From positions 62,001-126,000 of the forward strand of contig OY783217.1 in assembly GCA_963678705.1 (NCBI GenBank): a stretch of DNA of 64,000 nt, written 5' to 3'. Below the pieces are notes generated by a model. That model saw nothing but the letters and a program-made list of their open reading frames with translations, made no database searches and was not told the origin of the DNA. Position 1 is the stretch's first letter; each line of letters begins with the position of its first letter. This DNA comes from Panorpa germanica (taxonomy: Eukaryota > Arthropoda > Insecta > Mecoptera > Panorpidae). A program made the translations under genes and the position numbers. This document shows positions 1 to 64,000 of this stretch, piece by piece.

Positions 1-2915
1 CAATAAAACCTCAAAATATCCGCCAAATCCTTGGTGGGATGATGAATGCAAAGAGGCTGTGCAAAACAGAAAAAGAGCCTACAGAAGATACCACCGAAAT
101 AGTTCTGAAACAAATAAAGTAGCTTTAAAAAAAGTAGAATCTGAAACGACCAACTTACTAAAGTTCAAGAAAAGACAAGCTTGGAGAAACCTTGCCGAAG
201 AGTTAAACCATAATTTAACTACTAAACAATTATGGGGAAAAATTAATAGGATGAGAGGTTCAGGAAAATGCACGAAAACAATTTCACCTAACAGTGAGGA
301 CTTGTTATGTGAACTTTCACAAGTAATAGCACCGCCCTGGGTACCTGAGCAAGAAAGCGTACTATATGGAGTCACTCAAGACGACTCTAGTAAAATGATG
401 ATTAAAGAAGTAGAAATGTGGGAACTACAATCTCACCTTATAATGACGAAAACAACCACGCCTGGTCCAGATGGAATATCTTATGAAATGTTAGGCCATC
501 TCCCATCAATCGCTAAAAAATTATTATTAAACATATACAACACAATTTTGGAAGAAGAACTAATTCCTGAGTCCTGGAAAAATACTCAGATTGTTCCAAT
601 ATTAAAAATAGATAAGCCAGTAAATCAACCAACCTCATATAGACCTATAACTCTCATTAATTGCTGCAGAAAAGTCTTTGAGAAAATATTGAAAACGAGA
701 TTAGAATATTGGTTAGATTCTAAGTCGTTAATACCAAAGCAAATTTTAGGCTGTAGAAGAGGTAGAAGTACCAGGAATGGCATAGTTGCATTATCAGCTA
801 GAATTGAAGCAGGAAAAAGCAAAGGCAATGTATCAATGGCCTGTTTTGTAGATATCAAAGCAGCTTTCGATAATGTAAACATAAATTTTTTATTAAGGCA
901 ATTATATGTAATAGGAGTACCGAGGGTAATAATTAATATACTAAAGAATTTACTAAGTGGCAGGAAAACTCAACTATGGTTTAATGGATTACTATCGGAC
1001 TGGAGACTATGTTCTAAAGGCATTCCACAAGGCTTAGCACTAAGTCCTCTTCTCTTTAATATGATGGTTAGATCAATAAAACCGTATCTCAACCCAACAA
1101 TATCATGGATATCATATGTGGATGACTTAGTTTTCTTATCACAAGAAAATACTATAGAGGAGACTGGAAAAAAAATGCAAAAGATTGTAAATAACTTAGA
1201 GAAATGGCTTCATGATGCTTGTTTAGAAGCATCAACAGAAAAATCTAAACTAATGATTTTTAACATGAGTTCAAAAATATCACAGCCACCTATAATAACT
1301 CTAGGTAAACAAAAATTGGAATACACAAATAATTATATATACTTAGGATTTCCATTTTCCACAAATAAATCCGAAAAATCAATAATACTCAATATTAAAA
1401 AGAAAGCTGAACCTGCAATCAATATACTCAAAATATTTGCTGGACAAAGATGGGGACTAAATACATCTTCGCTACTAAATTTATATAAATCATTAGTCCG
1501 CCCTCATTTGGAGTATGGTGCAGAGGTACTAATAATGTGTAAAAACAATACAATAGAATCACTTGAAAAATTGCAATATAAAGCTTTAAGAATAGTATTA
1601 GGAGCTATATGTACAACTCATACCCTTTCATTACTAGCAGAGGCTTGTATGCCACCATTAAAAGAAAGATGGATAAAGAAAACGTCTTACTTTATGGCTA
1701 GCGCTTTAATGACAAATAACACATTAATAAGGGACGAACTTAACGAATTATCAAGAACAGGTTCAAGAAGTCATGAGCTTAATGCAATTTGGATAAATGA
1801 AAAAAGGAAATGGACAGAAAGAGGAACCCCAGTAGAAATACCAATTTTCGAATTAGATTATTATTACTCAGGTAGAGGAACTCCTGCAAACATAACTATT
1901 GGCAAGGAGCTAAATATGAGTAACATATTACCTGAGCTAATAACTATAGACTTACAACAAAAATTAGATAAACAATTCCCGAATTATACAAAATTATATA
2001 CTGACGGCTCAAAAGAAGCAGATGGAGTGGGTGCACCAGTAGTAGATATTAACAATAGCAGAATTTACAAGCTTCATAATCAAGCATCCATATATACAGC
2101 TGAGTTATGTGCTATAGATCTAGCTGTAGATCAAATCATTACTGATGACAGAGACAGCACTTTAATATTATCCGACTCGTTATCAGTCATACAGTCCTTA
2201 AGCAGTAAGGGAATCAATACAAAATTAGACAACAAAATTTATTATGTCAAAGAAAAAATAAATAGGGAAATAGATAAGGGCCGAAATATTAAACTAATTT
2301 GGATACCGTCACATAAGGGAATTAAGGGAAATGAAAAAGCTGATCAAATGGCCAAGGTAGCTACTTCCTGTGATGAATATATTTCATTTTTTATAAAATC
2401 AGTCATGAAAGCAGAATTAGAAAAAAATGAAATGAAAAATTGGCAAGACAAGTGGGATAATTCTGTTAAAGGTAGAGAATTTTATACAATACAACCAATA
2501 CTGAGACGTAAGCCATGGTTTGCCAAACTAAAATGGCCAAGAAGATTAATTACAATGACCTCAAGGCTAAGAATGAATCATACTGGAGCTCCGAAACATC
2601 TAGCAAGAAACAAAATCATTCCAAACTCTAAATGCGAATGTGGTGAAGAAGAGGCAGACCCTGACCACATTCTGTGGCAATGTAAAAATACATCAATGGC
2701 AAGAAATGGACTCCAAAGGGCGGTACTACAGACTTCGCAGACGCTTCCTGTTAACACCGCTTTTTTGATTGAGAAACCGAGATTTATAACTGCAGTAGCC
2801 ATGAATAGATCATTCTTGTTATCTGGGTATAATATATAAGAAAAGACAGAATAGTATTAGGGGCGATAAAAGGCCTACGAAGCCTAAAAATCTATATAAA
2901 AAAAAAAAAAAAAAA
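1..2915 (+). mobile_element. Non-LTR retrotransposon (RNase H-bearing, I-like), 3' part
   Basis: The element enters from outside the window and ends in an 18 bp A tail at 2898-2915. A 58 bp 3' UTR lies between the stop codon (2837-2839) and the tail. The reverse transcriptase, RNase H and terminal zinc-knuckle order, with no LTR, is that of an I/Jockey-type LINE. Presence of RNase H favours the I clade over Jockey or R1, but clade assignment is inference. The upstream target duplication lies outside the window. A decayed 3' fragment of the same family is at 8372-8624 in opposite orientation. Confidence 0.93.
2..2839 (+). CDS. Non-LTR retrotransposon ORF2, partial at 5' end (EN-RT linker, RT, RNase H, zinc knuckle)
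   Basis: The frame is open from base 2, so the first ATG at 59 is internal. The start shows the PWWDDEC motif that links endonuclease and reverse transcriptase in Jockey/R1/I polyproteins. RT motifs follow: FVDIKAAFDN (palm A), IPQGLALSPLLF, and the catalytic YVDD near base 1115. The RNase H domain starts near base 1985 with YTDGS, then AELCAIDLA, LSDSL and HKGIKGNEKAD. A C-terminal CxC-x8-H-x4-C knuckle (CECGEEEADPDHILWQC) ends the protein. About 946 codons are present without stop or frameshift, so this copy looks young. The apurinic endonuclease domain would be upstream of the window, so activity cannot be judged. It copies its own RNA into nicked chromosomal DNA. Confidence 0.93.
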   Translation, partial: NKTSKYPPNPWWDDECKEAVQNRKRAYRRYHRNSSETNKVALKKVESETTNLLKFKKRQAWRNLAEELNHNLTTKQLWGKINRMRGSGKCTKTISPNSEDLLCELSQVIAPPWVPEQESVLYGVTQDDSSKMMIKEVEMWELQSHLIMTKTTTPGPDGISYEMLGHLPSIAKKLLLNIYNTILEEELIPESWKNTQIVPILKIDKPVNQPTSYRPITLINCCRKVFEKILKTRLEYWLDSKSLIPKQILGCRRGRSTRNGIVALSARIEAGKSKGNVSMACFVDIKAAFDNVNINFLLRQLYVIGVPRVIINILKNLLSGRKTQLWFNGLLSDWRLCSKGIPQGLALSPLLFNMMVRSIKPYLNPTISWISYVDDLVFLSQENTIEETGKKMQKIVNNLEKWLHDACLEASTEKSKLMIFNMSSKISQPPIITLGKQKLEYTNNYIYLGFPFSTNKSEKSIILNIKKKAEPAINILKIFAGQRWGLNTSSLLNLYKSLVRPHLEYGAEVLIMCKNNTIESLEKLQYKALRIVLGAICTTHTLSLLAEACMPPLKERWIKKTSYFMASALMTNNTLIRDELNELSRTGSRSHELNAIWINEKRKWTERGTPVEIPIFELDYYYSGRGTPANITIGKELNMSNILPELITIDLQQKLDKQFPNYTKLYTDGSKEADGVGAPVVDINNSRIYKLHNQASIYTAELCAIDLAVDQIITDDRDSTLILSDSLSVIQSLSSKGINTKLDNKIYYVKEKINREIDKGRNIKLIWIPSHKGIKGNEKADQMAKVATSCDEYISFFIKSVMKAELEKNEMKNWQDKWDNSVKGREFYTIQPILRRKPWFAKLKWPRRLITMTSRLRMNHTGAPKHLARNKIIPNSKCECGEEEADPDHILWQCKNTSMARNGLQRAVLQTSQTLPVNTAFLIEKPRFITAVAMNRSFLLSGYNI

Positions 2916-3550
2916 GGGTCATTACTTACTCTGTTACTCAAATTAATTAAAAATTCATTTCAAAGGAAGTAGATCTCTCTCGCATAATACTCGTAATCGT
3001 ATTATGGCACAACATTATGTTTGCAATAATATTAATAAGAAATATGCCCCTTTTATATTGTGTATTGAGAGCACCATTTTGTTTTATTGCTATTATTATT
3101 TGAAACGTTTGTTGTCAGAGGCGTCATACGGAAGACAAGGGGATCATTTGTGACAAGACGTGACACGGGGAGAGGGAAAAGTCATGAGCTTCCTGACGTC
3201 ACATATAATTTAATTTTAATTTCCAAAAAAGAAAACAAGCTAAGAAAAAAGCAAAATATTACTAAAAACTTTTTTTCAAATAGGTGCGTTTGCTGCGACC
3301 GCTCCTTTCACAATCTCCTCGGATCGTCGAAACGGAAACAGTTTTTTGATCGAGGTGGATGAAGCATTATTCTTTAAATAACAATTGGAACATTATTAGC
3401 ATTTTGCATAAGCGCGTCTTCTACATCGCAAATCATGTCAACAGTTGAATAAAACAAAATGGTGTTCTTATGTAACAAAACACCCTCCATATTTCTAAAT
3501 AACACATAGGTCCGTATTGTACATGACTTACCTGAATAAATTTGACATAC
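2916..3550. other. No supported gene; presumed intron or 3' flank of the partial DM4/DM12 gene
   Basis: A plus-strand ORF at 3087-3362 and a minus-strand ORF at 3374-3589 show no recognisable family and lack the conserved cysteine motifs expected for the next DM4/DM12 exon. The retrotransposon upstream may sit in the following intron, or may have replaced the missing exons. Confidence 0.5.
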
Positions 3551-4020
3551 CTGTTGATAACGGCTTCGAGACCTTTGTAGATGCTCCATCTGGAGGTGGT
3601 CGTCGGCAATGCATCCCTCTTACGCCGAGAGTAGTCTATCATTGGTCTCCAGTTGGATGCATTTTCGGGCAGTAAATATTGTGCTTTGAAAACGTATCCA
3701 ACAGTAACGGACTGCTGATGCAAGACAACTGGGATTCCCACTCCAGCAATGAACTGGAATATGAAAATTATTACTACACAGAATTGAAATATTTAGAGAA
3801 GAAACAAACCGCTCTAAAGATAAATTTAAAATCCATAAAAATGGCTTTAATTGAAAAAAACAATTTAAAATGTGTAGCACCACGTTTTTAATATGGTTAC
3901 CATTGAAACCCTGGTGTGTTCGGACTCCACAGCTCTGCTCCGGTGAGGGATCAAATGTTTCTTCTTGAGTGCGCAAGTAAACGTAAAAATAATAAAAACA
4001 ACATTCCATTTTAAGATCAT
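3551..4020 (-). CDS. DM4/DM12-domain secreted protein, exons 1 and 2 only
   Basis: Exon 1 is 3901-4020 (40 codons, phase 0), starting at the ATG before a signal peptide (MILKWNVVFIIFTFTCA) and ending in TRVSM before GTAACC. Exon 2 is 3551-3753, starting after TTCCAG with FIAGVGIPVVL and running through VTVGYVFKAQYLLP to AVIN before GTATGT. The RSRA...TRV cleavage-like region followed by a GxGIPV...GYV.KA.YxLP block is the N-terminal pattern of the DM4/DM12 family (insect secreted proteins, function unknown). The exon with the cysteine core (GR.CLLR.ICE) was not found downstream as far as the retrotransposon that occupies 1-2915. Either it lies beyond the window, with the retrotransposon in an intron, or the gene is truncated. 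A later in-frame codon (MSPRL at 4065) is an alternative start; 4020 is preferred for the signal peptide. Confidence 0.72.
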
Positions 4021-4727
4021 TTTGTCAACTGACAAAAAAACATCTTTAACGAGTCTTGGACTCAAGGAGTCAATATTTAAATAAATAATAATGATCTCTT
4101 TTGTGCGCTTGTTTACAAAACCATTTCATGGGTAATTACATTAAAACCGGTACGAGTCCTGTCACCATGCCATGCAACTTCAATACACTCGTATTTTGGA
4201 TATTAAATGACTTAATGTGACCAATGCTTTCAATTTAAAAATGCTCCTAAGTGTCCAGCAGTAGATTCTCCACTAGCATCAAATTGTCTTACCTTCCGAT
4301 TCTAAGAATATTGACTTAAGAAACCAATTGCTGACAATTTGCACTTCAGTACATGTATGCAAAATTAATCAGATTAGAGTATTTGTTATAACATATAGTT
4401 CGTATTGGAATAACGGGAACTTTTAAGTATCTTTTACATAAATAATTGTTGTAATACTGCTTTCAGTTAAATAATAGCGCATTATGCAAATGCATAGTTC
4501 AATGTATTTTAAATGAATGCTAGCACAAACGACGAACATACCATATAAAGGAACCTCTGTTATATTATATACATAATGTATGTACATATATACACAATAT
4601 TCGCCGCAGGGTGACGTCTGTTTTAACATTTTTTTTTAAATAATTCTAAATTCGACAATTAAATTACTATGACATTGTCGAAAATGTGCGCGCATCCATA
4701 TGGGTCATCTCTACTACTAGTCTTATA
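4021..4727. other. AT-rich intergenic sequence
   Basis: No ORF with family similarity, no tRNA and no clear repeat seen. It separates the DM4/DM12 start codon from the left end of the inverted-repeat transposon, so the DM4/DM12 promoter should be here. Confidence 0.5.
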
Positions 4728-5178
4728 GCCCAGTCATTATAGTAAGTTCACCTCGGAATTCGAGATACCCAGCTGTAAGTCTGTAAATACTTGTATATTG
4801 ACACCCTAAAAGTTGTCTCAAAACCTACATATGGTAGGGTGTGCGCAACTATTAAATTTCAAGGTCAAAGGTCACAAAAATCTGTTTTTTGCGCTTTTTT
4901 TGTAAATATCTCATTTCCTATGGGTTTTTTGCTATTTGTATTTATTATCAATATTGTAGAATACAAAATTCTCTACAAATTTTGTTTAAAAAAATTTTTT
5001 ATACGGTGAACCGTTTTCAAGATAGAGGGCGGAGAGCGCGCGGTCACAGGATCACTTCAGGTCAACCGGTGCCTCCGGTCGAAAACGCGCCATATATAGT
5101 TGATGAACTATCGATAAATCAATGATTATAAATATTTGTCAATTTTTATTAACTGTTATATTATATTTTATCATTTTT
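4728..5178 (+). repeat. Left terminal inverted repeat
   Basis: Inverted match of 6656-7114. It contains a GC-rich block near 5025-5090 (GGGCGGAGAGCGCGCGGTC) inside otherwise AT-rich DNA. Confidence 0.88.
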
Positions 5179-5442
5179 TTCCCAACCTATCCACTTTTTA
5201 TTCAGTATTAATTTATTTAACAACACTTACCTGTCCATGTAATTGCAGAAATTGTTAATGAAAATATAGGAATTATATTTGAATTTTAACCTAATTAATA
5301 TTAATAACTTCTTATATGATGAAAAAAAAAAAACAAATAAATTATGAATTATTCTTTTTATTAAAAAATATCATTCAATACACATATTTTTATTTAAAGT
5401 AAAAAAATGGAATAAAGGGTACAAAAACTACAATTTATAATT

Positions 5443-6571
5443 TTAATCATCTTCTTCCTCTTCATCGTCGTCTTCTGGCTGCTGGTAAATTTCAAACTGG
5501 TCTTCATTATCGTCTTCAACGACATTTGTCTCAAGTTCTTCCATGAATTCTGGGTCAAAGGTTCCATCTTCGTTAATGTCGCTCTGATATGGTAGAGCAT
5601 TGAGACAAGCTTGCCCATTACATTGGCCACAAGCTAAAGAGCATTGCAAGCCCGCTTTCCTGCATCCGCATCGCGAACCACAACCACTCTTGCAGTTGCA
5701 GAAAATTGTATTTAGCAAATCTTCTGGAGCAGGTGGTAAAATTGTCATGATAGGCTCCAGAAAATCGTTTCGCATTGCCCAACCCCATACCTGGGGTTCC
5801 AAATCATGCCCTAACCAAGTTTGTAAGTTTGTTTTTGTAAATAATTCATGTATTTATCAAAAATAATAGAAAAAGTATCTTCTCTGCTCCATACAACATG
5901 ATGAAGAAGAAATCCGCCATCAATAATGAACGTCACATTATTTTCATTGAGAACAAAATCAATTGGGCTCATGTTGTCATACAATGACGATTTTGTTGTT
6001 TTTCTCATGCCATCATTATCAAATAGAGCTGTTGGATACGGACTCAATTCATATTGAAGATATTCTTCAAGATTACTTTCAAATTGTTTGCTGACAGTAA
6101 TTCTTTGGAAGAGTAATAATGGATCCACTGCAACTTTACAATCATTTATTTTTACAGATTTGTTAACACTGGAAAGCGGCATTACTTTTTCGGAACGTTT
6201 CAACGTTTCTTCTTCATAGACTCTAATCCAATTTCGTAAGCTCTGTGGCAGTTAATTTGCTCATTTCCAACAATTCCAGAAGCTATCGATATTAACTGCG
6301 TAGTATTTGGAAAAGAATCATGGAGTTTAAACCAATCAAATAGTATATTTACGTCAGCATTGTCTTTTTTTACTCTTGAGTCTCTGGAATCTACGTGTTG
6401 CTCGGTCGACTCCAATGAGATATTACAGAACTTCTCCATTTTCTCACAAATAGTATTTGTGGCGTACATAGCATATACCCATTTACACAAAACACTTTCT
6501 TTCGTACTTCGACCACGAGATACTCCTCCTTCGGTTTTCATGGATTTCATGAGACTTTGTTCGATGACCAT
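5443..6571 (-). pseudogene. Decayed transposon protein with C-terminal CXC-type cysteine cluster
   Basis: Three open stretches in different frames read 5' to 3' on the minus strand. 6571-6200 starts MVIEQSLMKSMKTEGG with a GRSTKESVLCKWVYAM block. 6203-5811 has an IDGGFLLHHVVW block. 5802-5443 has LPPAPEDLLNTIFCNCKSGC, then a cluster of eleven cysteines (CNCKSGCGSRCGC...C...C..C...C) and an acidic tail. From memory this order occurs in a widespread uncharacterised insect protein family of mobile-element type. Here it is broken by a frame change near 6200 and by an apparent deletion near 5803-5811 that removes the middle of the protein. The cysteine pattern resembles CXC/tesmin-type DNA-binding repeats, which is inference. 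It sits wholly between the two inverted repeats, so it is probably the element's own gene. Confidence 0.7.
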
Positions 6572-6655
6572 ATCTGACCATATCTCTTAATTTTTTTTTA
6601 ATTTTAGGAAACGGTTATCAGTATTATTGAATAGATATAGATTTAATGCATGAAG

Positions 6656-7114
6656 AAAATGATAAAATATAATATAATAGTTAATAAGAATTGACAAATA
6701 TTTATAATCATTGATTTATCGATAGTTCATCAACTATATATGGCGCGTTTTCGACCGGAGGCACCGGTTGACCTGAAGTGATCCTGTGACCGCGCGCTCT
6801 CCGCCCTCTATCTTGAAAACGGTTCACCGTATAAAAATTTTTTTTAAACAAAATTTGTAGAGAATTTTGTATTCTACAATATTGATAATAAATACAAATA
6901 GCAAAAAACCCATAGGAAATGAGATATTTACAAAAAAAGCGCAAAAAACAGATTTTTGTGACCTTTGACCTTGAAATTTAATAGTTGCGCACACCCTACC
7001 ATATGTAGGTTTTGAGACAACTTTTAGGGTGTCAATATACAAGTATTTACAGACTTACAGCTGGGTATCTCGCATTCCGAGATTCTTACCTAATTTAAGC
7101 TTAAATGACTGGGC
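6656..7114 (-). repeat. Right terminal inverted repeat
   Basis: Inverted match of 4728-5178, with a few substitutions and one A-run length difference. It ends in AATGACTGGGC at 7104-7114. Confidence 0.88.
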
Positions 7115-7124
7115 CATATATGTG

Positions 7125-7740
7125 ATAAATTAAAGTGGAGGCAGTGAAGGAAAGAGGTGGATGGCGGAAATAGAAAAAAGGAAAGAAAAACAGGACAATA
7201 AATTAAAGTGAAGGAAAGAGGTGGATGGCGGAAATAGAAAAAAGGAAAGAAAAACAGGACAATAAATGAGCTCGTAGCTGGGATGCATAAGGAACATGAA
7301 GAGAGAGGAAGTACTAAAAGAGGCAGTGAAGGGCAGCAGGAGAAAGAAAGAAGTAGCGAGGAAACAGTTAAACTTCAGTCCAGAAAAATAGAGCATTTGC
7401 GGAAAGGAGATAAGGACAAGAGGTGGATGACGGAGATAGAGACAATAATAAAATAGTAAAGAAAGAGTGTCAAGAAGAAATAGTAAAGTAAGAGAGTCAA
7501 GAGGAAATAGTAAAGATAGAGTGTTTATGCCTGTAATAGACATAAATGGAGAAGTGAAAACGAAGAGAGAAGGCAGAAAGGATAGTGAAAAGATAATAGA
7601 GGGATTGTCGAGAGGAGACAAGGAAGGCAAGAGGTGATAGATGAAGATACAGGCAATAAGGAAGGAGAAGCAGGAAACGGTGTGAATAAAGGAGGAGTAG
7701 GGGACATGAAGAGAGAGGATCAAGAAAAGAACAAACAGAA
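7125..7740 (+). repeat. Purine-rich tract with a 64 bp tandem duplication
   Basis: The plus strand is almost entirely A and G for about 600 bp. A unit beginning GTGAAGGAAAGAGGTGGATG occurs at 7145-7203 and again at 7209-7267, followed by diverged variants of the same motif (near 7420 and 7560). The long minus-strand open frames here are composition artefacts. Confidence 0.75.
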
Positions 7741-7882
7741 AATACTATTCGAAGTAGTAATAGTCTAGAATAGTTTAAGTTTAGTTTTAACTTTGAATTT
7801 ATATGAAATGCATTAAGAAATATAATAATGTAGATTGTAAAGCCGAAAGGCACACAAATAATATAATAAAATGAAGTGTCGT

Positions 7883-8078
7883 TAGTGGCGTAGCTACCGC
7901 CGTATTTGTCGTATCAATAATACGGGCCCCCCGGGCTACAAGGGCCCCAAACGTGTGTAAGCAAAAATTTTAAATTCAATGCGAGCGTCTTTGTTCCTTT
8001 TGTAAAAAATCTTTACCCATCATTAGGGCCCCCCAACAATTTTTGATACAGTCCCGTCTAAGGCACGCTACGCCACTG
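7883..8078. mobile_element. hAT-type MITE, 196 bp, with 8 bp target duplication
   Basis: The ends are TAGTGGCGTAGC and GCTACGCCACTG, an inverted pair with one mismatch. The flanks are AGTGTCGT (7875-7882) and AGTGCCGT (8079-8086), an 8 bp duplication with one mismatch, as made by hAT transposases. The interior is short, non-coding and rich in GGGCCCC runs. A degraded relative lies at 60027-60308. Confidence 0.85.
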
Positions 8079-8086
8079 AGTGCCGT

Positions 8087-8371
8087 ACAACTAAACAAAT
8101 CGTAATAATGATTGGGGTCGTAAGTTGAGCTTCATGATGAAGTAATTTAATAGTTAAAGATACATCATCAAAAAACCGTGATCTATGAATTTTTATACCA
8201 AACAAATAAGTAAAGAGTTATACTTTTAGTATTCTACGTATAGTCATGGATAAAAACTTTTACAAGGAAGCGACTTCATCAATGGAAGATGAAGACAGTT
8301 ACGAAAGTATGAGGTTATGTAATTTATAGTGCAGCTTCTCAATGATGAAACCAAGCACATGATGCATTACT
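8087..8371. other. No gene seen
   Basis: Spacer between the hAT-type MITE and the retrotransposon fragment; nothing recognised. Confidence 0.4.
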
Positions 8372-8624
8372 TTTTTATTTTAAATATAATTTCTCAGGCT
8401 TCCTAAGCACGTAGCCTTTTATCGCCCCTAATATTGTTCTGCTTCTTTTTATACTTTATATCCAGACAACAAGAATGATCTATTCATGGCTACTGCTGTT
8501 ATAAATTTTGGTTTCTCTATCAGAAAGGCGGTGTTAACAGGAAGCGTCTGCGAAGTCTGTAGCACCGCCCTTTAGAGTCCATTTGTTGCCATTGCTGTAT
8601 TTTTACATTGCCACATAATGTGAT
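8372..8624 (-). pseudogene. 5'-truncated dead copy of the window's I-like retrotransposon
   Basis: Read on the minus strand it matches about 2660-2890 of the first element: end of ORF2, stop and 3' UTR. The knuckle region begins at CATTATGTGGCAATG (CATTCTGTGGCAATG in the longer copy). A CAA codon of the longer copy is TAA here (GGACTCTAAAGG), which ends the frame early. The 3' end runs into an A-rich stretch near 8372-8395. Truncation at the 5' side and decay are typical of dead LINE insertions. Confidence 0.88.
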
Positions 8625-9289
8625 ATGCATTACATTAAATAAACAAAACCTTGGATTTTTTAATATCCTTTAAGAATTTAAAACTCTTAAAAGAGTCTTC
8701 CTAAAAAGTGTAATGGTTATGTTAGTAGGCGAGAAGGTTCCAAAAGATGCAAAATATGTTACAAATCGATGTGTATTAGGTAACGTTGTGTACGTGTCTT
8801 TTGTTATGTTCCATAAACCTTACATGCACGTAAAGTGTGTGTAAATTTCAAATTCTCGTGATGTCAGACAGGTCAGAAATGTCGAAAGATACAGTAGAGC
8901 ACAAATAAATGTTAGAAAAACGTTATAAAAAACAGAATTTATACAGGTTTTTTTAAATTTATTTATTTAGCATATACCACAGGCATATACTATGATTTGT
9001 GGAACGTAGTTTTTAATTAACTTTACTGGATTTGTTAATTTATTATGTAGATTGTACCAGATATTTGATATATGATCGTTTCATTAACACACGTGAAGTG
9101 CCGCTAACTGCTAATTGATCATAATTAATGTTATAAACAATATAGACCGATGTTCGATCAAACTTTATTCATTATTAGTTGATGGTCCAAAGTGTAAATG
9201 TCAAGTTAATCGCCATCTGACCGCTCATTTATTTGGTCTGCTTTGACAGTGATTAATTAATAGTAAAATTAAACTATCCACGATACAAA
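8625..9289. other. Intergenic; 5' flank of DM4/DM12 gene A
   Basis: AT-rich with no ORF or repeat recognised. It must contain the promoter of the gene starting at 9290; no clear TATA box at the expected distance. Confidence 0.4.
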
Positions 9290-12200
9290 ATGAAAGCAAG
9301 GTCAGTACATTTCTTTAATATAAATGTAGAATAATCAACGGTCCTACTCACACATTTGTAATAACCTACTTACAACTTAAATAACCCTAGAAAAACTTAG
9401 CAGCTTTTATTCGCCTTTCTCTGTGTGGGAAACAAATTTCAATATGGCTAATTTTTTAATTATCCTATTCTAAGAATCAATTGTATCTAGTCATACTTGA
9501 ATCGAGTTTTAAAGGTCTATGTTTCGAGGCCGGGTTTGTGACGGACCACCCCCGCTTGGTACGCTTCAGGCCGTGGTGCGGGGAGCTTGACGCTATGCAT
9601 GCTGACTCAATGTGTCAATGTTAAACTTAAATCCGAGCTGAGTGTTTCTATTTCTTAATATGTATTTATTTATTTCAGATATATCCTCCATCTTTATCTA
9701 TGTTTATACTTTCACGGATCTCAGAGTCATGACATTATTTCCAGGCAAAAAAGAGCTCTGCAATTTCCACCACTTGGCAGTGGTATGGGGGTAAGAACTT
9801 TTATATAGACTAAATGTTAATAATCGTATTTGAATACATAACAATTCACAGATTAATTTTTATTTGTAGATGTTTTTGGCACTTGCTATTCCGCTGGATA
9901 TTCCGAACAGAAATGTCTTTGTTTCTTATAATTTCGAAGCTAACTACGGATTGCCGTACAACTATTCGGAGACGACGTATCAGCTCACCGAGGGAGTAAT
10001 TCAGGTAGCACTTTGTTTCTTCGCGATAATTCAGTACATTCTATAAGAAGTATCTGCCAGTTCTTAATACAAGTCAATATTAAATTACCGTCTTCAGGGA
10101 CGATTGTCTTAAGGTGTGATTTTTTAATTTGATAATATTTTATTTATTTAATACCAAAAACTATTCGGTAAGCAAGAATCGTAAAAGATTTTGGTTTTAC
10201 TTGTTAATGGATTTTTTCTTTTTTTATAAAAGTCAGAATCGCATAGATATTTAAAATGTAATAAAGCAGTTCTCCATTTTAAAGAATAACGAATATAATT
10301 GCATCAATTTCAAAGAAAGGTAATTTTTCTTTTATAAAAATCTGTCTTTGAATTTAAAAAAGATTACACAAATTTGTTTGGTTTGTTATTTATTCAAAAA
10401 ATGACGCACAGATTTATTTGCGCCAAGAGTGTATGCAACCTAAATAACACTGTTTGAACTTGTAAAGATAATGAAATATATGAGCAACGCTACGTATTTA
10501 TATAATTTTTTTTGTCTTAGAAAGAGAAGCTTTATTATGTTAGTAGACGTATCTTTCAATAATTAACGCTAAATTATTAAATTGTTTAATTAAAATTAAA
10601 ATATACGTCCTATAACAAATGCAAATGCAAAAGTAAAGTGACTGCATAAGTCAAGCTAATAAAGTAGCTGTAGCTTCTGTCAACTTGACAACTGCAAAGC
10701 ATAGTATTATCTATTTTCAGCCGGATGAAGTTGTGGTCGCAACACGAAATACGAGAAGTTTGGACAGAAATTTTACATACGAAATATTGGAAAAAAAATT
10801 TGATAGGTAAATTATTATTTATATTTTTTCTAACATATTTTTTTTAAAGTTAAAGACATCTTTGAGAATTAATTCAATGTAAACTCGTGAAATTGTTAAT
10901 TTCAGTGAAGGGTTGCCCGGACGCCCCTGTCTATTGAGAACAATCTGCGAGGCATCCGAAACGCCACTGGGACACAACGGTATCGTGGGAGACGTCATGC
11001 ATGTGTTGTTCACGTAAGTTTTATGGTGAAGATAATAATAATTAGAGAATACATAAAGGGGATATTCAAAATCTCTTTTAAGGGGGTGGGTTAGGTTTCA
11101 ACTTTTATTTTTATATATTTATATTATTGTACAACATATTAAGTTTATTGTGTAAAAATTTGAAGGTGATTGGAGTAAAACTGTCGGAGATATAGAGTCT
11201 TCATCTCTCTGGTCTGCTTTCGTCACACTTAACTTTTTCAGAGTTGGTGTCCTCCAGGGTACTAACACTTAGAGTAAAATTCCTCGACATGGAATAAATC
11301 GCTTTTGGCGACCTCTCTTGGAATATTATATCTTCTACGACTAAAATTCTCGGCGACTCAACATAAGAAGGGAATGAAGAAATGTAAAGGTGTAATGTAA
11401 ATGTAATATTATACTAATTAGACGGTTAAAGTAATCAGACGATTAAACTAATCAGACCGTTAAACTAATCAGATGGTTAAATCGTGCATTCCATCAGACG
11501 GTTAAAGTAATCAAACGATTAAACTAATCAGACGGTTAAACTAATCAGACGGTTAAATCGTGCATTCCATCAGACGGTTAAAATAATAAGACGATTAAAC
11601 TAATCAGACGGTTAAACTAATTAGACGGTTAAATCATGCATTCCATCAGACTGTTAAACTAATCAGAAGTTTAACGGTTTGATTGGAATCAGACGGTTAA
11701 TTTTAACGATCTGATTGCATTCAGACGGTTAACTTTAACGGTCTGATTGCATTCAGACGGTTAACTTTAACGGTCTGATTGCATTCAGACGGTTAATTTT
11801 AACGGTCTGATTGCATTCAGACGGTTAACTTTAACGGTCTGATTGCATTCAGACGGTTAACTTTAATGGTCTGATTGCATTCAGACGGTTAACTTTAACG
11901 GTCTGATTGCAATCAGACTGTTAACATTAACGGTCTGATTGCAATCAGACTGTTACTTTAACGGTCTGATTGCAATCAGACGGTTAACTTTAACGGTCTG
12001 ATTGCAATCAGACGGTTAACTTTAACGGTTTGATTGGAATCAGACGGTTAACTTTAACTTCTGATTGGTTTAACCGTCTTAGGTTTAACAGTCCGATTGG
12101 TTTAACGATCCTATTAGTCTAACGGTCTGATTAGTTTAACGGTCTGATGGAACGAAAGTTAATTTATAATTAACCCTTCATTCCCTTCTTATGGTGAGTC

Positions 12201-12754
12201 GCCGAGAATTTTAGTTCGTAGAAGATATAATATTCCAAGAGGAGTCGCCAAATGCGGTTTATTCCATGTCGAGGAATTTTACTCTAAGTGATAGTACCCT
12301 AAGTGGTGTCCTCTCTACCTAAAAATCTACTGTACCGAATCTTTTAAAATTTTGCACACTCTTTCTTTACATAAATACCAAGGAAAAAAAAAATTGCAAT
12401 GCCTTATTTCTTGATATTTATTAATAAAAATTTCACAAAGTATTCTTCAAATGTCATTTTATCGTGTAGTAATTATAGAAATAATTAAATATTACCTGTG
12501 TCGTCAAAAAACGTTACCGAAAATATGCTTCTTTTTTATCGTTTTGAGTCACAAATTTTATAAACAAGTGAATAGGGATTATGAATTTTAAGAGCACTAT
12601 TTGTTTCTTTAGACCGTCTTCATCGCGAGAGGAAGACATGGCATCGGACTTTGCACTGGCAGAACAAACTGGTAAACTTGGCGATTGCTCTGCCTACAGC
12701 GCGGATTGTCCCGCGAGTATTCTAGATTTAGTTAGTGAAGTTTTTCATCACTGA
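9290..12754 (+). CDS. DM4/DM12-domain secreted protein, gene A (six exons)
   Basis: Exons: 9290-9300, 9679-9790, 9870-10004, 10721-10806, 10906-11013, 12613-12754; all junctions GT..AG and phase-consistent, 594 nt, 197 aa. The 11 nt first exon (ATGAAAGCAAG) joins to a hydrophobic signal peptide, then RQKRALQFPP, a dibasic stretch typical of the family. Exon 3 carries MFLALAIPLDIPNRNVFVSY and NFEANYGLP. A second basic stretch (TRNTRSLDR) precedes the DM4/DM12 core with GRPCLLRTICEASETPLGHNG and a final GDCSAYSADC. The four cysteines of the domain (CLLR, IC, DC, DC) are all present. Function unknown; secreted by inference. The paralogue at 14847-16434 has the same exon pattern, so the pair arose by tandem duplication. 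Intron 5 has been enlarged by the foldback element at 11255-12303. An AATAAA lies near 12852. Confidence 0.93.
11245..11254 (+). repeat. Target-site duplication, left copy
   Basis: TGGTGTCCTC directly abuts the left end of the foldback element and recurs at 12304-12313. Confidence 0.8.
11255..12303. mobile_element. Foldback/Mutator-like non-autonomous element with satellite core
   Basis: Outer inverted repeats of about 130 bp run from AGGGTACTA inward through CACTTAGAGTAAAATTCC, CATGGAATAAA, TTGGAATATTATATC and CTCGGCGACTCA to AAGAAGGGAATGAA on the left (11256-11386), and in reverse on the right (12172-12300). The interior is a tandem array built on CAGACGGTTAA. The 10 bp flanking duplication and long inverted repeats with internal subrepeats match Mutator-like and Foldback elements. 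No ORF is present, so it must be moved in trans. The superfamily is inferred. It is inserted in the last intron of DM4/DM12 gene A. Confidence 0.8.
11405..12150. repeat. Palindromic tandem repeat array (CAGACGGTTAA family)
   Basis: Two zones. At 11405-11690 the unit is a direct 16-17 bp repeat (ATCAGACGGTTAAACTA) in higher-order blocks that end TCGTGCATTCC. At 11690-12060 a 31-32 bp unit dominates, each unit itself an inverted pair: CAGACGGTTAACTTTAACGG followed by TCTGATTGCAT. At 12060-12150 the orientation is mostly inverted (TTTAACGGTCTGA). So the array flips orientation across its length, matching the symmetry of the outer arms. Confidence 0.88.
12304..12313 (+). repeat. Target-site duplication, right copy
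   Basis: Second copy of TGGTGTCCTC, identical to 11245-11254. Confidence 0.8.
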
Positions 12755-13163
12755 TAACCCAAATATAAAATCATAAACAATATAAAAGAACACTATCAAT
12801 ATCATTATCATTAATGTTGTCATTGTCAATCATTTAAGTTGTCGTTATTAATAATAAAGAATAAAAATAAAAATGAGTGATCTAATTGACTCGTTTCATT
12901 TAAACATTCTACAAATCTACGTAATTAATATATCACCACTATATTTTTAAACAATAGATCAACATAAATAGTAAAAGTATGAAATTTAAAGTGTTTGCCA
13001 TAATCAATTGTTTAGTAATAATAAAGACAAGGTAATACTCTAGTAAGAAAACTTTCAACTGTGTAATCATCTGATCTTAACTTACACTGATTAATGCTTA
13101 TAAAAACTCAGATTCACTGTTATTAAATGATACAAAATCTTAATTGAAACAATTTCCACTGAC

Positions 13164-13298
13164 CTGTGTTCTCGTTGGTGCGGTCGCGGGAAAAGTCAGA
13201 AAACGTTTTTGTCTTGAACGTTCCATATACTGACCGGAAATAATCCCCACTGGAAAAATGGACACAGCAATAATTAAAACGAATTTATAATTACACAT
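13164..13298 (-). pseudogene. Orphan first exon of a DM4/DM12 gene
   Basis: 45 codons from an ATG (MCNYKFVLIIAVSIFPVG, a signal peptide) through MERSRQKRFLTFPATAPTRT to a good donor (ACAG before GTCAGT), phase 0. The RxKRFLxFP...TRTQ end is exactly what precedes the FIxGxGIP exon in this family, as in the gene at 3551-4020. No second exon was found downstream on the minus strand, where gene A occupies 9.3-12.75 kb in the opposite orientation. Either a relic of a broken paralogue, or the exon of a gene whose rest I failed to see. Confidence 0.55.
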
Positions 13299-13948
13299 TT
13301 CAACTGATTTGTTATGGTTTAATAATGAATATGGATACAATAACAACGCAAGCAATGTCGGACATTAAAAATGAACTGGAAAACTCAAGTCACTTATTTT
13401 AGGATACGGTACTTTTTTTAAATTGTTTAACACATTAAATTTGAAGTAATTCAATTGACTTTACATTTCAGGGATTTTATGCATACAGATATAGTTACAT
13501 GGTTGAAAACATTTGAATAACTAACGAGGTACAAACTGAGATACAAGTTTTGCTTTGTTAGGTTAACCGCTTAAACCATGTGAAATGTAAGTTAAATCGA
13601 TTGTCCTCAACATGGGAAATACACAGAGAAATATGCAGAAAGTTATCAAAAAAAATAAAATTTTTGCAGTAAGTTTCAAGTTACTACCTTGCCACAAGCT
13701 AATTAAAAGGTTTTTTTTTCTACTACCCAAATAGAAAATTGTGTCTATACTAAGTTTAATCTATTTTAAGTGTTATATTGAGTTACTTCTGCTACCTGTG
13801 CAGTTTCAATACTAATTTATTAAATGTTTCAAATATTCGCTTCTGAGAATCCGCGTAAATCGGAATCTCTCTGTAAAATGTTGTATGTACCTTCATACTG
13901 TGCAGTCAACTAAACATTGTGTCACTCGGGATGATGCTGCACTGTTAA
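13299..13948. other. Intergenic, no gene seen
   Basis: AT-rich sequence between the orphan exon and the Tourist-like MITE; nothing recognised. Confidence 0.4.
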
Positions 13949-14441
13949 GGGCCTCCGCACACGGGGTAACTGATTGCAAACCTTAGTCCCGAATCTGCCC
14001 GAACCGAATGAGAATGCAACTGTGTTGTTAGTGAGAGAACGAACGTATATACGAATGAGATAAAACATACGGCACGAACATAACTAAATTGATTTCAAAC
14101 TAGTTTTGAGTACGTTTGCCGAGAGTCTATTCCTTGGTCGCAGAGCATCCTTGGTTGCATGCTTTTGATGATGACATCATCAACAGTGCACGAATACTAT
14201 TCAAGAATATTTAAATACATACATACAATCAAATACGACACAATAGAATCCCATCTTTTGCTATTGTTAGCAATTCTATAGAGTCACGATACACGGCTCG
14301 ACTACCAGTTTGGTTTCATTCGTGCCTTGTGTTTTATCTCACTCGTATACACGTTCGTTCTCTCACTAACAACACAGTTCCATTCTCATTCGGTTCGGGC
14401 AGATTCGGGGCTAAGTTTTGCAACCCCATGTGCGGGGGGCC
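13949..14441. mobile_element. Tourist-like (PIF/Harbinger-type) MITE, copy 1
   Basis: 493 bp with long imperfect inverted repeats. The left begins GGGCCTCCGCACACGG and the right ends in the reverse form (TGCGGGGGGCC). Inner parts also pair: CGAATCTGCCCGAACCG, TTGTTAGTGAGAGAACG and GAGATAAAACA on the left recur inverted on the right. TAA flanks both ends (13946-13948 and 14442-14444), the 3 bp duplication of PIF/Harbinger elements. It carries no coding capacity. A second copy with the same flank pattern is at 28594-29127. Confidence 0.85.
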
Positions 14442-14846
14442 TAAAGTGGCCTAAAGAGACTGCCTATAATGCCGAAGTCTCCACTGCGACCTACAACAAA
14501 AGCATACATGGCAAAGGATACTTTTTTATGTGATCATAAAAAATTTATGTAAAAGGTAATCTATTTTATGTTAAGTAAACCTTAAAGACCATGTAACTGA
14601 GTTTAACGAGTTATAACTGCTCGCGTAGAAGTGAAGTCGGTCTTATTGCATTTCGGACTGTACAGTTCTTTGAACTAGAATTATCACGTACACCGAGCCC
14701 GCTAAGTGCTAAGTGCAACTAATTTATTGCTAGTACCTATATAAGTGGAGCGTTCAACTTTTTTTTACATATTTTGAAATTGATTTTGTACAGCGATTAT
14801 AGAGAGTCCTTTGTCGCAACGACACATCGTTAAAGATTGAACAAAA
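14442..14846 (+). promoter_or_regulatory. 5' flank of DM4/DM12 gene B with candidate TATA box
   Basis: TATATAAG at 14739-14746 lies about 100 bp before the ATG at 14847, leaving room for a start site and a short 5' UTR. Candidate only. Confidence 0.4.
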
Positions 14847-16434
14847 ATGTTGTTGGGGTATGTTTGATTATGTTAGACTAAATATACTTGTATTTTACAA
14901 AAGTTAATTATACGGTTATTTATTTTAAGGGTGTTTATAATATTGGGACTAACTTGGATAGTGCAATCGAATGAAATTGTCAATAGGCAAGCAAGGGCTC
15001 TCAGCTTCCCCCCAACAGGAAGCACAATGGGAGTAAGTAATATTCACAAAATATAATTGCAATTAAATATTTAGAAACTATATACAATGTCTTTGTAGCT
15101 TAAAGAAAGCGTAGATTAAGCTGTTATATCGTATTTGCAGTTGAACTGCGCTTAAGACGAAAAATTGGATATCTGCGTTTCAAGGGTTAAATAATGGAAA
15201 TACTTTAAAATGGTTTCCAAATTTGGAATCGGCGGGAAAAACTACGTTCAAAAACATATTTAAAAGTTGAAAAAAAAAAATATTTTTATTTTTAAAACTT
15301 TAACAAGGAGTGTTAACCTTTAAAAATTGATGATCTCCGATTGTAAAATTTATAACAGTTCTTAATGTAAATATTTATGCTGATTTCAAACCTGCAATTT
15401 ATTTTATGGTTGCACTTCCGGTTTTCGAGGTATTAGGGGTTCAAGGGTTAAATAATGGAAATATTTTAAAATGGTTTCCAGATTTGGAATCAGCAGGAAA
15501 AACTACGTTCAAAAACATATTTAAAAGTTGAAAAAAAATATTTTTATTTTTAAAATTATTAAAAAATTTACAAGTGGTTATCCTTTAAAAATTGTTCGTT
15601 TTCTTCTCGTGTGGCCAGCCTCACGTGTGATAAGGTTCACAACACAATTGTGGCATCAATATATATAGAACCATTGTATAGAATATGAAACACGGATAAA
15701 TATTCAATTTAAATTTTGTTTATTTGACTTTTTGTAGCTCTTTTTAGCAATAGCTGTTCCGTTAGATTTGCCACACAGAAATGTTTTTGTTTCATACAAT
15801 TTCGAAGCTAATTACGGCCTGCCGGATAACTATACTGCTGACAACATCAAATTGGATACTGTTATACCAGTAAGTAATATATAAAAAGTAAAAACGTAAA
15901 ATCAAATAAGTAATCTTACTTACTAAAGAAATGTTGCAGGCCCAAGAAGAAAGCACCGATGGTGAATCTGAAGGAGGTCGTCAAACTCGAAGTCTAGACA
16001 GGAAATTTACTTACGATCTGTTGGAGAAGAAGTTTCAGAGGTCTCTTTCTAAAATCTCCTTATGTCATTTCTTTTAAAGTTATAAACTACGTATTTTAAA
16101 TTTTCTACATTTGTAGTGAAGGATTTCCGGGACGTCCATGTTTATTGCGAACAATTTGTGAGGCTGCCGAGACTCCTTTAGGACACAACGGATTGATGGG
16201 AGACATCATGCATGTCTTATTTACGTAAGTATTATAAGATAAGTAATTATACATATTTTAATGTATAACTTTACAACAAAATTTTAATTTAGCCCATCTA
16301 CATCAATGGATGAAGGGCTGCCTTTAGCGTTTACTTCCGCAGAGGAAGATGGAAGGGTAGGTGATTGTAGCAAGTATTACACAAAATGCAAAGTTGGTAT
16401 TTTAGATATTTTCTCTGAGGTTATGACGTATTAA
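14847..16434 (+). CDS. DM4/DM12-domain secreted protein, gene B (six exons)
   Basis: Exons: 14847-14857, 14930-15032, 15738-15869, 15940-16040, 16117-16224, 16293-16434; 597 nt, 198 aa, all phases consistent. Exon 1 is 11 nt, and exons 5 and 6 are 108 and 142 nt, exactly as in gene A, so they are tandem paralogues. The protein has a signal peptide (MLLGVFIILGLTWIVQS), the basic NRQARALSFPP, the block LFLAIAVPLDLPHRNVFVSY, a second basic site (GRQTRSLDR) and the core GRPCLLRTICEAAETPLGHNG, then VGDCSKYYTKC. All four family cysteines are present. Role unknown. AATAAA occurs near 16488. Intron 2 carries a direct duplication. Confidence 0.93.
15179..15595 (+). repeat. Direct repeat pair in intron 2 of gene B
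   Basis: About 150 bp starting TTCAAGGGTTAAATAATGG occurs at 15179-15329 and again from 15439 to 15595. Both copies share GAAAAACTACGTTCAAAAAC and a T-rich 3' end. Offset about 260 bp. It looks like a local duplication. Confidence 0.8.
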
Positions 16435-17890
16435 TTGACGTGATTTAAATATACTTATACTATTAAATATACGTGACTTAAATATAAAAATAAAGTAAAG
16501 CCCACTTGGTATTTTGGTTAAAACACTGCCTGCTTAATGTTATACATACTACATTTAAAAAAATCCAACATTACGCAACAAATTATGAACTTGTTCGGAC
16601 AAATTTACGTCTTTGGGTGATTCTTTTGTTTAAATAAGCTGCCCTACAGTCTCCTATTTAGCTACAAATCATTCATAAAAATCAAAAATAAAACCAATTC
16701 TTATATTAAAAATCATTTATTTTCTAAACATTACAAATAAAAAGAATTGTGAATTTTCATTAAATGAATTCATTTTCCTAATACTATATATATATATATA
16801 ATATAATATAACACAATAGCTTTCATTAACATATAACTACGAGTAAAAAAAATTATACTTTGTATATATTTTTAAGATTTTTTATATATTTTTTTATAAC
16901 GAAGTAAAATTTATATGAAGAAAATAAAATATGTATTTTTTTTAATATGTATGTATATAATGAATTAAGACGTATAACATAAAATTCTTTAATTGTTTTT
17001 AGCAGTTTAACAATTAGTTTTACAGTTAATAAATGCAATATGTTAATTAGCACAAATGGCTTGTTTGTATAAATGAGCTAAACTGTTAAGTCTACCCTCG
17101 TGTCTTATATTCTATAAATAATTTTCGCTTAACTTTATTAGGCTTTATTTGTTTATCTTACATTCCGCTTTGTAAGTCAGCTTGATTGTTAATTGTTTGA
17201 AGAATAGAGATGTAACTACGAAAGCCAGTGCAACAGCCTCTAGATGTTGTCAGTGCTGCATTAACTTCTTCGAGACCTCTATTTCGCCAAACAAAAAATT
17301 ACATCAAATTTCTTCACTAAAAAAAATTTAGTTCCCGAGTAAAATCAATTGTATCTAGTCATAGTAGTAGTTGCGCCGTAGCTAATACGGACTGGATGCT
17401 GTTGAGCTGTCGAGGATTATTGATTTGTATCATATAAAGTTTGACTCTTCTTTGAAGATTTAACTCTGATAATAATAAAGTAAAATCTATTAATATTTAA
17501 TTGAATACGTAATTTATTTACAAATCGTTTATTGCAATTATACCTTAAATTAACAACGTCTACAAAATATACAATTAATTTGTTAATTATATAAAAAATT
17601 CTATGAATTAACGTGACAACTTAACAAAAATGGCTCAAGACAAAATAATATAACACTATGATGATGGTTCTATAACTATAACAATAAAATTAAGGCTTCT
17701 TTAACGTGAGATATGGTGAGTTTGAACATTTGATGGTCTTGTTGATGTCTTCGATACTACTGGTGCTGAGGCAGACGTGATTTCGTTAAGTTTTCGTTTT
17801 CTTTACCTGTTAGATCTATTCTTCTACTCTTCCATTTCAATTGTACTGTCATATTTTATTTTATAAATTAATACCTCCTGGTGCTTAACT
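16435..17890. other. Convergent intergenic region between gene B and varicose
   Basis: Very AT-rich; a TA microsatellite is at 16781-16801. The 3' UTR of the MAGUK gene on the minus strand probably covers its right part. No ORF supported. Confidence 0.45.
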
Positions 17891-20800
17891 TCAGTAGATC
17901 CAGTTAACGGGAACCCACTGGTGCTCCTGACTTAGTTGATCCAGTGCTTCTAAAACGCTGCGGAATGTCACGTCAAAGTCTTCATTGACAATTACTTGAT
18001 CGATGTATTTCTCGTAAGTCCTTTGTAAACAGGAACTCTCCTCCAAAGTCTTGCAGAGGTCGTCATCCTATTTTCAAAAAATATTTTTGTTTTTTAATTT
18101 ACATGAGTAATACAACATTTTGAAATTTACTAAAAGTTTAACGCTTGCGGATTATACAACCATACACTGTATGTAATTAATATACTGGAATAAAATGAAT
18201 TTGTTTTAACTAGATCGGCCACTCAAAAATGGCGCTGCTATACAGTGTCATTAGATTTTGAAATTAATTCTTTATATATTCCAAAAATTGACGGATATAT
18301 AGCTATTTATAATTTGAATTTAGTTTTACTGCTTAATTTTTAGCCATATTTTATATCTATGTTTAAGTTTAAATCTAAGTTAATTATATGTTGTTCGGGA
18401 TAGATATGTATCATAAGTAGAAATTTTATTTATGCATCTCTTTTACACTCCGTTGTATAGATGCAATTCTTAATAGTTACATTAATGATTAATTTGGAAT
18501 TACGATGCAATACACATAATACCACTAGATATTTGAGCATAGAGCTATAATAAACTATGTCCTAAATATAAATATCTTACCTCATACAGCGAAGCCAGGG
18601 ACTCCAAAGTTTTGGCGCGCCGAGAGCTGAACCTGATGGAGCTTTGTCTGTCAAACTACATGCGGTACAACACGTATTAATAACATAAACATAAAATGTA
18701 AAAAATAACACAAAACATCAAAATAGTAATATTCAAAATTACAAATAGATTTAAGTCAGGCTATGCTGGGGATGCTGAGTTTTAGAGCAGTAAAAATAAT
18801 GTTTCATTTATATTTTATTAGTCAATTGGGTAGTATCCTATTTTTTTATGGTATATAATAAAATTTTAATGAAAGCTATATGTAGTTTTTTTTTATTATT
18901 TTGTTAAATCACAAAACCGATCAAACTGAACTGAACCGCGATGATCTCTTCATAGGATTTAATGTTTTTATTTTGTTAACTCTTTAATGCGTACTTTTAA
19001 TTTCTCAGTTGTTCTTTAATTCAATAATAATTGTACATTTAAACTTCTAATTTATATCAATATAACGATTTTACAGAATTTGAGAGCATGGAAACTACCC
19101 AATTATGTATAGATTAAATAAATTCAGGCAATAAAATTATACGAAACAAAGTACGAGCTGACCATGCTTTAATATTAAGGTGAAACGATACTTAAGCCAT
19201 TTTTTCTAGCGAAATATAGATGGCGATACTATACAGCAGGTCAAATATTATCAAAAAAAAACCATGTTTTTTTATGTTTAAATCGTTTTATGTAAGTAAC
19301 TATAAACGCGAATCAAAATCTAAAACTGCAATTAGTTAGATGAATAACGTAACCGCAAAAATAAGTTTTGAAAATGAATATTGCTATATTTTCTAGTTAA
19401 ACTCCAATTTATATTTATAAAATTTATGACAAACCCTTAGAAATGTTACCAGTCATTGGAAAAATTGGAATTTAACTAGAAAATATAGCAATATTCATTT
19501 TCAAAACTTATTTTTGCGGTTCCAACTCATTAAAAGTCAGTGGAAGAAAGCTTAAAAGGTAGATATGTTATTCATCTATCTAATTGCAGTTTTAGATTTT
19601 GATTCGCGTTTATAGTTACTTACATAAAACGATTTAAACATAAAAAAACATGATTTTTTTTTATAATATTTAACCTGCTGTACAGTATCGCCATCTATAT
19701 TTCGCGAGAAAAAATGGCCAAGTATCGTTTCACCTTAAGGTAGTTATATGATAATATTTATCTAGAAACAACAAAAAAAAACAGAATTAATGTACACGTG
19801 TATCTTGATCTTAAATGATCTAAAGCCCGCCATGTACAGCAGTTTTGCTGAAATAATTGAACAACCAAATAGCCAATAACGGTTATAATAGCTTTACAGC
19901 ATTAAAGAAGGACACAGGACAAAAACATCTGAGGCAACTGTCCTTCGCGAAGGAGTACGGCCCCGAATCTAGTCTCCACTGATAGTAAAAGTTATTATTT
20001 TACACAACTACCTTAAGATTGTTTGCTAAGTCATTCTGTTGCATCTAATTAGAAAATGCAAATCAACGAATGCAAGTTATTAGAACTGAACTAGGAGAAG
20101 TCAGCAAGTTAATTACCGATAGATTTCTGCTGGATGTGCCAGTCGACCGCGAATGATTATAGAGCTGCTTGAGTTGCTCCATACCTGGGGCAGCTATGAA
20201 TATAACGTATGGCATGAACTCCGTACTGTTGTGGAGCATCTTCAAAGCACCAGGAGCACAATCTAGTACGCACATTTTACCTGGAATGTTATGAATTGTT
20301 AAGTTATTACAAATTTTAAAATCATGGTTCAATTCTTCTAGAAGATTTTACCTTGTCTTATAACGTCTCTTATTGTGTCTAAGTGGGTTCCGTATAAATG
20401 ACCATTGTGTTCGCCGTGTTCCAGGAATTTGTGTTCCTTAATTTCGAGCTCCATCGCTTCTCTTTCAGCAAACCAGTAACTGCGGCCATTCTCCTCGAGT
20501 ACTCTCGGGGGACGAGATGTATCTAATTATATAAAACGATTATTCCTTTTAGGTATGCACTTAATAAACACACAAGTTGATCCCGCCCAGAATACCCATT
20601 TTGATTTTGTCGTTCTTAATCTACTTACATGGTACAATGGTTCCAAACTTCTCCGGATCGCTATTAATTAACCTATTTTTTAGCGTTCTGCGGCCCACGC
20701 CTTGAGAACCGATTAGAATTAATGTCTTCCTCTTAAACGGCGGCATTCTTGTTACCTCCTCGTAGCACATAATATCAGCTTTGTCGAATTGGCCGTTGCT

Positions 20801-22625
20801 GTGCGAGTGATACATCGTTTTACGTTTCTTTTTTGATATCTAAAAATAAAATAATAGTTGAAAAAAAAAAGTTTCACTAAAAAAAAACTCCAGCAAAATG
20901 TAGATCTTACTCTTGTTCCGCAAATGCTGATTTTGTGCACGTAGTCCGCCTCTGGAGGAACGTAGGCCTTACGTCTTTCCTCCAGTTCCTGTGATGGGAT
21001 TAACCCGGCGGGACCCGTGCTGCCTACACGCTTAGCTTGCCACCAATTTGGATCTTTATTGTCTACGATCTATATTAACAAATTTGAGATTGTAATATTA
21101 AGTAATTATATTTTCACATAAAAAACCATAAGCAAAATTAAGTCTACATTAGGGTATTTTAAATCTTTCGAAGCTTTAGTACTGAACAACATTTCTTTCC
21201 AACACATTTTATGTTTCAGCACACCCACCTAGCAAACCATAAAAAATGTTGCAGAGAAATGTAGCTCCAAACTCCACTTCATGCCTTACCTGCAAAATAT
21301 CTCCATGCTGAAATTCCAGGCCAATTTCTTTGCAGGGTAATAAGGAATCCAATTTCGGGTCATAATCAAAAAGTGCTCGCATATAACACTGCAAAAAATT
21401 CAAGTAACATTTCATAAAAAAGTAATTACAATTTTACAATATTTAGATTAATTACAGTAGAGCCCCTCACAACGCGGTTAGTGTATTGAAACGATATTTT
21501 AAAAATATATATACCATATCGTAGTCACCATTACATTTATGCCGCGTTGTTGCGAATGTACGCTTTATGAACTCGCTTTATTCGGGGGTCTACAGTTTTA
21601 TTATTTATTATGTAAAAAGTGAGTGTAGAAATTGTGCTACCCAGAGGTGTATGTATGCATTTGAGGAGAGAGATTGTATATAAGAGTTGAGATATTGATG
21701 TCTGTCGGAATATCTGATGTAAAATTCTACTTCTAAAAATATGTTTTTTTTTTAATGTGTGACGTCACTTGTGCTGGTTCACAATGTGTGACAAGACGTC
21801 TGAATGGGTAATATGTGAAATATATCATAAAACTATTAGATTACGGTTTAATATAAATTTATGAATCTTAAACATAATAAACACTACTTTCACTAATATT
21901 ATAGTCTTCCAAATAGTCGGTAATATATATATATATATTATATATATATTTTTTTTTTTGTGGTGAGGAGGAGAAATCTTCCACAAGACTTACTCCTGCA
22001 ATCCCTTAGCAGGAAGTGTTGGATTCACTCTCTTGTGAGGGCGCCTACCAACTAAAACTCCCCCTCTCTTCTTCTAGACCACAGTCTGGGACCGCATAGC
22101 ATTACTTCAAACTGGGTCTTGCTCTTACTCTATTTTTTGTTCACTGCCGCTTCCTTTTTCTTTATTACTGATGTAGCAAAGTCGCGGATGGCATTCCAGT
22201 GTTCTTCGTTGGCCAGCATTACGTCTACAAGATTGTCCACTGTGAGAGTCGCTTGAGTGATGCGCTGCGCCCGTTCTCTTTCCATTGTCCATTGCTTACA
22301 CTTAAAGAACGTATGTTCTGGTGTATCCGTATCACCGCAATACCAGCATTCTGCGGTATCCCTTATGTGGAATCTATTTAGATAGGCTCCATAACAGCTA
22401 TGCCCTCCTAGAAGTTGGGTGATGTAGTAGTCGTATATGTAGTAGTAGTATATGTAGTAATATATATATATATATATATATAGTGAGAGTTGCGGTACCA
22501 GATTGTGGTCTAGATGAAGAGAGGGGGAGTTTTAGTTGGTAGGCGCTCTTCCAGCGAGGGTGAATCCAACACGTCCCGACGGGCTGTCAGGCGACAGTCT
22601 TATAGAAGATTTCTCCTCCTTACCA

Positions 22626-22674
<49 letters not shown>

Positions 22675-25600
22675 GTGTGAGAGAGAAAGGGGGGAAAGAA
22701 CATTTAATGTTAAAATACTTTACCAGAACATTATACTTTATTTGTTAGTTAGCCGTCATGTCACAAAACAAACAACAACCATATCACATTGACACGTCAC
22801 AGTCATGCAGTCAGTAAATACATTTTGAATAATATTTACCTTGCTTCCGCGTAATCATTTTAATGGGGTACTGATTTAATATATAAAACATTACTTTGTT
22901 TATATTTTTAAGGGATGCACATCAAATGCTTAATGCACTATGAACATAATTTCATAACCGCAACGAACAATAATCCCACTTTCTAATATTGTTTAAGTAA
23001 ATTTGTATGCATTCTTACAACAAATTCTAACGCATAGCAATGATGCATTTGTTGCTAGAGCGACATGTCATAAAATCCGGCAACAAAAACAAACAAGCAT
23101 GGATTAACAACAAGTAGATGTAGTTAAAAGTATAAATCAAATTATTACAACCACAAAAGAACGACGGCAGTCTTAAAAGTGATTAGTTTCATATACTCGT
23201 AGTTTCTGATATGATTAATAAAAGATAAAACGATGATTTCTTGCCTTTCAATAGGTTTCAAGAAATAACATTTCAGTGAATGGCGAATTCTAACAAAACA
23301 CAGACAAGTTTGAGTCACCGTGTTTTGGTGAACGCTAAATTAGTTATTAGAATTTCTGTCACCTCAACGATGAATAATATGTTTTCAGGGGGGGATTTGA
23401 ACTAAACAATAAAGAAAGCCTATACATGCAAATGCTTCGTGCAGTATGGTGGTACCATTTTGATTGATATTTTCACAATTTTCTGCAAACCACAAAGCTG
23501 TACTTACCGTTAATTTCCTGTTATCACTGATTTGGGTGATATGTCCATTGGTTACCTGTCCTCCAACGCCTCCTGTTGGACTATCAATTCCTGGTGCAAT
23601 CTTAAATGTGACCTTTTCTTGAGCTCGTGTTACTTGCGCCTGAAGTTCTTCTGGGGATGTTACTGGACTTCCGTTGACTTCGAGGATGACGTCACCGATA
23701 TGGAGTAAACCTTGCCGCGCTATCATACCGCCACCGAGTATTCTTGCTACAACTAGGTTATCATTTTCATCAACTTCAACCTAGAAATGAAAATTGTGAT
23801 TAAACAAAAACAAAACATAAAAACCTAATTCGAAATATATTAAAAACACAATACGTAGTCCTCAAATCAAGAGCTGGACATAACTGAATGGTTAGAAAAC
23901 CCACCGTGAGCCCCAGAGGTTCGTTTGGAACTTTCCGAAGTCCAACAATTCTAAAAGCTTCCCCGTGCATGGTGGGCGAATCAATCAATTCAACCAGAGG
24001 CTTTTGTTCTTCGCATAAAATGGAACGCTCGTATGCACGTTCACCTACTTCGTCGTGTGTGTCAATTAGAGCCTGTAATGACATGATAATTAGCAAGTTA
24101 ATTTAGAAATTAGAACTGTTGTTCTTATCCCATCAAGTGGATGGAAGATTGAGACGTCTTAATGTAATATTATATTATCTATCATAACAGCACAATCCCA
24201 GTTATGATTAAAAACTCTCTTTTGTTGGAGTTGTGAAAACCTTAGGGAGTGCATCCACTGTTCAGCACGGAAAGCAGTTAACACGGGATTGTTGGAGGAG
24301 AGAAACTCATGAGAAACAATGAAATTTGTGTGACGTAGCATATGTTTTAGTTTATGCAATATATTATTTCGATATTTTGTTTAATTTATATGGTATACCT
24401 TCAAATGAGGACTTTTCAGTAATGTGGCTAATTCCTTGGCCTCCTGGGAGGTGGCTACAACGCACCGTGATGTGATATCCCGTGCCAGTTGCGTGACTCC
24501 TAGGGTAACGGGTTCCACAGATCGTGGACGATCTTCTAGTCTATCTTGAACCTGAAATCAATAGAGAATTGAAAATAGTGTCAATAGTGTCAAGTGAAAA
24601 TTGTGTTTGTACAATGAATACGTAGCTTTAGTTTCCATGTTGCGAAACCGAAGAGTCGTTCGTAACCCATGTCCAACATTCAGCGTGAATCGCTTCGTAT
24701 TAAATGCTGGGAGTATCAGCACAGTCTCGCGATAATGAATCATGGGTAATCAACGATTGATATTTACTCGTTTTTATGTATTCGTATAGTTATTAAGTCC
24801 AAGTGGAGTACAATGAAGCATTTTAATCGTGCTGACGTAGCTAGATTCCATTGTAATGATTGTCGTTTAGTTTCATATAATTACAGGATTCTCGTATTAA
24901 AGCAACATTTTAAAGTTTCATAAATAAGATTTGTCATTTTCGTGCACAATGGGGAAATAAAACTGAAGTCAGCGTTCGGTGGGGATAAATCGACCATTAA
25001 AGGAAGCTGTTTTGTACTTTGTTATATTAGAATATTGTGGGTAATTGTTTTTAATACCTACTAACTAAACTTAGACACCTATTTTATAACTGCTTTAACT
25101 TGTTTTGCTATCTCAACACGTGTTTAGATGTACGGATGATGAATTTGTGGTTTATTTTCATGAAATATGCGGTACGCATGGCCGTATAACAATGGCGCTA
25201 GGCTTACCTTTGACACAGGCCTACCGTTGAAAGGAATTGTGACTAGATATATCATGATGTGACTAGACGTGACATGGTATACAATTTTGATCACTTGTTA
25301 ATGCGATACGTGTGGTACCATTCCTAATGATATATAAATAAATTTTATATAGTTTACATAAATATATATAAATTAATTTTTGAATGAAAACAAGGAAAGC
25401 AAAAGTTATTCTAATAAGGACAAATGTTGAAGAAAGAGATGTTAGTCAGAATCGTAGTTTATTATAAGACCATTATATCTCTGAACCCGAAGATTCAAAG
25501 ACGTTTACGACTTTAAGACTCTATGTACATCAGCTAACGGCATTTCTGAACAAGTTATACCTCGAGTAAAGCTATGGATTTGTCATCAATGATGCAAGAA

Positions 25601-28600
25601 ATACTGTTTCTGGTGTCTCACATAGTCGTACGAGCCACACCTCTACTACATTGCACGTGCCTGCTGATAAAACAACAATTTGGTTAATAGATACTTGTCT
25701 TCATTATAACCTTAAAATACTAATGCTGAGGCGTAGGTCTAACTGCGGTATAATTCGCAAATTGTGTAACAAACACATGAAATCAGATGAACCTACATCT
25801 ACTGCGATTTTAATTCCACATTTTAGCATATATAATTAAAGCCGCGAGAAACCACGCAGAATTATTCCACAGTCGGACCTAAGCCTAAATGACATATGTA
25901 TGTACTTAATACATACAACAGGAGTATGTAATGTATATGCACGAGTCTGTATCAGATTCAATTACTCTCTGTTATCTGAGAAATAACATTTCCTAATGTA
26001 AATAAAGTAGTAAAAATGATAAGGAATGGATATGTATGCAGGCAATTTTAATTGCCAGTACATTTGTGCAGTTTATGAATTATGCAAGTCATATAAATAA
26101 AATACAATCTTCATGTAAGAATTTAAATACTTCTTTCGAATTTTTTGAATTATAAACGTATGACAATTGCATACGGTAACTAACTATTTCTTGAATTACA
26201 GGCAGGGAGCAAATGTCATTAGTTTGATTTCTTTTATTTAATAATTAAGACATCAATGAAATTATAACAATGTGTGTGCTCTAGTAAATAGGTTATAAAT
26301 AACACAGAAACTTCATTAATTTAAAAGTACTTGCACACTCAAAGAACCGTAAAGATAGTAATGATTCAAAACTGCGATTTGCCCGACCTAAAATTTCAAA
26401 CTAACTAGTCTAGTTTCTAAAGTACTATTAACCATGTGAGAAATATGATCATTATATTTATATTATTCTATTTATATTATTCTTAGTGAAGTAGAGCAAA
26501 GATTAAGACAAAATCTTACTTGATAATATCATGTAACTATTCTTAATGTATGTAAGTATCAGTACATATGTAATTAATAAATGATTTAATTGAATAAAAT
26601 AAAATCAGTAAAATGTTATTCTTGTATGAATAAGAATTGGCGCCATACTTTGTAGTTGATTAAAAGATCATGAAAGCTCAACTTACGTTGGCCTGGTACA
26701 TGGCACACGGATGAAAATAATAAAAGTTTAACAATCAAAATATATTATTAATTAAATGTAGAATATTTTAAATATTGCAAGCATAAGGTGGGCGTCACCA
26801 TAAACGTTCCACGTACAAAAACCACACACACATATAAATGAACATATACATATGTAAACAAACAGGTAAGCAATATACATGCACGCTGCAAACAAAGGTG
26901 ACGTCATGGTTGAAAACAACATATTCGACTAAAAATATTTACTTATATTAAATACTATTTTCAAAATACACGTCCCCTTCAAGATTAAACTACTCTACGG
27001 GAACATAAAATCGATAACTCTCATCGCTCATAGAAAATAACGCCCTAACCTCAAAACGAATATGTGTAGTAAGATATATAATAAACTTACAAGATATTTC
27101 TTTCCTTGAATTCCATAAACTGTTATTGTTTACCCCTTATTTATTTGTCTACAACGAAAATTAATGTTTTCAAAACATATGGTTTATATTTAACACTGAT
27201 AATTTATATCCAACTTAAAAGGCACTGTTTTGTTAATGTACATTAAACAGGTAGACTTAGAATGACAAAGGACAGGTTGGTATTCACCGTTCGCGTTCAT
27301 TTGATATATTGAAACTAAAATAAATGTTCAAAACAAGTATTCGAAAGCCGTGAAGCCTTGGAACTGGAAGTAACACACACACATGTAAGCATATTAGCTT
27401 AGCTGTTCATTAGCGTAGCGTTTTTATTCATGTCGCGTTTGTTCGACTGAATGTGTGTGTTGTGTTTGTGTGTTGTACTTAGCTCGGTTACTTTACAACA
27501 GGTTTCTAGTTCAAAAAGTCACCACGTTTGCGGCAGCGCTGTACCATGTAAATAATGCGTTATATATATTTTTGATGTTGCTTAAAAACTTATTGTAATT
27601 GATCGGCCAAGCATACTTCCACCGTAGAATTGTTACATACTCTGACGATGATTGTTCTTTTATTCACAGTCTCAACAAGAGAAACATTGACAAGATTCTA
27701 TTTTCGGTTAGCAGATCCAAGATCGAACAGAACCTGCGAGGTGAAAGTTATACTGGATAGAATTTGCACTGCACTGACATAGAATGAAATCTTGGATTGT
27801 ACAAATCGTTATCGCTTGCAAATTATAGAAACGTTTATTCTATTGATAAACGTCAAGGCGTCAGTCAAAGTGTCATCATAAATATTTTCAATAGATTGCA
27901 TAAATTTGCATCATTAATAATTATGCTAGCAAGCACCCGGCTAACAATTTTACAAATGTGCAATATTAAATAAATATCAACATGTACACAAATGATTCAT
28001 TGAAATTCCAGGCAATCATTTCAAATTATAAAAAATGCAACACGTAAATTCATATCTTGTATTGTATCTAATGTAAATTTGTCACAAGTATCTTTCTATC
28101 AAGTGTACAATTCGATATTCGGTAAGAAGTGTCTTGTGTCTCTAATAAAATTAAAATCACGTTCTGCAATTATCATCTATCTCTCTTTCACGTATTTAAT
28201 TAAAAATAATTTCCCAATAAAAGAGCAAGATAGCTAATAAAATTTGATTATGTTAATTAACAGTAAGACAATAACAGTAACTCGCTTTGCATTGTTAGAA
28301 ACAGAGAGCGAGAGAGCAATAAGTGACACTTGTATTAAAAAGGGATGGATAATTTAAAGTGAAAGCAGATGAGAAGCGAGTGGAAATTTTAAACTTCAAA
28401 TCATTTGAGACTCTTCAAACTCTCACACTGGAACAGACTAGTTGCGACCGCTGACTTATTCGCAACTAACTATTTAAATGAAATGAGATTATATATTATT
28501 TAGGATCAGTTGTCGGCTGATATTGATTTATTCATTTTGTAAAATGTCAATGGCAAGAGCCGATGACCGTATATGCCATACGCCATATGCTAAGGCCTTC

Positions 28601-31600
28601 AGCACACGACGCGACTAGTTGCAAACCTTTGCCCCGAATCTGCCCGAACCGAATGTCATTACAACTGTGTTGTTAGTAAAAGAATGAACGTGTTTACGAG
28701 TGAGATAAAACACACGGCACGAACGTAACTAAACTGATTTCAAACTGGTTTTGAGCATATATTCAGCGACTAGATTTCTCGGTCGCAGGGCACTGTTGGT
28801 TTCATGATGACATCATCAACAGAGATGTTTACGAAAAGTATTTAAATACATACATACAATCAAATATAACACAACAGAATCCCCTGTTTTGCTATTGTTC
28901 AAAATTCTATAGAGTCACGATACACGGCTCGACATGGTTCGTGCTCGTTTTCGTTGAAAACTTCGTTTCGCGTTTAGTTTGCAATCCCTTGATCCGTGTG
29001 CCTTCCCTCGTGTTTTATCTCACTCGCATACAAGTTCGATCTCTCACTAACAACAGTTGTAATCACATTCGCTTCGGGTAGATTCGGGGCTAAGGTTTGC
29101 AACCAGTCGTCTCGTGTGCGGTGGGCCTAAAGCGTCATTTACAGAGGTGACGACATTTGTTGTTTTAACAAACCGGTCTGAATTGTGTCTGAATTTTAGT
29201 CGAATAAAAAACGAACTAAGTGGGTGTGCATTTTAAACTTACGAGTAAATGCGACTTGAATTAACCAATTGCTTGTTAATAAGGAATTTAGACTTATATA
29301 AGTTTGATAATAACTATTTTCATCATTTTTTCAAGATGGCGACGGACTACCATGTTGGATAACTTGCAGTTTTCATTAACAGCCCTAACTTTAAAACATA
29401 TCCAAGAATTAGAACTACCGGGCCTCATGTAAAGTAAAAGTGTATAGTTCCCGGGCTAATCCGGGTACGTTTTTCAGAGATGTGTCACAAAAGCAAGCAG
29501 TGTGACAAAAATATGATAATGCAATAATAAAGCAGTAATATAATTCAGACACAAGCGTTATACTCGGATTACAACATATTACATTAATTAAAGATCGGGT
29601 CATTTACATTAGTGAAGGGTCGTGTGTCAAATGATTAGGTTACTGCGAGTGTAATATGACCCCTTGCGCCTTGCCCCTTGCCCCAGTCTATTCGCAACCC
29701 ACGGCAAAAGCATCTAATTCAATTCAACGTACTGGAACTGACTCACTAATTATGTATTTAATGAATTTAAATTGCAATCGTATTTAGTTTCAGAAAAAAG
29801 GTGGGGGTAAGGTACGAACAGAGGGGAAAACGAATTTGCCTTTTGGTACTATTGCAACAGTCAATATGTCACACTAAGATATTAGGTGCTCTTGTTCAAT
29901 AAGTACAAACACTTTTTATTTCAAATACCGTTAGTTCCATTCATGATTCTATTGTATCTTGTAGTACATACGGCTTGTTGAACCATGTTATTCATAATGT
30001 GCATTTAACAGGTTATATCTCAGGTTACAACTCTAAGCCGCGGCATACCCTCTTTCCACCAATGGTGGCTTGTGTCATATATCTTAATTTCTATAAAACT
30101 GTACTATATATTGATGAAGTTATTTTTTAATAACTCCTTATATGTTAAGAGATATTACCAATTAAAAAAGTTATTTTGTCTCTTTAATTATTAAAGGAAT
30201 TCAACGTTGTACACATTCCAAATGCATGTGACATCACAACCGGTGCCAACCTTACAGCTCATAAATCTCTGCTATATGTATTTATATATCAAAATATCAA
30301 ATATTATTTACAGCTATTTCAAGGAACAATAAAGTTTCAGTATTATGTCTGCTGTAACAGGGATAAATAAAATAAAAACTTATTATTCTTTGACTTGATT
30401 ATTTCGACTACCAACAGCTACAAAACATTACCACAGCACTGACCTACTTAACAAATAACTACCGTTAAAATTCATTTCACGTCATACAAATATGGCCGAC
30501 CATTTCTAGCTCTAAAACTACAATTCAAATTTTTAATTGCTATATCTCCGTCAACATTTAAATATTTAATAAAATAGACACGCCCATTTGAAACTATATG
30601 AATGTTGAAGATAATAGACATAATTTACTGAGGTATTATTATAGCAACGTACCTTAACCAATGACGTCACTGCCGGACTATCGAGAAGACCTTGCAAGAA
30701 TACGAGATCAGTGTCATTCGCTCCACGATCTCCCAGTGATCCTATGTTATCACGAACATGTTGGAAAGCAGCTGAAAATATAAATTAAAATAAATTATAA
30801 AAGAATGACTTACAGATCTATTGTTCTTTGATAAAAATAAATTATTATAATAATTTATTTTACGTGGGAGCTAAAAAAAAGGCAATTTAATGTATGGTTA
30901 AAATAAACTATTGTGATTATTTCGTTCGATAAACTTGGGGGGGGGGCTTGGGGCCCGTTTTTGTTATCGGCCTGAAAATTTTCTCGTACAGAGCTGGGTA
31001 ATTAAAATTCAATGTGTAATAAGTAGCGAACTGTCCTAAAGGGAAAACAAGCTCTCTTAAATGAAGTTAAAAATATTTGAGCAATAAAGGTAAGCGTCTA
31101 CAGGTTCGCACGGCTCACATCTGTGACAACAACGGACGTACCTGTGCTGTATACCCCTTCCTTCTCCCTTCCCTTCCCTTCCCTTCCAGTTCGGTACGAC
31201 AAATTGCAAGCCATGCGAATCTGAGGACGCTTACCATAAAAGCGCACCAGAAGATGCGAAACTTCTTTGCAGTTACCATTATTACCGTCTTTCTCACTCA
31301 CTCTCTTCATCTTTCCCAGCACTAGGTCTTGTTTTTTTTCTATATCACCTATCCTCATCACTACAGTATTTGTTATGTCCTTATGATGATCTGGAATTTT
31401 TTTTGCCAATTTTCTAGAGATAAGTAGTTTGATTCTATTACTAATTAGAAGCAACCCAATTAATCATAGCTCCCTTTCTATCTAAAATACAATAAAACAA
31501 ACACGAGCACGTCATATTACTCGCTTCATCCCTTAATTGCGTAATTGGTCGCTTAAATGCAATGTAATATTTACATTACATATCTTATACTAATGTGACT

Positions 31601-34600
31601 ATTTTTACGTGAGTTTAGTTGAGTAACTGTAGTTGCATTTCATTTCTGCAGGCGTATTTAGATCAATTATTTCTGTAATGATCTGTTTTTTATATATATA
31701 ATCTAAAATATTTGTAGCACTATTAAGTTTAATGAAAAACACTCAGCTTATTTTCATACAATGGCTCCTTTTTGTACAAAAAATAGTTTGTCACGTACTC
31801 TTAAGCCTCATTCACACTTACTTTTTAATTTTACAGTTAATTTAAGGTTTTGGCGTAAAATGTAAGTTCAGCTTGTGAAATATAAAGTTAGTAATTATTA
31901 TTGAATAAACCATGACGCATAACGCATGATTTCACAAGCTGAAGCTTACATTTAGGGTTGAAACATTAAATAGAAACTAACTGCAAGGAGTAAGTATAAA
32001 TTTGACAGCATTAAATAAAAGCAGCGCAACATAGCAACAGATAACATTCCATAGTTGATAGCAACGCAAGGCGTAAAATACTTTTCACAAATTATTAATT
32101 TAAATCTGTAATTCAATTATAATAATAAAAAGAATTTGTCAAACAAATCATGCCCGAAAAAATTGTACAAGGTCTGATTTATAAAAATGCACAAGTATAT
32201 TATTTTATTTTATTTATTTGGATATAATATTAAGCTAACAAATTATAATTACACAAAAATAAAAATAATCTACTTTTAAACATCAACTAGAAATGAAATG
32301 TACCATATTTTAAATTGTGGCCAACTTCTGAAAACCGTACTTGGGGCTCATTATATCTCAGCCAATATCCCATCATTGAGTGGACAAAATGATACTCCAC
32401 CATGGTTATTTATAATAAAATATAGATAGAAAATTAACGTAAAATATATGAAGAAAAATGTAACATTTTTAGGTTAAGGTGCGGTTAAAATATTAAATAT
32501 AAATTATTGCAAAAATAATACAATAAACAACAATAAACACTACTAAAAATGTCACTGTTAAACAATATGAGTTACTCTATTTGAAACGCTTAGTTTTGAA
32601 TATGATGTGTAATATTTGAAGGTTATGTTGAAACTGACTTCTGATACTTTTCGCTTATTTAAGAAGATAGAGTTTAATTAAAACAGTAAACACATTACAC
32701 ATTGTAGATACAAGCTATTAAAGACTCTATGAAGGTTCCAACAATGTAGAGATTAAATTAAATGCCAGGAAACATTCGGGATATAAGGGATATTGATGTA
32801 ACTTCCACGTTATGGAGTCCCTACTTTTTGTACAGTCGCCACATTTATTTCAGAATGTGAAATATAAATTATTTATTGAGAAAATAATAAACATTCATTT
32901 ATATGATTAGTAGGTTATTTACAAATAATTTTAAATCGATAAACATCGATTGCCATTAAACATTAACTCTGAAGGTAAGACTCAAAATTATTAACAAAAG
33001 AACAGTTGTCATTGAACGCTCGCAGCCTAATGCATAAACTACGTCTTCATTAAGATAGTACGTATAACTATATTAATGTTATCTCGCGTATGGTGCAAAT
33101 TTTTTTTAGGCTTCTATTTCTATCCATTTAAATAACAATCAGTGTGAACCTTACAATAATAATAACGTGATACAGTCAAATGATTTATAATTCATTCAGT
33201 GTACTGTGAAAATGAAATCGATTTTCCGCACGGACTAAACCCGAGTAAAAGCCGGTATGGTTCTAGGGTTGTACGATACTAACGTACGTCAGCGAGCACA
33301 TGGTGGTGGCATTCGGTGACGTCACTGAATTTCTCGTGTATCTACGTAACACCTCGTAGCACCCGAGCAGTCCGCGTGGGTCGACGAATACAATTATATT
33401 TAATGCAGCAATAGTGTCTTGCCTTGTGAGATAATTATAATATATAGGTAAAGTATAATAAATCAAATTAAGTTTACTACAAACTTTTTAAATAAAATAC
33501 TCGTACATTTATACGAGTCTGAAATCTAACATCGATCAAAATTATAAAGTAGAAATCTGACTGCAATATGAACAATTAATATCATTTTAAATTAATATTA
33601 AGAAATTATTAATAATGATCATTGTTAAAACAGTTTTCGACTTGTAATAATTACTGACAAACAATACCGAATCTAATTTCGTTTTAAAGAAATATTTAAA
33701 AAACTAGTTACAGAGATAAAATGTACTGTTGTCAAGCAAATCTTTTCCTAGTTCATCTTTTATTTTCATAAATACATTAAAAGGTTAACTGGAACCTGAA
33801 GCAGACTCGCCAAAATAAATAAGACTAATGGCACACAAATTGCCAAGAAACTTTACAGGAATACATCATGTTGTTTATTTTGGAAGTCAAAGCTATGACA
33901 AGTGTCAATCACAAGCAAACATAAATACTAACAAATATTACAAACTGACAAATTCAAAACTCAAAAGACATTATGAAAATCAATAAATAATTTTCTGAAT
34001 GTTTTATAAAATATTGGACATGTGTTTAAGATATATTTGAGTGATAAGTCTACATATATATCAGCCAAAAGTTTTTTATTACTTGAGACATGCTCTTATC
34101 ATAAACAGTATACGTCAAAACTTTTATGGGTAATAGGGAAGGAGAACATGTTTACGAAAAATATGTCCACCTATATCTTTGTGGGAGGGTAATTTTAAGA
34201 GTACCGAACCTAGCAATAAACTTATGCAATGGATCAAATTTCAAAAGTGCGAAATAAACTAAAATATGTAACGATATGGACTGCATCAGGGATGAGTAAC
34301 CTTTTTTACAACAGCTCACTAAATATTATATTATATATTATTTTTTATTGTAATGTTTTTGCCATTACAAATTACATATCATTGTGGTTACGAAGTAAAC
34401 ATTTTGGAGTAAATTCTACTTAATTTCTCTTACATATCATGAGTTTTTTGTCTGGAACGCATTCGTTTTCTATTCAGTCGTTCATAGGAAAGGCCCTTTT
34501 TATGAGCTACAGAGATCGCAACGACGGTTCACTGCTGAATTAAAAGCGGAGTCGGTTTATGATTTATGACCGGAATTATAAACTTGACACTAGCAGGGGT

Positions 34601-37597
34601 ATAAAACTTAATGGAATTCTACTTTTTAGAGTCTGCAAAATATAAATATTTAAATGAAGAAATAAATAGATGTAATCTTTAGTACGGATCGTGATTTTTT
34701 TAATGAATATTATTCATCATCAACAATACTCGTTATATTAGTTTTTTACATTTTTTGGTGGTTCAAAAATCCACGATCGGCAGGTCTGCGTTAGGTTTAA
34801 AACCTCTGTCTTACCATCGCTAGATTCTATCTTCGTTTATATACATTATATTCGGGGATTGAGGGAGATAGCGTCTGTCTATTACCATTAAAAAAATATT
34901 TGTTGAAAAAGGATAGCATATTCTTTAAGCATACTGTACTGAACAAAATACTATACAAGTATACAAGTGTAACGGTGAAAAATATATTTTACTTGTCTAA
35001 CCGCATCTCGTTTCTGTCTCACTTTGGAATAAATGAGATGAAAGTGAACTTAAAAAAAATATATCCATGTGGGAAAGAAACAGAAATACTTAATGAATGA
35101 TGTTGGAAAAAGAAAGAATATTATTATGAAAAACTAACACAAAATCTGTGACAGGTAGAGAACTTGTAAAGCGTTAGAATAGAATTGTACGAGCGACTCG
35201 AACTTCACCAAATAGGGCACTTCACCAAATTGTTTACTGGGTAACGAACTCTAAGAGATAAACTCAAATGATTTCCTTATTAACAAAAGGAACATAATAA
35301 TAATTCTACAAAAGGTGACATTAAAATAAATAGAAAATTAAAATAAATAAAATAGATCCATAAGAAAACAGCGTAAGCAATTGAATGGCCTATTTTCTAA
35401 TTGAACACATAATATTAAATATATTTAAAAAGTAAAAAAGTAAAATTTTGACAGGCCACACGAAAAAGTAAACGTTTTTAACTCAATAATTAATTGTCAC
35501 TGGATACAATAAAATTTATCATGCCAACAGAAAGCAACGATCATTAAGAACAAGAAGTAGAAAATGCTTTTGGTTTCTTCTTTTTAAATAAAATAAGTAT
35601 TTTATGCATAAAACCGTTATAAAAAAAAGTTATATTGATTATTAATAAAATTGAAAAATTAATATTTTGTACCATAGTTTTCATATCCATCTAGTTGTAT
35701 AAGTATGACGAATCTGATGAATAAAAAATTGATGTGATATAATGTAATTGGTACCCGAAATATATCAGTCAACGGTCGAGCCTTTCAACTGAGGATTTTA
35801 AATAGAATCTAATGTACTTTAAACACTTTTATCTTCTCCACATACTCGTACTAATCTATTTTAAACTTTCTCCTAATATTTTAGTATAACGAAATCAAAA
35901 TAAACACAAATTTATTTATATCAGTTGTGAATAAGTAAATGAACAATATTTATAGATCCTCCTCTATGCGTATGAAATGTTGTAGGCAATTTACGCGCTA
36001 TTGTCATATGGTCTTGAATGAATAAAGGAACCACGTGTTTGGGGGGCGAGGGACCTAATTACAATTCATCAATTCTATTTATTATTTTATTTAATGGGCT
36101 TGAAGAAAGTTCATGTGCCGTAAAGAAGTGTACGATAGCGCCGGATAGTTTTGGAACAGAGGAGAAGGCACTCCTGTTCTTTAGGCTTCACATTCCTCAA
36201 AATACTGCATATATTCATATGTTGATATGTGTATGTGTGTGGAAACTTGTAAGCAGGAGCATACGTCATCATCAGGCACAGGCACAGGCCGTGTCGTAGT
36301 CAATTATTGATGTTGTTAACAGAAGAGGAGATGTTCTCACATTTAAATATGTAAATATGTAGAAAGAAGACAAAGTACGTGAGCAGAAGTAAATGAAAAC
36401 AGTTGTTGACTTTAAAGAAGTTACTAAGAAATTAGTACACTGTAAAAATTGAAATTGAATTGCTTGTAAACTCATTTTTATTGGCAGTCTTTTTCTTAAA
36501 GTTTTATATTGAAATATCCCAGTAAACAATTTGGTGAAGTGTCCTATTTTGTGACGTTTCTATCACTATTGCACTTCAATTATAATTCGCATCAACTTTA
36601 TCTTTATTTGTATTGCGGCAGGTGGAGTGGTTTCACCATTTGTAGCCAATAAAATAGACATTTCATATGAACGACTGTGAGAAACTGAACTGTAAATGAA
36701 CTCTTTCGTAACAAAAAAGTCATGCGCATCTTCAATATGATGACAAAGTAACTCCAAAATGTTTACTGGGATAGCTTATTATTATATGTAAAAGTTGAAG
36801 TAATATAGCAAATGCAATGTGCAAAACTTGACAGAGATATAGCTATTTAAAATTTGAATTTTTATTTTGACGTCACAATATAAATAATTAATCACGATTA
36901 TTTTTCTTTGTTCGCGGCTATCATAATATAAAACTTTAGGGGTTCACACACTCGTATGCATCTCTGTTGTATAAAAGAAATGACAACTCAAAGAAGAGAA
37001 GAGGGTAGCAATTTGATGTGACTTCACAATTTATTTTATTTTTTATTTTAATCCTGAGAAGGTTAGTTTTATCAGAGCCAATGATGATGAAGATTTTGCA
37101 AAAGTTATAAAGATTATACAAATATATACTAGAAAAATCAGAACTATTGGTATAAATGATGGTGGGGCTACTAACAGTCCGATTACAATTTTTTTTCTTG
37201 CATTTCCCCTTTGAAAAAAGTTTATTAAATGTTATAAAAATTAGCAGTGTAAACAGAGACAAGATGTTTACATTTGTGGTATATAACAGCTTTTACATTT
37301 CTTACGCAATAATTCTGTACGTAGCAATATGTCTGGCAACGTATGATTGTGAAAGACACATGGATACGCGGGTGCACAGACATTTTCAAAATCTTCACAA
37401 ATCATGAATGAACTAGCATGCGATAAAAGCAATTATTATATAATCAATATAATATTGTTATTAACATAATAATCGTCTATGTACATATATAATTTCATAC
37501 CATTTTCAGCAATTTTCCCGCTGCCCATGTTCATTTGGTTCATACTGTCCAATAACTCTCTTCTGTCGGTTTTTTCCTTTTTTCCAAATCGAACCAT
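17891..37597 (-). CDS. vari: Varicose-type MAGUK (MPP2/MPP6 homologue), 12 coding exons
   Basis: Exons, 5' to 3': 37597-37501, 30771-30653, 24551-24399, 24072-23905, 23780-23508, 21388-21290, 21069-20911, 20839-20629, 20522-20352, 20280-20117, 18655-18581, 18067-17891; 1866 nt, 621 aa, all phases match. Domains: L27N about residues 40-75 ([20 protein letters not shown]), L27C about 83-135, PDZ about 158-240 (NEPLGLT...[19 protein letters not shown]), SH3 about 271-345 ([22 protein letters not shown]), basic hook with KKKRK, and guanylate-kinase-like domain about 393-610 ([44 protein letters not shown]), ending QWVPVNWIY. This order and the sequence fit MPP2/MPP6 and fly Varicose, a septate-junction scaffold at the lateral membrane. 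As in other MAGUKs, the GK domain should bind protein rather than GMP. Introns are swollen by transposons. The symbol is by homology. Confidence 0.93.
18290..18560. repeat. Diverged short interspersed repeat fragments
   Basis: TTGACGGATATATAGCTATT with an AATTTGAATTT follow-on (18288-18320) recurs as TTGACAGAGATATAGCTATT at 36831 and inverted near 30525. ATGCATCTCTTTTACACTC (18434-18452) recurs at 57848 and in part at 36958. Family and ends are not defined. Confidence 0.45.
19179..19734. mobile_element. TTAA-flanked, almost fully palindromic foldback element
   Basis: Ends GGTGAAACGATAC and GTATCGTTTCACC are flanked by TTAA on both sides (19175-19178, 19735-19738). The arms of about 260 bp are near-exact inverted copies: GAAATATAGATGGCGATACT, AACGCGAATCAAAATCTAAAA and TTGCTATATTTTCTAGTTAAA each recur inverted. 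Only a short AT-rich loop near 19410-19455 separates them. It has no coding capacity. TTAA duplication is used by piggyBac and Kolobok transposases; which one applies is inference. It lies in a varicose intron. Confidence 0.87.
21389..21948. other. Varicose intron 5, left part
   Basis: No exon or gene seen. A TA microsatellite begins near 21922 and abuts the T run of the R1-clade fragment. Confidence 0.5.
21949..22435 (-). mobile_element. 5'-truncated R1-clade non-LTR retrotransposon fragment
   Basis: On the minus strand: a short coding remnant, stop, about 170 bp 3' UTR ending CTCCTCCTCACCAC, and an 11 nt A tail (T run 21949-21959). The 5' break falls inside a TA/GTA-rich microsatellite near 22435. 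The second copy at 22500-22672 shares the same 3' UTR in the opposite direction. Confidence 0.82.
22130..22433 (-). pseudogene. C-terminal fragment of R1-clade retrotransposon ORF2
   Basis: About 100 codons ending TAG at 22130. They contain [16 protein letters not shown], then a zinc-knuckle [17 protein letters not shown] (CxxC-x7-H-x4-C) and a basic end. A LLTGHG.F..YL.R...CxxC..H..C pattern is the C-terminal signature of R1-clade reverse transcriptase proteins. The RT domain is absent. Confidence 0.82.
22460..22484. repeat. (TA)n microsatellite between two retrotransposon fragments
   Basis: A run of TA repeats, the counterpart of the run at 21922-21948; together they frame the minus-strand R1 fragment. 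Confidence 0.85.
22500..22672 (+). mobile_element. Second 5'-truncated R1-clade fragment with long A tail
   Basis: About 125 bp of 3' UTR (GAAGAGAGGGGGAGTTTTAG ... TTTCTCCTCCTTACCAC) followed by roughly 45 A (about 22626-22672). The UTR matches the reverse of 22070-21960. It is head-to-head with the minus-strand copy, tails pointing outward. The long clean tail suggests a recent insertion. Confidence 0.85.
22673..23507. other. Varicose intron 5, right part
   Basis: AT-rich; no repeat or exon recognised. Confidence 0.5.
24552..26686. other. Varicose intron, left part
   Basis: No family-like ORF; small open frames at 24558-24743 and 25651-25839 have no support. Confidence 0.45.
26687..26701 (-). 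CDS. vari: Candidate alternative first exon of varicose (short isoform)
   Basis: On the minus strand ATG TAC CAG GCC AAC is followed by GTAAGT. The five codons end in phase 0, matching the phase of the exon at 24551-24399, which begins a new codon after TTTCAG. The predicted isoform would start MYQAN-VQDRLED and skip L27N, keeping L27C, PDZ, SH3 and GK. Fly Varicose is described with a single L27, which makes this plausible, but the evidence is only an ATG plus a consensus donor. Confidence 0.4.
26702..28593. other. Varicose intron, middle part
   Basis: If the alternative exon is real, its promoter should lie in 26.8-27.6 kb. No clear core element seen. Confidence 0.35.
28594..29127. mobile_element. 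Tourist-like (PIF/Harbinger-type) MITE, copy 2
   Basis: 534 bp, flanked by TAA at 28591-28593 and 29128-29130. Inverted ends GGCCTTCAGCACACGACGCG and its reverse near 29110-29127. It shares CTATTGTT...ATTCTATAGAGTCACG and GATGACATCATCAAC with the copy at 13949-14441, plus an extra segment near 28940-29000 (TCGTTTTCGTTGAAAAC) absent from it. Confidence 0.85.
29128..30652. other. Varicose intron, right part
   Basis: No exon supported. It contains an inverted copy of the dispersed GATATAGC...AATTTGAATT motif near 30515-30555. Confidence 0.45.
31089..31235. mobile_element. 147 bp MITE with ~28 bp inverted repeats
   Basis: The left end GGTAAGCGTC-ACAGGTTCGCACGGC and the right end, reversed, GGTAAGCGTCCTCAGATTCGCATGGC pair with a few mismatches. 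ATAAA flanks both sides (31084-31088, 31236-31240). The interior has a CCCTT microsatellite (31155-31186). Superfamily not assigned. Confidence 0.7.
31236..37500. other. Varicose intron 1
   Basis: Long AT-rich intron. A GC-richer island at 33235-33400 contains a palindromic CRE-like GTGACGTCAC near 33318 and might be an alternative promoter. No protein-like exon found. Confidence 0.4.
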
Positions 37598-39929
37598 CTT
37601 ATAAACTAACAGTCATAAAAACACTGTTGAATGTGATATCAAAATTGTTTAATAATACAGTAAAACGATATTTTTAATGTTACGTTTAATGAATAAAAAC
37701 TTAGGTAAACAATAAAATAATGTGTAGCAAGCGTAAGCGTGAACATGAATATAATATAATACAATAAAATATACAAGTAATGTTTCTTTCAAGGTTATTT
37801 GTTTACAACTTTACGCTGTCAACGTATCCTTTCATTGCAATATTTTTTATTTTTAGAAATAAAGTTTTATTTTAAAATCTTGACTTTTCATAAAATATTA
37901 TTTAATTTAATTAACTATTAATGAGTAAATACGTATACTTTGCAAGTTATTTATTGTGAAGGCTAAGCTATATCCTCGGGCACACTACGTGCCGTTATTA
38001 ATCAGCTAACAATACAATCACACTGTAATTATAAAAGCCGCTAAAAATAATGCACAAAACTAAATTTAGCTATTATGGAATATACGGAATTGTACATTTA
38101 TTTGCAAACAGTATGTACGTATATGTGTACATTTGCTGTGTGATTTTTACATATTTCTAACGTTATAAAACATTTATAATTAACATTACATTAACATTTC
38201 TCGAACTCGACGAGTAACTTCCATTTAATTCAGATTCAATTAACATATACAATTAATAACTCATACTGTATCTATTAATGAAATGGAAAACATATGTTCC
38301 ACTGTGTTGAAAAGAATCTTGGAGCAATGTTCGAAGCAGTGCCGGACTACTACGAGTTATAAACGAGTTGAATATTTTAGAAATTGTGACTGGATGTAAT
38401 TGAAGTCGGAATGAGATGGGTCACTTTTATTTTATAGTTATTTAATAGTTAGTTTATATAAAGTCATGATAAAATATAAGTCAACATTCGACATTATACA
38501 GTTGATAAAAAGTTATAAGAATTGTAATACATATTATAATCTAATAAACAAATTCTAATATTGAGCCACGTTTAAATTAAGGTAACATTAAAAACAATAT
38601 GCAACTGTATAGTAAACAATGTCAAGAAAAATAATGAATAAATAAAAATCACTCACAAATAAAAAAATGCACTAAACAAAAGGTTTAAGAACACAAAATT
38701 CGAACAAAAGCATAACACTGTTTAAAAACACTATCACCCACATGGTAGGCCATTGTTGATAAGTACATTAATTGTCAGTAAAATCTCTCGTTAACCGAGA
38801 TGACATTAACTGCGGTAAATGTTTTTAGGATTGCTTTATAGCAACCAACGAACTATGATCGATGGTCGATAATCAAACTGCCAGCATCAGCTAGTATAGT
38901 TATCTTAAGAACACCTGAACACTTGAACACTTGAACAACGAGTTTATTATGATCTCGCGTTCTGTCAGTGTATTGCCCTGCTATCACAGACGACGGTGGC
39001 GACGGTGGCTAAAGAACTGAAAACAGTGAGAAGTCAAAAGTGAGCATGCAACGTATCCGTACTGCTTATGTTTAGAGCTACTTAAGAAAGAGCAAAGAAG
39101 TACTTCTGACTTGTGTCTGCCTGTACGCCAAACGTTAGTTACTGTCTGAGATGCTGTGATCTTATAACACGGGTTGCTAGGATATCGCGATACGTCAGAA
39201 TACTCTATCCAGTGCCGCCTCCGTTGTGAGGTAGCGCGGTAATTAAGTATTTGTTGTAAAACAATTCTACATGCTAAACACAAAACATGGATATTACTTC
39301 AAATCCATTTAATATTTTGCTTAAGTGAAATCTAGTAATATTTAATGTAAAATTTTAAGTAATTTTAAGTAAGTAATATTTTAATACTTAAAAATTAATT
39401 CTCATGATTTTAAAGTGCATAAAAGAAGTCTTTTAAAGAAATTTTATGAGTCTATTAATCCGCCAACTAGTAGATTTCATTATAAGTCTAATAATAAAAG
39501 CAGAGTCCTATATTATATATAAAAAAATTCTACCTTATTATGAAGTGTGCCTCTGCTTATTTTATAAAAAATGCTTTTTCTTTACTTTATTTTCAAATTA
39601 AAATAAGTTATTCTTGAGACGAAGTTCACTGCACTTTAAAATTATGAACTCTATTAAAACTGAAACAACTACGCTTTCCTTATCTTTCTTCATCATTCTT
39701 TAAGTCCATAGATCTTTTCTGTTGAAAAGTGAAATTGGCATTTCTTTGAAATTTTTATATAGTTCTCTTAAATATATCTTCTATAAATATGGATAATTAA
39801 ATATCCTCAGATAGTTATTTGGAGGCCACCCTGTGTTAACGGAAGTATAAGATTTGCATGATTGATTCATACAGTAGCTGGTTTAAATTTAAACGATTAA
39901 AAGAGAAAAATAGTTACTAGTATACATAC
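37598..39929. other. 5' region of varicose
   Basis: A possible acceptor (TTATAAG) directly precedes the start codon, so an upstream non-coding exon is likely. The segment 38935-39290 is less AT-rich than its surroundings and is the best candidate for first exon and promoter. No donor was clear enough to place it. Confidence 0.35.
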
Positions 39930-40077
39930 CTATACCAGAATTAATTTGAAGTTCAAACTTTTTAAACCTCAGTTGAGCGAATAATCTGCTGCAATCACAA
40001 GTAACAAAATTTGTAGGATTTTTACAAAAACAACCAGTAGAATGTGATTTGGGTATTCCAGCATCTGCGATCACCAT
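39930..40077 (-). CDS. Candidate coding exon, unrecognised
   Basis: 49 codons from an ATG (MVIADAGIPKSHSTGCFC) through TCDCSRLFAQLRFKKF to a strong donor (ATAG before GTATGT), leaving one base. Protein-like composition with four cysteines in 15 residues; no family recognised. The leftover phase fits the varicose exon at 30771-30653, so it may be an alternative 5' exon of that gene, or the first exon of another gene. Confidence 0.3.
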
Positions 40078-41989
40078 TGTTAACAAGTCTAATTATAAAA
40101 AATATTAGTTATTATACACATTTGTTTTTTAAACTTTTATATGTATGTAATTTAGAAAATGTTTTTATATTATATAATTTAAAAATCACAGTTTGGAAAG
40201 GCACTTTAATAAATATTATAAATAATAAAATTAATTAAAGTTCTACATTATTCTTAAAATTAGGAAATTTAATTCGTCATTACGCTAAATGTTTTACTGG
40301 TATTGAGATTCAGACCGAACAGAATCGTGTGTATCAGTTCGTGCGATTACATTCTACTATTCTATTTCACAGGTTTATAGGAAAATACTATCAAACAATA
40401 TATTTATCGATTAGAAAACCTGATATTTGTTTTGGTACATTTGCATTACAGATATTAGATTATCGTCATTTGGTTATTAATGTTGCACAATAATAATATA
40501 TCCTTTTGTTATATAAATATATGTGTATGTATATATATATAAATTTTGTTAAATGAATATATCCATCTTATACATATATAATCATAACAATATATATTAT
40601 GTTAAATGTATGTACATAATGCATATATTATATTTTTCGCAATAAGTATTCAATTACATTTTAATAATCTTCATCTAAATAAATTCGAAATGTATAGATT
40701 ATATTTGCTGAAAATAGAAGTCAGTGAAAATCAATAATGCCATTCAAATGTTTTGATAGTTCATTAATTGGCGTTGCTTAGCAACGAGTATTCAGTTGCA
40801 ATTTTACAAATATCATTAACTTTTCTTTATAAAATAAACAGATTATAGAAAATTAAAAACATAATTACTTGAACACTAATATTTTCAAATTTATAAGTTC
40901 TAATGCCATTTAGAAGAATGTTACTTCTTTGTTTATTTAGAAAAATGCAGACAGAAACCAATACACACTGAATGATAAATTTTCACAGTAAAATAACGCA
41001 AATTATCATTTTTTATTCTCTCTATCTATTCCCATGATGATATGTTTGCTCTCATTATATTATATACAGGAAGAATTAGGAAGGAGTTATTTAAACATCA
41101 GATCCCGGATTTTATTACTACGACCAAATTAAATACTAAGACCATCAGATACCATCTTATAAATTTCATATATCTTAGATTCTATTTTATCCAATGCAAA
41201 TTTATTATATGTTCTATTCAATTCAGTATAAATTTGTTAAGATTTGGTTTGAATTCACCTGTTAAGAAGGGTCTCATTTTCTTATTTAATGTCATGTTAA
41301 AGTCAAGAAATTTAAGTTTTCCACTGTGCGGAGTTCATGTCGATGACTGGATATTATTTCTCAGACTACAACTCCTCTAACCAGAAATTCCTTTACACTC
41401 CAATTCTATACCCCAGCAGGTGGGAGGAATAAGTGCCAGCTAGTAAAAAGGGGCTGTAAAATAAAGATAGGAAGAAGGGATGTCATTCCTGGTCCATTCC
41501 TTTTAACAGTTATGCTGTATAATCCATATATTGGCCGATATAATCTATAAACTGTGTTTTAGCTTTTGAATATATCTTCTTTGCTTCATATATTTATCTA
41601 CAATAAAAAAAAATATTGCTTTTGCCTACACATTTATTCAATGTTTTTTTAAAATATAACAATATACAATAATTATGAGGATGTATGTCCAAAATGCATA
41701 CAGAACTATTAGTAAAACATATATTATGAAAGTCTATATAATTACTTTCGGGAAATTAAACTATTAGTTTATTTCATTCGATAATAATAAACTATTTCCC
41801 ATTTATACTAATAAATTTCTTGACATGTAGATGGTCTATTCATTTTAAGCTGGAACATACTGTAGCCAATATTCATTCAATTTTCAAGTCTTACAACAGT
41901 TTTTTAATGCAATTCACCCCAACTGATCACTATTATACAGTATCATCGTTAAAATGGATATGTATAATGTTTTTCAATTTGCTAATAGA
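40078..41989. other. AT-rich intergenic sequence
   Basis: TA-rich from 40500 to 40630. The plus-strand open frame at 41042-41380 has AT-driven composition and no supporting similarity. Confidence 0.45.
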
Positions 41990-42628
41990 TTAGCCACTAT
42001 GGTGTTGTCCTTCATTTAACATTTTTATCAGTTTCTCGGAACCTGTACACTGCAAATATTCTATAATTCTCTTCAGCAAAAGTTGATATCTCTTCCAATA
42101 TGCAGTGAAAGCTGGCCCTTTAAGCAGCCTGATGAAATGTAAAAAATCCTTCAATATCCTGTTTGTTTCATGTATAAACATAATGTCAAAAGCTGAAATA
42201 AATATATTAACAAGGGGAAGGGAATCCTGTTAAACTATATGTGAATCGCAGCGAAGTGTAAACTGTACAATGTAAACCAAGAATGTATATTTTTGATATC
42301 AGTTTCACAAGAAACTAATTCCAAAAATATTTGTTATATCGCGCAAACAATTGACATCCTTTTAAAAACATGATTAAACGATGTATGGACTAATAAAACT
42401 AAATAAAAATAATAATGTTCTTCAAATATATATAACGTATATCTATGCATACTTACAAAAAATTTCGAATAAAATGACTACCTAAAATGTCAACTAGTGT
42501 CTAAAAAAAAAGAAGACATTTAGTGTAATCAAGCCATAAAAAGAATTCCCGATTATTGTATTGAAAATGGTTTTAAACCTTACGATGAAAATCATGAAGT
42601 CTTCAGTAAAATGCTGTAATAATGCCAT
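41990..42628 (-). CDS. Candidate small gene, three exons, unrecognised
   Basis: Exon 1 42628-42584 (MALLQHFTEDFMIFI, donor GTAAGG, phase 0). Exon 2 42500-42457 (strong TTTTTTTTTAG acceptor, TLVDILGSHFIRNF, donor GTAAGT, two bases left). Exon 3 ends at the stop at 41990 and reads ILKDFLHFIRLLKGPAF...AYWKRYQLLLKRIIEYLQ. The good acceptor before exon 3 (TTATTTCAG, exon from 42192) is one base out of frame with exon 2. An in-frame but weaker AG (ACAAACAG) just downstream restores it. So exon 3's start is uncertain, or one T of a six-T run is an error. The segment lies just past the Acinus stop codon on the same strand and could be a decaying fragment. Confidence 0.35.
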
Positions 42629-42933
42629 CCATTTTAATGCCGCTAAGTTATTTCAATGTTAAATACGTGATTGTAATGTTAATTTAAAAATAAAAATGTT
42701 GTTATTAAAAAATTTGATTCTAAAAGTGAACCCCTACGTTTTCATTGTTTGTACCTTACTTATGAATAGCAGAGTACTTAGTTGTCCAGGGGCGTAGCGG
42801 AGGACTGTGATGTTTTACAGCCATAGTAAAGTTGTATGTTCGAAATGGAGCCCTCCCCTTTGTACAACAGCACATTACTTTATCGTTGATTACAGCATTT
42901 CAACCAGAAGTTTTCTGGATATATATTTCAGAC

Positions 42934-45900
42934 TTAGTGATAGCGATCACCTCCTCTAGTTTGTCTGCTATCACTTCTGTCTCTTGTTCTAGTTCGATTT
43001 CTTTCCCTTTCGCGTATTCGTTCTTTCTCACGCTCTTTCTCTCGTTGTTCTTGGCGCCTTATTTCCTCTTTCCTTCTCTCATGCTCGGCCATATGTTGGC
43101 GTCTCATTTCTTCTTTTACAGCAATCTAAAGTAAAATTTAAAGAAATCATATAGCAATGAATGACGAATGTTTATTAAATGAGCTGACCAAAACAAACCT
43201 GTTCAGGAGTTAACGGAAGCCAATACAGACAGGGTGCTGTTTTAGTTTTCCTAAACAAATCATCAAGCCGTTTGGATGGAGCAACTTCCTCTTTCTTTTT
43301 ATATTTACGAACTAAAATAATAAATAATCAGTTTATGAACAATGTATGTATGAGAAATTAAATATTCGAATTTAACTATCAAAAAGAAATTATCTTACCT
43401 GGTGATGGACTTCTACTACGTCTTTTCCTATCCCGTGTATCTCTATTTTCACGAGATTGATCACGACCAGTTCGATCCCTCTCTCTTTCTCTGATTGTAT
43501 CGGGAATGTCATCCCTTGCTTGTTTCTCTGGACTAGTAATTGGATCCTGTTTTCCCATATCCCACTCCCGTACAATAGGTTTACGATTGGATTCCCCTTT
43601 ATCCTATAACATTATAAATTTTAGTTTATATTTTCAGTGTTTTTTCTATTATTTAATTCCAAGTAGTATTTGCTTTTTTAACCTTATTCCTGTCATCCCG
43701 CGAATTCTGATCTCGAACCCAAGCTTCCACAATGCTATCTCTGTCAGTAGTTCTTTTTATATCTGCGGGAGCAACTACGTTATTTACACATTTCTCCATA
43801 TCTTGAAGAGATGCAAATTCCACTTGAAGATGTTTTGGATTAGAAACTGGCCAACGAACTCCATGTAAAGCGTGTCGTGTCTCAACAGCTTGGCTAAGGA
43901 TAATATAATTATTTAAATAAACAGCTTTAAAAACGTATATAATATTTAACACGCATAATAACTTACTCTTCTGTTTCATAATGAACGTAGCACTTAGATT
44001 TAATATTATCGATCCAAAATCCATTTTCAATAATTTTTCCAGTTCGTTGTAACAAGCCTTTAAGTTGCAATACTGTGAAAGGTCGAACTAAATTTGTGAT
44101 ATATAAAACCTCACTAGAAGTACTTTTTGAAGGACTTTTTCTGTCACCTTCATCCATAACAATTGAAATTTTCCGATGCGTAGTTCTAGTCTCATGTTTT
44201 TCTGATTCTGACAGTTGTCTTTTTCGCGTTTCCTTTTGTTCAGGAATAATTTTATCCACTTCCGTAGATCTTTTTCGTTTTTCAGGTCTTTCTTCATAAG
44301 CATCCAAAGAATTTTCATTTTTAATTACAGTCTTTTCTTTCCTTTCCACTGTATCTTCTAATTGAACATCATTTACGGATAAAGGTTTAACTTCCGATAT
44401 TAAATTTTTTAGTGAATCTGTTGATATTGCCAATATTGGTTTCTTATCGCTAGTGTTATTCTTCTTACTGCCCCATCTTCGCTTTCTTGGCAATTTCTCG
44501 CTCTCAGATACTTGAGTAGTTAAAGATTTTTCTTTATTTTTTTCAAATTTATTCTCCTTTTCACTTGAGACCATTTCTTCAGCGATTGTGTTTTTATTCG
44601 AAGTGTTTTGTTTTTCAGGTGTATGTGACCGAGATACATTTTTAATGTGAGACTTTTGATTAGAACTTGAATCTGATTGATAATCTTTTTCAGACTTTAT
44701 AGAATATTTTGAATCGCTAGACATTTTTCGATTAAAGTCTCTTTTCCTGTCACTTCGTTCCTCTTCGGACGACGTCTCAGAATCACGTGAACTATTCTTT
44801 GTTAACTCGGATGCATCACTTTTTCTTCTTTTTTCATTTGTGTTTTCAAGTGGTTCATCTTTTACAACCTAGAAAATATTTTATACAGAACATAATAATA
44901 AAACCTACAAAGTAATAGATATATAAATAATGACTACAGTTAGTTTGTTTCATTGTCAAAGAAAATTATTTATTACAACAAATCTTTTAAAAAGCGAATG
45001 GTATTGTAAATTTTATTTACTGCTTAATAATAACAAAAAGTACGAACCGTATCAGTTTTAGTTAATTCTTTAGTTTCTTCAGCAGCATCTGGTACTTGAG
45101 GCTGCGCAGGTTTTTCTTCTTCCGTTGTGTTAGATTCTGATGCCTGATCATTATTCCCTGATACACATGCTTTGATTTCATTTCCTTCTGATGAATCTGC
45201 AACATTCGTATCAGCATCAGGCTGTAATATTTTACAATCAGATTCTTTTATGTCTGAATTGTTTTCTTTTGCAATTTCAGGTTTGCTCTCTACATTAACA
45301 TCATCAGGTTCATGTTCTAATTTAACTGCAGGAATGCATATTTCCTCTTTTTCAGATGTTAATGATTCTTCTGGTAAAATTGGCTGCGATTCAATATTCT
45401 TTACATCCAATTTACCTTCATCTGATTTCACAGTCAAATCAGGTGTTTCAGGTGATTCTTTTTCAGCCGGAATCTCAGTGCTTTCTTTTAAACCTATTGA
45501 TTCTTTTTCCACATTTTCGCTGGTTTCCAATGATATTTTTTCTTCACTGGCTTGTTTGTGCTCAGTTTTTAAATTATCCTGATTGTTTTCAGTTATGGGA
45601 ACATTGTTTTCTAAATTTGATGTAGACTCTTTTTTAACTTGTACTATATCATCCTTTTTTTCTGGTGTTACAATAATCTCCACCGGAGTTACATGAACCG
45701 GTTCTACTGGAGCTCCCCCAACATTTTCTTTTTCAACATCAGAAACTGACACTTCGCATTTTTTCGTTTTCTTTGTACGTTTCTCATCACTAGAATCTTG
45801 ACTACTGCAGCTTTGAATATCTCTGTGGCCTCTTGGGCTTTTCTCAGATCTCTCAGGTGTTGAAGAGGGTCTTTTTAAACAAATTTTAAGTTTCTGGATT

Positions 45901-46283
45901 TCACCTACACATAACCTTTATTAAAATCACACATAAAATATAAAACATAATTATCATTAATAACAAATACCTGCATCTGATGGTTCCGTTGATTGAACTT
46001 GCCAAACAGATTCTTTCGTTTCATCTCCAGATTTATGATCTACATCTTTTGTTACAACGGTAGAATTTTTAGCAATGGTTTCAGATGTTGTAGATGAAGT
46101 CTGAGCATTTGTTGCTTCTGGACGATGCTTATCGTCTTGCTCAGAATCACTACGACCATCTGAATTACGTTCTGGAGATTTACTGGGTGTCCTTTTTAAA
46201 CGACGGGACCTACGAGTAGATTTCTCCGGAGATTTCTTATCAGATGACGATTTAGATTTGCTTCTATCACTTTTTCGTCTCAT
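42934..46283 (-). CDS. Acn: Acinus homologue (ASAP/EJC-associated splicing factor), seven coding exons
   Basis: Exons: 46283-45971, 45904-45048, 44868-43967, 43893-43683, 43603-43399, 43311-43199, 43125-42934; 2793 nt, 930 aa, phases consistent. A long, charged, low-complexity N-terminal half (RS-, KS- and E-rich) leads to the RRM-like domain at about residues 645-730 ([55 protein letters not shown]). Then come an [11 protein letters not shown] block, an RS stretch ([10 protein letters not shown]), the RNPS1/SAP18-binding motif [20 protein letters not shown] at about 841-860, and an R/E-rich tail. In animals Acinus nucleates the ASAP complex with RNPS1 and SAP18 on spliced mRNA in the nucleus. 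No SAP domain is visible at the N terminus, in contrast to long vertebrate forms. A donor at 46390 and acceptor before 46286 suggest a non-coding 5' exon. Confidence 0.95.
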
Positions 46284-46285
46284 GA

Positions 46286-46600
46286 TCTAATATAAACAGA
46301 AAAATTTGAAAATAATTGACATTATTTAATGCTCAAATGGCGTTAATTTTGGCTATTGCAAACGTTTTATAACAAAAATATTTACTCACCAATTAATAAA
46401 TTTCAAATATTTCAATGTTTAATGCAAGCTATAATACTTTTTATAAGTCAACAATACTTTTAAAATACACTAGTTATCACATTTAAAAATATAACTCAAT
46501 CCTATAAATATATTTTGTTAGATAGACGCGTTGTTTCACATATTTCACGACCACCATTTTATATTTTCGGATTGTTTCGGATAATGCATGAGATGTAAAA
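46286..46600 (-). promoter_or_regulatory. 5' UTR intron and promoter region of Acinus
   Basis: TTAATTG before GTGAGT (46390) pairs with the TTATATTAG acceptor (46287), giving a ~100 bp intron just upstream of the ATG. The transcription start should lie near 46.45-46.6 kb. Confidence 0.4.
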
Positions 46601-47965
46601 TACCAACTCTGTAAAGTTAAAACTAAGCGGCCAGACGTTGTGGCGCGAATTATATTTTTTTAAACTTAAGGCCAATGAAAATTATTGAACAGTCAAACTA
46701 TTGTGATATTCAAAAGATTTTAACTTACTATGCATGTTTTGAGGACCTAAAAACATAATTAAACAAATTAAATTTAAGGAAATATTATCTTATATCATTC
46801 TTTTTATATAGTTCTAACGTGGCGATGTCAACAATCAATTAATTCAAACTCGCCTCGTGAAAACTCCGCTCGGTTATTATTTAAGTAATAACAAATAATT
46901 ATAAGTTACTCAAAATTGATAGTTTTTAAAATTGTCAGTAAAGTGTTCTTACGCAGTTTAAGTAAATTATTATTTTAATCCCTAGATATAACCTATATAC
47001 AAAATATCTATAATTTATAACTGATGACCTTTACGAAAATCTCGGATTCTATTCTATCTGGTGTTAGTTTGTCACAGATTTCATTGTACCCAGTGTAACT
47101 ATCGTGTATAAGAACCGTTGAATTGATCAACTATGCTTAAGATACATAAATATACATAGAAACGTAGAACACAACTCATTTAAATTAGAAATAACAAATT
47201 ATATAAATTAAAAAAATTGTTTAATGTATTCCAGTTGTATTGTGCCTTAAATTTGTTATAAATATATAATAATAAATATTACAAATATTTAAAAAATTTA
47301 CATTAAAATTGAAATTTCTGTAATAATTTAGCTATATCTTATAAATTCAAATTATTGCAGTTCAAATATTTATTATTTGAAGTAATAGCCAATTGACACC
47401 CAATGCAATTAACATTATTTTATAATTTGAATTTATAAACACTCTAAATTAAATTTTTGTTTACATAGATATTACTGAATTTCAGATGAAATACTCATTT
47501 AAATTGTTATAGAAATTGTCCTAAAAATATTGCACAAATAATTTTTACAAAATAATTTTTTTGTAAGTCGTAGTATTAAAATTGAGTCTCTCTCGCGATA
47601 GGCTGATGAATATTGATTGGAGTATCATTCATTATTAATTCTATATAGTAATATGTAGCTAAGATATGAAATGATGTGTTAGATAATAAGATATGATAAT
47701 TATTAAAAACTGAAACAACAAAAACAACTATATAAAAGTAATCTGACTAGTTTAAATAAATAACTTAAAAAATAAATATTTTTGGTATCTTTTTAGTTAA
47801 CAAATTTTAAAATTCTTGAATTGAAGTTCTTCAGTTTGGTCCTTATATTATTCACATTAGCTGCGTCGTTAATTTCTGTAATCAAAATGAAATTATCATT
47901 CTAGTGACCCAAAATTAAATAATTCTATTTGGATTAGTATTTACATATAAAAAATCCACGATCTT
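46601..47965. other. Intergenic between Acinus and TRIC
   Basis: Strongly AT-rich; no ORF or repeat with support. The left edge of the TRIC 3' UTR falls here. Confidence 0.5.
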
Positions 47966-50900
47966 TTAATTTGTTTTCTTTGCATCTTTTGGTTCTTCCT
48001 TAACTTGTCCACGACCAAGAAGTTTAGCAAGAGAGTCCCAGATTCCACCAAAGAACAATGCACAAGACAAATTTTCAAAAGGAACGAAGGGATCGTGGAT
48101 ACCCAACAGAATTGATGATAGCTGAAACACAAAATAATGTATTTGTATATTATTTAAAAAATAGGTAGAATATAAACTATTAATTTTCTAAAGCTGAATG
48201 AAGAAATACCTTGAAGTAAACGAAGAAGATAACGATTCCGAAGTACACTAATGCATGTGGAGCAGAAATCAGGTCAGTCTTTTTGTCCAGAACGAAGATT
48301 ACAGACGCAACAAGTGAAGCTTTAGTATAGCTGAAAATATTCAAATGTTTTATATAATAAACCGAATAGATTGTAGTCCATTTATTTATGCAATGACCAC
48401 AGAATATTTTTTGTTTTATGTCGAGTTATTTCTAGTCACACGTATGTGTCGCTCTTGCTAAATATTTAAACTTTGATCGGAATGTGATTTTGAAAGAATG
48501 AAGATTGGGGACACAGCTTAAAGAATGGTCAGATGAAATTAAATTCTGATGCTATTGGAACCTTAGTAGTAGCTCCGAGTCTTCACAGAACCCAGTACTA
48601 ATAGATCGTAACTGCAACCCCATTCAACTAGAACAATACTTACAAAGATGGTTGCATGAATTCCATAGCAGTAGGAGTCCACGCTCCTCTGATTAGCCTC
48701 TCAATTAATTTAGTAAATCCAGCGCCATTGCCCTTCAGGGTACCGATAATAATCATAATCACATAGGCACTAGGATACAGCTTGGCAGCATGGGTAACAC
48801 CATCATATACTTTCTTGCATCTGTATATTTCCTTCATAGCTGATGCTACTATTTTAACAGGTAAGAATTTTCCAATTTTATAACCGATGTCAAATGGTGT
48901 GTAAAATACAACATACCTAGAAAAAAATATAAATATTACCCCTGAATAAACTGCAACCAAGATAACACTATTATAAATACTCTTACCAAACTGCTGTAGC
49001 TACAAATAATTGTTGACCGTTCTTAAGTGGAGCTAATATAGGTTCCCCGAGAAGACCATTTGCAACCATTCCTCCAGCAAATACTACAAGCATTGTAGAT
49101 AACCAGCATGCTAATGGATGTTTTCGGGAGAAAGCCAAAGCACCTATAAAACAAATAGTTGTAATTTAAAAATCAATATTCATATCTGATTATCAAATAA
49201 ACTTAAGAAGCAGATATATTTTTGTTTAACGGGCCAAATGAGTTAATGTGAAACATTCCGGTCTTATTCATAGTAGTACATCGATCTATGTTGGAAAAGG
49301 TATTAATTAAATAGTAATAAATGAAGAGCGATAATTAAATTTTAATTATTTTTAAAATAAAAATACATATTTTAATCCGAGCTCTTTCAAAAATATTTTG
49401 TGATTGCTTTAATATGGCTCGTTGGTCTAGGGGTATGATTCTCGCTTCGGGTGCGAGAGGTCCCGGGTTCAAATCCCGGACGAGCCCGAGCTTGCTCTTT
49501 TTGTTGAAATTTCTTTTTTACTCTTTACTCTATTCTAATGCTCTCTAATCATACGGTCCATGGATTATTAACATTCCTAATTAAGTATTTTTCTCAATCT
49601 TAATAACAAACAGTATTCACTATTTTTGGTATTTTATACATCGATGTTTAATGAAATTTATAAAACCTAAGGATTTGAAAAAAGGATTACTTTAATTTAA
49701 AAGAATTTTTGATTAATTGTTGTTAGTGACTGATAATGAAAAGATAAAAATATTATAATACAAATAAAGATTAAAAGCAAACAAATATTTTATCTATAAA
49801 TCAAATACGTGCCGTAAATAATTTAGTATCAGCCCTGCACGATCATGCACGTTTTATTCGTTTAATCAATTATAAAGATAAGGAGTTTAACATTGGTTAA
49901 GCAGGGCGAAAATAAATTGTATCCAGTCGCAATCATTCAGTGATTTATCAATCAAAATTTATTCACAGATTAGACCAGAATCGAAAAAATAAGCCGAGTG
50001 CAAAATAAATTAAAGATTAATACATCTAATTGTCTTTTAAAACAAAGTATTTATTATCCTGTGCTATATATTTTTAAATAATTAAATTGTATTAGAAGTC
50101 TGTAGATTTTAGGTTTGAAGCCCGGACGTCGAACTTCCTAGATGGCAACTTGGGTATGAAAAAAAATAGTCAATGTAATCGCATTACTTCTAATTTTACG
50201 TTTATTGAACTAAGTTCGACGAGTAATATTGATTTATATTGTATTTATGTAACGGCCTATGCAGTGGGAACACAACCATGCTTATTCATTCCACTAATAT
50301 TGAGCAAGTAAAAAGAAAAAAACTCATAACTTTCATTTTTATTTGTTACGCAGTTCCTTTCGTTAAAAGTGTAGCAGTTAAATATTTTCATATTATCACA
50401 GACAGACCTTATGTACGAGAGTATTACAATTCTCATATCAGGCCGTTTATTTTTAGCGTTTATATTTATAAATTTGTGTAGGGTTTAGAACGTATGGTAA
50501 GTCAAGTTGAACACAGTGCATAGCATTAACTAAGCATGGGATATCGAAATGTATGATCAGACAAATCCAATTTAATTTTTCGAGAGGTTCCGAGTCTTCT
50601 ACAGACTTCTTTAATTGTAAAGAACACCTCAGGTTTTCCTGATGACCATCAACGTTTAAACATTTCCTTTTTTATTTATTTAATGATTCAGTTTATTTTC
50701 GATACTAGTTCTATCATTGAAGGACTCCTATTGTATTTTCAGTGACTTCACAATTGCCTAATAAGAGCAGGCTTATATTTAGCATACAATCCTATGAAGA
50801 TGAAGTTGTCTATCAAGACCTAAATTAGCCATTATACTTTATTTTTTAATCATTTGCAATGTTAATTATTAAAGGGACGAATAGGTTTACACCATAAGTT

Positions 50901-52027
50901 CACGCCCGAATTCGTACCCTCTTTTCTTTTATAAATCGCCATCTCTTTTATACAATAGAGTACTGTAAGAAGAAAAAAAGAAATGCAAGTCTGTAAAAGT
51001 AATTTACAAATAAAAATCCAAGCTGCCAACGTGTTGGTTTTCAATACAACAATCTAATAACTGTTTGCCTGTATAAATAATCTAAAAGAGATAGTACAAC
51101 AATTTCAGAATGTATTAGAACGTTTTGAATATTAATTGCAATGCAAAACAGTTGAACAAAGTAGCTTATCAATTGTGGGGACATTCTTATCACTTGTATA
51201 CACACGATACATTAATTAACGTACGCGAAACTTCGCGATTTAAATTTTTCTTTAATCAATTTCTAGTAATTCTGTTTATAAAACCTTTAATTATTATCGT
51301 AATACGTTTATGCTTTAATTTAAACTATAATTATTAATGTAGCCACAACAAAAAAAATTAATTTAGTAATTTTTAATTAATTTATTTTATTATAAAATTG
51401 AAGTACATAAAGCATAATTAAATACAACATAAAATCTTTAACAAGCATGAGATAGGGAAACAAAAGAACAAATCAGTAATAATTATGTAAAATTAATAAG
51501 AAGTTTAGAATTAAATTAGAAGCAAATTTGGTTGTTGTTTTGAATACATATATGGAACTGTCAAATAAAATTCAAATTTAAAAATGGTTAAACGTAATAT
51601 CATATCACGAAACTAAGAAAATTGAAACTTAAGTATGAAATACTAATTAAATACTAATACAAATTCGATAATATGTATATATCAATTTGATAACCATTAT
51701 AATTTACTTTAGGAAAACTTTACTAAGCATATATACATTTTTTTGACATATGCAAAAACAAATATTATAACAATATTACATAATAGTGAATTAAAACTAA
51801 CAAGTAAAAGTTTATTTAAAAAAAAGCAATTATTCAATATGTATTATATAGTTTTAACATGTTCGTTATATAAATAAACTATCTAAAATAATCTAATTTT
51901 ACTCACCAGGTCCCAAATCTTCTCTTACAGACAGCGCACAAAGTAATGAATGTGCTATATCAAAATAAGGAAACATTTTTAATTTTATGACTTGATTAGC
52001 CAAATCTAAAAAGGCTTCGGGATCCAT
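47966..52027 (-). CDS. TRIC (TMEM38-type) trimeric intracellular cation channel
   Basis: Exons: 52027-51907, 49143-48987, 48916-48644, 48330-48210, 48121-47966; 828 nt, 275 aa, the usual TRIC length. The first exon begins MDPEAFLDLANQVIKLKMFP. The signature KEIYRCKKVYDGVTHAAKLYP matches the TRIC KEVxR...KVxxGVxHA motif, with I for V. IGTLKGNGAG is the conserved glycine-rich turn, and GAWTPTAMEFMQPSF and LDKKTDLISAPHALVYFGIV complete the family pattern. Several hydrophobic segments form the seven-helix bundle, and the C terminus is lysine-rich (KEEPKDAKKTN), as in other TRICs. The protein passes K+ across ER/SR membranes to balance Ca2+ release. Intron 1 (2.8 kb) carries a tRNA-Pro gene on the other strand. 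Confidence 0.95.
49416..49487 (+). tRNA. tRNA-Pro (anticodon CGG)
   Basis: 72 nt cloverleaf. Acceptor stem GGCTCGT pairs with ACGAGCC, with discriminator C at 49487. The D-loop holds TGGTCTAGGGGTATGAT. Anticodon stem CTCGC/GCGAG carries loop TTCGGGT, so the anticodon is CGG (codon CCG). T-arm CCGGGTTCAAATCCCGG. Internal promoter boxes A and B are intact, no intron, and a T-rich run (49497-49502) serves as Pol III terminator. It lies antisense in intron 1 of TRIC. Confidence 0.97.
49503..51906. other. Remainder of TRIC intron 1
   Basis: AT-rich; open frames at 50239-50481 and 51125-51337 have no similarity or splice support. Confidence 0.5.
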
Positions 52028-53497
52028 GGTTAATGTTTAAAAACTTCGTTATATTCGATTAATAAGTCTAAAATATTTATACTAATATAGAAAAACCACA
52101 CTCCACACTCTCCCCGACACAGCCGCTTATGCCAACGCGAGATAGACTGGATGTTTACTAAAATAGTCGTAGCTATAAAGTGGCGCTAGGCATAAAGGGT
52201 CGGTATCGTTCGGCATTCATCGGATTCATTTTCTGTTCGGCTTCTCTGCTGTTTACGTTTAAATATCAGAGATTCTCAACACTTAATCTATATATTAATT
52301 AGTTTTCATAATTGTATATTAAAATATACTCAAAGTCACTGCCTAAATATAAAAACTTGGTAACCACCGCAAAAGAAACCACCCCATCTCTTGGCAAGCA
52401 ATATATTTGGACCCTTTTGGTTTTATATATTATTGTATATTTACTTAATTTATCGTTAGTCTATTTTCGATGCTGATGTCCTATCATTGATGATATTTAA
52501 AGTAGGTTTTTATATCATGAAAATCAAGAAATTTTAATTATGATACACATTTAAAATAAATTGCCTCTTGCGGTGTTTCCTTTTGTCTAAACCAGTAAGA
52601 ATCGGTTGTACCAACGTCTTTTGTATCCAGAAATTGTATCCAGACAAAATTGCCTTTCACCGAAGTCAAAGATTGTCGTTTTCTTTAATCATCCCACAAT
52701 AAATTAATTGTATTCAGTTACAATTACTATGCTGAAATACAGAAAATTACGCCTACACTGTCTGCAACACAAGTTACACCAATTCGAACGTGAGGTGTAC
52801 TATTTCAATGTAACTGTCTTTGATATAGACTACATAGTTCCAACTAGTACAAATGCGTTTGTAAATCAATTTTAAATAGTTTGAATAAAATTGTAGTACA
52901 ATAAAGTTCTTGTGCTACCTTCAATCAGTCTATTATGCATAAATTAACATTTATTGTGGATTAAAACAGTGGATTAACGTGCACATACTTTATTAATTCA
53001 AGAACACCGTATAAAATATAATATAAAAAATTATAAATGCATATTATACAGTTAAAATGATGTAAGAATTATAAGAACATTGAACATTATTTGTTATCAA
53101 TGTACTTTATTTATGAATAATTCATTTAAACTTAATCTTAAAGTTAATTTTATAATATATCTTATTCAAATTTATTATTCAATAATTCTGGAAAATGAAA
53201 TATAAATATTTATTAAATAAAATATCTGTAATTAATTCTTAATGTCAAAATATAGAATAATATGTAATTAATTGTAATACGTACTAAAAATAATGAAATA
53301 TATTAAACACAATAAAATCAATTAGCAAAATTGTTAGATGACTTAAAATTTAAATAGCGTGTCATTTATTTAGCACTTACTCTCATTTTGCATATTACAT
53401 AAAAATAAATGATTTGGTTTGGATAATGATTGACATATAAATAATTCTTAATCAACTAGGTCCTAGGATATAGTTCAACTTCTTGTGGAGACTAAAA
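52028..53497. other. TRIC promoter side and 3' flank of the 534 aa gene
   Basis: The 52080-52260 segment is richer in GC and lies just upstream of the TRIC start, so it likely holds its promoter. The rest is AT-rich and empty. Confidence 0.4.
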
Positions 53498-56400
53498 TTA
53501 TTTCTTGTTAAAATGGTTCAGCTTCGGTGAATGTTTATGATTTTTTTGTGAATGTTTTTGTTGTCCCTTCTTTGGGGTTTTTGTGTGATGATTTTGATGA
53601 TGGCCAGCTTGTTGTGCGTCTGTATCATTGTTGCTATTCTGATGTAAGTTTGCTGACCCAGAAGAATTCAATTGATGGTCTGTGCTTTCAGCGGAAGATG
53701 GTTGTGTTACCTCGAAGTTAAACTTTCTTTCATTAGTTGGTGTTTTCTCTGTAACAATAACATCGACAGTTTTATAAATTGTATTTTTGTAAGTTGTATG
53801 TGGTTTAAATTAGAATCTAGCATGGGTAACACTTGCGGAGACACGCCGTTATGTGCGCTGTAGGTATAATTTACATTATAATATAATACACAAATGCTTG
53901 CTAATATTAACTTCTTTTGTATTTAGAAGAATAACTGAAATCTAATGTAAAAATATAAATTAACCTGATTCAATCAATTTCACGGAATTGTTGGCTTGCT
54001 CAAAGAAGCATTCATTGGGTAGCGGGCTGGTGCAATTGCTTGATAAGGGGCTGTAGTATTGTTCATCGCTGGAAGGGCACGTTTCCTTCACAACTACCTC
54101 ACCGCCATGCTGCTCAGCATTTATAAAATTAACTAAATCTGAAAATAACTTAAACCTTTTTAATTTTCAGTGAAAATCAGTTACAAAATGAATTAAACTA
54201 CTATTGTTTGTAAGTTTTTAAATAATTTACGTTGATGAACTTTTGCTTACAATCAATAATTCTTATGATTAAGAATAGAGTTTTTCAAATAATATTTCAC
54301 ATTAAGAATTAAGTTTATCTTATTAAACAAAGATGTGTGGTTTTTGTATGATTGATTTTCATGAGTTGTTATACCTTTTTTATCGTGTTTTAAGTTTGCC
54401 GGGCAGAATTTTTCCTTGTAGATATCGCTGGCGCCATTTTGAGCTAAAAGATTCAGTAATTCCTCTACTTTGAATTAGTGGAATAAAGTTTATTCATGGT
54501 CGAGCAAATATTCTACGTGTAATAGCCAAGAAGCAAACCAGTATAATTTTGTTGGATAAATGTTTCACTAATGAAAGTAATCAATAGCTATCATGATTTA
54601 GTTATGGGTAATGCATATGTATAGTGCGCAGTTATAATAATGCTAAAATAATTGATTCTTTGCCGTAGAACTTGTTGAATATAGATGGTAGTTAGAAAAT
54701 CTTAAAAGCAAGCAGTAATGTACTTGCTTGTATCGTAATTAATATAAATGGATGACAATATATGTAATCGTTTCCAGTTTAGAACAGTTCAAGGTACAAT
54801 CTTTCTACATTAAAAAGCAAAAACATTTTTTAGGTTTATATTTATAGCCTGCATACAAACCTACGATATTTATTTTATAATTTTATTTTATTTAATTTAG
54901 AAAAGGTTCTAAACCCACTTATCGAAAAGTAAATGGAAATTTTCCGATATTCTAATTCAAAGAATGTTATTTATGGTAATAGGATATATATTTGAGATTA
55001 ATGAGTATAACAATGAGTACATATAATGAAATAATAACGAAAGCATACATGGCGGTTTGAATGAAAATGCATTATTAAAGCAAAAAAAACTTGTAAACAA
55101 TAAATAGTTTAATGAGAAATATCAGCAAATAAGCAAAAACATGGATATCAGTTATTCAGACAAACCTATTTTCGGAGACACTTTGGTTTTGGTGTCAACT
55201 GGTTTCTTCACCGGAAGTGGTGGTGGAGAGTGAGAATGCGGTTCAATTTGTTCCGCACCTTTATTTTCAATTTGAATCATTTTCAAATCATCCACTTTAT
55301 TTAATTCATTAATTTCGGCGACATGGTTTTTGATATCTTCTTCTTCCTTTTTCTTCTGATGCTCATCTTCTTTATTGACTTCTTTTTCAGTTTCTTCTGC
55401 GATAACTTGATCCGATATGGAGCCATGGGAACTTACTTTACTTTCGTTTAAATGATCTTCTTCATCATCTGTTCGATACTCCGAACTGTCACTCGTTGTG
55501 GACGACTCATCTCCCACCTAAACACAAACGAACAATATGGAATTTGTGACACGTTTCTTAGTTGGTCAGGTATTAAACAACGAATCTTACTTCGTAGTCT
55601 GGGTCTGCAACGTCATCGGTATCAGATAAAATATTTGACATCTGTAATATTTCAGTTAAATCATATTCTTCTTCTTGTTCACTTTGGTCAATTTGCTGAT
55701 GCTTGCGTTTCGCCTGCGAAATGAGAAACCAATCAGAACTGTTCGACAGGTGTTTGCATACAACAGGTGTTAGCAACTTACTGGCGTGGGGCTGCTTCTG
55801 CTGAGAGGAACACTTTGAATATCGTCCTGACGTTGCAGGCACAACAAGCTGTACACAGAAAATTTGAAACTGGAAAGTAGCCCCAACTTAGCAGCTTTTG
55901 CAACAGCCTGATTACGTAATCTTATAAGACGCAATCCATTAAACTTTACGGCTCTTAAGCGGCGTCTGCGGTTTTGTAAGAATTTTACCTTCAAAGTTCA
56001 AATTATTAATAATATGTAAAAGAAGTTCAAGGTAAAATATTTGGGAAATACTTACGATAATTTCTGGTGTAATGGGATCTTTTCCTATAGCAGCTGCTCC
56101 AAAGAATAATAAAATATGAAATATACGAAACAGTATTATTGTAGGAAGAAAGATAATCCACGGAAGAGGTCGAATAAGTTCTGAAGAATTTCCAAGTTTG
56201 CTCTGGTTTCCTGAATCGTCTAACGTACCTAAAGAACAATTAAATGGATCCAGAAATGTCTCTAAACATATTTTCGTATCTGCTAGATCTGCTCTACTAC
56301 CTGGTGGTCTTGGAATAAACCATTCCATACACTTCTCTATAGCCCAGAGAGCTCTGTTAGTTTTCCGCAAAGCGAATTGACCAAGGGAAGTAGCTGACAA

Positions 56401-56672
56401 GCGATCGGCGATGTCGCAAACCGCGTAGCCGACTCGAGCAGGAATACCCTCTACCTGAAAAGAAACACAAATTACTTTTGTACATAACATTTGTGATAGA
56501 TGCGTTTGCATATCATTATTTGTTTAAAAAGTATGAGTGAATATCTTGTTACTTTATCTACTCTCTGTCTAATTCCTTATCTAAATTTACTATATCCTTA
56601 AACAGATAATTAACGACTAATTAAAAATCAAGTATTACTCACCACATCGTAACTTTGATCCAAGTTCTCCAT
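53498..56672 (-). CDS. Conserved-looking protein of unknown function, eight exons, one hydrophobic segment
   Basis: Exons: 56672-56643, 56454-56056, 55988-55782, 55713-55591, 55517-55166, 54443-54375, 54138-53965, 53748-53498; 1605 nt, 534 aa, every junction in phase. I do not recognise the family. The N terminus (MENLDQSYDVVEGIPARVGY) leads to a low-charge region with an amphipathic look. A hydrophobic stretch at about residues 106-132 (PLPWIIFLPTIILFRIFHIL) could be a membrane hairpin or single span. It is followed directly by the basic VKFLQNRRRRLRAVKF. The second half is acidic and low-complexity (EEEYDLTEIL, a long E/K-rich exon 5 with SPPPLPVKKP) and ends in a His/Gln/Lys-rich tail. No signal peptide. 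A membrane-surface or lipid-droplet-type protein is a guess from layout only. The acceptor of exon 3 (TTTGAAG) is weak. An acceptor before the ATG suggests a non-coding first exon upstream. Confidence 0.8.
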
Positions 56673-59345
56673 TTTTTTCTATCCAGTTGAAACTAAAATG
56701 AACAAACAAAAACAAAATAAAATATTTTTACAGACAGCTTTATTAACTCAATTAAACTCATCATGTTTTTTTTTTTTTTTTTATTTTATATTTATTCTCG
56801 TTCATTTTAATCAGCCAATATTATTGGTTGGACTTCGAAATCTTTAATTTTATTTATTTGTACACTTTGATACACTTTGCATTTTGTACCATCTTATCTT
56901 GGTTCTGAGACATAATATATTATATTATATATGTGTCCATGTTTTAATTGTATCTATTCATTTAAAATGATAGTAGTTTACGGAATTCTTTATTCTAATA
57001 GACCGTCTTGTTTCAAGTCTTATGTGAAGCAGTTGTTCAGTCATGCTCCCTTTTGCCGAAGGTTCAATTACAAGACTTGGTAGGTCTAGAAACCAACTTT
57101 ATATTTCTTGTTATAACAAGTGTTCCGTTATATATATGTTCAGTCGTTGTTCGTTGCTTTCAAATTGCAAAAGTAAGCTGTATACTCTATGTTAGACAGA
57201 GATAGATATGGAGTAAAACTAAAAAACAAGTTGGTTAGTTAAATCGGTACAAAATGCATAACCCCACCCCATAAACTTAAACTTTAAAATACGCAATTTC
57301 CCAAATATATTTTTCTACCTGTGGCTTAGAACATGCTTCAAAAAATCTTACTAAAATCCAAATAAGATACGTTACTACGATACGCATAAATGTAGGGATG
57401 TTGTTCTCTAATTATTGACCCAGGTCGGTACTGTGACTATCTTTTTATTTTCTAATAAAATAATTTAGCAAATGTTTGCAAATTTCGGCAGCAGCTTAAT
57501 AAATCGTCGTTGCATTTGCATATAATATTTCTTACTAATACTGCGTTCAAAACTTGATAAAGTTGCTTTTTGCGACGCTCCAGATTACTTACAAACAAAA
57601 CAAATAAACAAAATGCGTTGAGATAATAGAAAACTACGTACGTTTAAAAATACTTTACAGAGATTAAACGAGTTGATAATAAAATGCTGTACCAATGTAT
57701 TTATATGAAATATAATTGACAGCAGAACAGCTATAGTACGTGGTGCATCAAACGAATTTTGCCGTTCACACTACTACAGTTCGTTCATTTTACAACACTC
57801 ATAATATAAAGACTTTGTAGTTTGCACGAACCAACTGTAAGTAGTATGCATCTCCTTTACATTCTGTTATATAAAAGAGATTGAATTCATAGATTAGAGA
57901 TTAAGATCCTCTATATAGATTTAAGGTTAAAATACGACTGAATAAAAAATATGTGGATATTTAAGACCATGATATCCAACTTTAACAATATATAGTTTTA
58001 TAGAAGTAAAGAGATTGTTCACAAGCCCATTGTATAGCATTTAAATCAAAAGAATTCTATTGAACACCAATTTAAACATTCAATTTCGGGCTCTACAATA
58101 TTCTGAATACAATCCTGAATAAATCCCTTAGTAAAGTGCCCGCAGCTTGCCAAACTAAAGTCCCCTAATATTTTTGTTGTTGAAAACACGTTGGCAATAG
58201 TAAAGAAATGTTAAATACATAAATGTAGGGGACGAAAAATATTTTCTAAAACCGTTTTATGAGCCTACTATAGATTAATTTTACATCAGGTTGGCATCAA
58301 TCTAAGGATGGCTGTCAAATAAAAATCAAACATCTGCAAAAATGTTCGTTCGGACAGGTCGTCACGAGCCCCAGAGTGCCCGCAACGCGTTGGAAAATAT
58401 ATTGTGTCAATGTATTGTCATTAAATAATAATTATTTGTTTTTGCTCAATAATGTGTGCCTTTAATGCGATGTTAATACATTACAATTACAATATCCGGT
58501 TAGCAAAGCAATTAATTAATCTAAATAAAATATTATTTTTAATTAAATGATAAAATATTTAAATACAGATAACATTTATTGAATAAGCTAAAGATTTTTT
58601 GTTTTCTTTTTGTTTTTAATATAAATAAAAGGCAACGTTTTTGTTATTTCTACACAATAATCGTTTTTGTAACATTATTAACATTTTATAATATTAACTG
58701 CTTATTAAATTCGACTTTAAATATATATATATATATATATTTCGGTGTAAAATGATTTTAAATAAACCTCCATTAGTGTAGGCTGGTCTCACAAAGTATC
58801 CGACTACCTGCTTTTCGAATAGACCATATTAGAGTTATTTCGTATTACTGCACTTTGTCATGAGATGCAGTTTCTACTTTAATATTTTTTAATACACCAC
58901 TCACATACACCGTTTGAAATAGTAAACACAAAGCACAGACATTGGTACTCTTATGTTATTTACGAATATGCATGTATCCCACTTTAGTCGTAACTGTGCG
59001 ACACTAAGTTTACTTTAATGTCCAGAAATATGAACCCTTAATAAATATTAATATAGATATACATATTATCTCATGATAAAGTGACCTACTGCGACTACAT
59101 TATTTTGAGTGAGCCCTAGGTATATTTGCCAGTAGCACTGGTCCCCTTTATCTTGTCCCGCATCCCTCATGTTTCCCGGACCGACCCTGTTTGCTAGTTA
59201 AAGAATAAATTTGGTATTAAAATACCAAAGACATAAAATGATTTTGTTCTGCAACGCAGAAGATGTTTTATAATTCGGTTAAAATTATTAGTAACCATTA
59301 GAAATATGAAACGAATAAATAGATATATGTATAGAAATAACTAAC
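56673..59345. other. Probable 5' UTR intron of the 534 aa gene; no coding exon
   Basis: Sequence just upstream of the ATG reads ATTTTAG then TTTCAACTGG, a plausible acceptor. The interval is AT-rich, with a TA microsatellite at 58722-58741. It has no supported ORF. Confidence 0.4.
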
Positions 59346-59570
59346 CTGTTGGATGTAGAATTGTCCTGAGTTCCTTTGTAATGTTCGGTTAGTTATTTGG
59401 TTAAAATGCACACTATTTCTATTTGTTGTATATCCGTGAATGTGAACAACAGCCTGCAGCACCACAGAACGATGGAGATGAATTTCGAATTTCACTGGCT
59501 GCTTGAATCAGTTGAACTGAAGCCGTGCAGTGTCTATCAAACCGGCTGAACTTTAACCCGATAAGAGTTG
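59346..59570 (-). promoter_or_regulatory. Candidate non-coding first exon of the 534 aa gene
   Basis: A GC-richer island on the minus strand ends in CCAACAG before GTTAGT at 59346, a good donor, with no downstream candidate other than the acceptor near 56693. Inferred only. Confidence 0.3.
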
Positions 59571-60026
59571 ATGGTTGGATTGAATTGGAGGGGAGGGGGA
59601 ATTATTGTAAAAAAAGTGTTACCAATTGAGAAATACGACTATGTACTCGTATTTTAAATGATTCATTATTTTATAAAGACGAAAGTAATTACGTGAAACA
59701 TTTAATTTATATAAATATAAATCCAAGCAGTTCTACATTCATGGGGGCCCTAATGCAATGTCATAGGTTCCACTATATATGAAAAAATAAATAAATTCTT
59801 ACCTGTATTCACAGAATTAGGAGCTCTATTAAAAATAGTTATACTACGTAACGCTACATTATATTTTATCCAGTGCAAATTTAGTTTAGACTCCATTCGA
59901 CTTTTGTGCACCAACATTAATGTGCGATGCAGGGTTTAGTATTTAGAGGAATTTAAATCAGACGAAGTTCTGCACTGACATTTCAATAGCATTTCGTTTT
60001 AATTGAGTACTAGTGAATTTGAATTC

Positions 60027-60308
60027 CGGCCGTATCTGCCGTATCAATGATACGGGGCCCCGGACTGCAAGGGCCCTAAACGTGTGTAAGCAAAAATTCG
60101 TAAAATGTTATCCACAATCTCACTTAAACTCTTAGGCCGTACTTAGCTTAGTTACTAGAAGTATTACTTGTAAGTAATAACGTAGAATCAATATATAATT
60201 ATTTTAATTCAATGCGAGCGATTTTGTTCCTTTTGTGAAAAAACTTTACCCATCATTTGGGCCCCCTAAACAAATTTTGATACAGTGCCCGTCTAAGGCA
60301 CGTTACTT
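60027..60308. mobile_element. Degraded relative of the 7883-8078 hAT-type MITE, with internal insertion
   Basis: It shares CCGTATCAATGATACGGG-like, AAACGTGTGTAAGCAAAAAT, AATTCAATGCGAGCG, CTTTACCCATCATT and GTCTAAGGCACG with the intact copy. About 105 bp (about 60101-60207) is inserted between two blocks that are adjacent in the intact copy. Both terminal repeats are mutated beyond recognition. Confidence 0.75.
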
Positions 60309-62181
60309 TGCTGATTCAAGCTGTCTTCTTTTTCATGTTACAAATTATCGAATGAGCGTAAACAAAACAAAAGTCACAAAGTGTGCTGTAAGACGAGTAT
60401 CTAATCATACCGTAAAGTTTGTTACAAATTACAAAATGTATACATAACCAACAAAAATAAAAATTCCGTCATTTTATTGAACGGTTGGTTGGCTGATAAC
60501 GGACGCTGCTAATTTAATGATGTGACATATATTTTAAAATATCTCTATTTTATCAAAATGAACTTTGACTTGATAAACTAAGGTAGACTTTATACAAATC
60601 TCAGCAATTCTCACAACTTCAATCTAAGGTCTAAGGACTTTATGAATCGCACATTTATTGATGTGAAGTGCTTCAGGATAATTACAAGGATTTCTATCGA
60701 TTTGTGAAGTTATCAATACATTATTAACTTTGAAATGACTTGGTAGGTATAGTCATAAAAAGGTTGATATTAACAATATTAAATAACACGAGTATGTAGA
60801 ATTGAAAAACTACAAACGATATATTTATTTAATGGTTTATTTAAATGTTCGCGGAAGAGGTTACTGTTCAAATTATTTTTTAGCTCCTTGCGGCTGACCT
60901 AATGTTTTTTGTGGGGACAATTATTTATCAATTTATAATTATACATTTTCCAAAAGAAAGTCGATTTTATTCACCCCGGTGTACTTTAAGCCGTAGAGTC
61001 CGTAGAGCTAATCCACCCGTGCCGAGTCACATCGTCTGCTGTCTAGCCAACAAGCGATAACCTACCGCTCGCGACTTGTGAACTGAACTGATGAACCGAT
61101 AACGACTGCCCGGTCTGCTCGGTCTACTTTGCACTGATTCTTCGGACACCGAGAAATGAGAACCCATTGTGCCAGCCGAAACAAAACAATTTGTATGGAT
61201 GTATTGTAACACTTCGAAGGGAATATATCGTAGGCCTGTCGCATGTGTGTGTCACCGATACGACAGTACACCAAGTCAAACTTGTGTACTGTAGGGTGTA
61301 TTGGAGTTGTTTAGCACTGACATAATTTATCATGAGAGCAAACTTTTAATTTAATTTCTATCGATACACCACTGTTCCCTTTCAGTCTGCGACACAAACA
61401 AATTACTGCAATTACGCGATAGTTATATAAATATTCTAATTTTAATAATTAGTCATATGGCGACCTTTGTCAAAATATGAGATTAATTAGTTTCAGATAA
61501 ATTGCTCAAGCTGTGTTCATTAGTATTTATAAAGAATGATGACCGAAATTGTTAGCAACGCTTCGTTTTAAGGTCTGGATTAGGTATTAGGCTTTCTAGG
61601 TGCCTTGGAACCTATTCTTACTTTGTAATAGATATTGTGACTCGATATAAATTAATTGGAGTTTCATGCAGTTGTGAATTTAAAAAAATATCTTTGATTT
61701 CGGCGAAGGGCAATTGTCGCTAGATATAACTAAACTAGAGTTTCCCCGTCGATTATCAATTGTTTGTGACTTTAATTTCATTTAAAATTTTCGTCCCATT
61801 TTTAAATTGAAATATTTAACTCGGTAAGGTAAGGTCAACATCAATGCCCACTTTTTTCCAGTTTTTTACCAAATTACGGAGTTCCAGGAAATTCAGGGCA
61901 AAATCCAGGGACGTCAAAAGTCTTAGAATTTTTTTCTCTAAGAATTAGGAAATTTTCAAAAACTTCCTTGGAGCCGTTTTCGAGCTACCATACTAATTTC
62001 AGTACCACACATATAAGAATACACGATTATAAAAATAGAAATATACACCTGGAACATTATAATATAGGACTTGCTGGAAGACAATTGTGACTATATACAA
62101 AAGATTTTATTTACAAACATGTATTATTTTATTTAAAACGTTTAATTATATAGTATAGTTCTATAGAAGTTAAAAGCGCAT
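60309..62181. other. Intergenic sequence 3' of the hexosaminidase gene
   Basis: A GC-rich island at 60975-61310 (overlapping minus-strand open frames, none family-like) may be a promoter or unrecognised exon. The rest is AT-rich. Confidence 0.35.
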
Positions 62182-64000
62182 TCAAACACAGAATCCTGGT
62201 CCATTGGGAGGTTGTGCAAGGACACCTCGTTTGTTCATTCGACACGTGTGCTCCTCCAGACGTGCAGCTGCTTCCTGTTGGTCTGTCACTTCACGTGCAG
62301 ACCACAATCTCTCAGCAGCAGCGCTTGCACGTGGAAATATTCTAACAAGAAACCAGATCTGTAGTTTGAAGTAACGTTGATTTGATTTATTTGAAACACT
62401 GTACTCGTACCTCTGAATGACATTAGTGGCATCTGCGACTTCCGACCATAAACAAGCTTCTCCACCGACAACTAACTTCTTCTGTTGGGTGGATCCAGTG
62501 AAGTCTAGTGGTTCACATTCGTAGAATTTTTCCCAGTCACCCCCGGTGTCCAGATCGTGCAAATACCAACAGGATGAAAGAATTGCCAATCGTCCAGCAG
62601 ATGTTATCTATGTGTAGGAAAATTACTGTGATGTATGCCATAATTCTAAATTGATAAAAATTTATCCGGGCTATAAGATAACATTTTAATAAATTAATTT
62701 AGAGCATGTATTTGTGGAACATGGAATATATTTGTAATAGTTTAGAACCTGTCGAAGTTGATCTTCCTGGTCTTCAGTCCACACCTGGATAATTGTATCG
62801 CTTTGGAGATTAATGCCATTTTCAAACACTTCTTGCCAAGCCATGGAGCTGGAGTTCACGGCGGCGAGCATCTTCACAATGCGCAGAAAGTAGTATTCCT
62901 CCAGTTCCTCATAATCTTCCATTCCCTTTTTGTCCATAAATCCCTCGATTTCGGGATTATCTTCCCTTTAAATTCAAATAAATTAATTAAACTTCTGTAA
63001 AGTGAACTCATTTTTGTGTTCTGAATTTTATTCTGTGTGTGCAAGGAGTGCAAAACGAGGGCAACATTTGTATAAGCAAATAACTTGGAACTGTGTATCC
63101 TTGTTGTTACCAGCATTGAAAATCTGCTTCATCTCCTCCAAGATGCACGTACTTATCAGGAAAAAATTCATGGATTTCCTTATATAATTTATTTAGAGAG
63201 TCATATGTGCCTTCCTTTACTGGATTTATATGGCCAATAATTCCATTTGGCTTATCATTTTCATAACAGGGGGTCAACAGTTCTGGATATCCTACACCCC
63301 AAGATCTGACATGGCCTTGAAGATAAAAACATATTCTTAGTACAAGTGAACTTTGGACCTTAAGTATATAATAAATACGGTTTTCTTAAGCTTATAAAGT
63401 TTTCAAAAAATTCAACTGCATTCATTTATATAAATTACTCCCACTCCCTAAGCGAGAATCATACTTCTAAACCAATGAGCTACTTGTAAATATCTTAATT
63501 AAAAGTACATTTTAATAATTTTATTCTAAGTAGTATACATCTTTCAATAATATATACAGCATAAAAAATATAATTAAGAATTATGTTGGTATGTTTATGC
63601 GCAGAACAAAATACATCTGGACATTCGTTTCATTACAGACCAACGTATAGAAGATTAATTTCAAAAATAGATTTTACTTTCACTGCTACTGTAGTTGCCT
63701 ATAAATTAGGCGTCTGTATTATAATTTATACTACAACAAATATTGTAATACAATAAGATATTTACTTAAATTTTAAAACAAATAATATTCCTTATCAGTT
63801 AATATTAATTAGCAGATGTTTAAAATATATACATTTTATGAAAGCGATAGTCGTCATTAATTTATTATGTATGTAAATATAACTAAAATATTTATTTATT
63901 GTATGTATATATCTCATACAAATAATTAAAAATATGTCTTTGAGAATATTACCTGGTGTATCAAATTCAGGTATGACTCTAATGCCACGAAGTCTAGCAT
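62182..64000 (-). CDS. Beta-hexosaminidase (GH20), C-terminal part, 5' end outside window
   Basis: Exons: >64000-63953, 63315-63111, 62965-62749, 62607-62411, 62341-62182; about 276 codons to the stop, phases consistent. Family motifs in order: LRGIRVIPEFDTPGH, the catalytic Asp-Glu pair in KYVHLGGDEADF, the stabilising tryptophan regions (CWYLHDLDTGGDW, GGEACLWSE) and RASAAAERLWS. It ends RRGV-type NKRGVLAQPPNGPGFCV, as in animal HEXA/HEXB-like enzymes. The enzyme removes terminal N-acetylhexosamine from glycoconjugates, either in lysosomes or secreted (chitin or N-glycan trimming in insects). Which subfamily this is needs the missing N-terminal half. Both catalytic residues are intact, so it is likely functional. 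Confidence 0.94.

Follow-up and report, generated by a model that had tools for sequence, protein, structure and literature searches.

The window, as we call the whole 64-kb stretch of DNA that was analysed, contains a gene whose exons join in frame across a GT...AG intron up to the stop codon, and this intron is therefore the last one of the coding part. The spliced protein piece matches DM4_12 (PF07841) with an E value of 8.5e-18, in agreement with the original prediction of an insertion into the last intron of a DM4/DM12 gene, and such a gene suggests an insect as the source. The intron holds an insertion of 1,049 bp (11255-12303) enclosed by two copies of the direct repeat TGGTGTCCTC; without the insert and one copy of the repeat it would measure about 540 bp. 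Both copies are identical over 10 bp and are the only occurrences of this sequence on either strand of the window, so the 10-bp direct repeat predicted around a unit of about 1.05 kb is present as described. The insertion consists of two inverted outer arms and a core in which a single 11-bp motif is arrayed in three blocks (Table 1).

Table 1. Coordinates of the insertion, its parts and the host intron in the window.
Feature	Position	Strand	Basis
Host intron, GT...AG, 1,599 bp	11014..12612	+	flanking exons join in frame, stop codon 12752-12754
Left candidate target-site duplication TGGTGTCCTC	11245..11254	+	exact match to 12304-12313
Left outer arm, terminal inverted repeat	11255..11379 (aligned 11256-11379)	+	125-column alignment to the inverted right arm, 94.4% identity
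Left array, motif CAGACGGTTAA forward only, 17/25-bp spacing, 76-bp higher-order unit x3.4	11409..11674	+	Tandem Repeats Finder, motif order
Central array, 32-bp near-palindromic unit x12.5, forward and reverse motifs alternate	11670..12067	+	Tandem Repeats Finder, motif order, palindromy
Right array, motif reverse only, ~17-bp period x5.2	12063..12148	-	Tandem Repeats Finder, motif order
Right outer arm, terminal inverted repeat	12176..12303 (aligned 12176-12300)	-	alignment to left arm
Right candidate target-site duplication TGGTGTCCTC	12304..12313	+	exact match to 11245-11254

We infer that the two direct repeats arose by duplication of the target site. The alignment of the arms leaves just C at the left end and CTT at the right end (read inwards), and hence the direct repeats abut the ends of the element. 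In the simplest reading of these remainders, the ancestral terminus would have been CTTAGGGTACTA..., with two bases gone from the left end. In the window (32% G+C) but outside the element, 16 of 2,431,200 pairs of positions carry identical 10-mers spaced 1040-1079 bp apart. As a control, we collected inverted-repeat pairs within the window using a 14-base seed, a spacing of 60-3000 bp and ungapped extension, which may miss ends whose arms contain gaps. The scan returned 46 distinct outer ends, 19 of which belong to the element itself (1 to the outer arms and 18 internal) and 27 lie elsewhere. When direct repeats were allowed to start no more than 5 bp from both ends, the foldback element had its 10-bp repeat, while none of the 27 ends elsewhere in the window had one of at least 7 bp; a single end had 6 bp and the other 26 had none of at least 6 bp. 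Relaxing the limit to 24 bp gave, among the same 27 ends, one repeat of 8 bp as the best, two of 7 bp and eight of 6 bp. One or two of the outer bases may match by chance, in which case only 8-9 bp were duplicated.

The outer arms are inverted copies of each other, as had been predicted, although they measure about 125 bp and not about 130 bp; 118 of the 125 alignment columns are identical, and one column is a single-base gap. The element thus has long inverted repeats that contain internal tandem subrepeats, which is the anatomy of a foldback element. Predicted folds suggest that it can fold back end to end. The RNA fold of the element has a predicted energy of -576.7 kcal/mol, compared with -236.8 +/- 5.7 kcal/mol for 20 dinucleotide shuffles, and 120 of its pairs join the left and right outer arms. 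For a single DNA strand (11246-12312), one long hairpin is predicted at -337.5 kcal/mol, a value computed without a shuffle control. No open stretch within the element exceeds 53 codons in any of the six frames, and a stretch of 70 codons spans its left border; the element is therefore non-autonomous, and the original prediction of a non-autonomous element with foldback anatomy holds.

The core had been described as a tandem array, which it is, but it is not a plain one because it has an inverted symmetry of its own. Allowing up to 2 substitutions, we counted 26 forward (CAGACNGTTAA) and 16 reverse (TTAACNGTCTG) copies of the motif. The series begins with 14 forward copies in steps of 17 or 25 bp, continues with alternating reverse and forward copies in steps of about 19 and 13 bp, and ends with 4 reverse copies at irregular steps of 15-34 bp. 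Tandem Repeats Finder resolved the left part at two levels, as 12.3 copies of 17 bp (11409-11633) and 3.4 copies of 76 bp (11420-11674), and reported 94% matches for the 32-bp units of the centre and 76% for the 17-bp units on the right. In the consensus 32-mer, read as a circle, 26 of 32 positions are self-complementary; shuffles of the 32-mer averaged 15.8, and 4 of 20,000 reached 26. The borders of the central array also mirror each other, with AATCAGAAG at 11661-11669 and CTTCTGATT at 12058-12066. The three full 76-bp units share 92-96% identity, and adjacent 32-bp units resemble each other more closely than units placed in random order (0.955 versus 0.935, P 0.005; 10 of 11 listed units, with a 31-bp unit left out). 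Both results are as expected if units were duplicated locally, through slippage or unequal exchange.

At the variable base of the motif, 22 of 26 forward copies and 14 of 16 reverse copies have G on the + strand (11419-12146). Forward and reverse motifs, each read in its own sense, are thus distinct variants. No such difference is expected of a recently inverted copy, which suggests that the inversion is old or that a palindromic unit was amplified as a whole.

The element is probably a foldback-type DNA transposon that moves by cut and paste but is non-autonomous, most likely depending on a Mutator-like (MULE) transposase that another locus in the genome supplies in trans; judging from the sequence, we give this reading a probability of about 0.8. 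The foldback anatomy in the earlier Mutator-like/Foldback proposal stands; the Mutator-like superfamily is the most likely placing, on the basis of the 10-bp duplication and the repeat-bearing structure of a single copy. MULE target-site duplications are 8-11 bp long (PMC6446971), a range that includes the 10 bp found at this one copy, and the aligned arms of 124 and 125 bp are long in the sense used for MULEs, in which TIRs over 100 bp are typical (PMC5225508).

The foldback form and the satellite heart are each already known in kind, and by structural analogy Tetris, Tm1 and Muta1 are close precedents; the following comparisons draw on parts of the cited reports. The foldback element Tetris of Drosophila virilis has 8-10-bp duplications, in agreement with the 10 bp seen here, and tandem repeats inside its TIRs (PMC4079207). 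Like our element, it is non-coding and has TIRs in which an outer unique domain is followed by tandem repeats, but its repeats of about 220 bp and its TIRs of up to 1,735 bp differ from the units of 17, 32 and 76 bp found here (PMC4079207). A stretch of 37 bp is common to the Tetris repeats and the outer domain of that element, whereas the repeats of our element have no detectable similarity to the arm, and Tetris was demonstrated to be a source of satellite-like arrays (PMC4079207). In Tm1, a Mutator/Foldback family of root-knot nematodes, 45 of 53 elements are flanked by 8-10-bp duplications; its repeats are most often 14 bp long and its arms on average 93% identical (PMC3169594). It resembles the element in its composite, repeat-bearing TIRs and asymmetric outermost bases, and its repeat number varies; it differs in that a Phantom-type transposase is known and that a central palindromic array is absent from the parts of Tm1 described in the consulted text (PMC3169594).

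Of the 14 Muta families of Aedes aegypti, 12 have TIRs longer than 100 bp, and subterminal tandem repeats occur in 10 of these 12 (PMC5225508). These families are grouped as Phantom group MULEs (PMC6446971), Muta1 is termed a type 2 Foldback TE, and there are many non-autonomous derivatives with variable repeat number (PMC5225508). Long TIRs, in most Muta families, and tandem repeats are shared with our element; by contrast, Muta duplications are 8-9 bp long, the transposase is known and the repeats lie in the TIR, whereas the element has a central 32-bp array (PMC5225508). Rehavkus elements have TIRs of 26-400 bp and a minisatellite within the element (PMC6446971, PMC10218199), which precedes the 3' TIR and is accompanied by a 9-bp duplication and a PHD-finger transposase (PMC6446971); aphid Phantom elements also bear minisatellites (PMC6446971). 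In Tribolium, short arrays of the satellite DNA TCsat23 lie within the inverted termini of Rehavkus-1_TC (PMC10218199), an element of 9.5 kb with 164-bp units and, by its description, unlike the 1,049-bp element (PMC6446971, PMC10218199). Compared by description, Rehavkus has a 9-bp duplication where our element has 10 bp, which could be 9 bp plus a chance match, and the array of our element is central.

Several superfamilies and unrelated lineages have given rise to foldback structures, which counts against a firm Mutator placing. The element could belong to another superfamily, P (Galileo-like) or hAT, if a shorter duplication had been lengthened to 10 bp by chance. P/Galileo-like and hAT duplications are about 7-8 bp long, and the transposase of the P superfamily is a THAP-domain protein. 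Galileo combines a P-superfamily transposase with foldback-like TIRs that are internally repetitive and hold several transposase-binding sites. At the local base composition, the computed chance of being read as 10 bp is about 13% for an 8-bp duplication and about 5% for a 7-bp one. We consider such a placing unlikely, since it requires chance matches at two or three additional flanking bases and a 10-bp duplication disfavours the P superfamily, and since Tm1, with its comparable duplications, has a MULE-type transposase in the sections of its report consulted (PMC3169594). Tetris is limited as a MULE precedent because its own Mutator placing is a suggestion drawn from duplication length and analogy, according to the part of its report used here (PMC4079207).

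The array either arrived with the element or grew inside it. Aligned locally to the outer arm, the 17-bp and 32-bp units each scored 10, and 1,000 shuffled arms averaged 13.1 and 13.9, respectively. A derivation of the repeat unit from the arm is without support, as both scores fall below the means for shuffled arms, and the lack of similarity between unit and arm likewise leaves the origin proposed for Tetris, from a terminal transposase site, without support here. This dissimilarity would suit a genomic satellite array that had been captured or invaded by a simpler MITE, the array being older than the transposon. Forward motifs lie beside the left arm and reverse motifs beside the right, giving a symmetry about the element that extends to the mirrored borders of the central array; such mirroring about the centre is not expected of a captured array, and we regard capture as quite improbable. 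A tentative further reading, possible but on balance doubtful, is that the 32-bp unit, with one forward and one reverse motif, is a head-to-head arm junction that multiplied in tandem, so that the hairpin itself would have seeded a palindromic satellite. The orientation-specific variants are neither clearly for nor clearly against this junction model. If it were true, the element could carry a fold-seeded palindromic satellite into genes.

We detected no second copy of the arm in the 64-kb window and no copy of the motif outside the element there at up to 1 mismatch, so the original proposal that the element is spreading a satellite is conjectural. A local palindrome made by a replication or repair error in the intron and later expanded as a minisatellite would explain the strongly palindromic core, its growth by local duplication and the lack of a known second copy, but a non-transposon origin of this kind is very improbable, since transposition is what produces an exact 10-bp direct repeat at the outer edge of both arms, none of the 27 other inverted-repeat ends of the window bears a repeat of at least 7 bp within 5 bp, and the absence of the motif elsewhere in the window leaves no local source visible.

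The foldback transposon we favour would be moved by a transposase supplied in trans, which would recognise the termini and generate the target duplication. Its 11-bp motifs, at 17-bp steps, are putative extra transposase-binding sites by analogy with Galileo, a P-superfamily element in which, by the portion of the literature consulted, DNase footprint and gel-shift experiments located such sites in the repeats of the long TIRs; the repeats of Foldback and Phantom elements lie outside that evidence. The suggestion is tempered because the repeat shares nothing detectable with the outer arm. Slippage or unequal exchange would have lengthened the left arm in steps of 76 bp and the centre in steps of 32 bp.

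Taken alone, the element is a single non-autonomous insertion, and elements of its kind are on record from flies, mosquitoes, beetles and nematodes. If further copies exist, it would be a compact case of foldback transposons that grow internal arrays and place them in introns. A strong hairpin in the intronic part of a transcript could also affect splicing or small-RNA production.

Searches of other sequence collections gave no likely relatives, a result of little weight because these collections are by description not insect genomes and may omit records close to the genome of the window. Exact patterns of the arm and of the 32-mer, among them an 18-base piece of the repeat, had 0 matches in viral contigs, and blastn against phages and plasmids returned no match. 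An 18-base pattern of the arm matched 14 bacterial or archaeal contigs, which we take as chance given the length of the word and the 257 billion bases searched. A literature search with the letters of the motif found 5 papers that contain these short words, none of which, judged by titles and the beginnings of abstracts, deals with transposons.

Several other repeats lie in the window. An inverted-repeat element at 4752-7081 has 430-bp arms that are 99% complementary and enclose minus-strand ORFs, one of which carries a cysteine-rich CxC-like stretch. The only Pfam match among the three ORFs scanned had an E value of 0.16, below the cut-off of that family, and a search for a clear target duplication found none at this interval. 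It looks young and coding. Kinship of the foldback element to it was considered and rejected, as the foldback arms find no counterpart in it at E 0.01. Two related short inverted-repeat elements at 13949-14441 and 28594-29127, with ends GGGCC/GGCC and TAA on both flanks, are in our view PIF/Harbinger-like, and another short inverted-repeat element at 19179-19734, GGTGAAACGATACTT..., has TTAA on either side and is what we take to be a Kolobok- or piggyBac-like element. Rfam matches to R2_retro_el at 21958-22182 (-) and 22452-22628 (+) are inverted and a few hundred bases apart, and score 44.7 and 40.9, slightly above the 38-bit gathering score. Positions 1-2874 were recognised by eye as non-LTR retrotransposon-like sequence followed by an A-run, and the segment 2666-2874 recurs inverted at 8414-8622, where it is 90% alike.
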